Below are positions 1 to 64,000 of a stretch of DNA of 64,000 nucleotides, piece after piece. The notes under the pieces were generated by a model. It did no database searches. It saw only the letters and a program-made list of their open reading frames with translations, and was not told the DNA's origin. Positions within the stretch are counted from its first letter, which is position 1, and the number at the start of each line of letters is the position of its first letter. Source of the DNA: Halomonas sp. I5-271120 (GTDB lineage: Bacteria; Pseudomonadota; Gammaproteobacteria; Pseudomonadales; Halomonadaceae). The DNA is taken from the NCBI RefSeq assembly GCF_030553075.1, contig NZ_CP130701.1, forward strand, positions 3,596,001-3,660,000, given 5' to 3'. A program made the position numbers and the translations under genes.

Positions 1-70
1 CAGAGAGTTCGCTGAGAGTTCGCAAATAGCTTGGCAAGCGGTCAATCATACAGATGGCCGACAGCCTGCC

Positions 71-99
71 AGACAGCCGCCCCCGGGCGGCTGTCTTCG
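71..99 (+). terminator. Rho-independent terminator-like hairpin
   Basis: Perfect inverted repeat with arms GACAGCCGCCC (72-82) and GGGCGGCTGTC (85-95), followed by a weak T-rich tail (TTCGTTT). It probably ends a plus-strand transcript that lies left of the window. The U-tract is imperfect, so the direction is not certain. Confidence 0.55.
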
Positions 100-225
100 T
101 TTAAGGCCAAAGGACACTAGCCCCACCCGGTCGGTTACATCTCGCTCGCGTTGAAAGCCTAGAGGCCCGCTGCACCTATACTCAGTGGAATACCCTAAGG
201 CTCGACGTCAGGGAGAGAGCGTCCG

Positions 226-993
226 ATGCAACGCCAAGAATTTCTCCAGCAGTTGTGGCTGGACTACATCCATCTGCACCCGGAGATCGGTGGCCTTCGG
301 CTGTGGCCGGTGGGCAGCGAACCCGAGTTCCTCGCCTTGCTGACCCTGAATCATGGGCCCTTTGCCGCCGCCAAGCTGCTGCCCACACTCAACCAGTTCG
401 GCTATCGCGCGACAGAGCGACATGCCATGGCAGATCGAGGCCTGCTGGTATCACTCTATGCGCCCCCCGATGATGGCCCCTGGCTGGTACTCGGTGAACT
501 TCAGCTGGGCACCCTGACGCGAGAGCCCCGAGAGATTCTTCAGGCACTGGTCGCCCAGGCACTTCAGGAAGACACGCGAGGCCAGAACCTACTGGCAAGA
601 GGTCGCCCCTGGCCAATGCCTGACTGGGACACCTTCTGCCTGTTACAGCGCGCTCATCCGCTGGCGGCCTGGCTTGCCGTGATGGGGCCACGGCTTCATC
701 ACGCCGGCTTCGACTGCGAGCGCCTGGGCAGTGACATCAACACTCTGGATGCCGAGTTGGAACAGGCGGGCATGGACAGTAGCAGCGACCGCCATCACGG
801 CGTCTTTCCGGTATCGGCACTGCTCAACTACCGCTTCTATCCGACCTGTTCACAGCGGCTCGCCTTCGCCGGCGGTGACGAGCACCGCATTACCCTCGGT
901 GGCCTGGCGCTGATCCAGCCTTGCCTGCCGGGCAAGCATGATCGCTCAGCCGAACTGCTGCTCCCCCAGCACACTCGCTGTGAGATCGCCTGA
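226..993 (+). CDS. DUF1338-like (HglS/YdcJ-related) protein
   Basis: 255 aa soluble protein. The start (EFLQQLWLDYI), a following NHGPFA segment with a run toward FGYRA, then LVLGELQL and the LHHAGF segment, follow the order of motifs in DUF1338 proteins, the family of 2-oxoadipate dioxygenase/decarboxylase HglS. The two His-containing segments could supply metal ligands. The C-terminal glutamate motif expected in HglS is not obvious, so the protein is either divergent or has another substrate. It stands alone between an upstream terminator-like hairpin and trxA. Family assignment is by eye; the enzymatic function is not claimed. Confidence 0.5.
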   Translation: MQRQEFLQQLWLDYIHLHPEIGGLRLWPVGSEPEFLALLTLNHGPFAAAKLLPTLNQFGYRATERHAMADRGLLVSLYAPPDDGPWLVLGELQLGTLTREPREILQALVAQALQEDTRGQNLLARGRPWPMPDWDTFCLLQRAHPLAAWLAVMGPRLHHAGFDCERLGSDINTLDAELEQAGMDSSSDRHHGVFPVSALLNYRFYPTCSQRLAFAGGDEHRITLGGLALIQPCLPGKHDRSAELLLPQHTRCEIA

Positions 994-1218
994 TCCCTCC
1001 AGGACGGTTTCATGGAGCTCCTCAAGGCTGTCTTCCGGGTCACAGTCTCATCTGCGGCGGCAGGGCTACGGTTACCACTGCCACATGGACATGACGAACG
1101 CATGTAAAAATGAGCTTGCGAACTAAATTCCCGAGGCGCTAAGGTGGGTGCACTGGCGCCGGACGACGTTTGTGCAAACACCCGGCATTCATTACGCGAT
1201 GCTAAAGGAGAGAGATAC

Positions 1219-1542
1219 ATGGCCAACCTGGCAGCGGTTACCGACAGCAACTACACGCAGGATGTGATCGAGAGTAAAACACCGGTACTAGTGAAGTTCT
1301 GGGCGCCCTGGTGCGGCCCCTGCAAGATGCTCGACCCTGTCGTCGAGTCCATCGCCGAGGAGCGAGGCGACGCCCTCAAGGTCGTCACCATCAACGTCGA
1401 TGATGCGCCCGATCTTGCCGCCAAGAACGGCGTGCGAGGCCTTCCGACCATCGCCTTGTTCAAGGACGGTGGCAAGGTAGAAGCGCTGACCGGCGTACAG
1501 CCGAAAGAAAGCTTCGATGAAATGATTGCTCGCCACGCCTGA
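1219..1542 (+). CDS. trxA: Thioredoxin 1
   Basis: 107 aa, the normal length of TrxA. The redox motif W31-C-G-P-C35 and the cis-proline segment RGLPTIALF are present, so it should reduce protein disulfides in the cytoplasm using thioredoxin reductase. The start at 1219 is preferred over upstream in-frame codons because AAAGGAG lies just ahead of it and the N-terminus matches other thioredoxins. It is monocistronic, ending in a strong hairpin terminator 23 bases after the stop. The MFS gene behind it converges on the same terminator region. Confidence 0.95.
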   Translation: MANLAAVTDSNYTQDVIESKTPVLVKFWAPWCGPCKMLDPVVESIAEERGDALKVVTINVDDAPDLAAKNGVRGLPTIALFKDGGKVEALTGVQPKESFDEMIARHA

Positions 1543-1564
1543 GCGCGGCCACTTATCGTCATGC

Positions 1565-1600
1565 AACGCCCAGGTCCGCTCTGACGGACTTGGGCGTTTT
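1565..1600 (+). terminator. trxA terminator
   Basis: AACGCCCAGGTCCG pairs with CGGACTTGGGCGTT around a CTCTGA loop and is followed by TTTT. It lies directly after trxA and 13 bases from the end of the converging MFS gene, so it may serve both. Confidence 0.85.
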
Positions 1601-1612
1601 ACTGAGTCCTTC

Positions 1613-3001
1613 TCACGCCGCCGTGGTGGTGGGCTCTAGCTCTGGGTCTTCTTCCTCTCGCGTATAGCGGTTTTCGTCCGACAGCGATTCGCCCTGCAGG
1701 TCCAGCTCGAACTGCACGGGTTCGCGACGCGGATCGAGTTCATTCAGGTAATGCTGGGTCTCCAGCACCGGCATAGCCACAAAAGGCTCCTGCTCCACAT
1801 CTTCCCTCGCAATGCCACGACGGATCAGCAGCCGCAGACTAATGAAGCCGGCAAGCGTCAGCGCTACTGCGCCAAGAAAGAACCACAAGCCATCAGGACC
1901 AATCACCTGCATTACCAGGGAGGCGCCGAAGGGACCGACGATCGAGCCGACGCCATAGGTCATCATCAGCTTGCCGTTGGCCGCCACGATCTCTTCAGGC
2001 TCAAGCCAATCATTGGTATGCGCAAGGCTCAAGGAGTAGAGCGTATGCAGCATGGCGGTATGGAAGCTCGCCACCAGCAGCAGCATCAGGTAGTCGACCC
2101 TTGCGGCTACCGAGATAAAGGCCCCGGAGACCGCCATGATCGCCGCCATGGCAAGGATCACCTTGCGCCGGTCGATACGGTCGGACAGCCGCCCCAGTCC
2201 CCACTGAGCAAACAACGCCACCAAGGTGGTAATCGCCATGAACTGGGCAGTCTGACCGGTCGACAGACCAATTTCCTGACCGTAATAGGGGGTCATGGCA
2301 AAGAAGGCCTGCACCATCAGGCCTGCCGTGAAGGCACCCACCAGTCCCACCGGTGCACGCCGGAACAGTTCACGGAGCTTGATCTTCTGAGGCTTGAGCT
2401 CCTGGGCCGCCCGCGGGCCATGAATACGGTGGATCGACAGCGGTACCAGCGACATGGCGAACAGCATGCCCGCGACCGAAAACAGCACCATCGTAGCGGG
2501 ATCGGCGCTGTTCAATAGCCATTGACCACCCGCCAGCGACAGCGTCGAGATGACCAGATACCAGCCCAGCACCTTGCCGCGGTTATCGTTGCTGGACTCA
2601 CCGGAAACCCACGACTCCATCACCATCAGCAGGCCCGCCGTGGCACCGCCGCCGAAGACCCGCCAGACCAACCAAGCCCAGGGGTTGACCCAGAGTCCGT
2701 GCAGCATGGCGGTGACCGCGAGTGTCGCCGCACAGGCGGCGAAGACGCGGATGTGTCCCACGGCGCGGATGCGCTTTTCGAGCCAGTAGCTACCGATCAC
2801 GAAGCCAAACGAAAAGCTCGACATCAGAAGGCCCGCCATCTGCGAGGGGAACCCCTCCAACGACATACGCACGCCAAGCAGGGTCATGATCAAGCCATGG
2901 CCGAGCAGGAAGCTGATTTCACAGACGAACAGGATCGGCAGGGTTGCCGGCAGACTACGCACCAAACGCTCTCCCCAACGGTAACGAAAGTGGTCATGCA
3001 T
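1613..3001 (-). CDS. MFS transporter, YcaD type
   Basis: 462 aa, about 12 membrane segments, with the MFS loop GRLSDRIDRRKV between halves and a long charged C-terminal tail rich in Glu (residues about 410-462). The FSFGFVIGSYWLEKRIRAVG segment and GGGATAGLLMVMESWV resemble the YcaD/YfkF-type MFS group, whose substrates are mostly unknown. The ATG at 3001 is preferred; a longer frame exists from a TTG at 3070, but its extra residues look like non-coding translation. The gene stands alone on the minus strand with a 547 bp upstream region that carries paired DnaA boxes. The substrate cannot be read from sequence. Confidence 0.75.
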   Translation of the reverse strand: MHDHFRYRWGERLVRSLPATLPILFVCEISFLLGHGLIMTLLGVRMSLEGFPSQMAGLLMSSFSFGFVIGSYWLEKRIRAVGHIRVFAACAATLAVTAMLHGLWVNPWAWLVWRVFGGGATAGLLMVMESWVSGESSNDNRGKVLGWYLVISTLSLAGGQWLLNSADPATMVLFSVAGMLFAMSLVPLSIHRIHGPRAAQELKPQKIKLRELFRRAPVGLVGAFTAGLMVQAFFAMTPYYGQEIGLSTGQTAQFMAITTLVALFAQWGLGRLSDRIDRRKVILAMAAIMAVSGAFISVAARVDYLMLLLVASFHTAMLHTLYSLSLAHTNDWLEPEEIVAANGKLMMTYGVGSIVGPFGASLVMQVIGPDGLWFFLGAVALTLAGFISLRLLIRRGIAREDVEQEPFVAMPVLETQHYLNELDPRREPVQFELDLQGESLSDENRYTREEEDPELEPTTTAA

Positions 3002-3179
3002 CAGGACGATGGCAATGACGATAACGATCAAACGTGACGATCTATAGCCGAGCCTCAAGGATCGACACAATAGCTAATAGCCAACCTGCATACGGGCTCG
3101 GAAGGTCTGAGTCAGGGAGGCTAGGTAGGACGGGGCGCATTCTACCCGCTTCACGAGGACTTTCCAGCCCAGTCGGAAC

Positions 3180-3202
3180 TTATGCACAGATTCTGTGGAT
3201 AA
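3180..3202. promoter_or_regulatory. Pair of inverted DnaA boxes
   Basis: TTATGCACA (3180-3188, one change from consensus) faces TGTGGATAA (3194-3202), the exact reverse complement of the DnaA box TTATCCACA. The whole 23 bp is a near-perfect palindrome around one central base. It lies 179 bp upstream of the MFS start. Binding by DnaA is inferred from consensus only. Confidence 0.5.
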
Positions 3203-3240
3203 CGCTGTGAAAATTCATGGGAGAGCGGCTATCGCGACGG

Positions 3241-3441
3241 GACACTGCCCCGCCATTCTTATCATGATCAGATTTTCACCAGCCCAGGTCCCAGTCCACA
3301 GAGCCTTTTCAAAGAGCCATTTCTAAGGTCTATTCCTAAGAACTATTCCCAAGGGCTATTTCACAGCGCTGGCCCACGGCCGCCATTTGCAAGGTGGCGC
3401 TCTTACGTCTCCAGTCCATGGTCTACTGACGGGGCAGTGTC
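3241..3441. repeat. Long-range 12-bp inverted repeat (possible MITE ends)
   Basis: GACACTGCCCCG at 3241-3252 is the exact reverse complement of 3430-3441. The enclosed 177 bp has no reading frame but contains the 13-nt tandem repeats. This is compatible with a small non-autonomous element, or with chance symmetry; no clear target-site duplication is visible. Confidence 0.35.
3317..3368. repeat. Degenerate 13-nt tandem repeat, 4 copies
   Basis: Units CCATTTCTAAGGT, CTATTCCTAAGAA, CTATTCCCAAGGG and CTATTTCACAGCG follow one another without gaps. They are non-coding. Confidence 0.7.
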
Positions 3442-3475
3442 ACTAACCCAATGGCTTGCACAATGACTTGCCAAT

Positions 3476-3509
3476 AAAAAGCCCGGGACCGCTTTACGGT
3501 TCCCGGGCT
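3476..3509 (-). terminator. scoAB terminator
   Basis: On the minus strand, AGCCCGGGAACCG pairs with CGGTCCCGGGCT (one bulge) and runs into TTTTT. It lies 40 bases after the scoB stop. Confidence 0.85.
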
Positions 3510-3548
3510 CATTTCGGCGTCTTACCAATAGCCGGATCGCGGCTCTGT

Positions 3549-4211
3549 TCAGGCGTCGAAGGTCATCTCCGGCACATGGTCGGGCACGACCAGTTTGCCG
3601 GCCGTCTTCTCGACGATTTCCTCGACGCTAACGCCAGGGGCGCGCTCCACCAGGTGGAAAGCACCGTCCTTGATCTCAAGATATGCCAGGTCGGTCAGCA
3701 CGCGATTGATGCAGCCCGCGCCGGTCAGCGGCAGGTTGCACTGCTCGAGCAGCTTGGACTCGCCGTGCTTGGAGGCGTGGGTCATGGTGCAAATGATATT
3801 TTCGGCGCCAGCCACCAGATCCATGGCGCCGCCCATGCCCTTGATCAGCTTGCCGGGAATCATCCAGGACGCGATGTTGCCATTCTGATCGACCTCGAAG
3901 GCGCCCAACACCGTCAGGTCGACATGGCCGCCTCGAATCATCGCGAAAGATTCCGCCGAGGAGAAGATGGCCGCGCCATCACGAGCCGTCACGGTCTGCT
4001 TGCCGGCGTTGATCATGTCCGGATCGACTTCCGCCTCGGTGGGGAAGCGTCCCATGCCCAGCAGGCCGTTCTCGGACTGCAGCATTACATCGATGCCCTC
4101 AGGCACATAGTTGGCCACCAGGGTCGGAATGCCGATTCCCAGGTTGACGTAGAAACCGTCTTCGAGTTCGCGCGCCACACGCTGCGCCATCTGTTCACGA
4201 GTCAATGCCAT
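3549..4211 (-). CDS. scoB: 3-oxoacid CoA-transferase subunit B
   Basis: 220 aa beta subunit of a class I CoA-transferase. It carries the S-E47-N-G catalytic segment, with Glu47 the residue that forms the acyl-CoA thioester intermediate in this family, and the GGAMDL segment. With subunit A it would exchange CoA between succinyl-CoA (or acetyl-CoA) and 3-oxoacids such as acetoacetate in the cytoplasm. The ATG at 4211 has AAGAGG ahead of it; an upstream in-frame start lacks this. It is the second gene of the scoA-scoB operon and is followed by a strong terminator. The acetoacetate substrate is inferred from family resemblance; a dicarboxylate such as 3-oxoadipate cannot be excluded. Confidence 0.9.
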   Translation of the reverse strand: MALTREQMAQRVARELEDGFYVNLGIGIPTLVANYVPEGIDVMLQSENGLLGMGRFPTEAEVDPDMINAGKQTVTARDGAAIFSSAESFAMIRGGHVDLTVLGAFEVDQNGNIASWMIPGKLIKGMGGAMDLVAGAENIICTMTHASKHGESKLLEQCNLPLTGAGCINRVLTDLAYLEIKDGAFHLVERAPGVSVEEIVEKTAGKLVVPDHVPEMTFDA

Positions 4212-4286
4212 GATGTTGCCTCTTTTCTTTCTTGTCTGGGGTGGAGAAGCGCCGGTCACACACCGGCGGAGCTGAAAAGGCGTTGC

Positions 4287-4988
4287 TCAACCTTCACGCA
4301 CGGTGCGCTTCTCGATGCGCTTCTCGAAGCTGCCCTTGATGACGCGATCCACATAGATACCCGGGGTATGGATCTGGTCGGGCTTGAGCTCACCCGGCTC
4401 GACGATTTCCTCAACCTCGACCACGGTGATCTTGCCCGCGGTCGCCGCCAGCGGATTGAAGTTCTGTGCCGTGTCGCGATAGACGACGTTGCCATAACGG
4501 TCGGCCTTCCAGCCTTTGACGATGGCGAAGTCGCCGACCACCGATTCCTCGAGGATGTAGTGGCGGCCGTTGAACTCGCGAACTTCCTTGCCGTCGCCGA
4601 TCGGGGTGCCATAGCCAGTAGCGGTATAGAACGCCGGGATGCCCGCGCCGCCTGCGCGCATCTTCTCTGCCAGCGTGCCCTGCGGTGTCAGCACGACCTC
4701 GATTTCATCATTCAGCATCTGCTGCTCGAAGAGCGCGTTCTCACCCACGTAGGATGCATAGATGCGGCTGATCTGACGGTCCTCCAGCAACAGCCCGAGG
4801 CCGAAGCCATCGACACCGCAGTTGTTGGAATAGATGGTCAGATCCTTAACGCCGCGGCGCTTGATCTCACCGATCAGGTTCTCGGGAATCCCGCAAAGCC
4901 CGAAGCCGCCCGCGATCACGGTCATGCCGCTCTCGAGCCCGTCCATCGCTTCCTCATAAGAGCCCACACGCTTGTCGAATCCGGCCAT
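4287..4988 (-). CDS. scoA: 3-oxoacid CoA-transferase subunit A
   Basis: 233 aa alpha subunit. The N-terminal [13 protein letters not shown] glycine loop and the later [14 protein letters not shown] segment are typical of SCOT/AtoD alpha subunits that bind CoA. The ATG at 4988 follows GAGGCAGCG; the longer frame from 5030 adds a non-conserved extension. It precedes scoB by 75 bp on the same strand and is divergent from a LysR regulator 143 bp away. That layout suggests the regulator responds to a ketone body or related acid. Confidence 0.9.
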
Positions 4989-5075
4989 ATCGCTGCCTCG
5001 ATGGTTGAAGTGTGATTGTTGTCGAGTCATTGCCAGTGTCGTGGCAAGACGATCTATTTGTTAAGTTTGTTTTAT

Positions 5076-5102
5076 TTATTGATTAATATCATTCGCCAAT
5101 AA
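5076..5102. promoter_or_regulatory. Inverted repeat in scoA-lysR divergent region
   Basis: TTATTG (5076-5081) and CAATAA (5097-5102) are perfect reverse complements 15 bases apart, in the AT-rich stretch just upstream of the LysR gene and between the divergent starts. LysR regulators usually bind such interrupted dyads. Its use as the operator is inferred. Confidence 0.4.
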
Positions 5103-5131
5103 GTCCAACATGCCCTTTCGCGGATGACCTC

Positions 5132-6031
5132 ATGACCGTCAAGCAACTGCGTGCCTTTCTTGCCGTGGCCCAGACCCTGAGCTTCACCCGGGCCTGTGAT
5201 CGCCTGCATCTCTCCCAGCCGGCCCTCAGTCTCACCATCAAGGGGTTGGAGGATAGCCTGGGTGGACCGCTGCTGATTCGCAGCACCCGTCGCGTCAGCC
5301 TCACGCCCGAAGGCGAAGCCCTGGTGCCGCTGGCCAAACGCCTGATTGCCGACTGGGACAATACCGAGGAGCGCCTGCGCCAGCATTTCACGTTGGAACT
5401 GGGCCGTGTCGCCATCGCCGCGATGCCATCCTTTGCCTGCAACCTACTACCCGATGCGCTGATGGCTTTTCGCCACCGCTTCCCACGTATCAATGTAACC
5501 GTTCACGACGTCATTAACGAAGAGGTCATTGAAATGGTACGTCGAGAACGGGTTGAACTGGGCATCGCCTTCGCGCCTGAAGCGACGGACGACCTGGCCT
5601 TCACGCCGCTGTTCACCGACCGCTTCGTCGCCGTGGTGCCCTCCGCCTCTGCGCTTGCCAGTGAAACGTCCCTTTCCTGGCAAGCACTGCTTGGCGAGGA
5701 CCTGATCGCCCTGCAGCGCCCATCCATGGTGCGCCGTCTGCTGGAGCAGGCGTTGGCCTCCCGGGGCATTGCCCTGACGGTGGCCTTCGAGAGTCACCAG
5801 TTGGCGACGGTCGGACGCATGGTCGCCAGCGGCCTCGGCGTCAGTGCCGTCCCCTCGCTGTGCACGCCTCAGATGCAGGCCCTGGGAGCACGCTGCCTGC
5901 CGCTCCATGATCCCGTGATCGTCCATGACGTCGGGCTACTGTCGCATCAGGATCGCAAGCTATCGGTAGCCGCCCAAGCACTGGCCGAGGTACTCCAGAC
6001 CACAGTCGCGGCACCGGTGTCAGGCGCCTAG
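5132..6031 (+). CDS. LysR-family regulator next to scoAB
   Basis: 299 aa. The N-terminal winged helix-turn-helix (QLRAFLAVAQ then LHLSQPALSLTIKGLE, residues about 4-60) is followed by the periplasmic-binding-like effector domain (about 90-290). It is transcribed away from scoA, the usual arrangement for a LysR protein controlling its neighbour. The ATG at 5132 gives the family-standard N-terminus. No strong ribosome-binding site is visible, which is common for these regulators. The effector is unknown; 3-oxoacid or hydroxybutyrate metabolites are a reasonable guess. Confidence 0.85.
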   Translation: MTVKQLRAFLAVAQTLSFTRACDRLHLSQPALSLTIKGLEDSLGGPLLIRSTRRVSLTPEGEALVPLAKRLIADWDNTEERLRQHFTLELGRVAIAAMPSFACNLLPDALMAFRHRFPRINVTVHDVINEEVIEMVRRERVELGIAFAPEATDDLAFTPLFTDRFVAVVPSASALASETSLSWQALLGEDLIALQRPSMVRRLLEQALASRGIALTVAFESHQLATVGRMVASGLGVSAVPSLCTPQMQALGARCLPLHDPVIVHDVGLLSHQDRKLSVAAQALAEVLQTTVAAPVSGA

Positions 6032-6175
6032 CGCCCTGTCCATCAGATACTTTTCGGGGGGAAGCTTCTGCCACCAGCAGCAGGGTTGCTGCCCGGGCGT
6101 TGATCGTGCCGCTGGGCAGCCCCCGGGACTTGCAGTAGCATTGGCCCCCTGCGCCAAGTCGTTGAAGGAGAACGC

Positions 6176-7048
6176 ATGTCGACCCTAAAGGGGCTCGTCA
6201 GTCTGCTGCTGCTGGTGATCAACACCTTGATCTGGTCAATACCGCTGCTCACCCTGATCCTGCTCAAAGTCGTGACGCCCGGACGCCCGCTGCGCCGCGA
6301 GCTGCTCAAAGCACTGAACGCCATCGCCCTGCAGTGGATCGGCTTCAACCTGTGGTGGATACGTCACTGGCTCAGGCCCGAGCTGCATATCGACACCCCA
6401 GAGGGGCTGAGCCCCGACCGCTGGTGGCTGGTGGTGGCCAATCACCAGAGCTGGACCGACATCTTCATGCTGCAGATGGCGCTTCATCGGCGTATCCCGA
6501 TCCCGCGCTTCTTCATCAAACGCGAGCTGATCTGGATTCCGGTCATCGGGCTCGCCTGGTGGGCACTGGAGTTTCCCTTCATGCGCCGCTACTCCCGCGA
6601 GGCACTCGAGAAGAACCCCAAACTGGCCCGTCGTGATCGCGAGGCCACCAAGCAGATGTGCGAACGCGCCCAGGACATGCCGACCGCGATCTACAACTTC
6701 GTCGAAGGCACCCGGTTCACGCCCGCCAAGCAGGCGGCCCAGCAAAGCCCCTATCGCCACCTCCTGCGGCCCAAGGCCGGCGGCACCGCCCAGGTGGTCG
6801 GCTTGCTGGGGCACCGGCTCAGCGGCATTCTCGACGTCACAATCGTCTATGCACGCCCTAAGCCGACGTTCTGGCGCTTCCTCTGCGGACGCGAGGGCGC
6901 CATTCGGGTCAGCGTGCAACGACTCGATGTCCCGCCCTGGATGCCGGGCGGCGACTACCATCAGGACCCGGATTACAAGGAACGCTTCCAGACATGGATC
7001 AACGAGCTGTGGCAGGACAAGGATCGTACCCTCGACGCCAGCGTCTGA
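6176..7048 (+). CDS. 1-acyl-glycerol-3-phosphate acyltransferase-like protein (YihG type)
   Basis: 290 aa. An N-terminal membrane segment (residues about 5-35) precedes a PlsC-type domain with the catalytic HX4D motif N-H90-Q-S-W-T-D95 and a later FVEGTRFTP segment, which is the EGTR motif of the family. It should transfer an acyl chain to a lysophospholipid at the inner membrane. The length and the long N-terminal part fit the YihG/YihG-like acyltransferases rather than the short PlsC. GAAGGAG lies before the ATG. It overlaps the next gene by 55 bases, suggesting coupled expression. Confidence 0.85.
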   Translation: MSTLKGLVSLLLLVINTLIWSIPLLTLILLKVVTPGRPLRRELLKALNAIALQWIGFNLWWIRHWLRPELHIDTPEGLSPDRWWLVVANHQSWTDIFMLQMALHRRIPIPRFFIKRELIWIPVIGLAWWALEFPFMRRYSREALEKNPKLARRDREATKQMCERAQDMPTAIYNFVEGTRFTPAKQAAQQSPYRHLLRPKAGGTAQVVGLLGHRLSGILDVTIVYARPKPTFWRFLCGREGAIRVSVQRLDVPPWMPGGDYHQDPDYKERFQTWINELWQDKDRTLDASV

Positions 7049-7911
7049 ACCTCGCCGTTCTGCTTCTGATCGCCCTGCTGATGGCTGGCTGTGCGAGTCA
7101 TGGCGGCTGGAACCAGTCGGTCACACCCGGCAACTGGATCAGCGTGAAGCGCGGCGATACCCTGGGCGAATTGGCCAATCAGGCCGGTGTGCCCCTTAAG
7201 CGTCTGCAGCGTTTCAACCCAGGCGTCCGGGCCCGCTCCCTGGCCATCGGCCAGCGCCTGCTCATACCCACCCATCAGGAACGCGCTCCCTACGGCGGCC
7301 CTTACCGTTACCAGGTGCGCCCCGGCGATACCTACACGGCCATTGCCCGGCATTTTGGCACCCGCGCCAGCCGCTTGAGCGCCGGCAACCCCGGCACGTC
7401 CGCCTCATCGCTGCGGGTCGGCCAACTGATCAAGGTGCCGCTCAGTGGCAGCGGCGCATCATCGAGCGTCGCCTCCCGGTCATCGGGCTCGTCCTCATCG
7501 TCCTCAACGAGTCGTCCATCACCCAGTGGCTCTCTGCCCTCCTCGGCCGGCAGTTGGCCCTGGCCGCTTCAGAAACACCGGGTCGCACGGGAGTATGGCA
7601 AGGACTCACGCGGCACCCTGCAGCCCATGCTGCTGACCAGCGCCAGCTCCGATAAAGCACTCGCTGTGGCCGACGGCGAAGTCCGCTTCGCCGGCAGCAT
7701 GCGCCAGCTGGGCCGCGTGGTGATCGTGCACCACGCCGATAACCTGCAGAGTGTCTATGCGCTCTGCCAGTCACTGTCGGTCGACGTTGGCGAGCACGTG
7801 AGCCGCGGCGATGCTGTGTGCCGAACAAGCTCTGGCGACCGTGGCAATGAATTGCTATTCGACATGCGTCGTGGCGGCAAGCCCATCGATCCCCGGCGGG
7901 TACTTCGCTAG
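6994..7911 (+). CDS. LysM lipoprotein with degenerate LytM/M23 domain (NlpD/EnvC-like)
   Basis: 305 aa. A basic N-terminus and hydrophobic stretch end in the lipobox L-M-A-G-C33, so it is a predicted lipoprotein. Two LysM domains follow (about 49-94 and 104-150), each starting VxRGDT or VRPGDT, then a Ser-rich linker (about 155-185) and a C-terminal LytM/M23 domain. The usual M23 zinc motif HLHYE is replaced by N-E-L-L-F-D. The domain is therefore probably not a peptidase but an amidase activator like NlpD or EnvC in cell separation. It starts inside the acyltransferase gene in another frame. Confidence 0.8.
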   Translation: MDQRAVAGQGSYPRRQRLNLAVLLLIALLMAGCASHGGWNQSVTPGNWISVKRGDTLGELANQAGVPLKRLQRFNPGVRARSLAIGQRLLIPTHQERAPYGGPYRYQVRPGDTYTAIARHFGTRASRLSAGNPGTSASSLRVGQLIKVPLSGSGASSSVASRSSGSSSSSSTSRPSPSGSLPSSAGSWPWPLQKHRVAREYGKDSRGTLQPMLLTSASSDKALAVADGEVRFAGSMRQLGRVVIVHHADNLQSVYALCQSLSVDVGEHVSRGDAVCRTSSGDRGNELLFDMRRGGKPIDPRRVLR

Positions 7912-8072
7912 GTCTGGACGCAGAGACAAGTGCGCTCGGTAAGCAAGGACCAACGCCTTATGCGACAACATCTGGCACCGAGTGTCATTCAGACTTCACC
8001 AATTCGTCCCTGTCCTGTCATGCGCCACCGTGATTCTGAGATCACGACTCATGAAAGGGACACACGAGCCTT

Positions 8073-9227
8073 ATGCGCATCTGCTTCGTCAGCGAAACCT
8101 GGTCGCCGGATATCAACGGTGTGGCCCATACCCTGGGACACCTGAGCCGCGAACTCGATGCACGAAACATCACCCTGCAGCTGGTGCGCCCGAGGCCTGA
8201 CAACGGTCGCCGTGCAGAAGGGATCGAGGACGAACTACAGGTAAGCGGGTTTCACCTTCCCGGCTATAAGGCCGTCAAGCTGGGCCTTCCCGCCGGACGA
8301 GCCTTGGCGAGGTTATGGCGTGATCGTCGCCCCGATGCGGTCTATATCGCCACCGAAGGCCCACTGGGCTGGTCGGCGCTGCGACAGGCCCGGCGCCTGG
8401 GGCTGCCAGTGGCCAGCGGCTTTCATACCAACTTCGATCACTACGCCGGCGACTATGGCTTCGCCTGGCTGAAAAGGCCGGTAGCGGCGGTGCTGCGTCA
8501 CTTTCACAACCGTACCGGGGCAACCCTGGTGCCAACCGCCACACAGGTGCGGGCGCTCAGCGCCCAGGGCTTTGATAACGTCCAGGTCATGAGCCGCGGC
8601 ATCGATGCCCAACACTTCTCGCCAGAAAAACGCGACCCGCAGCTACGCCAGACCTGGGGCGTCGGTGAGAATCAACCGGTCGCCCTGCACGTGGGGCGGC
8701 TGGCCAGCGAGAAAAACCTGGACCTGCTGGTGGAGAGCGTGCAGGCAATGCAAGAGGTTCAGCCAGACCTGGTCACGGTCATGGTCGGTGATGGCCCCCT
8801 GCGAGAAAGCCTGCAGCAGCGCCTGCCCGACGCCATTTTTACCGGTTTCATCAACCGTGAATCGCTCGCCAGGCATTACGCCAGCGCCGACATCTTCATC
8901 TTCCCCTCCTGCTCGGAAACCTATGGCAACGTCGTCGCCGAAGCCATGGCCAGCAGCCTTGGGGTGGTGGCCTTCGACCATGCTGCCGCCAGCGAGCTGA
9001 TCACGTCCGGCCAGCAAGGCCTGACGGCACAGGTGGGGGATAAACAGGGCTTCATCGACCATGCAATCACGCTGTGCCAGCACCCGGCCAGTTACGGCCA
9101 GCTGGGGCGCCAGGCCAGACAGCGCGTGGCATCCAACGGCTGGGACCGGATCGCCGACGACTTCCTGCGCATCCTGCTTTCATTACAGGAGACTCCAGAT
9201 GACGCCTCGCACGCCTACCGTCTTTGA
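8073..9227 (+). CDS. GT4-family glycosyltransferase
   Basis: 384 aa GT-B fold. The N-terminal MRICFVSETWSPDINGVA is the classic start of the MgtA/SQD2-type GT4 enzymes, with a HVGRLASEKN donor-domain segment (about 212-221) and the EX7E-type signature E-T-Y-G-N-V-V-A-E-A (about 291-300). It would transfer a sugar from a nucleotide donor to a membrane lipid or other acceptor on the cytoplasmic face. It overlaps a PAP2 phosphatase gene by 29 bases, so the two are co-transcribed and may act in the same lipid or glycolipid pathway. The acceptor cannot be assigned. Confidence 0.85.
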   Translation: MRICFVSETWSPDINGVAHTLGHLSRELDARNITLQLVRPRPDNGRRAEGIEDELQVSGFHLPGYKAVKLGLPAGRALARLWRDRRPDAVYIATEGPLGWSALRQARRLGLPVASGFHTNFDHYAGDYGFAWLKRPVAAVLRHFHNRTGATLVPTATQVRALSAQGFDNVQVMSRGIDAQHFSPEKRDPQLRQTWGVGENQPVALHVGRLASEKNLDLLVESVQAMQEVQPDLVTVMVGDGPLRESLQQRLPDAIFTGFINRESLARHYASADIFIFPSCSETYGNVVAEAMASSLGVVAFDHAAASELITSGQQGLTAQVGDKQGFIDHAITLCQHPASYGQLGRQARQRVASNGWDRIADDFLRILLSLQETPDDASHAYRL

Positions 9228-9750
9228 ACGCCTCGACTTGCTCGAGTGGCGGCTATGCCATCGCTTCGCCCTGGCCAGCAATACCCGACTGCTGCCGCTG
9301 GCGACGCTGCGAATCGCCAGCAAAATCGGCGACTGGCCCGCCTGGGTCGTTCTGATATTGGCGCAACCCTTGCTCGACCCCAGCCTGGGTTGGCAGCGTC
9401 TGCTGCAGTTCAGCCTGACCGCCATCGCCGCGCTGCTGGTGTATCGGCTTCTGAAGACGCGTCTGTGTCGCGAACGCCCTTCCATCACCTTCGAGTGCAT
9501 TCCCTGCACAGAGCCACCCAGGGATCGCTACAGCTTTCCCAGCGGCCACACCATGCATGCGGTGATGTTCACGGTACTGACGGCTACCTCCACGCCCTGG
9601 CTGCTGGTGATCGTTGCCCCCCTTGCCGTCGTGATCGCGGTGTCCCGAGTCGGCCTGGGGCTGCACTACATCAGCGATGTAATCGGCGGCGGACTCATCG
9701 GTGTGATGTTTGCTCTGGCAAGCCTTGAGCTCTTGCCGCTGGCGACCTGA
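9199..9750 (+). CDS. PAP2-family membrane phosphatase
   Basis: 183 aa with several membrane segments. All three phosphatase motifs are present: K86-X6-R93-P, PSG-H117 and S149-R150...H156...D160. The family removes phosphate from phosphatidate, undecaprenyl pyrophosphate or phosphatidylglycerophosphate at the membrane. The ATG at 9199 follows CAGGAGAC and lies inside the 3' end of the glycosyltransferase gene. The coupling suggests a shared lipid substrate, for instance recycling of a lipid carrier or supply of diacylglycerol. The exact substrate is unknown. Confidence 0.88.
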   Translation: MTPRTPTVFERLDLLEWRLCHRFALASNTRLLPLATLRIASKIGDWPAWVVLILAQPLLDPSLGWQRLLQFSLTAIAALLVYRLLKTRLCRERPSITFECIPCTEPPRDRYSFPSGHTMHAVMFTVLTATSTPWLLVIVAPLAVVIAVSRVGLGLHYISDVIGGGLIGVMFALASLELLPLAT

Positions 9751-9789
9751 CCCCGCGACAGACGCTGCCGGGGCTGGCAAGCTAGGCCC

Positions 9790-10413
9790 ATGAATGACGT
9801 AACCCTCGGGCCGCCGCACTGGCAGGCCCTTCTCGACTCGCCGCCGTTGTCGCTGGGACTTGGCCTGTTTGGCCTCACGCGTGCTAACGAGCTGCTGCTG
9901 CAACTGGATCAGCAACTGCACTGGCAGCGGCCCACCCTCACCCTTTACGGCCGCCAACACCTCATCCCCCGCCGCCAGATCTGGATGGGCGATCCGGACG
10001 CCGCCTATCGCTATTCCGGCGAGGCGTTTACTCCCACGCCCTGGCACCCGGCGGTTGAGGAGATCAGGCTCGCCGTTGAACGGGCCCTGGAAGCCACCGG
10101 ACAGCCCGCAAGCTTCAACAGTGTGCTACTCAATCGCTACGCCGATGGCGAGGATCGCATGGGCTGGCACAGCGATGACGAGACGGAACTCGGCAATGAC
10201 CCCTTGATCGCCGCGGTGAGCCTCGGTACCGAACGACCGCTGCGTTTTCGCTGGCAGAACCGCCACGCGGCTGCCTTCAATGTCTGGCTACCCCATGACA
10301 GCCTGCTGGTGATGGGACCGGGCACCCAGCGCCAGCTGCAACATGCCCTGCTGCCACGAAAGCTGCCCGGCATGCGTATCAGCCTGACCTTCCGTCGCGT
10401 CTATCCGCGCTAG
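9790..10413 (+). CDS. AlkB-type 2-oxoglutarate/Fe(II) dioxygenase
   Basis: 207 aa. The iron ligands H127-x-D129 and H185 are visible, and the 2-oxoglutarate-binding R196...R202 pattern (RISLTFR) closes the fold. The N-L-Y-G-like segment TLYGRQH, followed by NSVLLNRYADG, resembles the ABH2/ABH3-like bacterial AlkB homologs rather than E. coli AlkB. It should remove alkyl groups such as 1-methyladenine from DNA or RNA by oxidative demethylation. It stands alone, without an ada gene nearby, converging on the yhhJ-rbbA-yhiI operon. Confidence 0.88.
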   Translation: MNDVTLGPPHWQALLDSPPLSLGLGLFGLTRANELLLQLDQQLHWQRPTLTLYGRQHLIPRRQIWMGDPDAAYRYSGEAFTPTPWHPAVEEIRLAVERALEATGQPASFNSVLLNRYADGEDRMGWHSDDETELGNDPLIAAVSLGTERPLRFRWQNRHAAAFNVWLPHDSLLVMGPGTQRQLQHALLPRKLPGMRISLTFRRVYPR

Positions 10414-10430
10414 CGCCAAGAAGCTGCAGT

Positions 10431-11555
10431 CTAGCGCACCGCCGCCAGGGTCGCCTTGAACCGCACCAGCGCGAACGTCAGGAAGGCCATGCCGATTGCC
10501 GCCGTCGCCAGCAGCTGCGGCCACACGATGCCAATCCCCGCACCGCGATACAGCACTGCCTGGGCAAACTGAATGAAATGCGTCGAAGGCAGCACCTGCA
10601 CCGCCTTCTGCAGCGCTGGCGGCATGCTCTCCAGCGGGGTGATGCCCCCTGACAGCAGGTTCATTACCACGAACACCGGAATCGACAGCAAACCGAACTG
10701 CGGCATGGTCGTCGCCACAGTGGAGAGCGTTATGCCCATCGCGGTCACGGCAAACAGGTAGACGGCAGCCCCCAGCGCAAAGAGGATCACCGACCCGCTA
10801 ATGGGAATGCCAAGCAGGCCCTGCACCACGATCTGCAGCGAGAGAACCGCTGCAATAACGATCACCAGGCCGTTGGCCCAGATCTTGGCGAGCATGATCT
10901 CGCTGACGGTTACCGGCATCACCAGCAGATGCTCGAGGGTGCCATGCTCACGCTCGCGAATCACCGCAGCCCCACCCAGCACGATCGCCAGGATGGTCAG
11001 ATTGTTGATGATCTGCATCACCGCCATGAACCAGGTCGAATCGAGATTAGGATTGAATTTCGCGCGCACCCGCAGATCGACCGGCAGCTCAGCGTCTCCG
11101 CTTGAGCGACTGACGTACTTGAGAAGCTCGGTGTTGAGGATGCTGGCGATGTAGTGGGTGCCATTGCCAGCGATCGCCATCGCCGTGGCATCGACATTGA
11201 GCTGGATCGCGGGATATCGCCCTGCCAGCACGTCCGCCTCGAATCGTGGCGGAATATCCAGCACGAAGGTGTAGCGCCCAGTGTCCATCCCCGGATCGAC
11301 CTCGGACAGTTCGATGACCTCCGGCGCTTTGAAATACGGCGGCAAAAAGGCGGCGGTGAGCTGTGAGGAGAGGACCGAGCGATCCTCATCCACGATGGCG
11401 ATCGAGGCATTATTGAGCTCGGTCTTCACCCCGTTGGCGACGGTATAGATGGCTAAGGTGAAGGTATAGAGGATCAGCCCCATCAGCACGGGATCACGCA
11501 GGAGGCTATAGATTTCCTTGATGCCCAGCCGGTAGATGTTGGTGATCCAGCGCAT
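10431..11555 (-). CDS. yhhJ: ABC transporter permease, YhhJ type
   Basis: 374 aa, the length of E. coli YhhJ. An N-terminal membrane segment, a periplasmic domain (about 40-175) and five or six C-terminal membrane segments form an ABC2-type permease. The motif REREHGTLEHLLVMPV is typical of the family. It is the third gene of an operon; its ATG lies one base after the rbbA stop, so translation is coupled. Gene order HlyD-RbbA-YhhJ is the same as in E. coli yhiI-rbbA-yhhJ. The cargo is unknown. Confidence 0.88.
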   Translation of the reverse strand: MRWITNIYRLGIKEIYSLLRDPVLMGLILYTFTLAIYTVANGVKTELNNASIAIVDEDRSVLSSQLTAAFLPPYFKAPEVIELSEVDPGMDTGRYTFVLDIPPRFEADVLAGRYPAIQLNVDATAMAIAGNGTHYIASILNTELLKYVSRSSGDAELPVDLRVRAKFNPNLDSTWFMAVMQIINNLTILAIVLGGAAVIREREHGTLEHLLVMPVTVSEIMLAKIWANGLVIVIAAVLSLQIVVQGLLGIPISGSVILFALGAAVYLFAVTAMGITLSTVATTMPQFGLLSIPVFVVMNLLSGGITPLESMPPALQKAVQVLPSTHFIQFAQAVLYRGAGIGIVWPQLLATAAIGMAFLTFALVRFKATLAAVR

Positions 11556-11556
11556 G

Positions 11557-14289
11557 TCAGAGCTCCTGCTTGCGCAGCAAGGCGCTGGCCACGATCCAGA
11601 ACAGCGCGCAGAAGCCACCAAGGACCAGGTGATTGGGATACAGCACCCTGAGGTCGAGCCCCTTGTTGAAGACGCCGGCACTGATCTGCTGAAAATACAG
11701 CGCCGGGAAGGCCTTGCCGAGGAGGGCCGCACCGCCCTCAAGAGTCGACACCGGATACATCATCCCGGAGAAATTGACCGTCGGAATCATGACGATGATC
11801 GCCGTGGCGAAAATCGCCGCGATCTGTGAACTCACGAAGGTCGAGACGACCAGGCCGAAGGCAGTGGCGGCAGTGGTAAACAGCAGCGCACCGCTCACCA
11901 GCGCCGGAAGGCTACCCGGCATGCCAAGCCCGAACAGCGTCATAATCAGCACCACGAGGCTTACGAAGCTGACCATGGCGACGCCGATATACGGCAGCTG
12001 CTTGCCGAGCAGGAACTCGATCTTGTGCACCGGAGCGGCATAGAGATTGAGGATCGAGCCCATCTCCTTCTCGCGCACCACGCTGAGGGCGGTGAGCATG
12101 GCGGGAATCATGATCAGCAGCATCATCAGCACACCGGGCGGGATCGCATGCTGGGACAGAAAGGCCTGGTTGTAGCGCAGCCGCGGCTCGACGCTCGCCG
12201 GGTATATATCCACGACGTCCCGGCCCTCGCGCAGCGCGAGATCGGCAAGGTGCGTAGCTAGCACGCCTTGCACATAGCCACGCCCGGTCTCCGCGCGAGT
12301 GGTGTTCGAGCCGTCGAGCCAGGCACCGATCTGCGGGACTCGTCCCGACAGCAGATCACGGCCATAGTCGGGCGGAATCACCACGGCAAGGGAGATATCC
12401 CCGGCCTTCATGCGTCGATCCAGCTCGTCGAAATCGGCAAGCGCTGGCTGCTCGTCGAAATAGCGTGAACTCGTCATGGCCTCGAGAAACATCCGGCTTT
12501 CCCGCGACTGATCCTGATCGAGTGCCGCATAGGACAGGTTCTCGACATCGAAGGTGATGCCGTAGCCCATCGCCACCATCAGCACGATCGGGCCGAACAG
12601 CGCAAAGACCAGACGGATTGGGTCGCGCAGGATCTCCATCGCCTCGCGCCTGGCAAAAGCCCAGGTTCGCGAGGGAGAAAACCAGCCCATACGATGCTCA
12701 GCTCGATTTCTGCCCGTCCCGACATCAGACGACACCGGTGCTGCCGCATCTTCCGCGCCGGCCTCCTGTAGATAGCTGATGAAGGCGTCTTCGAGGGTTT
12801 CCGCATCCCGCTGACGACGCAGTTCGTCGGGCTCGCCCTGGGCCAGGACCTTGCCCGCGTGCATCAACGAGATGCGGTCGCAGCGCTCGGCTTCGTTCAT
12901 GAAGTGGGTGGAGATGAAGATCGTCACCCCGTCCTTGCGTGACAGCTCGATCAGCAGCGCCCAGAAGGCGTCGCGCGCGATCGGATCGACGCCAGAGGTC
13001 GGCTCATCGAGGATCAGCAGCTCGGGAGCATGCAGTACCGCCACCGCGAGCTGGAGGCGCTGGCGCACCCCCAGCGCCAGGCTCTCAGGCGTCGATTCCG
13101 CGACGGCACCCAGATCGAAGCGCTCGATCAGCTCCACGACCCGTGGCCCGCGACGCGCCTTGGGCAGATGGAACAGATCGGCATGCAGCGCAAGGTTGCG
13201 CCGTACCGAGAGTTCGGAATAAAGCGAGAAGGACTGCGACATGTAGCCTACGCGGCGCCGCGTGGCCATGGCATCGGTCCCCAGAGGCTTACCCATCAAC
13301 CGAGCACTGCCTTCGCTGGCGGTCAGCAGCCCGGTGAGCATCTTCATGGTGGTGGTCTTGCCACAGCCGTTCGAGCCGAGAAAACCGAAGATCTCCCCGG
13401 ACTCGATGCAAAAGCTGACATGATCGACAGCCGTGAAGTCACCGAATCTCATGGTCAGTCCTTCCGCCTCGATGGCCGGCGGCCCCGCCTGAACCACACG
13501 CGGCGGCAGCGAAACGGGCTGATGGCCCTGCCGATCCTTTTCCGGTAGTAGCGCGATGAAGGCCGCTTCCAGGGTCTCGGTAGCGGTTTGGGACTTCAAG
13601 GCCTCGGGTGTCCCCTCCGCCAGGACACCCCCGGCATTCATGGCGACCAGCTGATCGAAACGCTCAGCCTCAGACATGTAGGCGGTAGCGGTGATGACGC
13701 TCATCGTGGGGCGGCGTTCACGGATGTGTTCGATCAACTGCCAGAACTGCTGGCGGGACAGGGGATCAACGCCGGTGGTTGGCTCGTCGAGGATCAAGAG
13801 GTCCGGATCATGTATTAGCGCACAGCACAGGCCAAGCTTCTGCTTCATGCCACCGGAGAGCTTGCCCGCCGGCCGGTCGGCAAAGGCCTCGAGACCGGTA
13901 CTCTTCAACAGCACATCGATGCGCGTCGAGCGCTCGGTCATCGACTGGCCATAGAGACGACCGAAGAAATCGATATTCTCACGCACCGACAGCGTCTGAT
14001 AGAGATTGCGTCCCAGACCCTGGGGCATGTACGCGATGCGAGCATAACTAGCGGCGCGATGCTTTGCGTCATCCATCGCGCCTCCCAGGGCCGTGACCTG
14101 GCCGACCTGCAAGCGGCGCACTCCTGCAATCAGGCCCAGCAAGGTGGACTTGCCCACCCCGTCCGGCCCGATCACCCCCACCATGCGGGCAGAAGGAATC
14201 GTCAGTGAGACGTTGTCGAGCGCGATAATCGACTTATAGCGATGACTGACACCGTCTAGCGTTGCGACCACATCATTGAGGTCCGTCAT
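11557..14289 (-). CDS. rbbA: Ribosome-associated ATPase / ABC transporter fusion RbbA
   Basis: 910 aa. Two ABC ATPase domains are fused in tandem, with Walker A motifs GPDGVGKST (41-49) and GSNGCGKTT (about 303-311), followed from about residue 530 by an ABC2-type membrane permease with a large periplasmic loop. E. coli RbbA has the same architecture and binds ribosomes as well as membranes. The ATG at 14289 overlaps the stop of the HlyD gene by one base (TGATG). Whether it works in efflux with YhiI and YhhJ or in translation is open; both roles are known or suggested for the family. Confidence 0.88.
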   Translation of the reverse strand: MTDLNDVVATLDGVSHRYKSIIALDNVSLTIPSARMVGVIGPDGVGKSTLLGLIAGVRRLQVGQVTALGGAMDDAKHRAASYARIAYMPQGLGRNLYQTLSVRENIDFFGRLYGQSMTERSTRIDVLLKSTGLEAFADRPAGKLSGGMKQKLGLCCALIHDPDLLILDEPTTGVDPLSRQQFWQLIEHIRERRPTMSVITATAYMSEAERFDQLVAMNAGGVLAEGTPEALKSQTATETLEAAFIALLPEKDRQGHQPVSLPPRVVQAGPPAIEAEGLTMRFGDFTAVDHVSFCIESGEIFGFLGSNGCGKTTTMKMLTGLLTASEGSARLMGKPLGTDAMATRRRVGYMSQSFSLYSELSVRRNLALHADLFHLPKARRGPRVVELIERFDLGAVAESTPESLALGVRQRLQLAVAVLHAPELLILDEPTSGVDPIARDAFWALLIELSRKDGVTIFISTHFMNEAERCDRISLMHAGKVLAQGEPDELRRQRDAETLEDAFISYLQEAGAEDAAAPVSSDVGTGRNRAEHRMGWFSPSRTWAFARREAMEILRDPIRLVFALFGPIVLMVAMGYGITFDVENLSYAALDQDQSRESRMFLEAMTSSRYFDEQPALADFDELDRRMKAGDISLAVVIPPDYGRDLLSGRVPQIGAWLDGSNTTRAETGRGYVQGVLATHLADLALREGRDVVDIYPASVEPRLRYNQAFLSQHAIPPGVLMMLLIMIPAMLTALSVVREKEMGSILNLYAAPVHKIEFLLGKQLPYIGVAMVSFVSLVVLIMTLFGLGMPGSLPALVSGALLFTTAATAFGLVVSTFVSSQIAAIFATAIIVMIPTVNFSGMMYPVSTLEGGAALLGKAFPALYFQQISAGVFNKGLDLRVLYPNHLVLGGFCALFWIVASALLRKQEL

Positions 14290-15269
14290 CAGGGCAGCTT
14301 CACCGCAAGGGCCGCGGGCCACTGGGCTTCAGGTGCCACACGGACATAGGCCACGCCCGGCACCCCGGTTTTCACGACCTCCTGATAGCGGCTCAGGATA
14401 TCGGCAGGAATCTGCAGCTTGACGCGAAACATGAGCTTTTCGCGCTCACTCTTGGTTTCCACGTATTTGGGGGTGAACTGCGCTTCCGAGGCCACGAAAT
14501 CGACGGCCGCCGGAATCACATACTGCGGAGCGGCATCGAGAACCAGCCGCGCCTCACTGCCATAGCGCAGGCGCCCCGCCTCGTCGGTGGGCAGATAGAC
14601 GTCCATGTAGACATCCGTCAGGTTGAGCAATGAGACGACCTTGCCGCCCGCTGCCAGGATCTCGCCGGGCTCGGCCAAACGGTACTGCACGCGACCGGCG
14701 CGCGGCGCGACCAGGGTATAATCAGCGAGATTGGCATTAAGCGCCGCGACATGCGCCTGGGCCGCCTCGATCGACGCCTCGGCGGCGGCCACCTGGGCAC
14801 GTGCGGTATTAAGCGCCGCCTCGGCGGTGGTTTGCAGCGAACGTCGCTGATCCAGCAGCTCCTGTGAGGCATAACCCCGCCCGGCAAGCGTCTGGGTACG
14901 CCCTAACTCTGAACCGGCAAGTGCCAATTCACTTGTGCGCTGGATCACCAGGGCCTTGGCCTGGGCCAATTCCTGCTCTGCCTGCCGGATACCGGCCTCA
15001 GCGGCGCGTATCTGCGCCTCAAGCTCGGTAGCATCAATTCGCGCGATCACCTCTCCTGCCTCTACCCGCTGCCCTTCCGTGACGACCACCTCAGCGATCC
15101 GGCCACTGAATTTCAGCGCCACATCGATGCGTGTCGCCTCAAGCCGTCCGTTGGCCCGGGCAAAGCCTTCTGCCAGACCGCCCTGCTGTTGCTGCCACCA
15201 GTAATACCCGCCTCCGGCGGCAGCAGCGACACAGACAAGAACGATGAGTGCCGTTTGCAGTCGCTTCAT
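14289..15269 (-). CDS. yhiI: HlyD-family periplasmic adaptor, YhiI type
   Basis: 326 aa. An N-terminal membrane anchor (residues about 5-25) is followed by a lipoyl half-motif (GRIAEVVVTEGQRVEAGEVI), a long coiled coil (about 90-180) and a second beta-barrel half. This is the membrane fusion protein plan of HlyD/YhiI. It would connect the RbbA-YhhJ inner-membrane complex with an outer membrane channel. The ATG at 15269 has GAGGAA 6-8 bases upstream, unlike the longer frame from 15311. It is the first gene of the operon. Confidence 0.88.
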   Translation of the reverse strand: MKRLQTALIVLVCVAAAAGGGYYWWQQQQGGLAEGFARANGRLEATRIDVALKFSGRIAEVVVTEGQRVEAGEVIARIDATELEAQIRAAEAGIRQAEQELAQAKALVIQRTSELALAGSELGRTQTLAGRGYASQELLDQRRSLQTTAEAALNTARAQVAAAEASIEAAQAHVAALNANLADYTLVAPRAGRVQYRLAEPGEILAAGGKVVSLLNLTDVYMDVYLPTDEAGRLRYGSEARLVLDAAPQYVIPAAVDFVASEAQFTPKYVETKSEREKLMFRVKLQIPADILSRYQEVVKTGVPGVAYVRVAPEAQWPAALAVKLP

Positions 15270-15433
15270 GACAGGTTCCTCGGCCAGGTAGTTCGATCCA
15301 CGTTCATCCATGAATAGATTAGTTCAGTCGCAACTGGCCCACGATAGCCTATCCCGTCAGCACCTTGCTGACCCTAGAGCGAAACGACCGGTATTTCTGG
15401 CGTCGCCTTGATATTGATCATGTTGACACAACG

Positions 15434-15462
15434 AAAAAAGCCGCCTCCCGAGGGAAGCGGCT
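15434..15462 (-). terminator. gcvT operon terminator
   Basis: On the minus strand AGCCGC-T-TCCC pairs with GGGA-G-GCGGCT (one mismatch in the stem) and runs into TTTTTT. It lies about 65 bases beyond the gcvT stop. Confidence 0.8.
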
Positions 15463-15526
15463 CATGATGTTCAAAAAAAGATAACGGTATATTTAGTATT
15501 GGTTATAGGCGTCGATCCCGGATCGA

Positions 15527-16639
15527 TCAGCCGCGGTAGTATCCTGGCGTCACGAACGGCATCTTGGTCACGGTCATCGGCAGGCGTTTGCCGCGTACAT
15601 CGGCGAAGACCTGAGTATCGATGGCCGCCTGATCAATGCTGACATAGCCCATGGCGACGGGCTTGCCGACGCTGGGCCCGAAGCCACCAGACGTGACTAC
15701 GCCAATCTTGCGGTCTTCCCCGTCGTAGAGATCAGCGCCCTCACGGACCGGGGCACGCCCCTCGCCCAGCAGGCCGACCCGCTTGCGCTGATGGTCCTTG
15801 ACCTCGACCTGGTGCAGCACCATGTCGGCGCCGGGAAAGCCACCGGCCCGCTCACCACCGCGACGACGCGGCTTGCTCACGGCCCAGATCAGTCCCCCTT
15901 CCACCGGGGTGGTAGTGGTGTCGATATCGTGACCATAGAGGCACAGGCCCGCTTCCAAACGCAGCGAGTCGCGCGCGCCCAGGCCGATAGCCTCGACTTC
16001 GTCTTCGGCCAGCAGCAGGCGGGCAAGCGCCTCGCTCTGCTCGGCAGGCACCGAAATCTCGAAGCCATCCTCGCCGGTATAGCCCGCCCGGCTGATCCAC
16101 ACCGGAATGCCGTCGATCTCGAAGCGACCGTGCTGCATGAAGACCATCTCGCAGGCCGCCGGGCACAGCCGCTGCATCACGCTGGCGGCCTTGGGGCCCT
16201 GCAGGGCCAGCAGGCCACGGTCCAGCACCTCGACCTGATGATCGCCACCCAGGCCGGTGCGCAGGTGCGCAATATCCTGCTCCTTGCAGGCAGCATTGAC
16301 GACCAGATACAGATGGTCGCCCGCATTCACCACCATCAGGTCATCGAGAATACCGCCTTCGCCGTTGGTGAACAGCGTATAACGCTGCATGCCTTCGGGA
16401 AGGCCGAGGAGGTCCGCCGGCACCAGGGTTTCCAGTGCCTTGGCCGGTTCGCTACCAGTTACCAGCACCTGCCCCATGTGGGAGACATCAAAGAGACCAC
16501 AGGCGGCGCGGGTATGCTCGTGCTCCTTCTTGACCCCTAGCGGAAACTGCACCGGCATCGAATAGCCCGCGAAGGGCACCATCTTGCCACCGAGTTCCAC
16601 GTGCAGGTCATGAAGCGGTGTCTTGTGTAGTTCGTTCAT
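15527..16639 (-). CDS. gcvT: Glycine cleavage system T protein (aminomethyltransferase)
   Basis: 370 aa, the normal GcvT length. The N-terminal LHVELGGKMVPFAGYSMPVQ region and LFDVSHMGQ are family hallmarks, and the C-terminal domain ends MPFVTPGYYRG. It transfers the aminomethyl carbon from lipoylated GcvH to tetrahydrofolate, giving methylene-THF and ammonia. It lies 68 bp downstream of the glycine/alanine symporter gene on the same strand, and its partners gcvH and gcvP are on the opposite strand 2 kb away. The two half-operons probably respond to the same glycine signal. Confidence 0.95.
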   Translation of the reverse strand: MNELHKTPLHDLHVELGGKMVPFAGYSMPVQFPLGVKKEHEHTRAACGLFDVSHMGQVLVTGSEPAKALETLVPADLLGLPEGMQRYTLFTNGEGGILDDLMVVNAGDHLYLVVNAACKEQDIAHLRTGLGGDHQVEVLDRGLLALQGPKAASVMQRLCPAACEMVFMQHGRFEIDGIPVWISRAGYTGEDGFEISVPAEQSEALARLLLAEDEVEAIGLGARDSLRLEAGLCLYGHDIDTTTTPVEGGLIWAVSKPRRRGGERAGGFPGADMVLHQVEVKDHQRKRVGLLGEGRAPVREGADLYDGEDRKIGVVTSGGFGPSVGKPVAMGYVSIDQAAIDTQVFADVRGKRLPMTVTKMPFVTPGYYRG

Positions 16640-16707
16640 CGGCTAGGTTCATCCCGTACATTGCTGATAGCAGACGCCGCGACCGACCAGGCGGCCGCGG
16701 CATTGCC

Positions 16708-18087
16708 TCATTTGTTGAGTTCTTCGCCAGGCAGTACCGGCTTGCCATCGAAGTAATCCTTGGTCAACTTGAAGACCACCGGCGACAGCAGGGCCAGGGC
16801 GATCAGGTTGGGGAAGGCCATCATGGCGTTGAAGACGCTGGCCATCAGCCACACGAAGTCCAGCGGCGCCACGGCACCGGCCAGGATCGCCAGGATATAC
16901 ACCACGCGGTAGGGCTTGATGGCGCGCACACCGAACAGGAACTCGATGCACTTTTCGCCGTAGAAGGCCCAGCCCAGAATGGTGGTAAAGGCGAACACCG
17001 CCAGCGCGAAGGACACGATGTACTGACCAATGCCCGGCAGGGATTCGTCGAAGGCCAGGGACGTCAAGGCTGCCCCGGTCTCACCGCTGGTCCACTGGGT
17101 AGACGTCAGGATGGCCAGCGCAGTGATCGAGCACACTACGATGGTGTCCAGGAAGGTACCCAGCATGGCGATGAGACCCTGACGGACCGGATTCTTGGTC
17201 TGTGCCGCCGCGTGTGCGATCGGTGCACTCCCCAGGCCGGCTTCGTTGGAGAAGACGCCACGGGCCACACCGAACTGGATGGCCTTGGCCACTGCCGCCC
17301 CGGCGAAGCCACCTGCCGCCGATACCGGCGAGAAGGCGTAACCGAAGATCATGCCCAGCGCATTGCCGATGGCATCAGCATTGATGATCAGTACCACAAT
17401 GCCTGCCACAACATAGGCAATGGCCATGATCGGCACCAGCTTGCCGGCCACCTTGGCGATGCGGCGAATACCGCCGAGAATCACGGCACCCGCCAGCACC
17501 ATGATCACGACACCCGTGATCCAGGCAGGCAGCCCCAGTGACTCGTTGAGACCCGCCGCCACCGAGTTGGACTGCACGGTGTTGCCGATCCCGAAAGCCG
17601 CCACGGCCCCGAAGAAGGCGAAGGCACCGCCCAGCCAAGCCCACTTCTTGCCCAGGCCGTTGCGGATGTAATACATGGGACCGCCAACGTGATCGCCCGC
17701 TTCATCCACCTCGCGATAACGCACGGCCAGCACGGCCTCGGAAAACTTGGTGGCCATGCCAACGAGGGCAGTGATCCACATCCAGAAGACAGCGCCCGGC
17801 CCACCCAAGAAGATGGCGGTGGCCACGCCCGCGATGTTGCCGGTACCGATAGTGGCGGACAGCGAGGTCATCAGGGCGTTAAACGGCGAGACTTCGCCCT
17901 CGCCCTCATCACCCTTGCCGGTTTCACGCCCCTTCCAGAGCAGCGAGAACCCTGTTCCCAGTCGACGAATCGGTACCAGCTTGAGGCCCGCCTGCAGATA
18001 AAGGCCGACCCCAAGCAGCAGGACCAGCATCAGCGGCCCCCAAACCACACCTTCTACAGCTGAAAAAAAGCTTGTGATTGCTTCCAC
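16708..18087 (-). CDS. Alanine/glycine:cation symporter (AGCS family)
   Basis: 459 aa with about 10-11 membrane segments. The family signature NALMTSLSATIGTGNIAGVA (about 70-89) and GPGAVFWMWITAL are clear. It imports alanine or glycine with Na+ or H+. The start is a GTG at 18087, with GGGAGAATAACC placing the ribosome-binding site 8 bases upstream; no ATG is nearby. Its position directly before gcvT and divergent from gcvHP suggests glycine is the physiological substrate, feeding the cleavage system. Confidence 0.9.
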   Translation of the reverse strand: MEAITSFFSAVEGVVWGPLMLVLLLGVGLYLQAGLKLVPIRRLGTGFSLLWKGRETGKGDEGEGEVSPFNALMTSLSATIGTGNIAGVATAIFLGGPGAVFWMWITALVGMATKFSEAVLAVRYREVDEAGDHVGGPMYYIRNGLGKKWAWLGGAFAFFGAVAAFGIGNTVQSNSVAAGLNESLGLPAWITGVVIMVLAGAVILGGIRRIAKVAGKLVPIMAIAYVVAGIVVLIINADAIGNALGMIFGYAFSPVSAAGGFAGAAVAKAIQFGVARGVFSNEAGLGSAPIAHAAAQTKNPVRQGLIAMLGTFLDTIVVCSITALAILTSTQWTSGETGAALTSLAFDESLPGIGQYIVSFALAVFAFTTILGWAFYGEKCIEFLFGVRAIKPYRVVYILAILAGAVAPLDFVWLMASVFNAMMAFPNLIALALLSPVVFKLTKDYFDGKPVLPGEELNK

Positions 18088-18732
18088 GGTTATTCTCCCG
18101 TCGTTAATTGTTGTTATGCACCGAGGTGCATTGCCTCAGGCCTCATGAAGGGCCGTTTGAGCGATGGTTTACCAGCCAATGGACGAACCAACGACACCAT
18201 AGCGGAACCCACCATCATTGCTCCAGCCTCCCATGCGAAAATTTTGCAATACGTACCAATAGCAGCAAAAAGCCTTAGCCATTGGTCTTAGTAGGCATGG
18301 AAACAGCCATTCCAATACTCGGCTGAGAGATACGCCAAGGGGACGACTGCCCTTCAATGGCTCGGGGAAATTATTTCCTATCAGAAACAAAATAACCTTA
18401 TAGCGGCGATTGCCGTTGGGCAAGTCGACTGCCAACGCCGTCTGCAACAGGTCAAATGGAGCGTTCGGGCGAGCCTGCCATTCCTCCCTCACAGCGGGCA
18501 CTCTGCTTCAGCCCTGGATAAGCGTAGCGTGCAGCCCCTCATTATGCCTCTGGCAGCGGCAGCTGGCCGGACACTGCCGCCGGCAGGGGTGATCCCCACC
18601 GGGAATCCGCCTAAGATGAGACCGAAGCAGCACCGGCTGCTGGCAAGAATCGACGTCAGCGGGACTCGCCAAACGCGGCCGAGGGCGTTACGATTCTCTC
18701 CTAGGTAAACCTTTTTCTTATAGGAAAACGTG
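18088..18732. other. Divergent 645-bp regulatory region of the glycine module
   Basis: No convincing gene. A small hairpin (TGCACC/GGTGCA, about 18118-18131) lies close to the symporter start. The stretch 18540-18720 ahead of gcvH contains several GC-rich hairpins (for example GCAGCACCGGCTGC), but I could not match it to the glycine riboswitch core. It must contain the promoters for both gcvHP and the symporter-gcvT transcript. Confidence 0.6.
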
Positions 18733-19128
18733 ATGAGCACTATCCCTGCCAACCTTCGCTACACCGAAAGCCACGAATGGATCCTGGATAACGGCGACGG
18801 AACCGTCACCATCGGCATCACCGACCACGCTCAGGAATCCTTGGGTGATGTGGTTTTCGTTGATCTTCCGGAAGTCGGTCAGGAGCTTGCGGCCGGCGAG
18901 GAGTTCGGGGTCATCGAATCGGTCAAGGCCGCCTCCGACCTGTACGCGCCGCTCGCGGGTGAAGTGGTGGAGGTCAACGACTCTCTGGAAGACGCACCGG
19001 AGACCGTCAACGAAGCGCCCTACGAGGGCGGCTGGATCGCCAAGCTCAAGCTTGCCGATGAAAGCGCGCTTGGCAAGCTGCTCGATGCCGAGGCCTACAC
19101 CAAGGTCGCCGAAGCCGACCAGGACTGA
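18733..19128 (+). CDS. gcvH: Glycine cleavage system H protein
   Basis: 131 aa. The lipoyl attachment lysine is K65 in E-S-V-K-A-A-S-D, within a complete lipoyl fold beginning LRYTESHEW. GcvH carries the aminomethyl group between GcvP, GcvT and the lipoamide dehydrogenase. ATG at 18733 is chosen over an adjacent GTG at 18730; AGGAAAACG is upstream. gcvP follows 107 bp downstream on the same strand. The short gap fits one transcript with a possible internal signal. Confidence 0.95.
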
Positions 19129-19235
19129 CCCACTCCACTGCGCGGGCACCCTCTCGCCCGCGCCCTCTTTTGCAACGGCCCGCTTGCTTCACGGCCCGCT
19201 TGGCCATATCGCTCGATCAACCGCATAGGTGTTTC

Positions 19236-22130
<2,895 letters not shown>

Positions 22131-22180
22131 GGCGAGTACCATAGGTAAGGCGCCCCACTCCCGAGGGCGCCTGATGAGCC

Positions 22181-22208
22181 AAAGCGCTTAAAGTAAAAGC
22201 GCTTAAAG
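22181..22208. repeat. Two direct copies of AAAGCGCTTAAAG
   Basis: The 13-mer occurs at 22181-22193 and 22196-22208 (period 15), each with the AGCGCT palindrome. It lies between a small GC hairpin (22149-22171) and the gcvP terminator. A similar AAAGCGCTTAAGG occurs at about 47978-47990. Confidence 0.7.
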
Positions 22209-22211
22209 CAA

Positions 22212-22247
22212 AAAGTCCCGGCAATGGTGATTGCCGGGACTTTTTTT
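22212..22247 (+). terminator. gcvHP terminator
   Basis: AAAGTCCCGGCAA (22212-22224) pairs perfectly with TTGCCGGGACTTT (22231-22243) across a six-base loop and is followed by more T residues. Confidence 0.92.
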
Positions 22248-22370
22248 ATGGCAGAACGCATGACGAGCAAAAGTCATGGAGGCATCGGGATCAGGGAAGA
22301 GTTGAGGGCAGGCGAATGAAGCGGCTATGTCGCTTTCCAAAGCCCGCTTTTCTCGTCAGCTATTCCGCTA

Positions 22371-23294
22371 TCAGCTATGGCTATCGAAATGGGGCTCTTC
22401 CGGGAAGCCATAGAGTGCGTGGCGGCGCTGTTCGAGGAACTCATCGAGCAGTCGCGTATAGCGACGCGGTGTCTCGACGCCCGCCGGGGTCAGCAGGTGG
22501 AACGACTCATAGACCGGCTGCGGCATGGGCAACTCCTTGACCTGACGCCGCCACGGCGAAGTCTCGAGCACCGGACGCGACACCACGCTGAACCCCAGGC
22601 CTCGCGCCACCGCATCCATGACCATCGACACCTCGTTGGTGTAGCCCTGACGCGGGAAACGGCTCATCGAACGGAATTCACCGGGGAAGTTGGCACGCAG
22701 TAGCTGGGTGGCATGGTGGACGCCATCGGCATAGTTCATGAACCCCAGTGCCGCCAGATCGGTCAGGGTGGTGCCGGCGAAGTCTGCCGGCACCACCAGG
22801 CACAGCGGCTCCTGATGCCAGGGCGCGTAATGCAGCTCGGCATGCCGACTGACTTCCGTCACGATCCCCACATCGTAGCGGCCCGCCTTCACGTCCTCGG
22901 TGATCGCACTGTTGAAGCCAAAGCTGTAGCTCACCGTCAGCCCCGGGTGCATCTGCTGATAACCAAGAATGAAGGGATATAGCATCATGCCCACACTGGC
23001 GGGTGAGGCGATGCGGCAGTCGCCGCTATCCAGCGACTCATTGTCCAGGGAATGACGAAAATGCTCGTGCTCGGCGAACAGCTTGATCGCGTAATCATAG
23101 GCCCGTCGTCCGCTCTCGGTAAGCGTAAAGCGACGCCCTTGGCGAATCAGCAATGACTTCTGCAGGTACTGCTCCAGCTTGCGGATATGCTGGCTTACGC
23201 CTGGCTGGGTCATGTCCAGCCGATGGGCGGTCTGCGTGAAGCTGCCGGTCTCGACAAGCGTAATGAAGGTGCGGAAATACTGGGCATTGAACAT
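22371..23294 (-). CDS. LysR-family regulator
   Basis: 307 aa. An N-terminal helix-turn-helix (FRTFITLVETGSFTQTAHRL and MTQPGVSQHIRKLE, residues about 6-55) is followed by a LysR substrate-binding domain. The ATG at 23294 gives the usual N-terminus; a GTG five codons upstream is possible. It is divergent from yfcL-ppnN (142 bp away) and converges with gcvP. There is no evident target operon nearby other than yfcL-ppnN, and its ligand is unknown. Confidence 0.8.
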   Translation of the reverse strand: MFNAQYFRTFITLVETGSFTQTAHRLDMTQPGVSQHIRKLEQYLQKSLLIRQGRRFTLTESGRRAYDYAIKLFAEHEHFRHSLDNESLDSGDCRIASPASVGMMLYPFILGYQQMHPGLTVSYSFGFNSAITEDVKAGRYDVGIVTEVSRHAELHYAPWHQEPLCLVVPADFAGTTLTDLAALGFMNYADGVHHATQLLRANFPGEFRSMSRFPRQGYTNEVSMVMDAVARGLGFSVVSRPVLETSPWRRQVKELPMPQPVYESFHLLTPAGVETPRRYTRLLDEFLEQRRHALYGFPEEPHFDSHS

Positions 23295-23435
23295 GAAGCA
23301 GCGACGCACTCTATTACGGATCAGAAAGAGGTTGTAGCACGTGATGTTACCAGATCAGCGCACGCCGCGCAGCGCTGCGGGTGGCCTGGTGACGTGTTAG
23401 CATCGCAAGGCAAAGCCAACGGAGAATACAGCCTC

Positions 23436-23726
23436 ATGTCCGACCCTCTCGCCCGGCGTGCCGACGCCATTCATCACGCCCTGCTGGCCATGGAACGCCA
23501 GGCCAGCGACGAACAGCTTTTTCCGCTGGGCTACCTGATTCCGCAGATTCCCCTGGTCATGGAAATGGTGGAATATGACCCCGAGGAGGTGCTGGCCGAG
23601 GACTTCGATGCCATTTTCCAAGAGTGGCTGGAAGGCACCTTTGGCCAGGATGCCATGAGCGCCAATGACCAGGATGAGATTCGTCGCCTGCTGGCACAGG
23701 CCTGTGCCCAGGCCGACGCGGCATAA
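23436..23726 (+). CDS. YfcL family protein
   Basis: 96 aa acidic protein. The segment A-S-D-E-Q-L-F-P-L-G-Y-L (about 23-34) corresponds to the ASDDELFASGYL segment of E. coli YfcL, and the length fits. Function is unknown in the family. ATG at 23436 follows ACGGAGAA. The stop is 14 bp from the ppnN start on the same strand, so the two are likely an operon. The longer open frame upstream is not coding. Confidence 0.75.
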   Translation: MSDPLARRADAIHHALLAMERQASDEQLFPLGYLIPQIPLVMEMVEYDPEEVLAEDFDAIFQEWLEGTFGQDAMSANDQDEIRRLLAQACAQADAA

Positions 23727-23740
23727 TAAGGAAACCGCCC

Positions 23741-25105
23741 ATGCCCCAGACCATTTCCACGACGCTGTCTCCCGAAGGCAGCCTCGAGGTGCTGTCACAG
23801 CACGAGGTGAACCGCCTGCGCGACACCTCGACAACAGGCCTTCACGATTTACTGCGCCGCTGCGCGCTGGCCATTCTCAACAGCGATAACATGACCGACG
23901 ACGGACTCGCGGTCATGGAGGCCTATCGCGACTTCGACATCGAAGTGCTTCAGGAAGATCGTGGCCTTCGCCTAAAGATCAGCAATGCCCCCATCGAAGC
24001 CTTCGTCGACGGCAAGATGATCCGCGGCATCCGCGAACTGCTGTCGTCGGTGGTGCGTGACGTCGTCTATGTCTACAACGAGATCCAGACGCATCCGCGC
24101 TTCGATCTGAGCACCGGCGAAGGCACCACCAACGCGGTTTTCCATATTCTGCGCAAGGCTGGCGCTCTCAAGCCCTCGCTGGATCCGAGTCTGGTGGTGT
24201 GCTGGGGTGGTCACTCGATTTCTCGCGAGGAGTACGATTACACCAAACGGGTCGGTTATCACCTGGGCCTGCGCGAGCTGGATATCTGCACCGGGTGCGG
24301 GCCAGGCGCCATGAAGGGGCCGATGAAGGGCGCCAACGTTGCCCACGTCAAACAGCGCCGCTCACATGGTCGCTACCTGGGGATCTCCGAGCCGGGCATC
24401 ATCGCCGCCGAATCACCCAACCCGATCGTCAATGAGCTGGTCATCATGCCGGACATCGAGAAGCGCCTCGAGGCCTTCGTGCGGGTCGGCCATGGCATCG
24501 TGGTATTCCCAGGGGGTGTCGGCACGGCCGAGGAGATCCTCTACCTACTGGGGATACTCCTGCACCCAGACAACAAGGACATCCCCTTCCCGGTCATCTT
24601 TACGGGCCCTGCCAGCAGCGCTGACTACTTCAAGCGCATCGACGAGTTCCTGGCCTACACGCTTGGCGATACTGCGCGTGAACGCTACCGCATCATCATT
24701 GACGACCCGACCAGCGTCGCCAAGGCCATGCGACTGGGCATCGATAAGGTTGCCGAGTTCCGGCGCACCCACCAGGACGCTTTCTACTACAACTGGCGCC
24801 TGAATATCGATCGCAATTTCCAAGAGCCCTTCACGGCCGATCACGCAGGCATGGCCGGCCTGGCACTCCACCGTGACCAGCCGACTCATGAGCTTGCGGC
24901 CAACCTGCGCCGCGCCTTCTCGGGGATCGTCGCCGGCAACGTCAAGGAGCCTGGCATTCGCGCGATCGAAGCCCATGGCCCCTTCCGTCTGCACGCCGAA
25001 CCGGACCTGATGTCACGCCTGGATGAGCTGCTGACGTCCTTCGTCGAGCAGGGACGCATGAAGCTGCCTGGCAGCCATTACGAACCCTGCTACACACTCG
25101 GTTGA
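23741..25105 (+). CDS. ppnN: Pyrimidine/purine nucleotide 5'-monophosphate nucleosidase
   Basis: 454 aa, the length of E. coli PpnN (YgdH). A central LOG-type Rossmann domain carries the PGGVGTAEE motif (about 257-265) and an upstream CTGCGPGAMKGPMKGA nucleotide-binding loop, flanked by the N- and C-terminal regulatory domains specific to PpnN. It hydrolyses nucleoside monophosphates to base and ribose 5-phosphate; in E. coli it is activated by (p)ppGpp. AAGGAA precedes the ATG. It follows yfcL and ends in a strong terminator. Confidence 0.92.
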   Translation: MPQTISTTLSPEGSLEVLSQHEVNRLRDTSTTGLHDLLRRCALAILNSDNMTDDGLAVMEAYRDFDIEVLQEDRGLRLKISNAPIEAFVDGKMIRGIRELLSSVVRDVVYVYNEIQTHPRFDLSTGEGTTNAVFHILRKAGALKPSLDPSLVVCWGGHSISREEYDYTKRVGYHLGLRELDICTGCGPGAMKGPMKGANVAHVKQRRSHGRYLGISEPGIIAAESPNPIVNELVIMPDIEKRLEAFVRVGHGIVVFPGGVGTAEEILYLLGILLHPDNKDIPFPVIFTGPASSADYFKRIDEFLAYTLGDTARERYRIIIDDPTSVAKAMRLGIDKVAEFRRTHQDAFYYNWRLNIDRNFQEPFTADHAGMAGLALHRDQPTHELAANLRRAFSGIVAGNVKEPGIRAIEAHGPFRLHAEPDLMSRLDELLTSFVEQGRMKLPGSHYEPCYTLG

Positions 25106-25164
25106 GCCTCGGCTCGTTCGCAGGATCAGGAACACCTTCGTAAGATAAAGGACATAACGACGAC

Positions 25165-25195
25165 AAAGGGGGGCTCGAATATCGAGCCCCCCTTT
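25165..25195 (+). terminator. ppnN terminator
   Basis: AAAGGGGGGCTCGA pairs perfectly with TCGAGCCCCCCTTT across a three-base loop. The same hairpin reads into AAA/TTT on both strands, so it may also stop the converging minus-strand transcript. Confidence 0.85.
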
Positions 25196-25232
25196 CGTGT
25201 GATCCGTTCGTGTGATCCGTTCGTGTGATCAG
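25194..25232. repeat. 13-nt tandem repeat, 3 copies
   Basis: TTCGTGTGATCCG, an identical second copy, then TTCGTGTGATCAG. It lies between the ppnN terminator and the end of the minus-strand membrane-protein gene. Confidence 0.85.
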
Positions 25233-25249
25233 TGATCAGCCAACCGCCA

Positions 25250-25621
25250 TCAATCCACCGCGGGACGTCGCCATAGCAGGGACACCACATGGATCAGCAG
25301 CCCAAGTGCCGCCCCATGTGAAAGCAGCAAGATCGCATCGACGCCCCCAAGGCTGATGCCCTGCCAGACAGCGATGGCCAGCACGCCACCCAGCAGACAG
25401 GCCAGTAGCCGCTTGATAAGCCCCGGCAGCTGCCGGCGTGCACTGATCTCGATCATGCGCCAGTGAAAGCCGGCCGCGATCGTCACGACCGCAGCGGCCA
25501 TCAGCAGCAGCGTCAGGCGCGTCTCATGCCCTTCGAGCACATAGCGCGGCACGCTGGCGAGCATCACCAGCACCAGGCCGGTCATCACGCTGAATCGTTC
25601 AGGGGTCGCAGAAGCGGCCAT
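25250..25621 (-). CDS. Small inner-membrane protein of unknown function
   Basis: 123 aa with three or four hydrophobic segments (about 15-30, 36-55, 70-90, 95-115) and a basic middle loop. I do not recognise the family. Its ATG directly abuts the TGA of the flavodoxin gene upstream (TGAATG), so the two are translationally coupled. It may therefore work with the flavodoxin at the membrane, but no motif supports a specific role. Confidence 0.7.
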   Translation of the reverse strand: MAASATPERFSVMTGLVLVMLASVPRYVLEGHETRLTLLLMAAAVVTIAAGFHWRMIEISARRQLPGLIKRLLACLLGGVLAIAVWQGISLGGVDAILLLSHGAALGLLIHVVSLLWRRPAVD

Positions 25622-26086
25622 TCAGGACACCGCCAGCTGCTGGGACTCGATCCATTCCTCGGCCCAGGGGATGGCGGCATCATCGGCCATGAAGGTTTCC
25701 ATGGCGTCGACTTCAAGACGCTCACCGAGGCGCTGAGCGCCATATTCGGCGAGCAGGGCATCCAGCGATCGTCCTGCCCCACAGAAGCTATCGACATAGG
25801 AGCTGTCGCCCAGCGCGATCAGACCATAGCGCAGCGCCGACAGGTCGGCCCCCTGCTCCTGCAGCGACCGGGCAAAGGCCACGAAGTTACCCGGATAATC
25901 TCCAGAGCCCGTGGTCGATACGCAGAAAAGCGCCAGATCGGTAGGCGAACCGGTCAAATCCTCGAGGGTCGGCTGGTCATAAATCGCGACGTCGTAACCG
26001 GCCTGCTCGAACAGTGGTTTGACTTGCTCGGCGACGTCGAGGGCGCCGCCATACATGGTGCCAACGAAAATCTTCAGCATGGACAT
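25622..26086 (-). CDS. Flavodoxin, MioC-like
   Basis: 154 aa flavodoxin fold. The FMN phosphate loop occupies the GTMYGGA segment near residue 9-15, later flavin loops are STTGSGDYPGNF and LGDSSYVDSFCGAG. The length and motifs match MioC and the flavodoxin domain of sulfite reductase and cytochrome P450 reductase. It should carry electrons on FMN in the cytoplasm. A second in-frame ATG lies two codons in. It is the first gene of a two-gene operon with a small membrane protein; there is no oriC next to it, unlike E. coli mioC. Confidence 0.85.
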   Translation of the reverse strand: MSMLKIFVGTMYGGALDVAEQVKPLFEQAGYDVAIYDQPTLEDLTGSPTDLALFCVSTTGSGDYPGNFVAFARSLQEQGADLSALRYGLIALGDSSYVDSFCGAGRSLDALLAEYGAQRLGERLEVDAMETFMADDAAIPWAEEWIESQQLAVS

Positions 26087-26232
26087 GGATCTGCTTTGCT
26101 TGAGAAATTTACTCGGATATTACCATAGTCCTTGCGGGAGCCGAATCCCTGGCGCCGCGCAACGCTCAGCGAACGCTGTCGACAAGGGATTGGGGCGGTT
26201 ATACTCGCGCTTTTGGCGCAGCGAGAGACGAG

Positions 26233-26439
26233 ATGCAAGAGACCTTCGAGACGTGGATCACTCCCATCATGATCGGCGGTCTGATCCTGTTCATGTGCTT
26301 CATTATCTGGGAACTGGCTCGCAAGTCGAAGGCCGGGAAGTTCGGCACCCTCATGCTGTTCATCGTGCTGGGCGCGGGAATGCTGGGCTATGTCATCAAG
26401 GTGATCATCACCTATGTCATGGAAAACGGCGCAATCTAG
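26233..26439 (+). CDS. DUF2788 small membrane protein
   Basis: 68 aa with two membrane helices (about 10-28 and 38-58) joined by a basic loop W-E-L-A-R-K-S-K-A-G-K-F. This pattern is typical of the DUF2788 family of short proteobacterial membrane proteins, whose role is unknown. The ATG at 26233 follows GAGAGACGAG. It is a single gene with its own terminator, convergent with ihfA. Confidence 0.75.
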   Translation: MQETFETWITPIMIGGLILFMCFIIWELARKSKAGKFGTLMLFIVLGAGMLGYVIKVIITYVMENGAI

Positions 26440-26488
26440 CAGATTGAGGTGGATTCCCGTCCAGCAACGCTTTCCAGGTCAATATACA

Positions 26489-26520
26489 AAAAGGCGCCAC
26501 CCCTGAGGGTGGCGCCTTTT
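26489..26520. terminator. Bidirectional terminator between DUF2788 gene and ihfA
   Basis: AAAGGCGCCACCC and GGGTGGCGCCTTT form a strong stem with a short CTGA loop; T tracts flank it on both strands. It follows the DUF2788 stop by about 50 bases and the ihfA stop by about 90. Confidence 0.85.
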
Positions 26521-26551
26521 ATTCTGCCAAATGGCTGCCTTGCACTTATAA

Positions 26552-26619
26552 ATGCCACTACTGCGTATATGCCACTACTACGCATACGCCACTAATACGT
26601 GCACGCTATTAATACGTCA
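26552..26619. repeat. Degenerate 17-nt tandem repeat, 4 copies, overlapping the ihfA stop
   Basis: Units ATGCCACTACTGCGTAT, ATGCCACTACTACGCAT, ACGCCACTAATACGTGC and ACGCTATTAATACGTCA are contiguous. The last unit contains the ihfA stop and final codons, so the array has grown from or into the gene's 3' end. Confidence 0.8.
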
Positions 26620-26914
26620 GCGGACCTTGAAAATCCTCGACCTGGGCCTTGAGCTTCTGGCCGGGTCGAAAGGTCACCACCCGCCGGGCAGAGATCGGAA
26701 TCTCTTCTCCCGTCTTGGGATTCCGTCCCGGCCGTTCGCGCTTGTCACGCAGATCGAAGTTGCCGAAACCTGACAGTTTCACCTGCTCGTTCTCGCGCAG
26801 ACAACCGCGGATTTCCTCGAAGAAGGCCTCCACCATTGACTTGGCCTCACGCTTGGACAAACCCAACTCGGTGTGCAAGTGTTCGGCCAGTTCCGCCTTG
26901 GTCAACGCACCCAT
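26609..26914 (-). CDS. ihfA: Integration host factor subunit alpha
   Basis: 101 aa HU/IHF fold. The strings [26 protein letters not shown] and [13 protein letters not shown] are those of IhfA; the P in the beta arm (RPGRNP) inserts in DNA. It bends DNA as a heterodimer with IhfB. The second ATG (26914) is chosen because GAGGGA is six bases upstream of it, while the first ATG (26920) abuts that site. As in E. coli it follows pheT in the thrS-infC-rpmI-rplT-pheST cluster. Confidence 0.95.
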
Positions 26915-26979
26915 GGTCATTCCCTCGTGCAGGATGGCAGCATCGCCGTCTTCCGGCTCAAGGCTTGGCAGCCAATGGA

Positions 26980-29361
26980 TCAGCTTCTCAGCCGAGCGCC
27001 GAAGCGCTGTCCGGATTCGGTGACGATTGCATCGACTAACTGATTGATTTCCTCATCATTCAGCGTGCGCGATGGATGCTGCCAGGTCAAGCCCAGAGCC
27101 ACACTCTTGTGACCATCCTCTACCCCTTTGCCCTGATACACGTCAAAGAGGTTGATTTCGGTCAGCCATTCACCGGCCTGCTCGCGCAGACAGTCGAGCA
27201 GTGACTGCACCGGCAGCGACTCATCGACCAGCATGGCCAGGTCGCGACGAACCTCCGGGTAACGCGATAGCGGCGTGAAGGCCGGCAGCTGGCCCTGGCT
27301 CAGAGCGTCCAGACGCACTTCGAAGAGCACGGCTTCGACCTTGAGCCCCAGCTCGGCACGAACCGCCGGATGCAGGGTGCCAATCCAGCCAGCTTCTTCG
27401 CCACGATACAGCACCCGCGCCGCCTGACCGGGATGCAGCGCCGAATGCTCGCCGGGCTCGAAGCGCCAGGCGTCGGGCTCACCGCCCATGGCCAGCAGGC
27501 TTTCCAGATCGCCCTTGAGGTCGTAGAAGTCGACCTTGTCGCCACGCGCCGCCCAGCCTTCCGGATCACGGTTGCCGCATACCAGGGCCCCCATCATCGG
27601 AATCTGGGACAGGTCGTCGAGCTCACCGCGGAACACCAGGCCGGTTTCAAACAGACGAACTCGGCTCTGCTGGCGGTTGAGGTTGTGCTCAAGGGCCTTG
27701 ATCAGCCCCGGGAACAGGCTGGCACGCATGACCGACATGTCACTGGAAATCGGGTTGGCCAGGGTCGGCGCCACGGCCTGCGGCATCAGCGCTGTCTGCA
27801 GCTCAGGCGCCACAAAGCTATAGCTGATGGCTTCCTGATAGCCCCGGGCGACCATCTGACGCCGCAGGCGCGACAGCGGCTGATGCGTCTCGCCGTCGGG
27901 GCGCAGCCCGAGGCGAGCCTGAGGGCGACGCACCGGCAAGCGGTTATAGCCGTGAATGCGCGCCACTTCCTCGATCAGGTCTTCCTCGATGGCGACATCA
28001 AACCGCCAACTAGGTACCGCCACACGCCAACTGACATCATCTGCCTCGACCGGCATGCCCAGCCGTTCGAGGATATCGGTGACGTCCTCGACCGGCAGTG
28101 AAAGCCCCAGAGCCTGTTCGAGACGGGCACGGCGCAGGATGATCTGGCGCGGCGCGGGTAGATGCTCGTCACTAACCGTTTCGATGAGCGGGCCGGGCTC
28201 GCCGCCGGTGATCTCGAGCAGCAAGGCGGTGGCCCGCTCGACGGCGTCATGCGCGAGCTTCGGGTCCACGCCACGCTCGAAGCGGTGCGAGGCATCGGTG
28301 TGTAGGCCATAGCTGCGGGCCTGACCGGCCACGGCGAGCTGAGTGAAGAAGGCCGATTCCAGGAAGATATCGCGAGTCTCGGCATTCACACCGGAATGCT
28401 CGCCGCCCATGACACCGGCAATCGCCAAGGCACCACGGCTGTCGGCGATCACCAGCGTGTCGTCACGCAGGGCGATCTCCTGGCCGTCGAGCAGCGTCAG
28501 CTGTTCACCGGCGCGCGCCAGACGCACCTCGACACGCTCATGGAGATTGGCGCGATCGAAGGCATGCAGCGGCTGACCGATTTCGAGCATCACATAGTTG
28601 GTGATATCGACGATCGGATCGATGGAGCGCACGCCACTGCGGCGCAGACGTTCGACCATCCACAGCGGTGTGTCGGCAGTAACGTCGACACCCTTGATCA
28701 GGCGGCCGATATAGCGCGGGCAGCGTTCGCCGTCACGCACTTCCACCGGGAAGGTCTCGTCGTGGGTCGGTGTCACCGGCGCCATCGCCGGGCCTTCGAC
28801 GGCCAGGCGGTTAAGCACGCCAACCTCACGGGCCATACCCTTGAGGCTCAGGCAATCACCGCGGTTGGGCGTCAGGTCGACTTCGATGGTGCTGTCGTTA
28901 AGCCCCATCCAGGCGCGGAAGTCTTCACCGGCCGGTGCATCGAGCGGCAGCTCCATGATGCCGGGCGAGGTCTCTTCCTCGAGCCCCAGCTCGGATGCCG
29001 AGCAGATCATGCCGCGGGATTCGACCCCACGCAGCTTGGCTTTCTTGATCTTGAAATCGCCAGGCAGCACGGCGCCTACTTGGGCGAAGGCCACCTTCTG
29101 GCCCACCGCCACATTGGGCGCACCGCAGACCACCTGAACCGTCTCGCCGCTGCCGTCGGCGACCTGGCAGACATTCAGCTTGTCGGCATCGGGATGCTGC
29201 GCCTTGTCGACGACCTCGGCCACCACCACGCCCTGAAAGGCTGCCGCGACCGGCTCAACGGCATCGACTTCCAGGCCCGCCATGGTGATCTGGTCGGCCA
29301 GTGCCTGGGTCGCCAACTGAGGCGACACCCATTCACGCAGCCACTGTTCGGAAAATTTCAT
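26980..29361 (-). CDS. pheT: Phenylalanine--tRNA ligase beta subunit
   Basis: 793 aa, full length. The N-terminal tRNA-binding EMAP-like domain (about 40-150), B3/B4 editing domain, B5 domain and C-terminal FDX anticodon-binding domain (last about 95 residues, [15 protein letters not shown]) can be recognised in order. With PheS it forms the alpha2-beta2 enzyme charging tRNA-Phe; the beta subunit edits mischarged Tyr. It follows pheS by 29 bases and precedes ihfA by 65. Confidence 0.95.
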
Positions 29362-29390
29362 GACATATCCTGTGTTCTGCAGTCAGGGGT

Positions 29391-30464
<1,074 letters not shown>

Positions 30465-30470
30465 TCATAT

Positions 30471-30505
30471 AAAAAAACAGGGGAAGAGCGGCTGCTCTTC
30501 CCCTG
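30471..30505 (-). terminator. Terminator/attenuator between rplT and pheS
   Basis: On the minus strand CAGGGGAAGAG pairs with CTCTTCCCCTG around a six-base loop and is followed by TTTTTTT. Another hairpin, with arms TGCAAACGATG (30524-30534) and CATCGTTTTGCA (30538-30549), lies just before it. In E. coli an attenuator with a Phe-rich leader peptide sits here. I found no separate leader with clustered Phe codons; the only Phe codons are those made by the T tract itself. Confidence 0.85.
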
Positions 30506-30575
30506 CGACCTTTACGCGTGCGATGCAAACGATGAGGCATCGTTTTGCAGCGGCACGTCGAAACGATCAGTTCAC

Positions 30576-30929
30576 TCAGTGAGCAGCCTTGGCCTTCTCG
30601 ACGATAGCGGCAAAGGCGGCCTTTTCGTGAACGGCGAGATCGGCAAGCACCTTGCGGTCGATCTCGATACCGGCCTGCTTGAGACCAGCGATAAAGCGGC
30701 TGTAGGACAGGCCGTTGGTGCGGGCAGCAGCGTTGATACGCGCAATCCACAGCGCACGGAACTGACGCTTACGGACGCGACGGTCACGGTAGGCGTACTG
30801 GCCGGCTTTGATAACGGCCTGCTTGGCTACGCGGAAGACGCGCGAACGCGCACCGTAGTAGCCTTTGGCCTGCTTCATGATCTTCTTGTGACGGCGACGT
30901 GCAACGACGCCACGCTTGACACGTGTCAT
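30576..30929 (-). CDS. rplT: Large ribosomal subunit protein bL20
   Basis: 117 aa, start [16 protein letters not shown], the expected length and strongly basic N-terminus of L20. It is an early-assembly 50S protein that binds 23S rRNA, and in E. coli it represses rpmI-rplT translation. It follows rpmI by 40 bases and is followed by the pheST attenuator region. Confidence 0.97.
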
Positions 30930-30969
30930 AGCTTTCTCCTGACGTTAAAAAGGGGTCTACCAGCGTCGC

Positions 30970-31164
30970 TTACAGATTCGGCAGCATGCGCTGAATCAGC
31001 GGCACATCGGATGCGTGGATCTGCTTCATCCCACGCAGCTGACGCTTACGCTTGGTGGTCTTTTTGGTCAGGATGTGGCTACGGAACGACTGCTTGTGCT
31101 TGAAGCCGTTGGCCGTCTTCTTGAAGCGCTTCGCAGCGCCACTGTTGCTCTTGATTTTCGGCAT
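30970..31164 (-). CDS. rpmI: Large ribosomal subunit protein bL35
   Basis: 64 aa, start [17 protein letters not shown], with the typical [15 protein letters not shown] core. It is a small 50S protein. It lies between infC and rplT, in the order seen in most bacteria. Confidence 0.97.
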
Positions 31165-31257
31165 GAGGGAAAACTCCGCTCGAGGTTCTTCAGAAAACCC
31201 AAGGCCGGTGCCGGTCGAGATCAGGTCCCGACCGACACCCGTTCAACTGCCTTTGGA

Positions 31258-31797
31258 TCACTTCTTCTTGGGGGCAAGGATCATGATCATCTGGCGGCCT
31301 TCCATCTTCGGGAAAGACTCTACGTTAGCCAGTTCATCAAGATCTTTGGCAACCCGTTCCATCAGCTTGCGGCCGATGTCTTGGTGAGCCATCTCACGGC
31401 CGCGAAAACGCAGCGTGACCTTGCCCTTGTCGCCACTTTCGAGGAAACGGATCAGGTTTTTCAGCTTGACCTGATAGTCACCCTCGTCAGTGCCAGGCCG
31501 GAATTTAACTTCCTTAACCTGGATCTGCTTGGTCTTCTTCTTCTGAGCAGCTTTCTGCTTCTTCTGCTCGAAGACGAATTTGCCGTAGTCCATGATCTTA
31601 CAGACGATCGGATCGGCATTGGAGATCTGCACGAGGTCCATACCAGCCGCTTCCGCCTGTTCCAAGGCATCACTGGTGGACACAATCCCAAGCTGCTCAC
31701 CTTCGATACCGATGAGGCGGACTTGGTCTTCGCTGATACGCTCGTTCATTGGAGGGCGCTTGTCCTGAGGACGGCCGCGCTGAGTATTTCTCTTGAT
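31258..31797 (-). CDS. infC: Translation initiation factor IF-3, probable ATC start
   Basis: 179 aa when started at the ATC codon at 31797; the first in-frame ATG (31749) would give only 163 aa and cut off the N-terminal residues present in IF-3. The N-domain ([14 protein letters not shown]) and C-domain ([31 protein letters not shown]) are complete. GGAG lies eight bases before the ATC. IF-3 rejects non-AUG starts, and the rare start codon of infC is the known basis of its autoregulation in E. coli (AUU). The gene starts 34 bases after the thrS stop. The base order GGAGATGTAACGATC also places a start-stop pair ATG-TAA inside the initiation region. Confidence 0.93.
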
Positions 31798-31831
31798 CGT
31801 TACATCTCCGTGTTGGTTGACGTCGTAGTGA

Positions 31832-33727
31832 TCACCGCTCGTCGTTGAGCTTGGCGATCAGGTCATCGACCTTCAATGAGCCGAGGTCTTCACCTGTGCG
31901 AGTCCGTACAGCAACCGCATCAGCCTCGACTTCCTTATCCCCTACTACGAGGAGATACGGAACCTTCTGCAACGTATGTTCACGGATTTTAAAGCCGATC
32001 TTCTCGTTCCTCAAGTCCGCCTTGGCACGAAGACCGACTTTCTGCAGGCGATTGACCACATCCTGTGCGAAATCACGCTGCGAATCCGTGATCGTCATGA
32101 CCACTACCTGCTCCGGTGCCAGCCATAGCGGCATGGCCCCAGCGTAGTGCTCGATAAGGATACCAAGGAAACGCTCGAAGGACCCAAGAATCGCTCGATG
32201 CAGCATGACAGGGGTCTTGCGCGCGCCATCTTCATCGACGAACTGTGCACCAAGACGACCCGGCAGGTTGAAGTCGAGCTGGAGCGTGCCGCATTGCCAT
32301 ACACGATTCAAGCAATCGCGCAGGGCAAATTCGATCTTGGGCCCGTAGAAGGCGCCCTCGCCTGGCTGAAGCTCCCAGTCGAGGCCGGTGGCATTCAGAG
32401 CTGCCTCCAGGCCGGCCTCGGCACGATCCCAGAGATCCGGCTCGCCCATGAAGCCTTCGGGGCGAGTCGACAGCTTGAGCTCGACGTCCTCGAAGCCCAG
32501 TTCCTTGTAAACCTTGAGCGTCAGGGCGATGAAGTCTTCCGCCTCCGACTGGATCTGCTTTTCGGTGCAGAAAATGTGCGCATCGTCCTGGGTGAACCCA
32601 CGCACACGCATCAGGCCGTGCAGGGAACCCGACGGCTCGTTGCGGTGGCAGCTGCCGAACTCTGCCAGACGCAGCGGCAGGTCACGGTAGCTCTTCAGCC
32701 CCTGGTTGAAGACCTGAACGTGGCACGGGCAGTTCATCGGCTTAACGGCATACTCACGCTTTTCCGATTCAGTCGTGAACATCAGGTCGGAATAGTGCCC
32801 CCAGTGGCCGGAAGCCTTCCACAGCGACAGATCAACGACCTGAGGTGTCTTGATCTCCTGGTAGCCGTGCTCGATCTGCACCCGGCGCATGTATTGCTCG
32901 AGTGCCTGATAGATGGTCCAGCCGTTGGGGTGCCAAAACACCATGCCCGGCGCCTCTTCCTGGATATGGAAGAGATCCATCTTGCGCGCCAGCTTGCGAT
33001 GGTCACGCTTCTCGGCTTCCTCAAGGCGCTTGAGGTACGCCTTGAGCTGCTTCTTGTCACCCCAGGCGGTGCCGTAGATGCGTGTCAGCATCGGATTTTC
33101 GGCACTGCCCCGCCAGTAGGCGCCAGCAAGCTTGGTCAGCTTGAAGGCCTTGAGATGCGAGGTATTCGGCACATGCGGCCCGCGGCACATGTCGATATAT
33201 TCCTGGTGATGATAGAGGCGAATGGTTTCGCCCTCGGGAATCCCACGCACCAGTTCCTGCTTGAAGGGCTCTTCACGGTGAAGGAAGGTCAGCATCGCCT
33301 TGTCACGATCGACGTACTCGCGAACGACGTCATAGCCTTCCTCGATGAGCACCTTCATGCGTGCCTCGATGGCCTCGAGGTCTTCCGGCGTGGCGGAACG
33401 GCCGAAATCGATGTCGTAATAAAAACCGTCATCGATCACCGGGCCGATCGCCATCTTGGCCTCGGGGTAGAGCTGCTTGACGGCATGACCGATCAGGTGG
33501 GCGCAGGAGTGACGAATCACCTCGAGGCCTTCCTCGTCGCGCGCGGTCAAAATAGCGACCTTGGCGTCATGGTCGATGATGTCGGCGGCATCCACCGGCA
33601 CATCATCGATCTTGCCGGCCACGCAGGCCTTGGCAAGCCCAGGACCGATGGACTCGGCCAGCTGCATCACCGAAAGCGGCGCGTCGAAGGTTCTCTGACT
33701 GCCGTCAGGCAGGGTAACGATTGGCAT
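31832..33727 (-). CDS. thrS: Threonine--tRNA ligase
   Basis: 631 aa, full length. The TGS domain ([11 protein letters not shown]), the editing domain with HSCAHL (about 74) and the class II catalytic core with the zinc-binding C-P-C-H segment and RFxxR motifs follow in order, then the anticodon-binding domain. It charges tRNA-Thr and clears Ser-tRNA-Thr. ATG at 33727 is preferred to ATG at 33736, because GAGG abuts the first but is eight bases from the second, and the start then matches MPxxTLPDGSQ of other ThrS. First gene of the operon. Confidence 0.95.
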
Positions 33728-34027
33728 TGCGGGCATCCTCGAGCGCAGTGGTCATCCATACCAGGGACGACATGCGACAGGCTGAAATGAATGAATACGG
33801 TCTGGCAGTGTGTGGACACCGCCTCTAGAGAGGCTCAGAGGCGCTATCTAGCAGCAGCGCACATTAGCAGGGCCATGCTAGGGGCGTCCAGCCGCGGCAG
33901 GCGCAGTGGCCGGGGCTGGCGGCATAACACCGCTAGGACAGAACGAAGACAATACGCAGACAAAACGAAACGAGGGGTGCCGAATGGCACCCCTCGTCAG
34001 ACAAGCCTGAATCAATACATCAGGCGA
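33728..34027. other. Intergenic region upstream of thrS
   Basis: About 300 bp with no gene. It contains the hairpin terminator of the OmpA-type lipoprotein gene (33970-33997) and the thrS leader. In E. coli the thrS leader folds into a tRNA-like operator; I cannot confirm such a structure by eye here. Confidence 0.5.
33970..33997 (-). terminator. Terminator after OmpA-type lipoprotein gene
   Basis: ACGAGGGGTGCC and GGCACCCCTCGT are perfect complements with a four-base loop; on the minus strand the sequence continues TTCGTTTTGTC. It lies 30 bases after the gene's stop. Confidence 0.8.
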
Positions 34028-34885
34028 TCATTCCCACTCACCGAGCTCCACGCGACGGTTCATGGCACGACCGGCATCAGTATCGTTAGAGGCGATCGGC
34101 TGCTCTTCACCGTAACCGATGGCCGTCATGCGATTGGCGTCAACGCCTTCGCTGGCCAGGAAGGCCTTGACGGAGTCAGCACGGCGCTGAGACAGCTGCT
34201 TGTTGTAGCTAGCAGAACCCACGGAGTCGGTATGCCCTTCGAGGCGCACGCGCGCTTCCGGGTTAGCCGACAGCTTAGCAGCCACGTCCGCCAGGATATC
34301 CTGAGCGCCCATGGTCAGCTTGGCAGAGTCGAACTCGAAGTTGACGTCTTCCAGCACCAGGTCATCTTCACAGCCCAGGGCATTGACCTTGGCACCCGCC
34401 GGGGTATCCGGGCACTGATCCATGTAATCCGGCACGCCATCAGCGTCGGAGTCCAGCGGACAGCCGTTGGCGTCTACCTGAACGCCGGCCGGTGTACCCG
34501 GGCACTGGTCGCGGTAGTCATAGACACCGTCACCGTCAGAGTCGAGCGGACAGCCTTTGGAATCGGTAGCCACACCCGCCGGCACGGTGCCGCCGAATGT
34601 CGGACACTGCGGCTTGGCCGGTTTGGGATTGGCACACAGCATGCCGCCGATGGTGGCGCCCGCAGTGCTACCAATGGCTGCACCTTGATCCTCATCGGAC
34701 TCGCTGCTTGAGGCGTAGCCGATACCGCCACCAATCAGACCGCCCGCGACAGCACAAACGAATGGACTCTGGTACCAAGCATCGTTCGCCATGCTACCCG
34801 AGGATTGTGAGGCCGAGCTCGCGCAGCCGGATAGACCGATCACCAGCGCTGAACCAAGCAGCAAACCTGTTATTGACTTCTTCAT
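34028..34885 (-). CDS. OmpA-family lipoprotein with TSP3-like calcium repeats
   Basis: 285 aa. A signal peptide ends in lipobox L-S-G-C21. After a glycine-rich hydrophobic stretch (about 45-80), two repeats of the type DSDGDGVxDYxDQCPxTP (about 110-160) are TSP3-like calcium-binding motifs. The C-terminus is an OmpA peptidoglycan-binding domain (about 170-285) with NFEFDSAKL and the GHTDSVG...N..LSxRRA motif. It is probably an outer-membrane lipoprotein that holds the envelope to peptidoglycan. ATG at 34885 gives a normal signal peptide. It is monocistronic, with a terminator. Confidence 0.9.
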   Translation of the reverse strand: MKKSITGLLLGSALVIGLSGCASSASQSSGSMANDAWYQSPFVCAVAGGLIGGGIGYASSSESDEDQGAAIGSTAGATIGGMLCANPKPAKPQCPTFGGTVPAGVATDSKGCPLDSDGDGVYDYRDQCPGTPAGVQVDANGCPLDSDADGVPDYMDQCPDTPAGAKVNALGCEDDLVLEDVNFEFDSAKLTMGAQDILADVAAKLSANPEARVRLEGHTDSVGSASYNKQLSQRRADSVKAFLASEGVDANRMTAIGYGEEQPIASNDTDAGRAMNRRVELGEWE

Positions 34886-35042
34886 GCAAGACTCCTTCTT
34901 ATTTGCATCACGGCGATGCCCGCCAACGGCGTTACGAAACACTGGTACTTAACGGCAAGCTGCAGAAAAGCCCATCCTTTCGCATCCTTACCAAAGATAA
35001 GCACATCACGGGATATTCAGCTAGGCATCAGATATAATCAAG

Positions 35043-35060
35043 TGTCTCCTAATGGAGACA
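35043..35060. promoter_or_regulatory. Perfect short dyad in ompA-lipoprotein upstream region
   Basis: TGTCTCC and GGAGACA flank TAAT. It is 158 bp upstream of the lipoprotein start and 85 bp downstream of the DUF2489 gene. It has no T tract, so it is more like an operator than a terminator. Confidence 0.35.
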
Positions 35061-35144
35061 AATTAAATCCTGGCCGCCATTCAACGCCAAACTCACGCAA
35101 ATGCCTGCCGCGGAAGAGGCTCAAGGGTAAGGCAGACACCTGAA

Positions 35145-35612
35145 CTAGTTGCCGCTTTCTGGCCAGCGTTCCTTGAAGGAGAGCACGCCCCGAGCCGCCT
35201 CGATGAGCGGAGTCTCGAACTCATCCTCAACGGCCATGCGCTGCCGATCTTCGTCGAGACGCTCCTTGAGACTCAGCGCATTGCGCGCGGAATGGGTATG
35301 CAGGTGCTCAGTACGTTCATGCACATCAGCGAACACGCGGAAACCATCGCGCTGCAACAGTGCCGGATCAATGATCTCGAGCAACACCTTGCAGCGCAGC
35401 GAGCCCTCGACCAGATCAACCTGGCGGCTGATCATCGAGCGTGCGATCGCATCCAGGCTAGACAGGCACTGCTGATTGGCTCGTTCGGCCTCATCGCGCT
35501 TGAAGGCTTCGCGCCGCTGCACCTCTTTCCAGAGTGTGAATGCATAGGCGCCAAGACCTGCCAGGATCACTACCGCGAGGCCCGCCACTATCCAAGCCAT
35601 CGTCTCACTCAT
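35145..35612 (-). CDS. DUF2489 domain protein
   Basis: 155 aa. One N-terminal membrane helix (residues about 6-27) precedes a cytoplasmic alpha-helical domain with the segment CLSSLDAIARSMISRQVDLVEG and later VHERTEHLHTHSARN. This layout is typical of DUF2489 proteins, which are of unknown function. It is a single gene on the minus strand; the next gene upstream, the DASS transporter, is divergent. Confidence 0.7.
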   Translation of the reverse strand: MSETMAWIVAGLAVVILAGLGAYAFTLWKEVQRREAFKRDEAERANQQCLSSLDAIARSMISRQVDLVEGSLRCKVLLEIIDPALLQRDGFRVFADVHERTEHLHTHSARNALSLKERLDEDRQRMAVEDEFETPLIEAARGVLSFKERWPESGN

Positions 35613-35888
35613 GTCGTCGCCTCTCGCTGTTTATCGGAAAAGAGGTGCATTGTACGTGGCTGACTGCCAGCAACCCAGCGCTGCCAAGACCCCAGGGCAA
35701 ATGCCAGACCCAGGTTGTGGCTGAAACGCACGCCTGTTTATCATCGTCGTCTTATCATCCACCTGATGCGACCCTCCTTAAGGTATCTACGTTCATTTCG
35801 TTATCGAGTGACTGACCTAGACAGCCTTAGCGACGGGCGCCGTTCTCCTGTCGCTGATTAATTCAACCTGCGCAACGGAACCAACACC

Positions 35889-37349
35889 ATGTCGACACCA
35901 AGCCCCTCCGGCTCAGAGGGCACTGTGACGCCCTCGCTGACAGCCACTATCGGCCTGTGGCTCGGCCCCGCCTGGCTACTCATGACGCTGCTGCTACCCG
36001 CTCCTGGGGGCATGCCGGGAAGCGCCTGGCTGTGTCTGGGCGTTGCGCTGTTGATGGCGACCTGGTGGGCGACAGAAGCTCTGCCGATCCCCGCCACCTC
36101 CTTGCTGCCGCTGGTGCTGATTCCGGTTCTGGGCATTAATGACATGTCCAGCGTGGCCTCGAGCTACGCCAACCCGATCATCTACCTGTTCCTGGGCGGC
36201 TTCTTGCTGGGCATCGCCATGCAGCGCTGGGAGCTTCATCGGCGAATCGCCCTCAAGGTCCTGCAAGTCGTCGGCCATCAACCTAGCCAGCAGATCGCCG
36301 GTTTCATGATCGCCACGGGCTTCTTGAGCATGTGGGTGTCGAATACCGCCACCGCCATCATGATGCTGCCCATTGGCCTGTCAGTGGTCAGCCTGCTCGA
36401 AGGCAGTGATCCGAAAGAGGTATCCCGCTACGCCACCGCCCTACTGCTGGCCATTGCCTATTCGGCCAGCATCGGCGGTGTCGCGACCCTGATCGGCACA
36501 CCACCCAATGCGTTGCTTGCCGCCTACCTGTCTGAAGATCGCGGCATCGACGTCGGCTTCGCCCAGTGGATGATGGTTGGCCTGCCGATCAGCATCGTGA
36601 TGATGACCACCGCCTGGTGGTGGCTGACCCGCAAGAGCTTCAACCTGGCGGTGGGCAGCAACGGCGGCGACATGGTCAAGCAGGAACTGGCCAAGCTTGG
36701 CCAGATGAGCAAGGCAGAGCGCCGCGTCGGCATCCTGTTTCTGCTTGCCGCCATTGCCTGGGTTTCCCGCCCCTTTCTCAACGACCTGGGGCTTGTCTGG
36801 CTCAATGACACCGGCATTGCCATCACCGCCGGCATCCTGCTGTTCCTGCTGCCAAGCGGCCGGCAGCGCGGCGAGCGATTGATGGTGTGGGAAGACGCTC
36901 AACACCTTCCCTGGGGCATTTTGCTGCTGTTCGGCGGCGGCCTGGCACTTGCCGGCGCCATCAAGGCCTCAGGCCTTGCTACCTGGATTGCCGATCAGCT
37001 GTCCATGTTCGGCGCCCTGCCGCTATTGATGCTGATCGGTATCGTCGTGCTGGTGATCATTTTCCTCACCGAGGTGACCTCCAATACCGCAACGGCCGCC
37101 GCCTTCCTGCCGCTGCTGGGAGCCCTGGCGCTTTCTCTGGATATTTCGCCGCTGATGGTCACCGTGCCGGCGGCCATCGCCGCCAGCTGCGCCTTCATGA
37201 TGCCGGTGGCCACGCCGCCCAATGCCATCGTGTTTGCTACCGGGCACATGAAGATCCAGTCGATGATCCGCGCCGGTTTCGCCCTCAACCTGATCAGCAC
37301 CCCGGTCGTCACCCTGATGGCCTACCTGCTTATCCTTGCGTTCTGGTAA
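35889..37349 (+). CDS. DASS/SLC13-family anion:sodium symporter
   Basis: 486 aa with about 11 membrane segments. Two SNT motifs, SNTATAIMMLPI (about 150) and SNTATAAAFLPL (about 398), are the substrate- and sodium-binding loops of the DASS family. The family imports di- or tricarboxylates or sulfate with Na+. Near identity of the two motifs to those in succinate/malate carriers favours a dicarboxylate. No clear ribosome-binding site precedes the ATG. It stands alone and converges with ctaB on a hairpin. Confidence 0.88.
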   Translation: MSTPSPSGSEGTVTPSLTATIGLWLGPAWLLMTLLLPAPGGMPGSAWLCLGVALLMATWWATEALPIPATSLLPLVLIPVLGINDMSSVASSYANPIIYLFLGGFLLGIAMQRWELHRRIALKVLQVVGHQPSQQIAGFMIATGFLSMWVSNTATAIMMLPIGLSVVSLLEGSDPKEVSRYATALLLAIAYSASIGGVATLIGTPPNALLAAYLSEDRGIDVGFAQWMMVGLPISIVMMTTAWWWLTRKSFNLAVGSNGGDMVKQELAKLGQMSKAERRVGILFLLAAIAWVSRPFLNDLGLVWLNDTGIAITAGILLFLLPSGRQRGERLMVWEDAQHLPWGILLLFGGGLALAGAIKASGLATWIADQLSMFGALPLLMLIGIVVLVIIFLTEVTSNTATAAAFLPLLGALALSLDISPLMVTVPAAIAASCAFMMPVATPPNAIVFATGHMKIQSMIRAGFALNLISTPVVTLMAYLLILAFW

Positions 37350-37408
37350 AGACACCCTGCCAGCTGCCCGCCGGGGCTTGCATGGCAACCATCTCTAACG
37401 ATCGAATA

Positions 37409-37438
37409 ACATCGCCCGGCCACATGGCCGGGCGATGT
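37409..37438. terminator. Terminator-like hairpin between DASS gene and ctaB
   Basis: ACATCGCCCGGCC and GGCCGGGCGATGT pair perfectly across a four-base loop. Neither side has a long T tract, so termination may be weak or factor-assisted. It lies 60 bases from the DASS stop and 45 from the ctaB stop. Confidence 0.6.
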
Positions 37439-37482
37439 CGTTATGGGAAATGACCCTAAAAAAGCGAGATGCAGGCTTTGCG

Positions 37483-38400
37483 TCAGGCGAGTGATGACTG
37501 GGCAAGCAAAAGCATGCCGTAATGATCCGCCAGCAGCGCGGCGAAGACACCGAGAATGTAGCGGATCGAGAACCAGAAGGCGGCCAATGGCGCCTGGCTG
37601 TCGCGGCCGCGCCAGACCCTGAAATTCCAGACCATGAAGCGGGCGTTGAGCCCCATGACGGCGATCAGGTACAGAACACCGCTCATGCCGATCACGAAGG
37701 GCAACAGCGTCACCGCCACGGTCAACCAGCCATAGAGCCAGACCTGCAATCTAGTGAAGGCGTCGCCATGGGTGACCGGCAGCATGGGCACCCCGGCCTT
37801 GGCGTATTCCTCATGTTTATGAATGGCCAGCGCCCAGAAGTGCGGTGGCGTCCAGGCGAACACGATCAACATCAATAACAGCGGTTCTGGCCCGAGCTCT
37901 CCCGTGATAGCGGTCCAGCCAAGCAAGGGAGGCGCCGCCCCGGCGACTCCACCGATTACGATATTCTGCGGCGTAGCGCGCTTCAGGAAGGCAGTGTAGA
38001 CCAGCGCATAGCCAAGCAATGATGCCAACGTCAGCCAGGCAGTCAGTGCATTGACCCGCCAGGCCAGCAGCCCCACCCCTGCCACGGACAGCAGTGATGC
38101 CCAAGCCAACGCATAAGACGTGGGCAGCCGACGTGAGGCCAGCGGGCGACCCGCCGTGCGCAGCATCAGGGCGTCCAGCCGTCGATCGAGCACATGATTG
38201 AAGGCGGCCGCCCCCGAGGCCGTCAGACCAATGCCCACCAGACCATGGATCACCAGGTGCACGGGCGGCAGTGACGGCGAAGCCAATCCCATGCCCACGA
38301 CAACGCAGACCAACATGACCATCACCACACGGGGCTTGCCGAGTGTGATCAGGTCACGCCACCCCCAAGCCCGCTCGAGCGATGACGACGAGGCGATCAT
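37483..38400 (-). CDS. ctaB: Protoheme IX farnesyltransferase
   Basis: 305 aa UbiA-type prenyltransferase with about nine membrane helices. The first Asp-rich segment NHVLDRRLDALMLRTAGRPL binds the prenyl diphosphate through Mg2+. It makes heme O from heme B for the aa3 oxidase. The ATG at 38400 overlaps the ctaA stop as ATGA, which decides the start. It is the last gene of the oxidase cluster; the senC/SCO gene that follows ctaB in Pseudomonas is absent. Confidence 0.92.
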   Translation of the reverse strand: MIASSSSLERAWGWRDLITLGKPRVVMVMLVCVVVGMGLASPSLPPVHLVIHGLVGIGLTASGAAAFNHVLDRRLDALMLRTAGRPLASRRLPTSYALAWASLLSVAGVGLLAWRVNALTAWLTLASLLGYALVYTAFLKRATPQNIVIGGVAGAAPPLLGWTAITGELGPEPLLLMLIVFAWTPPHFWALAIHKHEEYAKAGVPMLPVTHGDAFTRLQVWLYGWLTVAVTLLPFVIGMSGVLYLIAVMGLNARFMVWNFRVWRGRDSQAPLAAFWFSIRYILGVFAALLADHYGMLLLAQSSLA

Positions 38401-39464
38401 GAAGTTATCGCGCATTCACCCGCTCCCTGCTCTTGAGCCTGCGCCTTCGGCAGACCGACCGGAAGCGCCCCCACCTTGGCCTGCCAGGCAGCCAGCGCCA
38501 TGGTCAGCGCCAGCAGTACCGCACCGGCCGTATGCGCCAGGGCCAGCCCCAAAGGCAGCCACCAGACCACATTGGCAATCCCAAGTCCTACCTGGAGCCC
38601 ATAGGCTGCCAACATGGCCCCCATCCATGGACGCAGGCGCGGCTCACGCCAGTGACGGGCCGCCAGCAGCGTGAGGCTCAACCCCAACGCCAGGGCACCG
38701 AGTCGATGCGCCAGATGAATCGTGGTTCGCGCATCGGCATGCAACTGGCCGTAAAGATAGTCAGGCCCCACTCGCTGAGTCAGATGAAAGCCCTCGCTCC
38801 AGTCCATTGTCGGCCACCACTGGCCATTGCAGGTCGGGAAGCCTTGGCAGGCAATGCCCGCGTAATTGCTCGACGTCCAGCCACCAAGCGCCAGCTGCGC
38901 CGCCAGCAGCAAAGCCGCGATAGCCCACCAGTGTGAGAGCTTGGGAAGAGCTCGATTCGCTGGATTAGCGCTGACCGCCGTGACGCGTAATCTAAGGTGC
39001 AGCCAGAGGAACAGCAGCATCACCACCAGGCCGCCCAGCAGGTGCAGGGTGACCACCTGCGGCCATAGCCGCAGCGTGACGGTAAAGGCACCGAAGGCCC
39101 CCTGCAGCAGAATCACAGCCAGCAGGCCAAGCGTAATATGCCAGGGGTAACCCGGACGCTTTCGCCGCGACCAACCCAACGCCAGCATCATCAGCACCAG
39201 CCCACCCAGCATCGTGGCCAGGTAGCGATGGACCATCTCGAGCCAGGCCTTGAGAGGTTCCAACGGCACTGCAGAAGGATGAGTTTCGGCCACGCCCGGC
39301 TCAGGTACGACCCACTGGCCATAACAGCCGGGCCAGTCGGGACAACCTAACCCTGCATCCATAAGCCTCGTGAAGGCCCCCATCAGAATAACCGCCACCG
39401 TGAAGGCAATGCCTAGCTGGCTTAACCGAATTAGCAGGCCCAGCCTGAGATCATGCTGCGACAT
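38397..39464 (-). CDS. ctaA: Heme A synthase (COX15/CtaA)
   Basis: 355 aa with eight membrane helices. Conserved histidines fall in helices, including MVHRYLA (about 80), LHLLGG, LAHRLGA and LAHTAGA. It oxidises heme O to heme A. AGGAGG five bases ahead of the ATG at 39464 sets the start; a GTG two codons upstream abuts that site. The loop CQGFPTCNGQWWP contains the cysteine pair seen in many CtaA proteins. Downstream is ctaB with ATGA overlap. Confidence 0.92.
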   Translation of the reverse strand: MSQHDLRLGLLIRLSQLGIAFTVAVILMGAFTRLMDAGLGCPDWPGCYGQWVVPEPGVAETHPSAVPLEPLKAWLEMVHRYLATMLGGLVLMMLALGWSRRKRPGYPWHITLGLLAVILLQGAFGAFTVTLRLWPQVVTLHLLGGLVVMLLFLWLHLRLRVTAVSANPANRALPKLSHWWAIAALLLAAQLALGGWTSSNYAGIACQGFPTCNGQWWPTMDWSEGFHLTQRVGPDYLYGQLHADARTTIHLAHRLGALALGLSLTLLAARHWREPRLRPWMGAMLAAYGLQVGLGIANVVWWLPLGLALAHTAGAVLLALTMALAAWQAKVGALPVGLPKAQAQEQGAGECAITS

Positions 39465-39490
39465 GGCCACCTCCTGTCCTGGAGCAATCT

Positions 39491-39526
39491 CATCCCTCTC
39501 TACATCCCTCTCTACATCCCTCTCTC
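39491..39526. repeat. 12-nt tandem repeat, 3 copies
   Basis: CATCCCTCTCTA twice and then CATCCCTCTCTC, in the 90-bp gap between the SCO-like gene and ctaA. On the coding strand this is an AG-rich tract upstream of the ctaA ribosome-binding site. Confidence 0.85.
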
Positions 39527-39554
39527 ATACCTCTGCTGCGTCAAGCTAGCCCGG

Positions 39555-40091
39555 CTAACCGTTCACCTTCACGATGGGCTCAGGGTTCATGCGCAACAGC
39601 TGCTTTAGATCATCGAGCACGTCATAGGGATCGACGCCGGCACGGTAGCCCAGAACCGCCTGCCCCTGCGGGCTAACGATCCAGACCTGGCCAGGGGCTT
39701 GCCAATCAGGCTCTCGAGTCCAGCGAAGTCGGGTTTCACCCGGAAGAGCATCGGCGCTGCCCTGCGCGGCGGCATCGATACGCAGCCGGCGTACTCGGGT
39801 CGCTTCCTTACCGAGTGCACGATGCAACCGCCACCACTGGTCGGCCATCTGGTCGCAATCCAGCGTGCAGTCGAAGGCCAACAGCCAGCCATCGGCCGAC
39901 GCCGGTGGCCTCGTCCCTTCCAGCGGCCAAGCGCCTAGGGATGGCACCTCGGGCTTGAGTTCGCCATGCGCCGTGCGCGCATCGGGAATGCCCACACGCC
40001 ACTCCACCATCACCCAGGCCACCAACAGCGGCAGAGCAAAGACGGCTATCAGTGTCAGCAGTTTCAGGCGCTGGCGGTTAACGTACGTCAT
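39555..40091 (-). CDS. Membrane-anchored SCO/thioredoxin-like protein of the oxidase cluster
   Basis: 178 aa. One N-terminal membrane helix (about 9-30) anchors a periplasmic domain. The segment AFDC75-T-L-D-C79 has the CxxxC spacing used by SCO copper chaperones, and the C-terminal VWIVSPQGQAVLGYRAGVDP resembles the end of a SCO/thioredoxin fold. The SCO copper-ligand histidine is not visible. It sits between SURF1 and ctaA, the same slot as an uncharacterised gene in the Pseudomonas cox cluster. A role in CuA-site assembly is inferred; it may act by redox or scaffold function rather than metal binding. Confidence 0.65.
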   Translation of the reverse strand: MTYVNRQRLKLLTLIAVFALPLLVAWVMVEWRVGIPDARTAHGELKPEVPSLGAWPLEGTRPPASADGWLLAFDCTLDCDQMADQWWRLHRALGKEATRVRRLRIDAAAQGSADALPGETRLRWTREPDWQAPGQVWIVSPQGQAVLGYRAGVDPYDVLDDLKQLLRMNPEPIVKVNG

Positions 40092-40093
40092 GG

Positions 40094-40894
40094 CTAAGAC
40101 TCCTGCTGACGGGAAGCATCGGCATTCTCGGACACACTCTCGGACACACTCTCGGACACATTCCCTGACACATGTTCGGCTACATGCGCAGACTGGCGGG
40201 CTCGCCGTAGACGCCGGCCTCCCAGCAGCATCACCACCAGAGCGGCAGCCGCCAGCCCCCACCATTGCACGGCATAGCCCAGGTGGCGGCTGGGCGGCAG
40301 CACGCTGGGCTCCCACCAAGGACTCAACAGGCCGGGCCCCTCCTCAAGGTGCAGCCAACCCGGCTGGGCAAAGCCACCCAATTCATCCCAGGCATCGAGC
40401 TGGATCCGCTGCAACCTCAGGCCCTCCTGATTGGCACCAAACAGCGGCGCGCGTTTGCCATCCTGCTGCCACTGCCCTTTGAGGGTGACGACTCCTTCGG
40501 GGGTGGCCACCGTCGGTGCCTCACGGCTGACACCGGTAGGCATAAAACCGCGCTCGATCAACCACAGCCGACCATCGGCACCCCGCAATGGCGTCAAGGC
40601 CGCCACGCCCAGCTCACCTTCATGCGTCCGATTGTCCAGAAAGCGGGTCTCATCGGCCTGATAGCGCCCCTCGAGAATCAGCGTTGCGCCTTCCGGTGGC
40701 GCTTGTTGCGGCGAGACCAGCGTAGGCGCCGCGGCAAGCGCTGCCAGATAGGCTTCCTTCTCTGCGGCGCGCTGCCACTGCCATTGCCCCAGCGCCAGCC
40801 CCAACACCACCAGCAGCCCCCAGAAGACCCACCAGAGCAGGACGACCTTGACAGTCGGCGCGCGCTTGCTTGAACTGAAATGGTTCTGACTCAC
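40094..40894 (-). CDS. SURF1-family cytochrome oxidase assembly protein
   Basis: 266 aa. Two membrane helices, near the N-terminus (about 17-37) and near the C-terminus (about 215-235), bracket a periplasmic domain with LGQWQWQRAAEK and RGFMP, typical of SURF1/Shy1. It helps deliver heme A to subunit I. A GTG at 40894 with GAGG six bases upstream is preferred; an ATG at 40906 is an alternative. The final 20 residues are a repeated (N/S)VSE tetrapeptide encoded by a 12-nt DNA repeat, which is unusual. It overlaps nothing downstream and is 2 bp from the SCO-like gene. Confidence 0.85.
   Translation of the reverse strand: MSQNHFSSSKRAPTVKVVLLWWVFWGLLVVLGLALGQWQWQRAAEKEAYLAALAAAPTLVSPQQAPPEGATLILEGRYQADETRFLDNRTHEGELGVAALTPLRGADGRLWLIERGFMPTGVSREAPTVATPEGVVTLKGQWQQDGKRAPLFGANQEGLRLQRIQLDAWDELGGFAQPGWLHLEEGPGLLSPWWEPSVLPPSRHLGYAVQWWGLAAAALVVMLLGGRRLRRARQSAHVAEHVSGNVSESVSESVSENADASRQQES
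40127..40186. repeat. 12-nt tandem repeat in the SURF1 C-terminus, 5 units
   Basis: CTCGGACACACT (twice), CTCGGACACATT, CCCTGACACATG and TTCGGCTACATG. Because the unit is a multiple of three, it encodes a four-residue repeat and copy-number change keeps the frame. Confidence 0.85.
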
Positions 40895-40904
40895 GGAGCC
40901 CCTC

Positions 40905-41099
40905 ATGTTGAAAGCCCTGATCACTCTGGTGTTTGTCTGCATGGTCGCGAGCCTGGCGGCCGGCGCCGGGTTCCTGCTGCGTGATCAGGGACGCTCACGC
41001 CGTCTGCTGATATCCCTCAAGCTGCGCGTCAGTCTTGCTGTGCTGCTGTTCGCCCTGCTGGCCTACGGCTTCTATTTCGGCGACCTGGCGAGTCCCTGA
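40905..41099 (+). CDS. DUF2909 twin-transmembrane protein
   Basis: 64 aa. Two hydrophobic helices (about 3-26 and 42-58) are joined by a basic loop DQGRSRRLLISLKLR. DUF2909 genes regularly sit in proteobacterial cytochrome oxidase clusters. It lies on the strand opposite to the rest of the cox genes, between coxC and SURF1, with GGAG seven bases ahead of its ATG. That makes it divergent from SURF1 with starts almost touching. Function is unknown. Confidence 0.8.
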   Translation: MLKALITLVFVCMVASLAAGAGFLLRDQGRSRRLLISLKLRVSLAVLLFALLAYGFYFGDLASP

Positions 41100-41124
41100 A
41101 TCAGCGACTCCTCAGGCACGGGTC

Positions 41125-41982
41125 TCAGAAGACGTACACGAAGATGAACAGACCGATCCAGACCACATCGACGAAGTGCCAGTACCAGGCGGCCGCTTCG
41201 AAACCAAAGTGATCCTCACGATTGAAGTGCCCCTGCATCACCCGCATCAGCATCACGCTCAAGGTAATGGCACCGATGGTGACGTGTGCGCCGTGAAAGC
41301 CGGTCAGCAGGAAAAAGGTCGAACCGTAGATACCCGCTTGCAGCGTGATGCCGTAGTGGTGATAGGCCTCGTAGTACTCGATGCCCTGAACGACCAGGAA
41401 ACACACCCCCAGCAGAATGGTGCCGATCAACCAGTTGCGGGTCGTCTTCCGGTACCCTTCCTTCAATGCCTCATGGGCGATCGTCAGAGTGACGCTGGAA
41501 CTGACCAGAAAAATCGTATTTACCAGCGGTAGCTGCCAGGGGCTCACCACCTCACGGGGCCCGCTGATGGCGGCACTCGGCGGATTCATCAGCGGCCAGC
41601 TGGCGGTAAAGTCAGGCCACAAAAGCGCCGCCACCCCCTTGGCGCCTTCGCCATCCAGCCAGGGCACGGCGAACACCCGCACATAGAAGAGCGCGCCGAA
41701 GAAGGCTGCGAAGAACATCACTTCCGAGAAGATGAACCAGCCCATCCCCCAGCGAAAAGAGCGATCCATCTGTGCGTCATATAGCCCCTGGCGAGACTCA
41801 CGGACCACATCACGAAACCACAACCACATCACCGTCAGCACTGCCGCCATGCCCAGCGTCATGACCAGCCCACCGGTGCCGTGAACCAACTGCATGCCGA
41901 GACTCGCCATCATGACCCCGACGGCCAGAGAGCCCAGCGCCGGCCATTTGCTCTGCGGGGGAACGTAGTAGCTGCCACTCAT
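41125..41982 (-). CDS. coxC: Cytochrome c oxidase subunit III
   Basis: 285 aa with seven helices. The segment FIFSEVMFFAAFFGALFY (about 82-99), with its conserved glutamate, and the C-terminal WYWHFVDVVWIGLFIFVYV are hallmarks of subunit III of aa3 oxidases. It stabilises the proton uptake path of subunit I. Its ATG overlaps the ctaG stop (ATGA). Confidence 0.93.
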   Translation of the reverse strand: MSGSYYVPPQSKWPALGSLAVGVMMASLGMQLVHGTGGLVMTLGMAAVLTVMWLWFRDVVRESRQGLYDAQMDRSFRWGMGWFIFSEVMFFAAFFGALFYVRVFAVPWLDGEGAKGVAALLWPDFTASWPLMNPPSAAISGPREVVSPWQLPLVNTIFLVSSSVTLTIAHEALKEGYRKTTRNWLIGTILLGVCFLVVQGIEYYEAYHHYGITLQAGIYGSTFFLLTGFHGAHVTIGAITLSVMLMRVMQGHFNREDHFGFEAAAWYWHFVDVVWIGLFIFVYVF

Positions 41983-42545
41983 GCTTCACCTCCAGGAACG
42001 ACAACGACCGGGTTCTTATTGGCCAGCGCCTTATCGTCTACCGGGTACAGGGTGTAGACCAGCGTCACCGTCTTGATGTCATCGGGCAGGTCGCGGGTCA
42101 ATTGGAAGACCAGCGGCGCCTCATAGCGCTCACCGGCGTCGAGTCGCTGCTCCTGAAAACAGAAGCAGGTCACCTTGCGCATATACAGCGACGCCTCGGA
42201 GGGCGACACGCTGGGTACCGCCCGGCCCCAGCCCGCCTGTTTGCCATGATTAGTGAAAGCGAAATGAACCTCGGTCGCCGCGCCGGGGTGCACGCGCACC
42301 TGGCGGTCGAGCACCTCGAGTTTCCAGGGGAGCCCGGCACTGCCTCGGGTGATGAACTGCACGGTAATCACACGAGACTCATCGATGCTGTCACGGATCA
42401 GTGCCTGGGCGGTGTTCTCGACCTTGCCGTTGATGCCGGTCACTCGACAGAAGGCGTCATACAGGGGCACCAGGGCAAAGGCGAAGACAAACATCGCCAG
42501 CAGGACCACCAATGTCCGCGTTACCGTGCGCTGCACTCCCGTCAT
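41979..42545 (-). CDS. ctaG: Cytochrome c oxidase copper chaperone CtaG (Cox11)
   Basis: 188 aa. One N-terminal membrane helix (about 9-27) is followed by C33 and a periplasmic immunoglobulin-like domain with the copper motif C127-F-C129-F. Cox11/CtaG delivers copper to the CuB site of subunit I. The ATG at 42545 has GGGAGGAAGG upstream; a longer open frame to 42770 is antisense to, and beyond, the coxA end and is rejected. It lies between coxA and coxC. Confidence 0.93.
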   Translation of the reverse strand: MTGVQRTVTRTLVVLLAMFVFAFALVPLYDAFCRVTGINGKVENTAQALIRDSIDESRVITVQFITRGSAGLPWKLEVLDRQVRVHPGAATEVHFAFTNHGKQAGWGRAVPSVSPSEASLYMRKVTCFCFQEQRLDAGERYEAPLVFQLTRDLPDDIKTVTLVYTLYPVDDKALANKNPVVVVPGGEA

Positions 42546-42669
42546 GAGCCTTCCTCCCTCAGCAGCCCAGATGCCCCTCACAACCCCGACACCCTTTCCC
42601 GACGCCCGTCCCCAGCCCAGACACCATTCACCAGCCCCGATGCTCGTCGCTAACGTCTTTGCACGTTCT

Positions 42670-42714
42670 AATGCTCTTAGTGTTAGTGCTCGTGATGCTA
42701 GCGCTCTTGATGCT
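42670..42714. repeat. 15-nt tandem repeat, 3 copies, across the coxA stop
   Basis: AATGCTCTTAGTGTT, AGTGCTCGTGATGCT and AGCGCTCTTGATGCT. The repeats run from the coxA-ctaG spacer into the last codons of coxA (Q-H-Q-E-R-stop), so the C-terminal end of CoxA comes from the repeat. Confidence 0.8.
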
Positions 42715-44350
42715 GGAACCGCGGTGGCGTTTCGAAGGTGTGCAACGGCGCGGGACTCGGCACCGTCCATTCAAGGTCCACGGCACCGTCCCAGGCCTTG
42801 GCCGGCGCCTTCTCGCCCCCTCTCACGCACTTGATGATCATCAACACGAACAGCAGCTGCGAGGTGCCGAACAGCAAGGCACCGATGCTCGAGGCCATGT
42901 TGAAGTCAGCAAACTGCAGCGCGTAGTCAGGTATGCGACGCGGCATGCCGGCCAGGCCAGAGAAATGCATCGGGAAGAAGGTCAGGTTCACCCCCACGAC
43001 CGAGGTCCAGAAATGCCAGCGGCCGAGTCGTTCATTGGGGTAATGGCCGGTCCACTTGGGCAGCCAGTAGTAAACGGCGGCCATGATGGCGAAGACCGCC
43101 CCCGGCACCAGCACATAGTGGAAATGCGCGACCACGAAGTAGGTGTCGTGATATTGGAAGTCGGCCGGGGCAATGGCCAGCATCAGGCCGGAGAAGCCGC
43201 CGATACTGAACAGCACCACGAAAGCCAGCGCGAACAGCATCGGCGTCTCGAAGGAAATCGAGCCCTGAAACAGCGTGGCGATCCAGTTGAACACCTTCAC
43301 CCCGGTAGGCACCGCAATCAGCATGGTGGTGTACATGAAGAACAGCTCGGCCACCAATGGCAGGCCGACAGCGAACATATGATGCGCCCAGACCAGAAAC
43401 GACAGGATGGCAATCGAGGACGTGGCATAGACCATCGAGGCGTAGCCGAACAGCCGCTTGCGAGCGAAGGTCGGGATGATGGCCGAGACGATACCGAACG
43501 CCGGCAGAATCATGATGTAGACCTCGGGATGGCCGAAGAACCAGAAGATATGCTGGAACATCACCGGATCGCCGCCGCCCGCGGCATTGAAGAAGCTGGT
43601 GCCGAAGTTGATATCCAGCAGCATCATGGTGATGACACCGGCCAGTACCGGCATCACCGCGATCAGCAGGAAGGCCGTGATCAGCCAGGTCCAGACGAAC
43701 AGCGGCATATCCATCATCCGCATGCCCGGGGCACGCAGGTTGAGGATGGTGGCGATGATATTGATGGCACCCAAGATCGAACTGATGCCCGCCATGTGCA
43801 GCGAGAGAATGAAGAAAGTCGTGGAAGGCGGCGAGTAGGTGGTCGACAGCGGCGCATAGAAGGTCCAGCCGAAGTTGGGCCCGCCCCCCGGCATCAGCAG
43901 CGTCGACAGCAGCAGCGTGAAAGCGACCGGCAACAGCCAGAAGCTGAAATTGTTGAGTCGGGGCAGCGCCATGTCTGGCGCCCCGATCTGCAAGGGAATC
44001 ATCCAGTTGGCAAGGCCTACAAACCCCGGCATGACCGCACCGAACACCATGATCAGCCCATGCATGGTGGTCATCTGATTGAAGAACTCGGGCTGCACGA
44101 GCTGCAAGCCGGGCTGGAAGAGCTCGGCGCGCACCACCAGAGCGAAAATCCCGCCAATGAAAAACATGGTCAGCGAGAAGATCAGGTAGAGCGTACCGAT
44201 CTCCTTGTGATTGGTGGTCAATAGCCAGCGCAGCAGGCCTCTGGGGCCGTGGTGGTAGCCGGCGTCGGCATGACCCGCCGTTCCAGAGGCTTCACCGGTC
44301 TGCTCGAGGGGGTGCTGTGGTGGTAACTGTGGAGGTAGCTTGGGCGCCAT
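42698..44350 (-). CDS. coxA: Cytochrome c oxidase subunit I
   Basis: 550 aa with 12 helices. Heme- and CuB-binding segments are present: TMHGLIMVF (heme a His), FWFFGHPEVYIMILPAFG (CuB His and the cross-linked Tyr), WAHHMF, and VAHFHYVLV. It reduces O2 to water and pumps protons. The ATG at 44350 follows AGGAGA. The C-terminus carries a short tail encoded by a tandem repeat. It lies between coxB and ctaG in an operon that starts at coxB. Confidence 0.95.
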   Translation of the reverse strand: MAPKLPPQLPPQHPLEQTGEASGTAGHADAGYHHGPRGLLRWLLTTNHKEIGTLYLIFSLTMFFIGGIFALVVRAELFQPGLQLVQPEFFNQMTTMHGLIMVFGAVMPGFVGLANWMIPLQIGAPDMALPRLNNFSFWLLPVAFTLLLSTLLMPGGGPNFGWTFYAPLSTTYSPPSTTFFILSLHMAGISSILGAINIIATILNLRAPGMRMMDMPLFVWTWLITAFLLIAVMPVLAGVITMMLLDINFGTSFFNAAGGGDPVMFQHIFWFFGHPEVYIMILPAFGIVSAIIPTFARKRLFGYASMVYATSSIAILSFLVWAHHMFAVGLPLVAELFFMYTTMLIAVPTGVKVFNWIATLFQGSISFETPMLFALAFVVLFSIGGFSGLMLAIAPADFQYHDTYFVVAHFHYVLVPGAVFAIMAAVYYWLPKWTGHYPNERLGRWHFWTSVVGVNLTFFPMHFSGLAGMPRRIPDYALQFADFNMASSIGALLFGTSQLLFVLMIIKCVRGGEKAPAKAWDGAVDLEWTVPSPAPLHTFETPPRFQHQER

Positions 44351-44413
44351 CGGTATCTCCTGTCATTCGGGTGATCGCGACTCGGGCGTCGCGAACAAGA
44401 GCCGTCAGGCCGG

Positions 44414-45529
44414 CTATTCGAGCCTTGCCTGAATCTCCGACGGCTGCACGCTATCCCCGGTATCGTTGCCCCAGGCATTGCGCTCATAGGTAATCACGGC
44501 GGCAATCTCCACCGGGCTCAGGCTGCTGCTGAAGGCCGGCATCGGCTTGCCTGCCACACCATTGATGACGGTAGTGATGTGCCGATCCCGCTCGGCCATC
44601 AGGGCCGGGTTGTTGGCCAATGCTGGGAAGACCGGCGGATTCCCCAAGCCATCGACCTGATGACAGGCAGCACAGATCGACTCATAGACCTGCTGGCCAC
44701 GAGACATCAATTCGTCCATGGCCCACTCACGATCAACACCGCTGGCTTCCCTGGCCGCGGCCTGCTTGCGCTCGGCGAGCCAGGTATCAAAGGCCTCGGG
44801 TTCCATGGCTTCGACCACCACGGGCATGAAGCCATGGTTACGTCCGCACAGTTCGGTGCACTGGCCGCGATAGGTGCCGGGCGTTTCGATACGCACCCAG
44901 TTTTCGTTGACGAACCCGGGAATAGCATCCTGTTTGACGGCGAGGTCAGGCACCCACCAGGAATGAACCACGTCATCGGAGGTCAGCAGGAAACGCACCT
45001 TCCGCCCGACCGGCAGCACCAGCGGCTCGTCAACTTCTAGCAGGTAATTCTCGCCCTTGGCGGCGAGGCCATCGATCTGATCGCGAGGAGTGGTGAGATT
45101 GGAGGTAAAGGCAACGTCTTCGCCCAGGTATTCATAGTGCCAGCGCCACTGCTGGCCCGTGACCATCACGTCCAGATCGGCGTCCTTGGCGTCATACATC
45201 TGCTTGAGGGTGGCGGTCGCCGGCAATGCCATGCCGACCAGAATCAGCAAGGGAACCGCCGTCCAGATCACTTCAACGGTCGTGTTTTCGTGGAAATGAG
45301 AGGCCTTGGCGCCCCGGGAGCGACGGTAGCGGAAGAGGGAGTAGAACATCACGCCGAACACGACGACGCCGATCACCACGCAGATCCAGAAGATCGTCAT
45401 GTGCAAGCCGTGAATATCACGGCTGAGGGCTGTCACGCCGAGCGGCATGTTCCAGCCATGGACCAGAGCCGAACGAGTCAGCCAGACGCTACCGCCAACG
45501 GCTGCCACCACACCAGGCAAATTGCGCAT
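44414..45529 (-). CDS. coxB: Cytochrome c oxidase subunit II with fused cytochrome c domain
   Basis: 371 aa. Two membrane helices (about 45-65 and 88-106) lead into a cupredoxin domain with CuA ligands H189, C224, C228, H232 and M235. A C-terminal class I cytochrome c domain follows with C286-A-A-C-H290 and a later Met ligand. This is the caa3-type subunit II that takes electrons into CuA. The N-terminus contains a hydrophobic stretch that may act as a signal. AAGGAGGAG precedes the ATG. It is the first gene of the oxidase operon. Confidence 0.94.
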   Translation of the reverse strand: MRNLPGVVAAVGGSVWLTRSALVHGWNMPLGVTALSRDIHGLHMTIFWICVVIGVVVFGVMFYSLFRYRRSRGAKASHFHENTTVEVIWTAVPLLILVGMALPATATLKQMYDAKDADLDVMVTGQQWRWHYEYLGEDVAFTSNLTTPRDQIDGLAAKGENYLLEVDEPLVLPVGRKVRFLLTSDDVVHSWWVPDLAVKQDAIPGFVNENWVRIETPGTYRGQCTELCGRNHGFMPVVVEAMEPEAFDTWLAERKQAAAREASGVDREWAMDELMSRGQQVYESICAACHQVDGLGNPPVFPALANNPALMAERDRHITTVINGVAGKPMPAFSSSLSPVEIAAVITYERNAWGNDTGDSVQPSEIQARLE

Positions 45530-45596
45530 CGGCTCCTCCTTGTCTATCTGGTCACGGTCATTGTGAGCACGCCGCCCGCACTTCTGACGTCCCTAA

Positions 45597-45623
45597 CTTT
45601 CCTGACTTTCCTGACTTCCCTGC
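45597..45623. repeat. 9-nt tandem repeat, 3 copies, upstream of coxB
   Basis: CTTTCCTGA twice, then CTTCCCTGC, in the leader of the coxB operon (68-94 bp from the ATG). Confidence 0.65.
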
Positions 45624-45808
45624 CATCTTTGGCCTACTGCTGAAGCCACGATCTGCCATGGCTCAGGTAAGCAACGGCTAAGATGAGTATAGAAAGGTTG
45701 ACGAGAAATCCTTATTCAGGGTATGCGCAATCACTAAACGCAGCCATCAACGTTCGTAGGGTCACTCACCCGGACGCCATCCAGGTTCCGACACCAACCC
45801 GGCCTTCC

Positions 45809-45982
45809 CTAATCTGCCGCGCTCATGGCCAGCATGAAGACGCCCACCACCAGCACCAGCGCCATCAGCAGGCCGACAATGATAAAAGTGACCGGCTTGC
45901 CCTCTTCGAAGTCCTTCTTGCGCTGCTGCTCTTTCTGCACCCCGAAGAAGGCCGCCAGCACCGACTTGATCACCTGCCACAT
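45809..45982 (-). CDS. DUF2970 small membrane protein
   Basis: 57 aa protein, MWQVIKSVLAAFFGVQKEQQ and so on, with an amphipathic basic middle (RKKDFEEGKP) and one membrane helix (about 30-52). This is the pattern of DUF2970 proteins, which often sit near cytochrome oxidase or transport genes. AGGAGG lies five bases before the ATG at 45982, with another ATG one codon earlier. A longer frame on the same strand (45762-45980) is the shadow of this gene. It lies upstream of coxB on the same strand, 280 bp away, and its role is unknown. Confidence 0.75.
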   Translation of the reverse strand: MWQVIKSVLAAFFGVQKEQQRKKDFEEGKPVTFIIVGLLMALVLVVGVFMLAMSAAD

Positions 45983-46271
45983 CATCGCCTCCTGCGTTCG
46001 CTCATCACCCAGTCACTTTGCGCAAAAAAGCCGACTTCCATCAGAGAATGGGTGAAAAACGCCATTTCCGCACGGCACGGCGACCTGGCGCTTCTATACT
46101 CAAGAGTGGCGAAAGACCTGCATCGGTGGAGCAAATAATTACCTGATAATTATTAGTCAGCTATTACCAAACCAGGATGCAACGCCAAGCAAGAACCTGA
46201 AGATGGCTTATAAAAAACATGATGATTAAAGATCGCTATACAAGACAACGACGGTAGAGAAAGGAGGAGTG

Positions 46272-46640
46272 ATGACAAAGCAAGCCGATAATATCACCCA
46301 GCTGCCTTTAGCAGTTCGAGAGGCCAGCGACCCGGTCATCAACTGGTGGCTGAATCACTGGATGGGGACGGCGAGCCCGTTTGCCCGCATGCAGGTTGCA
46401 TGGATGGAAACGCTCTTTGATGCCATGCAGATGGAAGCCGAGCTGCTGACCGCCTGCGCCACCAGCCAGCAGCAGATCATCAAGTGCCTGTCCGATCAGC
46501 AGACACTCAAGGACCCGGCTGTCGTGGGCAGCTGTTATCAGGATGTCATGCAGGACTTCATCAATGCTCACCTGCACCGGATGGATAAGGTCAGCGAGAT
46601 GGCCGAAGAATTTCGCCAGCGGGTGTGGGAAGAGATATAA
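46272..46640 (+). CDS. Small helical protein, phasin-like
   Basis: 122 aa with no cysteine-rich, signal or membrane motifs. It is rich in amphipathic helices: PFARMQVAWMETLFDAMQME (about 35-54) and SCYQDVMQDFINAHLHRMDK (about 86-105). This composition resembles polyhydroxyalkanoate granule phasins, but the similarity is weak. AAGGAGG precedes the ATG at 46272, with a GTG codon just before it as a less likely start. It is a single gene facing lrgB. I would keep it as a hypothetical protein. Confidence 0.6.
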   Translation: MTKQADNITQLPLAVREASDPVINWWLNHWMGTASPFARMQVAWMETLFDAMQMEAELLTACATSQQQIIKCLSDQQTLKDPAVVGSCYQDVMQDFINAHLHRMDKVSEMAEEFRQRVWEEI

Positions 46641-46713
46641 GCAATCGTGGGCCGAGTAGCTCAGGCAAGCGGGTTTCACCCAGACGGGTCGTACTCAGCC
46701 GCGTCTCCCTCAT

Positions 46714-46758
46714 GCCCAGTTCACCCGAGCCCAGTTCACTTGAGCCCAGCTCACTCGA
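46714..46758. repeat. 15-nt tandem repeat, 3 copies
   Basis: GCCCAGTTCACCCGA, GCCCAGTTCACTTGA and GCCCAGCTCACTCGA lie between the ends of the phasin-like gene and lrgB. They may affect the shared terminator region. Confidence 0.8.
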
Positions 46759-46801
46759 GCACGAATGACGTAGTCAGCAACCTCGCAGCCATTCTGTGAC
46801 C

Positions 46802-47530
46802 TCAGATACCAAACAGCGCCACGATCAGCGGCAGCAGGAAGGCCGTCACCAACCCTGTCAGGCCCATGGCGAGACCCGCAAAGGCGCCAGCCAGCGCACC
46901 GATAGAGCTGAAACTTTGCGCCGTGCCGAAGCCATGAGCCGCCAGCCCCAGGGTAAAACCTTGAACGGTCGGGTCCTTGATGCGTAGCAGTCTGAATATC
47001 CAGGGGCCCAGGGCACAGCCGATCGACCCGGTCAGCAAGACCAGTCCCGCTGCCAGCGATGGAATCCCGCCCAGTTGCTCGGCGATACCCATCGCGATCG
47101 GCGAAGTCACCGACTTGGGCGCAAGTGTCAGCAGTGTCTCCCGGCTCGCTCCCATCAGCATGGCGATGCCAAGTGTCGAGCCAACGGCAGTCACGATGCC
47201 GGTGACACAGGCGACCATGATCGGCCATATCAGCCGCTGAACTCGCTCCCGGTGGTCATAGAGCGGTATCGCCAGCGCTACCGTGGCCGGGCCGAGCAGG
47301 AAGTGAATGAACTGGGCGCCTTCGAAGTAGGTGCTGTATTCAATGCCGCTGAGCAACAGGAAACTGATCAGCAGTACGATCGAAATCACCACCGGGTGCA
47401 GCAAGGGCGTGCGGCCAAGCAGGATGTTGATTCGCGTGGCCAGATAGAAGGCGGCCAGCGTCACCAGCAGCGAGAGCAGGGGGTTACCAGACAGGTAGAC
47501 CCAGACTTGGTCCAATGCGACGAAGTTCAT
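46802..47530 (-). CDS. lrgB: LrgB-family membrane protein
   Basis: 242 aa with six or seven helices. The segments LHPVVISIVLL, APKSVTSPIAMGIAEQLGG and LAAHGFGTAQSF are typical of LrgB/CidB. The pair LrgAB affects murein hydrolase activity or export of small acids such as pyruvate or glycolate. Its ATG (47530) overlaps the lrgA stop as ATGA, so the start is certain. Confidence 0.9.
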   Translation of the reverse strand: MNFVALDQVWVYLSGNPLLSLLVTLAAFYLATRINILLGRTPLLHPVVISIVLLISFLLLSGIEYSTYFEGAQFIHFLLGPATVALAIPLYDHRERVQRLIWPIMVACVTGIVTAVGSTLGIAMLMGASRETLLTLAPKSVTSPIAMGIAEQLGGIPSLAAGLVLLTGSIGCALGPWIFRLLRIKDPTVQGFTLGLAAHGFGTAQSFSSIGALAGAFAGLAMGLTGLVTAFLLPLIVALFGI

Positions 47531-47892
47531 TTGGTTTTTTCTGCCCCGCCGACTCGCTGGTTCATCCACATCATGACCTTGGCCGTGACGGCAAGGGTCA
47601 CCGCCGTGGACACGAACAGCGTGACGACGATCGTCCAGAAATCAGCCTGAATCAGTTGGAAGTGCACCATCATCCCGACACCGGCCGGCACAAACAGCAG
47701 GGTCAGATAGTTCAACAGCCCCTGACCAGTCTTGCGAAGGCCATCCGGCACTCGCCCATTGATGAGCAAGGCGACCAGCAGAATCACCATGCCCATCACC
47801 GGCCCCGGAACGGGAATACTGAACCCTCGAACGATCAGCTCACCCAGGAACTGACATCCCAGCAAGATGATAAACCCAACGATCAATGACAT
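47527..47892 (-). CDS. lrgA: LrgA/CidA-family holin-like protein
   Basis: 121 aa with four hydrophobic segments. It has the family segments VPGPVMGMVILLVAL and FVPAGVGMM. It is a holin-like membrane protein acting with LrgB. It starts the two-gene operon; the terminal ATGA overlap couples it to lrgB. Confidence 0.9.
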   Translation of the reverse strand: MSLIVGFIILLGCQFLGELIVRGFSIPVPGPVMGMVILLVALLINGRVPDGLRKTGQGLLNYLTLLFVPAGVGMMVHFQLIQADFWTIVVTLFVSTAVTLAVTAKVMMWMNQRVGGAEKTK

Positions 47893-48074
47893 GCCTGCCC
47901 TCCTCCATTCTTAGCTGAGGACAGTTTACCCCTTTCGTCTAGGTGCAGCCCAACCATCCAGCCAAGCTTTTGAAAAAAAAGCGCTTAAGGGGCTTCCCAT
48001 TGCCGGCATCTCGCGCTAGTATACGCCTCGTTCTCGGGACACAGGAGCCGAAAGGCACTGCCAAGAACCAGAGT

Positions 48075-48151
48075 CGGAGCGTGGCGCAGCTTGGTAGCGC
48101 GCTGCAATGGGGTTGCAGAGGTCGCTGGTTCGAATCCAGTCGCTCCGACCA
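48075..48151 (+). tRNA. tRNA-Pro, anticodon GGG
   Basis: 77 nt cloverleaf. Acceptor CGGAGCG pairs with CGCTCCG, the anticodon stem CTGCA/TGCAG encloses the loop ATGGGGT with anticodon GGG, and the T arm GCTGG-TTCGAAT-CCAGT is standard. CCA is encoded. It reads CCC codons. It lies at the left edge of the restriction island and is a plausible integration target. Confidence 0.95.
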
Positions 48152-48162
48152 GAAATATCAAG

Positions 48163-48203
48163 AAAAACGGCCACTTAGCTCCTAGAGCGGTGGCCGTTTT
48201 TTT
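48163..48203 (+). terminator. tRNA-Pro terminator
   Basis: Stem AAAAACGGCCAC / GTGGCCGTTTTT with a 15-base loop followed by TTT, just after the tRNA. Confidence 0.8.
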
Positions 48204-48812
48204 ATGCCCTCCATTTTAGGTAGCAAATAGGTAGCAGTCGGTGGAAACAACCAGCAACACCGCACTGAATTCGAAATCCACATTGGCCAATGTCTGCCCT
48301 CCTCCTTTCAAGTATCCTAAAAGGCACCGACAGCCTACTGACAGAACTGACCAAACCCTGGTTAGCTTCAAGCCGTCCAGATCAGGCCTGGCCCTGCGCT
48401 GGCTGCAGCTCATCCCTTGAAGCTCTCAGGCTGGATAGCCTTTTTAGCAGATGAAGATGTATATCCGTGCCATCTCAACTACCGAACCTGTCCATGCAGC
48501 CGCGCCCTGCTACTCAGTTGGAGCGATCCCAAAGCCTCCTGACGTGGCATATCACTGAATGGACATTCCACGTTCCCATATAACATGCACCAAAAAAGCG
48601 TTGTATTAAGGACAGCGTTGCAATGTAGCCCATCCCCACCCTGCCTGACATGTTGATTGCCATAACTGGTCTAGCGCAGAAATATCTGAACGAATTCACC
48701 GGTCCTTTTCTGCCCATCGCATAGCCTTCCCCGCTCAAGTTTGATGAGATAGACGCATATCATCACGGTTGCATGAAGTGGCCACCCCATCGAACACAGG
48801 AAATCGCAGTAC
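48204..48812. other. AT-richer gap at the island's left edge
   Basis: 609 bp with no gene I can support. It begins with a short direct repeat, AGGTAGCA-AAT-AGGTAGCA (48220-48238), just after the tRNA terminator. Base composition by eye is lower in GC than the flanks. It may be remains of an integrase or attachment region, but no integrase is left. Confidence 0.5.
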
Positions 48813-51236
48813 ATGATCCTCACCCTCAACCAGCTGGAACGGCATCTGTTCAAGGCGGCCGACATCCTGCGTGGTCGCATGGACGCCTCGGAGTTCAAGG
48901 AATACATCTTCGGCATGCTGTTCCTGAAGCGCTGCTCGGATGTCTTCGAGGAGCGTCAGGAGGAAGTCCGCGAGCAACTGCGCCAGGCCGGCAAGAGCGA
49001 GGTAGACATCGCTCACGTCATCGAGATGACGAGCTGGTACAAGTCCACCTTCTACGTACCCGAGCAGGCACGCTGGGGGTACCTGCTCAAGGAAGCCCAC
49101 CAGGGCGTCGGCAATGCGCTGAACAAGGCGCTGGCGGGTCTGGAAGAGCACAACCCAAGCCTCGCCGGGGTACTGGAGCACATCGACTTCACCCGCAAGG
49201 TGGGCTCCACCACCCTGCCGGACAAGAAGCTACGCGACCTGATCGTCCACTTCAGCGAGTACCGGCTGCGCAACGAGGACTTCGAGTTCCCCGACCTGCT
49301 GGGTGCCGCCTACGAGTACCTGATCCGCGACTTCGCCGACTCGGCCGGCAAGAAGGGCGGCGAGTTCTACACCCCGCGCCCGGTGGTCCGCATGATGGTG
49401 CGGCTGATGGCGCCCGATGAAGGCCACAGCGTCTACGATCCCTGCATGGGCTCGGGCGGTATGCTGATCCACGCCAAGGAATACCTGGAAGAGCAAGGCG
49501 GCGACCCGCGTCGGCTCTCGGTGTTCGGCCAGGAGGCCTCGGGCTCGGTGTGGGCCATCGCCAAGATGAACATGCTTCTTCACGGCATCAGCAGTGCCGA
49601 CCTGCGCAACGACGACACCCTAACCGATCCACAGCATGTCGAAGGCGGCGAGCTGATGCGCTTCGACCGCATCCTCACCAACCCACCCTTTTCCATTGGC
49701 TTCACTCCCAGCCAGCAGTTTCCGGAGCGCTTCCACTACGGCCAGGTACCGGAAGGCGCCAAGAAGGCCGACCTGATGTTCCTGCAGCACATGGTCGCGA
49801 GCCTCAAAGCCGATGGCATGCTGGCCACCGTCATGCCCCACGGCGTGCTGTTCCGCGGCGGCGACGAGAAGCGCATCCGCGCCGGCCTGCTGGAAGACGA
49901 CCTGGTGGAGGCGGTGATCGGCCTGGCCCCCAACCTCTTCTACGGTACCGGCATCCCGGCCAGCATCCTGGTGCTGCGCGGTAAGGGCGCCAAGCCCGCC
50001 GAGCGCCAGGGCAAGGTGCTGTTCATCAACGCCGACCGTGAATACTACGAGGGGCGCGCCCAGAACTACCTGCTGCCGGAGCATATCGAGAAGATCGCCA
50101 GCACCTTCGAGTCCTTCTCGGAGGTGCCCGGCTTCGCCCGTGCCGTGCCGCTTTCGGAGCTACGCGAGAACAACTACAACCTCAACATCCGCCGCTACGC
50201 CGACAACACCCCGCCGCCGGAACCTCAGGACGTACGCGCCCACCTCAAGGGCGGCGTACCGGTGGCCGAGATCGACGCCAGGCGCCCACTATTCAACGCC
50301 CAGGGCCTCGACCCCATGGCGCTGTTCATGCCTCGGGCGAACGACGCCGACTATGTGGACTTCGCCGAGCGGCTTGAAGAGAAACGCGACCTCAAGCCCG
50401 CCATCGAGAGCGACGCCGGCCTGAGCGATAAGGAAGCCCGCGCAATGGCCGCCTTCGAGGCCTGGTGGGCCGAGCACGGCGCCAGCATCACCACCCTTTC
50501 CGGCAACGACGGCCGCCTGACTCAACTGCGCGACGAGCTGCTGGGCAGCTTCACCGCGGCCCTCGAACCCCTGGCCATGCTCGACCGCTTCGCAGTGCGC
50601 GGCATCATTGCCGGCTTCTGGTTCGACAACAAGAACGAGTTCCGCACACTGCAGGCCCGTGGTTGCCTGGGCGTGGTGGACGCCTGGCGCACCTCGATCA
50701 ATAGCCTGTTGGAGGATGAGCAGAGCAAGGCCAATCCGCTGGATCACCGCTTGGTGCACTTCCTGCTCGAGGACTATGTGGCCGAGCTGGAGGAACTCGC
50801 CGCCCGCAAGGCGGAGCTGGACGCCCGGATCAAGGCCGCCGAGGCCAAACCGGAGAGCGACGACAGCGACGACGCGGAAGCCCAGAGCGACGAGGACGAC
50901 GACGCCCCCACCGAGGTTGAGGTCAAGGCCTGGAAGAAGGAACGCACCCAGGTGCGCAAAGCGCACAAGGCCAAGGTAGCGAACTTCGAGACGCGCCTGA
51001 ACCAGGCCGTGGACACCCTAGACGAACCCGCCGCCGCCGAACTGGTGGGTGACATTCTGCACAACGATCTTAAGGGCATTCTCGAGCGTTATATCCGCCA
51101 GCAGCGCCAGCAGGTGATCGCCGCCTTCGAGGCCTGGTGGGACAAGTACCGGGTGACGCTGGCCAACATCGAAGACGAGCGCGACGCCGCCGCCCGAGAG
51201 CTGCAGCAGTATCTGGAGGGGCTGGGGTATGTCTGA
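48813..51236 (+). CDS. hsdM: Type I restriction-modification DNA methyltransferase subunit
   Basis: 807 aa. An HsdM N-terminal helical domain (about 1-130) leads to an N6-adenine methyltransferase domain with the AdoMet motif [10 protein letters not shown] (209-218) and catalytic NPPF (290-293). It methylates adenine at the site chosen by HsdS and protects host DNA. The C-terminal third (about 470-807) is much longer than in E. coli EcoKI and contains an acidic run at about 681-700 followed by a basic coiled-coil stretch. AGGAAA precedes the ATG. It overlaps hsdS by 8 bases. Confidence 0.93.
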
Positions 51237-52497
51237 GTGGAAATCACTCCAACTTGGCGATCACACCGAGGTCCTTTCTGGCTTCCCCTTTCCATCAGAA
51301 GGCTTTTCACAGGAAGACGGCGTGCCCCTCATCAGAATCAGGGACCTCCTTGCCGGCGAACTTGAAACATACTTTATCGGACCTTATCCCGATGATTTTG
51401 TCATTCATGATGGTGACATCCTTATCGGGATGGATGGCGACTTCAACATCGTTCGCTGGGCCAAGGGGAAAGCACTACTAAACCAGCGGGTATGCAAGGT
51501 TTTTACGTCCACTGCCGAATTGGATGACGGGTACCTCTTCTGGCTCCTCGAGCCCGAGCTTCAGGATATTCACCAGAAAACTCCTCAGACGACCGTCAAA
51601 CACTTATCAGTCAGGGATCTGGCCCAGCTTCGAATTGAAGCCCCTCCGGTCAATGAGCAGCGGCTCATCGCCCGCATCCTCGACACCATCGACGTCCAGA
51701 TCCAGAAGACCGAAGCGCTGATCGCCAAGCTGGAGAAGGTCAAGGAGGGGCTGCTCCACGACCTGCTGACCCGCGGCATCGACGAGAACGGCCAGCTCCG
51801 CCCCAGCCCCGAGCAAGCGCCGGAGATCTACAAGGAGTCGCCGCTGGGGTTGATTCCGAGGGAGTGGAGCGTTAGCTCGGCTGAAGAAGAGTTTGAGATC
51901 ACAAGCGGGATAACGCTCGGCGCCCACCGTCGTCCCAATAAGAGCCCAACTCCGTACCTGCGTGTAGCGAATGTCCATCGTGACCAGCTATTGCTCGATG
52001 AAATTGCATTACTTGAGATGACCCCAGCAGAGCTGGATGCCAGATCATTACTCTTAGGTGATCTCCTAATAGTAGAAGGTCATGCCAACCCCAATGAGAT
52101 TGGCCGGTGTGCAAAAGTAACTTCAGAAGCTGCCGGGCTGACCTTCCAGAACCATCTATTTAGGCTCAGAGCCAATGATCTGTTGCCGGGCTTTACATCT
52201 CTATGGATGAACTCGAATTTCGTCAGAAGCTACTGGAGAGCAACTTGCTCCACCAGCTCAGGACTCTACACCATAAATCGCACCCAGCTTAGCCGTGTCC
52301 CAGTAGCAAAGCCGTCAAGGTTTGAGCAAGAGTTCATTTGTTCGGAATACGACAAAATTCAAATATGGCTAAAAACTGAGGCTGGCCAGCTCGCGAAACT
52401 GCAGCTTCAAAAACAGGGGCTAATGGACGACCTCCTCACGGGCCGCGTACGCGTCACCCCGCTTCTCGGAAAAGACCAGGCCACTACCCCGGCATAG
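51229..52497 (+). CDS. hsdS: Type I restriction-modification specificity subunit
   Basis: 422 aa. Two target-recognition domains (about 1-140 and 205-370) are separated by a helical spacer ([21 protein letters not shown]) and closed by a second, [20 protein letters not shown]. It sets the DNA sequence recognised by the M2S or R2M2S complex. The start ATG lies inside hsdM (ATGTCTGA overlap). Its recognition domains are lower in GC than the neighbouring conserved spacers, as expected for swapped specificity segments. Confidence 0.92.
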
Positions 52498-52551
52498 ACC
52501 GGGGCTCGCACAACGACACAACACCAAGATTACATCGCAAAGGGAATTGCC

Positions 52552-54390
52552 ATGACCACCTTCGATAGCACCAAGCGCTCGCTGCCCGAGCTGCTCAAGG
52601 ACATCACCAACGGCAAGATTCAGCTGCCCGACTTCCAGCGCGGCTGGGTGTGGGACGACGATCACGTGAAGAGCCTGCTGGTCAGCATCGCTCGCTCCTT
52701 CCCGGTGGGCGCGGTGATGCTGATGGAAACCGGCGGCGAGGTGCGCTTCCAGACCCGCCCGGTGGAGGGCATCGATCCGAACAGCGTCACCAACGACCCG
52801 GACCATTTGATCCTCGACGGCCAGCAGCGCCTCACCAGCCTGACCCAGGCAGTCGGCCTGACCTCTCCGGTGAATACCCGCACCGCCAAGGGCAAGAAGA
52901 TCCGGCGCCACTACTACTTCGACATTCGCACGGCGCTGGAAGGCGAGGATCGCCTGGAGGAAGCCGTGGTGGCGGTGGACGTCAACCGCCAGACCCACAA
53001 GAACTTCGGCCGCGAGGTGGACCGGGACCTCTCCACCCGACAGCTGGAGTGCGAGCAGCTGCTCTTCCCCTGCGACAAGATCCTCGATCCCTCCGATTGG
53101 CTGCAGGATCTATTCCGTTATAACCAGGAGGCCATGGGGGATTTCCTGGAGTTCCAGAAGAAGATCCTCGGCGCCTTCTCCGCCTACCAGCTGCCGGTGA
53201 TCGAGCTGAAGAAGGAGACCTCCAAGGAGGCGGTCTGCCTGGTGTTCGAGAAGGTGAATACCGGCGGCGTGCAGCTCTCGGTGTTCGAGCTGATCACTGC
53301 AAGCTATGCCGCCGAGGGCTACAACCTGCGCGACGACTGGTTCGGCTCCGACATCCGCAAGGTGCCCTCGCGCAAGGCCCGCCTCGAGAATCACGAGCTG
53401 CTGGCAGATGTCGAGAGCACCGACTTGCTCCAGGCCATCACCCTGCTGCATACCCATGAGCGCAAGCATCAGGACCTACTGGACGGTAAGACTGGCAAGC
53501 AGGTGCGCCCGGTCAGCGCCAAGCGTGCCTCGGTTCTCGACTTGCCGCTAGAGGCCTACCAGCGCTGGGCCGATGCCGTGGAGAAGGGTTTCATCGAGGC
53601 CGCCTACTTCCTGAAGGGTGAGTGTTTCTACAGCCGCCGCGAGATGCCCTACGCCACCCAGCTGGTGCCTCTGGCGGCGGTGATGACCCTGCTGGGCGAT
53701 CGCTGGCGCGAACCTCGCATCCACGCCAAGCTCACGCGCTGGTTCTGGAGCGGCGTGCTGGGTGAGCTCTACGGCGGCGCCGTCGAGACCCGCATCGCCC
53801 TGGACCTGGAAGAGCTAATGGTGTGGTTCAAGAACGACAGCGAGCTGCCGCGCACCGTGATCGACGCCTCCTTCGATCCCTCCCGCCTCGAGACCCTGCG
53901 CAGCCGAAACAGCGCCGCCTACAAGGGCATCAACGTGTTGATCCTGCGTGAAGGGGCCAACGACTTCTTCTGGAAGGGCGATATTCAGGAACTGGATAAA
54001 CAGGACGTAGCGCTGGATATTCACCACATCTTCCCGCGTGCCTGGTGCGAGGATCAGGGGCTGTCCTACCGCGTCTACGACGCCATCATCAACAAGACGC
54101 CGATCTCCGCCCGCACCAACCGCATGATCGGGGGTGACGCGCCCTCGGCGTACCTGGCCCGCCTGCAGGACCATAAGCAGGTCCAGCTCGATGACGCGGC
54201 GATGGATGCCATCCTCGAAGGCCACCGCATCCCCACCGAGGCCCTGCGCGCCGATGACTTCAACGCCTTCTACCAGCAGCGCAAGCAGCGCCTGCTCGAG
54301 ATCATCGAGAAGGCCATGGGCAAGAAACCATTGGCAGGGGCGGATGAAGAAGCACCAGTCGCTGCGGATAGTGAGGCACAGACGATCTGA
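52552..54390 (+). CDS. DUF262 plus HNH-type protein, GmrSD/BrxU-like
   Basis: 612 aa. The N-terminal DUF262 domain has LPDFQRGWVWDDDHV (about 24-38) and the nucleotide-binding D89-G-Q-Q-R-L94. The C-terminus has L-D-I-H-H-I-F-P (488-495) followed by a conserved N514 and N524-R, the pattern of the GmrD/DUF1524 His-Me finger nuclease. GmrSD-type enzymes cut DNA with modified bases using NTP hydrolysis. The gene lies 55 bp after hsdS on the same strand. A role as a type IV-like enzyme against phages with modified DNA is inferred. Confidence 0.82.
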   Translation: MTTFDSTKRSLPELLKDITNGKIQLPDFQRGWVWDDDHVKSLLVSIARSFPVGAVMLMETGGEVRFQTRPVEGIDPNSVTNDPDHLILDGQQRLTSLTQAVGLTSPVNTRTAKGKKIRRHYYFDIRTALEGEDRLEEAVVAVDVNRQTHKNFGREVDRDLSTRQLECEQLLFPCDKILDPSDWLQDLFRYNQEAMGDFLEFQKKILGAFSAYQLPVIELKKETSKEAVCLVFEKVNTGGVQLSVFELITASYAAEGYNLRDDWFGSDIRKVPSRKARLENHELLADVESTDLLQAITLLHTHERKHQDLLDGKTGKQVRPVSAKRASVLDLPLEAYQRWADAVEKGFIEAAYFLKGECFYSRREMPYATQLVPLAAVMTLLGDRWREPRIHAKLTRWFWSGVLGELYGGAVETRIALDLEELMVWFKNDSELPRTVIDASFDPSRLETLRSRNSAAYKGINVLILREGANDFFWKGDIQELDKQDVALDIHHIFPRAWCEDQGLSYRVYDAIINKTPISARTNRMIGGDAPSAYLARLQDHKQVQLDDAAMDAILEGHRIPTEALRADDFNAFYQQRKQRLLEIIEKAMGKKPLAGADEEAPVAADSEAQTI

Positions 54391-54482
54391 GCGCTGCCCG
54401 CGCTCATCACCCCTTGGGCAGCAGGATCAGTGCGATCTCATGGAAGGAAGTGCTGCCCTTGAACGGCTAGAGGGAATCAAGG

Positions 54483-55046
54483 ATGAGTGAATATATGGTC
54501 ATCGGGATCGGTGGCGCCGGCCTTCAGCTGGCCTGGCAAGCGCACAGGCTAATGGGCGGTGGCTTCCTGGCCATCAATACCGATGAGGAACCCCTCGCGT
54601 CATTACCGCAGGATCAGCAGCTGGTCATAGGCCCGCAATGCTGCGGCGGCAAAGATGCATCGTCACCGGCGCGGGGCCGCCTAGCCGCGGAGGAGTCGCT
54701 AGCAGACATCAGGGCGCTTCTTCCCCACAGCGGGAAGGTGGTGCTGATGGCCGGGTTGGGTGGTGGCGCTGGTACAGGCGCTCTGACCATCGTGGCCAAT
54801 GAAGTCATCCAGCGAGGGCTTGAGCCGCTCATCTCCGTGACTCTGCCCTTTCGGCTCGAAACTGAACGGCGAGAAGAGGCCTTGGCCGCCTTGAAGGAAC
54901 TGAAGGCAACCGGGGCCGACATCATTACTCACGATCACGCACAGCAACACTTGAACTCGATGGCTCTCGAGTCAGTCTTGCAGACCAGTGCAACGGAGCT
55001 TGCAAGGCGTTCACACGCCTGGATAAAGGGAGAAACAGATGATTGA
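54483..55046 (+). CDS. Stand-alone FtsZ/tubulin-type GTPase domain
   Basis: 187 aa aligned with the N-terminal half of FtsZ in order: G8-I-G-G-A-G13 (first loop), A-I-N32-T-D34, a segment IGP...SSPARGRLAAEES (49-72) matching the FtsZ GANPxxGRxAAEES loop, the tubulin signature G93-G-G-A-G-T-G99 (FtsZ GGGTGTG), and LPFRLETERR (121-130). The base-binding PND-like segment is replaced by THD (149-151). It stops before the T7 catalytic loop and the whole C-terminal domain of FtsZ. It may bind GTP but lacks the parts needed for canonical filament GTP hydrolysis. GAGGG precedes the ATG. It overlaps the next nuclease gene by 8 bases. Confidence 0.82.
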   Translation: MSEYMVIGIGGAGLQLAWQAHRLMGGGFLAINTDEEPLASLPQDQQLVIGPQCCGGKDASSPARGRLAAEESLADIRALLPHSGKVVLMAGLGGGAGTGALTIVANEVIQRGLEPLISVTLPFRLETERREEALAALKELKATGADIITHDHAQQHLNSMALESVLQTSATELARRSHAWIKGETDD

Positions 55047-56280
55047 TGAGACGCTGATCAGCGATGACCTCATGGAAATGGTCGGCCAGGCCCGTGAACG
55101 AGCGAACCAGAGGGGAGAGCGCTTCAACATCTTCTCGATTCTCAAGGTCCACCGTGACGAGGCCGAAACCCACTCACGCTTTCTGCATGAGCTACTGAAC
55201 CCGCAGGGTCGTCACGGCGAAGGCAGTGCCTTTCTGGACCTGTTCCTCGATGGTGTGCTGGGTATCCCAAGCCACGGGGGGCAACACTTTCGGGTGCGCC
55301 GTGAACTGCCCACTGCGGAAAAGCGTCGAGTCGATATGGTCATCGAGTCACCGACCGACATTATCGGGGTCGAGTTGAAGATCGATGCGGCAGACCAGAA
55401 TGCCCAGCTGCATGACTACTATCACGAGCTGCAACGTCGTGCGGAGGGAAGAAAGACCGTCACCCTGGCGTATCTGACCCTAGGGGGAAAGCGGCCATCG
55501 ACCATGAGCCTCAAGGAGTTGAGCGAGGACGATGTGGTCTGCCTGTCGTTCGCGCATCACATCGCAGGCTGGTTGCAGAAATGCATCGATCGCAGCCATC
55601 ACAAGCCGGAGTTAGCGCATGCCATCCAGCAGTATCTTCAATTGATTCGTAACCTGACAGGGAAGGGAGGAACGATGAACGATCTGGTAGCCGGTGAGCT
55701 GAAGGGGGATATGGAACGATTCCAGGAGGCCCTGGAAGTCGAGAAATCCCTTCCCAAGGCCAAGGCCTCTATCCAGGAGGTGTTCTGGAAAGAACTGAGC
55801 GATGCCCTGACGGATGAATTTGGCGTCACGCCGACCGTCTACGGTGGCAAGAATATCAGGGCCATTTCCTCGGACTACTACTCGAAGAACAAAAACAACA
55901 AGCATATCGGGTTCAAGTTGCCGATCGGCGAGGTGGGTAGCAAGGCTGTGTGCCTGTATACCAACCTCTACCATGCCGTTCATTATGGCCTCAGGGTGGA
56001 AGATGAGGCTGGCACTGTTGTCGCAGCCGGGAGCCTGCGAGACGCCTTCCGAGAGCAATGGGGTAAAGGCAATGCTGTGGCAGACAACCATGCTGACTGG
56101 CTGGTCTGTTACTACTTCAACCCGGAGGCAGGCGATGACGAAAAGATCATCAATTTTGACTCATTCAATACTGCTGCCGTAGGCCTGCTGGACGACGAGA
56201 TACGCCGCACACTGATTGCCGATATTGTGGCGCACCAAGTGGAGCTGGCTGAAAAAGCCAAAAAGTTGTGTAGCCAGTAA
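55039..56280 (+). CDS. PD-(D/E)XK nuclease (PDDEXK_4 type)
   Basis: 413 aa. The N-terminal segment NIFSILKVHRDEAETHSRFL (about 30-49) followed by LLNPQGRHGEG and FLDLFL is the family mark, and the catalytic core is D99...E112-L-K114 in a beta-hairpin (RRVDMVIES...GVELKI). A helical C-terminal domain (about 200-413) is of unknown role. It is predicted to cut DNA, or possibly RNA. Its ATG is inside the FtsZ-like gene (ATGATTGA overlap), so the two are translated together. No helicase is fused. Confidence 0.82.
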   Translation: MIDETLISDDLMEMVGQARERANQRGERFNIFSILKVHRDEAETHSRFLHELLNPQGRHGEGSAFLDLFLDGVLGIPSHGGQHFRVRRELPTAEKRRVDMVIESPTDIIGVELKIDAADQNAQLHDYYHELQRRAEGRKTVTLAYLTLGGKRPSTMSLKELSEDDVVCLSFAHHIAGWLQKCIDRSHHKPELAHAIQQYLQLIRNLTGKGGTMNDLVAGELKGDMERFQEALEVEKSLPKAKASIQEVFWKELSDALTDEFGVTPTVYGGKNIRAISSDYYSKNKNNKHIGFKLPIGEVGSKAVCLYTNLYHAVHYGLRVEDEAGTVVAAGSLRDAFREQWGKGNAVADNHADWLVCYYFNPEAGDDEKIINFDSFNTAAVGLLDDEIRRTLIADIVAHQVELAEKAKKLCSQ

Positions 56281-56297
56281 TAGACGCGGAAGAACCG

Positions 56298-57479
56298 ATG
56301 CCAACCTACGGAAATATCCTTCTCAGACAGGACGAGAGCGGCGGCTTCGAGACGGCTCGCAAGGTGCAGCTGGGCTTTACCGACGGCCGCAACGAAGCCT
56401 GGCTGCGCGACCTGCTGGCCGAGCACCCCGACCTGCTGCCGATCGAAGAAGTCGATCCCTCTTTCGCGCCCCTGGTGCCTCTCTGCACCGAGCTACAGAC
56501 CGAAGCCGGGCCGGTGGATGCGGCCTTCATCAGCCCATCGGGCCGGCTCACGCTGGTGGAGTGCAAGCTCTGGCGCAACCCTGAGGCTCGTCGCAAGGTC
56601 ATCGCGCAGATCCTCGACTACGCCCGCGCGGTTTCGCGCTGGAGCTACGCGGACCTCCAGCGGCAAGTGGCCGCGGCAACTGGTCGGAAAGGAAACGCCC
56701 CCTTCGAGGCCGCCCGTGAGCTGCAGCCGGACCTGGATGAGGCCGCCTTCGTGGACGCCGCAGCGCGTGCCCTGCGTGAGGGCCGGTTCCTGCTATTGAT
56801 CGCTGGTGACGGCATTCGCGAGGGCACCAGCGGCATGGCCGAGCTGATCACCCGCAACGCCGCCATGGGGTTCAGCTTCGGGCTGGTGGAAGTCGCCCTC
56901 TACGAGTTCGGTGACCAGGGCCTGGTGGTCCAGCCGAGGGTAGTCGCCAAGACAGAGACCATAGAACGCACTTTCGTTCATGTTCAATCAGGTGACAGCG
57001 GCTCGCTGCACGACATCAGCGACGAAGGCGAAGCTGAGAGTGGCGGCGAGTCCGTCGCGGTAGCCAACGAGCGTGCCTGGTGGGAACCCCTCACCCGCCT
57101 CAGCTTCGATGACCCGGAGCAGGAATCACCGCTCTACCGGCCCCGCAACCACGTCAGGGTGCAACTGCCCTACCCCGGCATCTGGATCACCGCCTACCGC
57201 TCCATGGGAGAGGGTATCTGCGGCGTGTTTCTGACCGGCAAGAAGTCGGAGATCCCGCAGGTACTCGATGTCCTCAATGAAGAGCGGGAGCACATTCTCG
57301 GGGAGTTGCCACATGGCACAAGCGAGCGCCAGCAAAGCGCCCCCGACAGATCAGGGTTCGCGAGCTACGCTCGACTCAATGAGTTCGCAACAGATGACGA
57401 ATGCCGGAACTGGCTGGCACAGCAGCTCAATCACTTCGTCAACGCTTTCAGGCCGCGGCTGAAGGCGATGGCCAAGTGA
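56298..57479 (+). CDS. PD-(D/E)XK-like endonuclease domain protein
   Basis: 393 aa. The core D74...E88-C-K90 with the following KLWRNPEARRKVIAQILDYA (about 90-109) is a restriction endonuclease-like motif, similar to predicted nucleases found in defence loci. A C-terminal domain (about 290-393) lacks recognisable motifs. It starts 17 bp after the PDDEXK_4 gene with GGAAG ahead of the ATG and so belongs to the same transcript. It could act with the FtsZ-like/PDDEXK_4 pair or on its own; nothing in it marks a partner. Confidence 0.7.
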   Translation: MPTYGNILLRQDESGGFETARKVQLGFTDGRNEAWLRDLLAEHPDLLPIEEVDPSFAPLVPLCTELQTEAGPVDAAFISPSGRLTLVECKLWRNPEARRKVIAQILDYARAVSRWSYADLQRQVAAATGRKGNAPFEAARELQPDLDEAAFVDAAARALREGRFLLLIAGDGIREGTSGMAELITRNAAMGFSFGLVEVALYEFGDQGLVVQPRVVAKTETIERTFVHVQSGDSGSLHDISDEGEAESGGESVAVANERAWWEPLTRLSFDDPEQESPLYRPRNHVRVQLPYPGIWITAYRSMGEGICGVFLTGKKSEIPQVLDVLNEEREHILGELPHGTSERQQSAPDRSGFASYARLNEFATDDECRNWLAQQLNHFVNAFRPRLKAMAK

Positions 57480-57630
57480 GAAGAATGGCTGCAGACGATT
57501 GCCACACAAGCTGCAAGCCGCTGTTCAAGGGCACCAACACCAGCAGAATTAACCGCTCAAACTTGATGATCGGAGCGGTCCAGGCGAGGGGTATAGACAT
57601 GCCAATGAGTCACGCAGGAGCAGATTTGGC

Positions 57631-58245
57631 ATGAACCGATATCGTGCCACGGGATTGCAGGGTAGCGCTGAGCCTGGTTCACACGGCCGTGTGATGGCCA
57701 ACAAGATCGGGCTTACCGATCAAGAGAGCCTGGACGAAGCCGAGGCCGAGCTTTTGTTCAAGCTCTATGCGGAGGTGTTCGAGTCATTGGAAGAGGACCA
57801 GCCTCTCGATGTTGCCTTACTGAAGCAGTGGCACCGCCGTTGGCTTGGTAGTCTCTATGACTGGGCCGGTGAAGAGCGACAGGTCAATCTGGAGAAGGAT
57901 GGCTTCCCTTTCGCGGCGGCTGCACAGCTCCCCCCTTTGCTGCGGGATTTGGATAAGAAATGGCTGAGCCAACTGACACCTTGCAATGACATGAGCCAGG
58001 AGGAAACGATACGCGCTATTGCCCAAGTGCATGTCGAACTGATCTTGGTGCACCCATTCCGGGAGGGCAACGGCCGCATCGCCCGCCTTCTGGCAGACGC
58101 CATGGCCTTCCAGTCTGGACTAGGACTACTGGATTATGACGACTGGAGTAAGAACAAGGCGTCCTATATCGGCGCAATCCACACCGGGCTGGCAGGCGAC
58201 TACGAACCGATGGTGGAGCGGGTCAGGCGAGCGGTAGGGACTTAA
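57631..58245 (+). CDS. fic: Fic domain protein
   Basis: 204 aa. The full motif H141-P-F-R-E-G-N-G-R-I-A-R152 is intact, so AMP transfer to a protein hydroxyl is possible. No auto-inhibitory helix with (S/T)xxxE(G/N) is evident near the ends. A separate antitoxin gene on the same strand is not found, but a small antisense gene overlaps its 3' end. It is 151 bp from the preceding nuclease gene and may have its own promoter. Fic genes inside hsd loci are seen elsewhere, with unknown roles. Confidence 0.88.
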   Translation: MNRYRATGLQGSAEPGSHGRVMANKIGLTDQESLDEAEAELLFKLYAEVFESLEEDQPLDVALLKQWHRRWLGSLYDWAGEERQVNLEKDGFPFAAAAQLPPLLRDLDKKWLSQLTPCNDMSQEETIRAIAQVHVELILVHPFREGNGRIARLLADAMAFQSGLGLLDYDDWSKNKASYIGAIHTGLAGDYEPMVERVRRAVGT

Positions 58246-58387
58246 AGCGGGACTTGCCAGAACGCAGTTTCACCTCAATGGCATGACTGGGCTTACCTGT
58301 TTCCACGGCTGTGGATGTGGAAACGGCCTTCAGCAAGGCCTTGCGGCCCACTGTGCGACGTTTCTTGAGCGCTGTCGAAGCTGTCAT
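58223..58387 (-). CDS. Candidate small basic protein antisense to the fic 3' end
   Basis: 54 aa, beginning MTASTALKKRR, with a basic N-terminus and a C-terminus SGKSRFKSLPLA. GAGGAGGG lies just before the ATG, which is a very good ribosome-binding site, and the frame is in sequence that codes for nothing else except its last 23 bases inside fic. The middle has S25-T-A-V-E29-T-G, close to but not matching the (S/T)xxxE(G/N) helix of Fic antitoxins. It might be an antitoxin or an unrelated regulator. I do not recognise its family. Confidence 0.4.
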   Translation of the reverse strand: MTASTALKKRRTVGRKALLKAVSTSTAVETGKPSHAIEVKLRSGKSRFKSLPLA

Positions 58388-58510
58388 GGGTGCCCTCCTC
58401 ATCAGATAAGTATCATTTTACGCGCTTTCCCAAGAACCTGCATTCAGGTTACTACGATAAAGGGCATTCGCTACCATCGAAGAACTTACATCAACCTTTG
58501 GAGCCATGGC

Positions 58511-61500
58511 ATGGCAGGACCCGAGTACACGGACGTAGAGAAGCCTTTCATCGATCAGCTAGTCGGTCAGGGTTGGAAATACATCGCCGGTTCGCTGGAT
58601 GACCCGGCAGTGACTCATCGAGAGAGCTTCGCTAAGGTCGTGATGGAGCCGATCCTGCGCCAGCGGCTCCGCGCCATCAACCTGCACCATGGAGAGCATT
58701 GGCTGGACGAAAGGCGGCTGGATCAGGCGGTATCGGCCATCACGCGCCTGCCGGCCAGCAAGGTCATGGAGGCCAACAAGCTGGCCACCGAGCTTTTGGT
58801 CGGTGGCCTGACCGTCGAGGGCCTGGAGGGCTGGGACGGTGGCCGCGGCCAGACACTGCGGTTCATCGATTGGGACACGCCGACCAACAACACCTTCACG
58901 GTGGTCAACCAGTTCAAGGTGAAGTGTCCGCCGGGCCACGACTCGGCCAAGGGCCATGTGATCCCTGACCTGGTGTTGTTCGTCAACGGCATCCCGCTGG
59001 TGGTGGTGGAGTGCAAGAGCCGCACCGTGCCGGAGGGCATACCCGAGGCGGTGGATCAGCTGCGTCGCTACCATGACCAGCGCCATCTGGATTTCGAGGT
59101 GGAAGAGCATGAGGGCGCCCCGGCTCTATTCGCGACCAGTCAGTTCCTGGTGGCCAGCAACTTCGATGAGGCCCGAGTCGGCACCATCGGCGCAGGCTTC
59201 TCCCACTACCTGAGCTGGAAAACGGTCGCCCCGAGACGGGAAGCCGAGGTGGCCATCGATCTGGGCGTGGCGGATCTCTCGGCGCAGCAGCGCCTGGTGG
59301 CCGGCATGCTCACCCAGACCCACCTGCTCGACATCGTGCGTCACTACACCCTGTTCATGAACCCAGGTGGCCAGGACATCAAGCTGGTGTGCCGCTACCC
59401 GCAGTTTCGCGGCGTGACACGCGCCATCGAACGGCTGAAGACCGGCAAGACGCGCCACGAGGACGGCGAGGCCGATCGACGCGGCGGCATCGTCTGGCAC
59501 ACGCAAGGCAGTGGCAAAAGCCTCTCCATGGTGTTCCTGGTGCGCAAGCTGCGTACCGATCCCGAACTGCGTCGCTTCAAGGTAGTGGTCATCACCGACC
59601 GCAAGGACCTCCAGGCCCAGCTGTCGGCCACCGCAGAATTGACCGGCGAAAGCGTCGAGAAGGCGAGCCACACCGCAAGCCTGAAGAAGCTGCTGGCGCG
59701 GGAAGGCCCTGGCCTGGTCTTTGGCACTATTCAGAAATACCGCGACCCAGATACCGACGAACCCGCCGGCAAGCGCGAAGAGTCAACGACAGACGAGTAT
59801 CACGGCAAGGAGCATGAACTGGACAGCGGCCGGCGCGATGCAGCAGAGCCTAGCCGCCTGGACAAGACGCCGAAGAAGCCGAGCCTGAGAGCACCCTTCG
59901 AGGTGCTCAACACCAGTGAGGACATCCTGATCCTGGTGGACGAGGCGCATCGCACCCAGGCTGGCGACCTGCACGCCAATATGCTGCGCGCCCTACCCAA
60001 CGCCGCCCGCATCGGTTTCACCGGCACGCCCATCATAATGGGTGACAAGAAACGCACCCACGACATTTTCGGCGAGTACATCGACCGCTACACCATCAAG
60101 GAAGCGGAACAGGATGGTGCCACGGTGCCGATCCTCTATGAAGGCCGCACCGCCAAGGGAGCCATCAAGGAGGGCGCCAGCCTCGATGGCCTCTTCGAGG
60201 ACCTGTTCCGCGAGCACACCAAGGACGAGCTGGAGGCCATCAGGAAGAAGTACGCCACCAAGGGGCAGATATTCGAAGCCCCTCAGCTCATCCAGGAGAA
60301 GGCCCAGGACATCCTTCGCCACTACGTCACCCACATCCTACCCAATGGTTACAAGGCGCAGCTGGTAGCCTATAGCCGCCGGGCGGCCATGCGTTACTTC
60401 GAGGCCCTCGAGTCGGCCAAGGCAGCGCTGCTCGCGGAAGCCGAGGCGCTTTCTCCGCAAGACAAGGCGCTCGATGACACTCAGCTGCTCACGCGGCCAC
60501 CGCGGATCAAGGCCGCCATTCAGGCCTGGCGCTATCGCGATGTGCTGCAGCAGCTGGAGTTCGCCGTGGTGTTCAGCAGCGGCAATAATGATGATTCTGC
60601 CTGGGCCAAGTGGAGTGATCGCGGCGCCGTCGAGAGCCATATCAAGCGCTTCAAGAAGCCGCTTACCCATGAAGACCCGCAGAAGGCCGATCCGCTGGCC
60701 TTTCTCATTGTCAAGTCGATGCTGCTCACCGGCTTCGATGCGCCCATCGAGGGCGTGATGTACCTGGATCGCTCCATCCGCGAGGCAGAGCTGCTGCAGG
60801 CCATCGCGCGCGTGAATCGCACCGGTCACGGCAAGACGCACGGCATGGTGGTGGACTACTTCGGCGTGGCCAACCACCTCAAGGAGGCGCTGGCCGCTTA
60901 CAGCGAGGAGGACATCGACGGCGCCCTGCGCAGCCTCAAGGATGAGATACCCCTGCTGCGTGACCGCCATTTGCGGGTCATCGACGTGCTGCGTAGCCAG
61001 GGGATAGATAGCCTGACTGACAGCGAAGAGGCAGTGAAGGTGCTGGCCGACGAGCGCCTGCGGGCCGAGTTCGTGGTCAAGCTCAAGGAGTTCAACCAGA
61101 CCCTAGATGACGTATTGCCCCGCCCGGAGGGACTGGAGTTCGTCAACGATGCCAAGCAGCTCGCCTACATACACGCCCTGGCCCGCAACCGCTACAAGGA
61201 TTCCCTCAACCTAGGCAAGGACACCGGCAGCAAGGTGCGCAAACTCATCGACGACTATGTGATTTCGCTGGGGATCGACCCGCGCATCCCGCCTATACAG
61301 CTCACCGATGCAGACTTCGATGAGTACATGGACCGCCAGGTGGGCGAACGGGCCAAGGCCTCCGAGATGGAGCATGCCATCCGCTCCCATGTGCGAAAGC
61401 ACCTGGACGAAGACCCGGTGAAGTACAGTCGTCTTAGTGAGCGCCTGGAAGAACTGCTCCAGCAACTCGACGGCCAGTGGGATGAACAGGTCGAAGCGCT

Positions 61501-61873
61501 CAGGGGACTAATCCAGCAACTGCGAGACGGCGCCAACGTGGGGGGCGAGGCGATCCCCGACATGCCGGCCCACGCTGAGCCCTTCTGGCGCGAGCTGGTG
61601 GCCAGCAGCGGCCTGGAGGCCGATCAAGTGGATGCCGATACCGCCAAAAAGCTACTGGAAGCAACCGAGGAGGTGGTTGGCCTAATCCAGCAGGAGATCG
61701 CCATTCCCGACTTCTGGAAGCCCTCGCATGTTGCCGACCAGGAGGCACTGAAGGGACGGCTGTTTGAAGAGCTGTTCACCAAGAACCTGGTGCCGATCAC
61801 CGAGGTGGAAGCTCTCGCGCATCGTCTCTTCGACCTGGCCCGCAGCAACCATGAGAGACTGGTGAACGCATGA
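58511..61873 (+). CDS. hsdR: Type I restriction endonuclease motor subunit
   Basis: 1120 aa. An N-terminal PD-(D/E)XK nuclease (D153...E167-C-K169) is joined to an SF2 helicase/translocase with Walker A T331-Q-G-S-G-K-S337 and D477-E-A-H480, then helicase motif VI-like ARVNRTG and a C-terminal helical assembly domain. It translocates DNA toward the bound complex and cuts non-methylated DNA. The ATG at 58511 has GGAG seven bases upstream; a longer open frame from 58283 has no support. It closes the R-M set five genes away from hsdMS and overlaps the next gene by 4 bases. Confidence 0.93.
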   Translation: MAGPEYTDVEKPFIDQLVGQGWKYIAGSLDDPAVTHRESFAKVVMEPILRQRLRAINLHHGEHWLDERRLDQAVSAITRLPASKVMEANKLATELLVGGLTVEGLEGWDGGRGQTLRFIDWDTPTNNTFTVVNQFKVKCPPGHDSAKGHVIPDLVLFVNGIPLVVVECKSRTVPEGIPEAVDQLRRYHDQRHLDFEVEEHEGAPALFATSQFLVASNFDEARVGTIGAGFSHYLSWKTVAPRREAEVAIDLGVADLSAQQRLVAGMLTQTHLLDIVRHYTLFMNPGGQDIKLVCRYPQFRGVTRAIERLKTGKTRHEDGEADRRGGIVWHTQGSGKSLSMVFLVRKLRTDPELRRFKVVVITDRKDLQAQLSATAELTGESVEKASHTASLKKLLAREGPGLVFGTIQKYRDPDTDEPAGKREESTTDEYHGKEHELDSGRRDAAEPSRLDKTPKKPSLRAPFEVLNTSEDILILVDEAHRTQAGDLHANMLRALPNAARIGFTGTPIIMGDKKRTHDIFGEYIDRYTIKEAEQDGATVPILYEGRTAKGAIKEGASLDGLFEDLFREHTKDELEAIRKKYATKGQIFEAPQLIQEKAQDILRHYVTHILPNGYKAQLVAYSRRAAMRYFEALESAKAALLAEAEALSPQDKALDDTQLLTRPPRIKAAIQAWRYRDVLQQLEFAVVFSSGNNDDSAWAKWSDRGAVESHIKRFKKPLTHEDPQKADPLAFLIVKSMLLTGFDAPIEGVMYLDRSIREAELLQAIARVNRTGHGKTHGMVVDYFGVANHLKEALAAYSEEDIDGALRSLKDEIPLLRDRHLRVIDVLRSQGIDSLTDSEEAVKVLADERLRAEFVVKLKEFNQTLDDVLPRPEGLEFVNDAKQLAYIHALARNRYKDSLNLGKDTGSKVRKLIDDYVISLGIDPRIPPIQLTDADFDEYMDRQVGERAKASEMEHAIRSHVRKHLDEDPVKYSRLSERLEELLQQLDGQWDEQVEALRGLIQQLRDGANVGGEAIPDMPAHAEPFWRELVASSGLEADQVDADTAKKLLEATEEVVGLIQQEIAIPDFWKPSHVADQEALKGRLFEELFTKNLVPITEVEALAHRLFDLARSNHERLVNA

Positions 61874-62571
61874 GCCGGCTAGTAGTGGGCGACTTGGCTT
61901 TCGAAGTCCGCGAGAGCGCCCGGCGCAAGACGCTGGAGATTACCGTGGACCGTGACGGCGAACTGATCATCGCCACCCCCAAGGGCACCGATGCGCAGCT
62001 ACTGCACGATTTTGTGGCCGAGAAACGCTACTGGATCTACCAGAAGCTGGCGCAGAAGGCCGAGAGCCAACGCCGGCTGCCGCGGAAGGAGTTCGTCAAC
62101 GGCGAAGGCTTCCTCTATCTAGGTCGCAGCTACCGACTCAAGCGGATCGCGTCAGACGATCAGGAGGCCCCACTCAAGCTGGTCGCCGGCCGCTTCCAGC
62201 TGCGCGAAGATGCACTCACCGATGCCAGAGCGCACTTCATCCGCTGGTACAGCGATCGCGCCAGCGCCTGGCTCACGGCCTGGGTGAAGGAGCACGCCCA
62301 GCGTATGGGGGTGGAACCCACCGGCGTGAAGGTGCAGGACCTCGGCTACCGCTGGGGCTCCTGTGGCAAGGGCAACCGAGTCTATTTTCACTGGAAGACC
62401 ATCCTGCTGCCACGCCATATCGCCGAGTATGTGGTCGTCCACGAGCTGGTCCACCTAATGGAGCCCCACCACACACCCGCCTTTTGGCGCCTTATGGAGC
62501 GGGCCATGTCGGACTATGAGCAGCGCAAGGCCTGGCTGGCCCGGCATGGCATCGAGGTGGAGGGAGTTTGA
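61870..62571 (+). CDS. YgjP-like (DUF45) metallopeptidase
   Basis: 233 aa. The C-terminus has WGSCGKGNRVYFHW, then H191-E-L-V-H195 and a third possible zinc ligand at H201 in the HHTPAFW segment, as in YgjP/SprT-like M48-type peptidases. The start ATG overlaps the hsdR stop (ATGA), the arrangement seen in many type I restriction loci with a DUF45 gene. The role is not established; HsdR control by proteolysis, as ClpXP does in E. coli, is one possibility. It is the last gene before the IS element. Confidence 0.85.
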   Translation: MSRLVVGDLAFEVRESARRKTLEITVDRDGELIIATPKGTDAQLLHDFVAEKRYWIYQKLAQKAESQRRLPRKEFVNGEGFLYLGRSYRLKRIASDDQEAPLKLVAGRFQLREDALTDARAHFIRWYSDRASAWLTAWVKEHAQRMGVEPTGVKVQDLGYRWGSCGKGNRVYFHWKTILLPRHIAEYVVVHELVHLMEPHHTPAFWRLMERAMSDYEQRKAWLARHGIEVEGV

Positions 62572-62636
62572 AGATCATTCACGTGCCGTGATCGGAGTCT
62601 GTCAACATAGTTGGCACATGAAATGACTTCGGCTCT

Positions 62637-63668
62637 TTAAAACCCTGCTGCCTGTGGCACCGGGTCCCTCTCGGGGTTCAGGTGCACTACCTCTGGCAGG
62701 CTGAGTTTCCGGATGTCACCCGACCAGCGCTTCGGGTGACGTTGCTTCGCCGCCTCGAAGACCTCTCGGCGCTGCGCCAAGATGCCTTTGGCCTCGCCGT
62801 TATGGCGCTGGCTCGGCGTGACGTAGCGAAGGGCGCTGTGACGGTGCTCGTGGTTGTACCACTCGGTAAATTGCTGAACCCAGTCCTGGGCCTCGGCTAG
62901 GGTGGCGAAACCGTCGGCGGGGAAGCCCGGCCGGTACTTCAGCGTCTTGAAGGCCGACTCGGCGAAGGCGTTGTCATTGCTGACCCTCGGCCGGTTGTAC
63001 GACGGGGTGATGCCCAAGTCGTAGAGCTTCTCCAGGAATGTTGCCGCCTTCATCGGACTGCCGTTATCTGAGTGCAGAATCAAGGGCTTGTGAAGATCGG
63101 TGAGGTGCTCTCGCCAGCAGGCCTTCTGGATCAGCTCAGCGGCCAGCTCACCGGTCTCCGTCTCGTAGACTTCGTGCCCAACGATCTTGCGGCTGAAGAC
63201 ATCCATGATCAGGTACAGGTACCACCAGGTGCCACGCGCGGGGCCGGGAAGCCACGAAATGTCCCAGCACCAAAGGCGGTTCGGCGCCGTGGCTTGATGC
63301 GTGGTCGGAGGGCGCTTGCGCTGTGGGGCCTGCTGGTGGCCCCGGTGATGTTGCTGGCCAACTTCATGAAGCACTCGGTACATCGTCGACTCAGAGGCCA
63401 GGTAGCAGCCCTTATCCGCTTGATCGGCCACGATGAAGGCCGGAGGGCGGCTCCGATACTCGGGGGCATTGCACAGCGCCACGATTGCCTCTCGCTCCTC
63501 GGGAGACAGCTTGTTGGCCGGCTCCGGACGGTCGGCATCGGGACGGCGATCAGCCGTCACCTCGCCCTCAGCGACCCAGCGGTAGTAGGTCCTTACGTTG
63601 ATGCCCATCACCTGACAGGCCTTGGCCAGCCGAGCACCGTCACGCTGGGCATCTTGCACCAGGGTCAC
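62637..63668 (-). CDS. IS3-family transposase OrfB
   Basis: 343 aa from a GTG at 63668. It has the rve integrase core with catalytic D in CWDISWLP, D in LILHSDNGSP and E in DNAFAESAFKTLK, plus an N-terminal helix-turn-helix segment. It most likely is made as an OrfAB fusion by -1 frameshifting, as its frame runs on upstream without a stop to the slippery site at 63737. As a stand-alone start, the GTG has no good ribosome-binding site. Confidence 0.9.
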   Translation of the reverse strand: MTLVQDAQRDGARLAKACQVMGINVRTYYRWVAEGEVTADRRPDADRPEPANKLSPEEREAIVALCNAPEYRSRPPAFIVADQADKGCYLASESTMYRVLHEVGQQHHRGHQQAPQRKRPPTTHQATAPNRLWCWDISWLPGPARGTWWYLYLIMDVFSRKIVGHEVYETETGELAAELIQKACWREHLTDLHKPLILHSDNGSPMKAATFLEKLYDLGITPSYNRPRVSNDNAFAESAFKTLKYRPGFPADGFATLAEAQDWVQQFTEWYNHEHRHSALRYVTPSQRHNGEAKGILAQRREVFEAAKQRHPKRWSGDIRKLSLPEVVHLNPERDPVPQAAGF

Positions 63669-63694
63669 GATGCGCTGGCGATCCGGGAGGCTGG

Positions 63695-64000
63695 TCAGTC
63701 GTCCTCGTCGTTGGTCGTGCCCCAGATCGCCTCTGCCTTTTTTGACAAGGCCAGCAGCGCCGCCGTCTCGGCCAGTGCCTTGTCCTTGCGGCGCAGTTCT
63801 CGCTCCAGCTTGCGGAGCCGCTTCTGCTCCTCCTTGCGGGCCTGGCGCTGTTGCTTGGCCTGCGCTGGGGCATCGCCATTGGCGTTCATGCAGGCATCCC
63901 GCCAGGCCTCCACCTGCTCGGGGTAGAGCCCGCGCTCACGGCAATAGGCGCTGAGTTCGGCCTCGTTCATCGGGGCCGTTTCCAGGACGATCTGGAACTT
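63695..64000 (-). CDS. IS3-family OrfA (5' end beyond window)
   Basis: At least 101 residues of the N-terminal helix-turn-helix protein, ending N-D-E-D-D. The segment KFQIVLETAPMNEAELSAYC (visible at the window's edge) is a typical OrfA helix-turn-helix, and a leucine-zipper-like coiled coil (EEQKRLRKLERELRRKDKAL) follows. The start lies right of the window. It contains the frameshift site near its 3' end. Confidence 0.85.
   Translation of the reverse strand, partial: KFQIVLETAPMNEAELSAYCRERGLYPEQVEAWRDACMNANGDAPAQAKQQRQARKEEQKRLRKLERELRRKDKALAETAALLALSKKAEAIWGTTNDEDD
63737..63743 (-). other. A6G programmed -1 frameshift site
   Basis: The minus strand reads A-AAA-AAG in phase with OrfA (TCA AAA AAG). 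A slip by -1 moves the ribosome directly into the OrfB frame, which is open from this point through the DDE domain. This is the standard IS3-family way to make the OrfAB transposase. Confidence 0.85.

Follow-up and report, generated by a model that had tools for sequence, protein, structure and literature searches.

A solo FtsZ GTPase-domain protein encoded beside a PDDEXK_4 nuclease in a type I restriction-modification operon

Introduction

A type I restriction-modification (R-M) operon of Halomonas sp. I5-271120 encodes a 187-residue protein, here called FtsZs, that by sequence and predicted fold is a complete FtsZ-type GTPase domain and belongs to a conserved family of such solo domains. 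The family is apparently undescribed, a new one within a known superfamily and in an unexpected place; it is set apart because FtsZ, FtsZl1/FtsZl2 and PhuZ/TubZ have a region after H7, or its counterpart, and the solo family has none. Among the open-licence papers listed on FtsZ with restriction or defence, the titles and abstract openings contain no description of the solo protein or of its pairing with a nuclease.

FtsZ and tubulin are viewed as filament formers in which each subunit depends on the next one to complete its GTPase. A conserved family with the nucleotide face alone would show the tubulin fold as a plain molecular switch, and the pairing of FtsZs with the nuclease PDX4 would link such a switch to DNA restriction. 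One small protein makes two questions testable: what nucleotide, if any, such a domain can read when its guanine contacts have been lost, and whether the top face of FtsZ, standing alone, acts by regulating a nuclease or by capping FtsZ.

The operon around FtsZs

The window, which is the whole stretch of 64,000 nucleotides that was analysed, carries the genes in the order HsdM, HsdS, DUF262, FtsZs, PDDEXK_4, ORF393, Fic, HsdR, and YgjP:

48813..51236, plus strand: HsdM, type I N6-adenine methyltransferase (PF02384, PF12161; PADLOC MTase_I)
51229..52497, plus strand: HsdS specificity subunit (PF01420; PADLOC Specificity_I)
52552..54390, plus strand: DUF262/GmrSD_N protein, 612 aa (PF03235, 113.9 bits)
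54483..55046, plus strand: FtsZs, solo FtsZ GTPase-domain protein, 187 aa, ATG start
55039..55046, plus strand: overlap of the FtsZs 3' end and the nuclease start, 8 bases, ATGATTGA (read from the sequence)
55039..56280, plus strand: PDDEXK_4 nuclease PDX4, 413 aa (PF14281, 99.4 bits versus 22.3; PADLOC candidate PDC-S26, E 4.7e-81)
56298..57479, plus strand: ORF393, putative nuclease-like protein (weak PADLOC PDC-S11, E 1.9e-6)
57631..58245, plus strand: Fic/DOC protein in the variable slot before hsdR (PF02661; PADLOC PDC-S04, E 4.3e-83)
58283..61873, plus strand: HsdR (HSDR_N PF04313, 136.5 bits; T1R_D3-like)
61870..62571, plus strand: YgjP-like metallopeptidase, the operon's last gene (PF01863, 199.7 bits; present in L068 and L071 too)

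A type I R-M locus was claimed in the preliminary description, and HsdM, HsdS, and HsdR are indeed all found around FtsZs. The immediate neighbours had been given as a DUF262/HNH gene and a nuclease gene; a GmrSD_N/DUF262 gene lies upstream and a PDDEXK_4 gene downstream, but the HNH_4 (PF13395) match of the DUF262 protein is weak (13 bits, below the cut-off of 22).

PDX4 has an intact PD-(D/E)XK site: across an alignment of 30 homologues D99, E112, and K114 do not vary. Beyond this site the protein has an extra C-terminal part of uncertain fold (AF2 model of PDX4: pLDDT 83.8, pTM 0.54). ORF393 matches no Pfam family at E 1; it is kept in L002, L068, and L071 and absent from L069. In the slot before hsdR the window has Fic, and Halomonas salipaludis has a PIN/HTH pair that lies on the other strand (L002 13014-14047); the slot would be an exchangeable, toxin-antitoxin-like position. 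Directly beyond the last gene of the R-M operon lies an rve-domain transposase gene (62637-63668, minus strand).

Apart from this PIN/HTH pair in place of Fic, the gene order in H. salipaludis is that of the window up to HsdR. The 8-base overlap in the window suggests translational coupling of FtsZs and PDX4; the corresponding overlap in L002 is 11 bases, if the nuclease begins at the homologous ATG.

FtsZs as a complete GTPase domain

All the FtsZ motifs that had been named for the protein are present: GIGGAG (T1), NTD (T2), GR-AAEES, and GLGGGAGTG (T4). The family matches are far above chance. PF00091, the GTPase domain, is matched with 61.6 bits (cut-off 33, E 1.6e-16) and is the sole Pfam family over its cut-off; TIGR00065 (ftsZ) is matched over residues 5-148 at E 1e-21, with the equivalog cut-off missed (77.7 bits versus 295.2). 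PDB FtsZ chains are matched with a best E of 2.6e-18, and profile-profile comparison with an FtsZ alignment gives E 8.9e-29; identity to FtsZ is about 30-34%. Structure prediction, a check proposed in the preliminary description, returns an FtsZ fold, with residues 2-184 forming a confident and complete N-domain.

The sequence stops after H7, and by Pfam and predicted fold the C-terminal domain (PF12327) and tail are absent from FtsZs. The earlier view of an FtsZ-type GTPase domain that ends before the T7 loop and the C-terminal domain is borne out by this fold and by the 53-row census described below. The word truncated, which went with that view, is wrong, because the near-constant length of the complete domain across the family argues against truncation; a frame-truncated longer ftsZ was looked for through relatives and trees, and FtsZs is not such a piece. 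FtsZs is also, as claimed, not the FtsZ of the cell: the genome has two PF00091 matches, one of which is the cell's own ftsZ, an open frame of 402 aa elsewhere (G000 C1:2838492). The solo family is absent from PADLOC, which gives 0 matches to FtsZs at E 0.1.

What the family keeps, loses and changes

The census compares the window FtsZs and 52 clusters (53 solo rows) with 16 FtsZ sequences; 46 of the 53 rows are 183-199 aa, four fragments are among them (P0012, P0063, P0094, and P0096), and P0001, a version of the window's own protein that was called with 4 residues fewer, is omitted. The GGG of T4 is found in 53/53 solo rows, and the equivalents of Ec E138 and R142 are kept in 51/53 each. The T7 positions Ec N207, D209, and D212 are empty in every solo row, versus N, D, and D in 15/16, 15/16, and 14/16 FtsZ rows.

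The changes on the side that reads the base are almost as uniform. Ec N165 in T6 is N in 1/53 solo rows versus 16/16 FtsZ; Ec 186, which we take to be the base-reading position of H7, is D or N in 0/53 versus 16/16; and Ec187 is less telling (E in 13/53; D or E in 16/16 FtsZ). T6 is of an HD[HL] type, with H at Ec163 in 46/53 rows, D at Ec164 in 51/53, and H or L at Ec165 in 50/53; hhalign places T6 two residues off, with N165 opposite another His, so that the Asn is gone either way. N165 is described as contacting the guanine base, and H7 as chiefly recognising guanine (PMC8456036). With the residues at Ec N165 and Ec 186 changed in nearly the whole family, the guanine base-reading side is, to judge by the alignment, lost.

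In the same source T4 contacts the phosphates and T5 the ribose (PMC8456036), and this side appears to be kept in outline, yet not untouched. T3 is one residue shorter in 52/53 solo rows, in which glycine G71 is missing; N73 is replaced by S, T, or A in 53/53; the T4 threonine (Ec T108) is A or V in 19/53 and the glycine that follows it (Ec G109) is A in 30/53; and NTD has become NTN (Ec D45 = N) in 30/53. As the phosphate side is partly altered in T108, G109, NTD, and T3, nucleotide binding is not assured. The GTP sensor of the preliminary description is therefore plausible only as a nucleotide sensor, since the guanine-reading positions are changed in nearly the whole family.

These residues bear on a rather unlikely alternative, in which FtsZs docks on the exposed T7 end of host FtsZ filaments, caps them, and stalls division in infection as an abortive or dormancy effector. 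The predicted fold is the FtsZ N-domain, and as only the face that receives T7 remains, capping would be structurally natural; the equivalent of Ec L178 is L in 49/53 rows, and the change L178E is described as making FtsZ monomeric, while Gp0.4 of T7, SulA, and MciZ are described as working by occupying the synergy-loop face (PMC13423816). The equivalent of Ec Q47, however, varies between E, K, and Q when 8 family rows are compared, Q47K being a monomeric mutant (PMC13423816); the T3 residue and N73 are changed as above, identity to FtsZ is low, and clade B of the family (see below) occurs in 4/4 genomes of a genus, which is odd for a division poison unless it is tightly regulated.

The decoy suggested in the preliminary description, to which phage FtsZ inhibitors or phage PhuZ/FtsZ subunits would bind and be sensed by the nuclease, fares worse and is improbable. 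In its favour, phage FtsZ/PhuZ models are related in fold, and CapRel-Ebc, a host defence protein, is described as sensing a phage inhibitor of FtsZ that is bound to FtsZ (PMC13423816). The idea loses its main support, however, because the described inhibitors use the synergy-loop/C-terminal face, which FtsZs lacks; FtsZs is also far from host FtsZ in sequence and tree, unlike a mimic.

Extent and origin of the family

A search with the single sequence gives 16 short relatives (P0001-P0016, with P0001 the window's own) and then longer FtsZ-like proteins; a profile search with a threshold of E 1e-15 gives 363 proteins, of which the best 120 were sorted. P0106 and P0147 are short, yet group with FtsZ in the tree, and are left out of the solo counts. 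FastTree trees were built with 77 and 70 rows. In the earlier tree, from which P0012, P0021, P0043, and P0057 were left out, clade A and P0016 group together (17 rows, local support 0.968); P0058 and P0059, at 200 aa or less, were not among the sequences gathered for it. The later tree, which also omits P0060 and P0026-P0056 and covers a chosen part of the profile matches only, joins 33 solo rows, namely 31 of the 53 census rows with H. salipaludis and Ectothiorhodospira mobilis, in one clade (local support 0.998).

The members are matched by PF00091 only, end after H7, and share the T3 deletion, an HD[HL]-type T6, and monophyly. In the trees the solo clade lies away from the host gammaproteobacterial FtsZ and from the additional full-length FtsZ that some relatives carry; among longer sequences the nearest is a divergent ftsZ from an Anaerobiospirillum MAG (support 0.907). 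In that MAG (L003 118-2177) two divergent ftsZ genes stand in tandem, and the gene after them, identified by eye, is lpxC-like.

Three origins can be rejected: a broken ftsZ by the near-constant length, monophyly, and low dN/dS; a recent copy of host FtsZ by the trees; and a phage or plasmid source because tblastn with FtsZs gives 0 matches among 72,556 plasmid and 50,697 phage records at E 1e-3. Viral contigs hold no relative for A1, P0091, P0092, P0095, or P0098. The query A3 finds one full-length FtsZ-like phage protein there, a 314-residue frame with a T7 region, in the IMG/VR phage contig L089 (about 10001-10408); several unannotated gut phage records match too. Among plasmid records there is no match to P0098 at E 1e-10 or to P0092 at E 1e-15.

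Two other groups of FtsZ-like proteins were seen in these searches. P0017-P0056, many of about 282 aa, have PF00091 without a precomputed PF12327 match, and several are named Thermoplasmata; they may be another lineage, with the C-terminal domain possibly replaced. In 9/275 genomes of the window's family (L015-L023) the normal FtsZ is accompanied by another one that is full-length and divergent, with an open frame of about 380-464 aa.

Linkage and co-divergence with PDX4

The preliminary description proposed a survey for the same short gene beside PDDEXK_4 genes, and the pairing does recur, in the L002 operon and in 8/17 clade A clusters that lie on the same contig as a PDX4 cluster. These pairs were recognised by identical longest-contig sizes (46993, 110563, 348207, 81368, 15224, 21406, 2092, and 7229 bases), which means the same contig and not adjacency, except for the 2092-base contig, of which the FtsZs and PDX4 genes take up 1.83 kb. 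H. saccharevitans, H. ventosae, H. tibetensis, and Thioalkalivibrio sp. ALE19 are among the paired clusters. The 9/17 unmatched clusters comprise four on contigs of less than 2 kb, that of E. mobilis, in which the nuclease is deleted, and four on contigs of 4.7-8.8 kb (P0004, P0007, P0009, and P0015). FtsZs and PDX4 protein distances correlate with r = 0.894 over 10 pairs, a value reached by 0/10,000 permutations; linkage alone can give such co-divergence.

Rarity, loss and divergence

The solo gene is rare: it occurs in 2/275 genomes of the window's family (its own and G023), in 1/390 genomes drawn from its order, in 2/369 from its class (its own and G965), and in 1/47 of the order of G965; a pattern scan of genome contigs gives 10 relatives, two of them solo (L001 and L002). 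Of the family genomes, 6/275 carry a close PDX4, with at least 66% identity. In four of these, at 66-73% identity, FtsZs is missing: L068, L069, and L071 have the same operon, and in L070 the nuclease lies outside such an operon, the other operon genes being absent. It follows that the nuclease needs no FtsZs.

In L069 and L071 the FtsZs C-terminus can still be read in the bases ahead of the PDX4 start. This 3' scar amounts to a mini-ORF of about 25 codons, situated between DUF262 and the nuclease; no FtsZs scar was found in L068. In L069 and L071 FtsZs has thus been deleted except for the end that carries the nuclease's translation start, and the scar is probably kept for nuclease translation. 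The converse is seen in E. mobilis (L001 9702-12694), where a deletion remnant of the same R-M operon retains the first 17 HsdM codons, the first 25 of DUF262, about the last 88 ORF393 residues, and pieces of HsdR; FtsZs is the only frame open over its length, and the remnant gives no match to PDX4. In this FtsZs, conserved motifs are altered (GGAG to GGAS, RGR to RGS).

Between the window and L002, dS is 1.57 for FtsZs and 1.22 for PDX4, versus 0.41 for HsdM, 0.44 for DUF262, 0.76 for ORF393, and 0.69 for HsdR; GC3 is 0.66 and 0.68 for FtsZs and PDX4 versus 0.87 for HsdM and DUF262. Their higher dS and lower GC3 than those of HsdM and DUF262 suggest that FtsZs and PDX4 form a block with its own history. 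Low GC3 is also found in HsdS (0.62) and Fic (0.67), HsdS exceeds the block in dS, and the contrast is weak against L068 (PDX4 1.39, DUF262 1.13). Between L002 and L069, which has lost FtsZs, dS is 0.85 for PDX4 and 0.14 for DUF262, so PDX4 alone is as divergent. HsdS is near silent-site saturation between sister operons (dS 1.3-3.1, with HsdM at 0.2-1.0), which would reflect exchange of target specificity.

That FtsZs is a relic, a decaying ftsZ fragment without function, is very improbable and in the main refuted by the conserved family. The gene is rare and missing from sister operons, and the E. mobilis copy is altered; against this stand the near-constant length, the family-wide set of residue changes, the monophyly outside host FtsZ, the confident and complete predicted fold, and a dN/dS of 0.15-0.24 in three pairs, with dS near saturation in two of them.

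The same losses speak for an unlikely alternative, in which FtsZs is an accessory protein with a job of its own, for example at the membrane, and rides with PDX4 since type I R-M operons collect accessory genes. FtsZs is lost and PDX4 kept, with a scar left, in G051 and G069; E. mobilis keeps FtsZs after loss of PDX4; the operon's accessory slots vary (Fic versus PIN/HTH); and the SPFH-NfeD-solo FtsZ context of clade B, constant in 4/4 genomes, hints at the membrane. The co-divergence of FtsZs and PDX4, their repeated co-occurrence, and the gene overlap argue against it.

A second clade behind SPFH-NfeD

With a profile that includes the second clade, clade B is found in 4/198 genomes of family f21, taken for Pseudomonadaceae, and these are 4/4 genomes of genus g557. 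The database assigns P0075, a related clade B protein, to Thiopseudomonas sp., which makes Thiopseudomonas a possible identity for the genus. In 4/4 genomes the solo gene directly follows SPFH/Band 7 and NfeD genes in the same direction (L110 9146-11301, L111, L112, and L113); Pfam identifies SPFH and NfeD in two of the four, and part of the L111 SPFH gene reads N. Four of four sampled genomes of other f21 genera have SPFH-NfeD as well, and there tblastn finds no solo FtsZ in the 2.5-2.9 kb downstream. The window's genome has an SPFH gene of its own, a more distant one.

The four clade B stretches (7-19 kb) contain no match to PDX4 or DUF262, and solo FtsZ domains are thus not tied to restriction. 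The restriction island of the preliminary description is accordingly the setting of clade A, in an R-M operon, and not of the gene at large. With the clade B protein P0064 as query, tblastn matches 53 plasmid-collection and 12 phage-collection records, all at <60% identity and the phage ones weakly similar; among the records listed, which for plasmids are 20 of the 53, the match is FtsZ wherever a feature is named, in the phage collection too.

Proposed working

The reading put forward, tentatively and at somewhat less than even probability, is that FtsZs is a non-polymerising nucleotide-binding switch for PDX4, PrrC-like in its placement. An FtsZ/tubulin-fold domain cut loose from polymerisation would have become a small switch or licensing subunit, with PDX4 as its partner here, the two overlapping genes being passed on jointly, as one cassette within a type I R-M operon. 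FtsZs would bind a nucleotide through T1/T2/T4/T5 and, as it has no T7 catalytic loop, would not hydrolyse it alone. The bound and free states would differ in contact with PDX4 (or the R-M complex), so that the nuclease is held latent, or is released when nucleotide pools shift or the R-M enzyme is disturbed in phage infection. Since the nuclease also exists without FtsZs, FtsZs would modulate it rather than enable it. A regulatory subunit is suggested because hydrolysis or polymerisation of the FtsZ kind is scarcely possible for FtsZs and its gene overlaps and travels with that of the nuclease.

The strongest objections to this switch are the sister operons without FtsZs, the E. mobilis FtsZs that has outlived its nuclease, the changed phosphate loops, and the neighbourhood of clade B, and it is on their account that an independent accessory role keeps some weight. 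A broader version, possible though doubtful, covers both clades: the family would be a portable sensor, made from the nucleotide domain of an FtsZ that no longer polymerises and is probably re-tuned to bind something other than GTP, which gates PDX4 as part of a two-gene defence module in halophilic gammaproteobacteria and serves an SPFH-NfeD membrane module in the Pseudomonadaceae-type genus.

Comparison with known systems

FtsZ itself (TIGR00065; PF00091 and PF12327) shares with FtsZs the N-terminal GTPase fold, T1/T2/T4/T5 in outline, and H7. Unlike FtsZ, FtsZs has no T7 catalytic loop, C-terminal domain, or tail and lies outside any division cluster, and in the solo family the T6 Asn and the H7 Asp/Asn are changed and T3 has a one-residue deletion.

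FtsZl1 and FtsZl2 also have a divergent FtsZ-type GTPase domain, and T6-H7 is not recognisable in FtsZl1. FtsZl1 proteins are described as mostly carrying a long coiled coil together with a C-terminal domain that is helical, and FtsZl2 as having about 300 further residues and loops T1, T4, T6, and T7 (Makarova and Koonin, 2010; PMC2875224). By that description they are families apart from FtsZs, which at 187 aa has nothing after H7.

The phage and plasmid tubulins PhuZ/TubZ have a related fold in viral models; the ten viral fold matches at E 0.001 or better are, however, proteins of 312-452 aa. The PHROG PhuZ families give 0 matches to FtsZs at E 0.01 and a weak one to a clade B member (E 6.1e-6, residues 1-118). 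McrB is a GTP-hydrolysing AAA+ ring, and for the comparison with McrBC the scanned operon proteins match no AAA+ family. Of the PADLOC candidates, the single-gene PDDEXK_4 system PDC-S26 is matched by PDX4 itself, but the solo FtsZ has no PADLOC family.

A parallel in placement is PrrC of EcoprrI, an effector nuclease gene that, as in the gene order of the window, lies between hsdS and hsdR. PrrC is described as a nucleotide-controlled effector nuclease that is kept latent inside a type I R-M operon, and whose single chain combines an ABC-type NTPase with a tRNase (PMC3014915). In FtsZs and PDX4, by contrast, a tubulin-type domain and a PDDEXK_4 fold, both recognised by Pfam, are in two chains.
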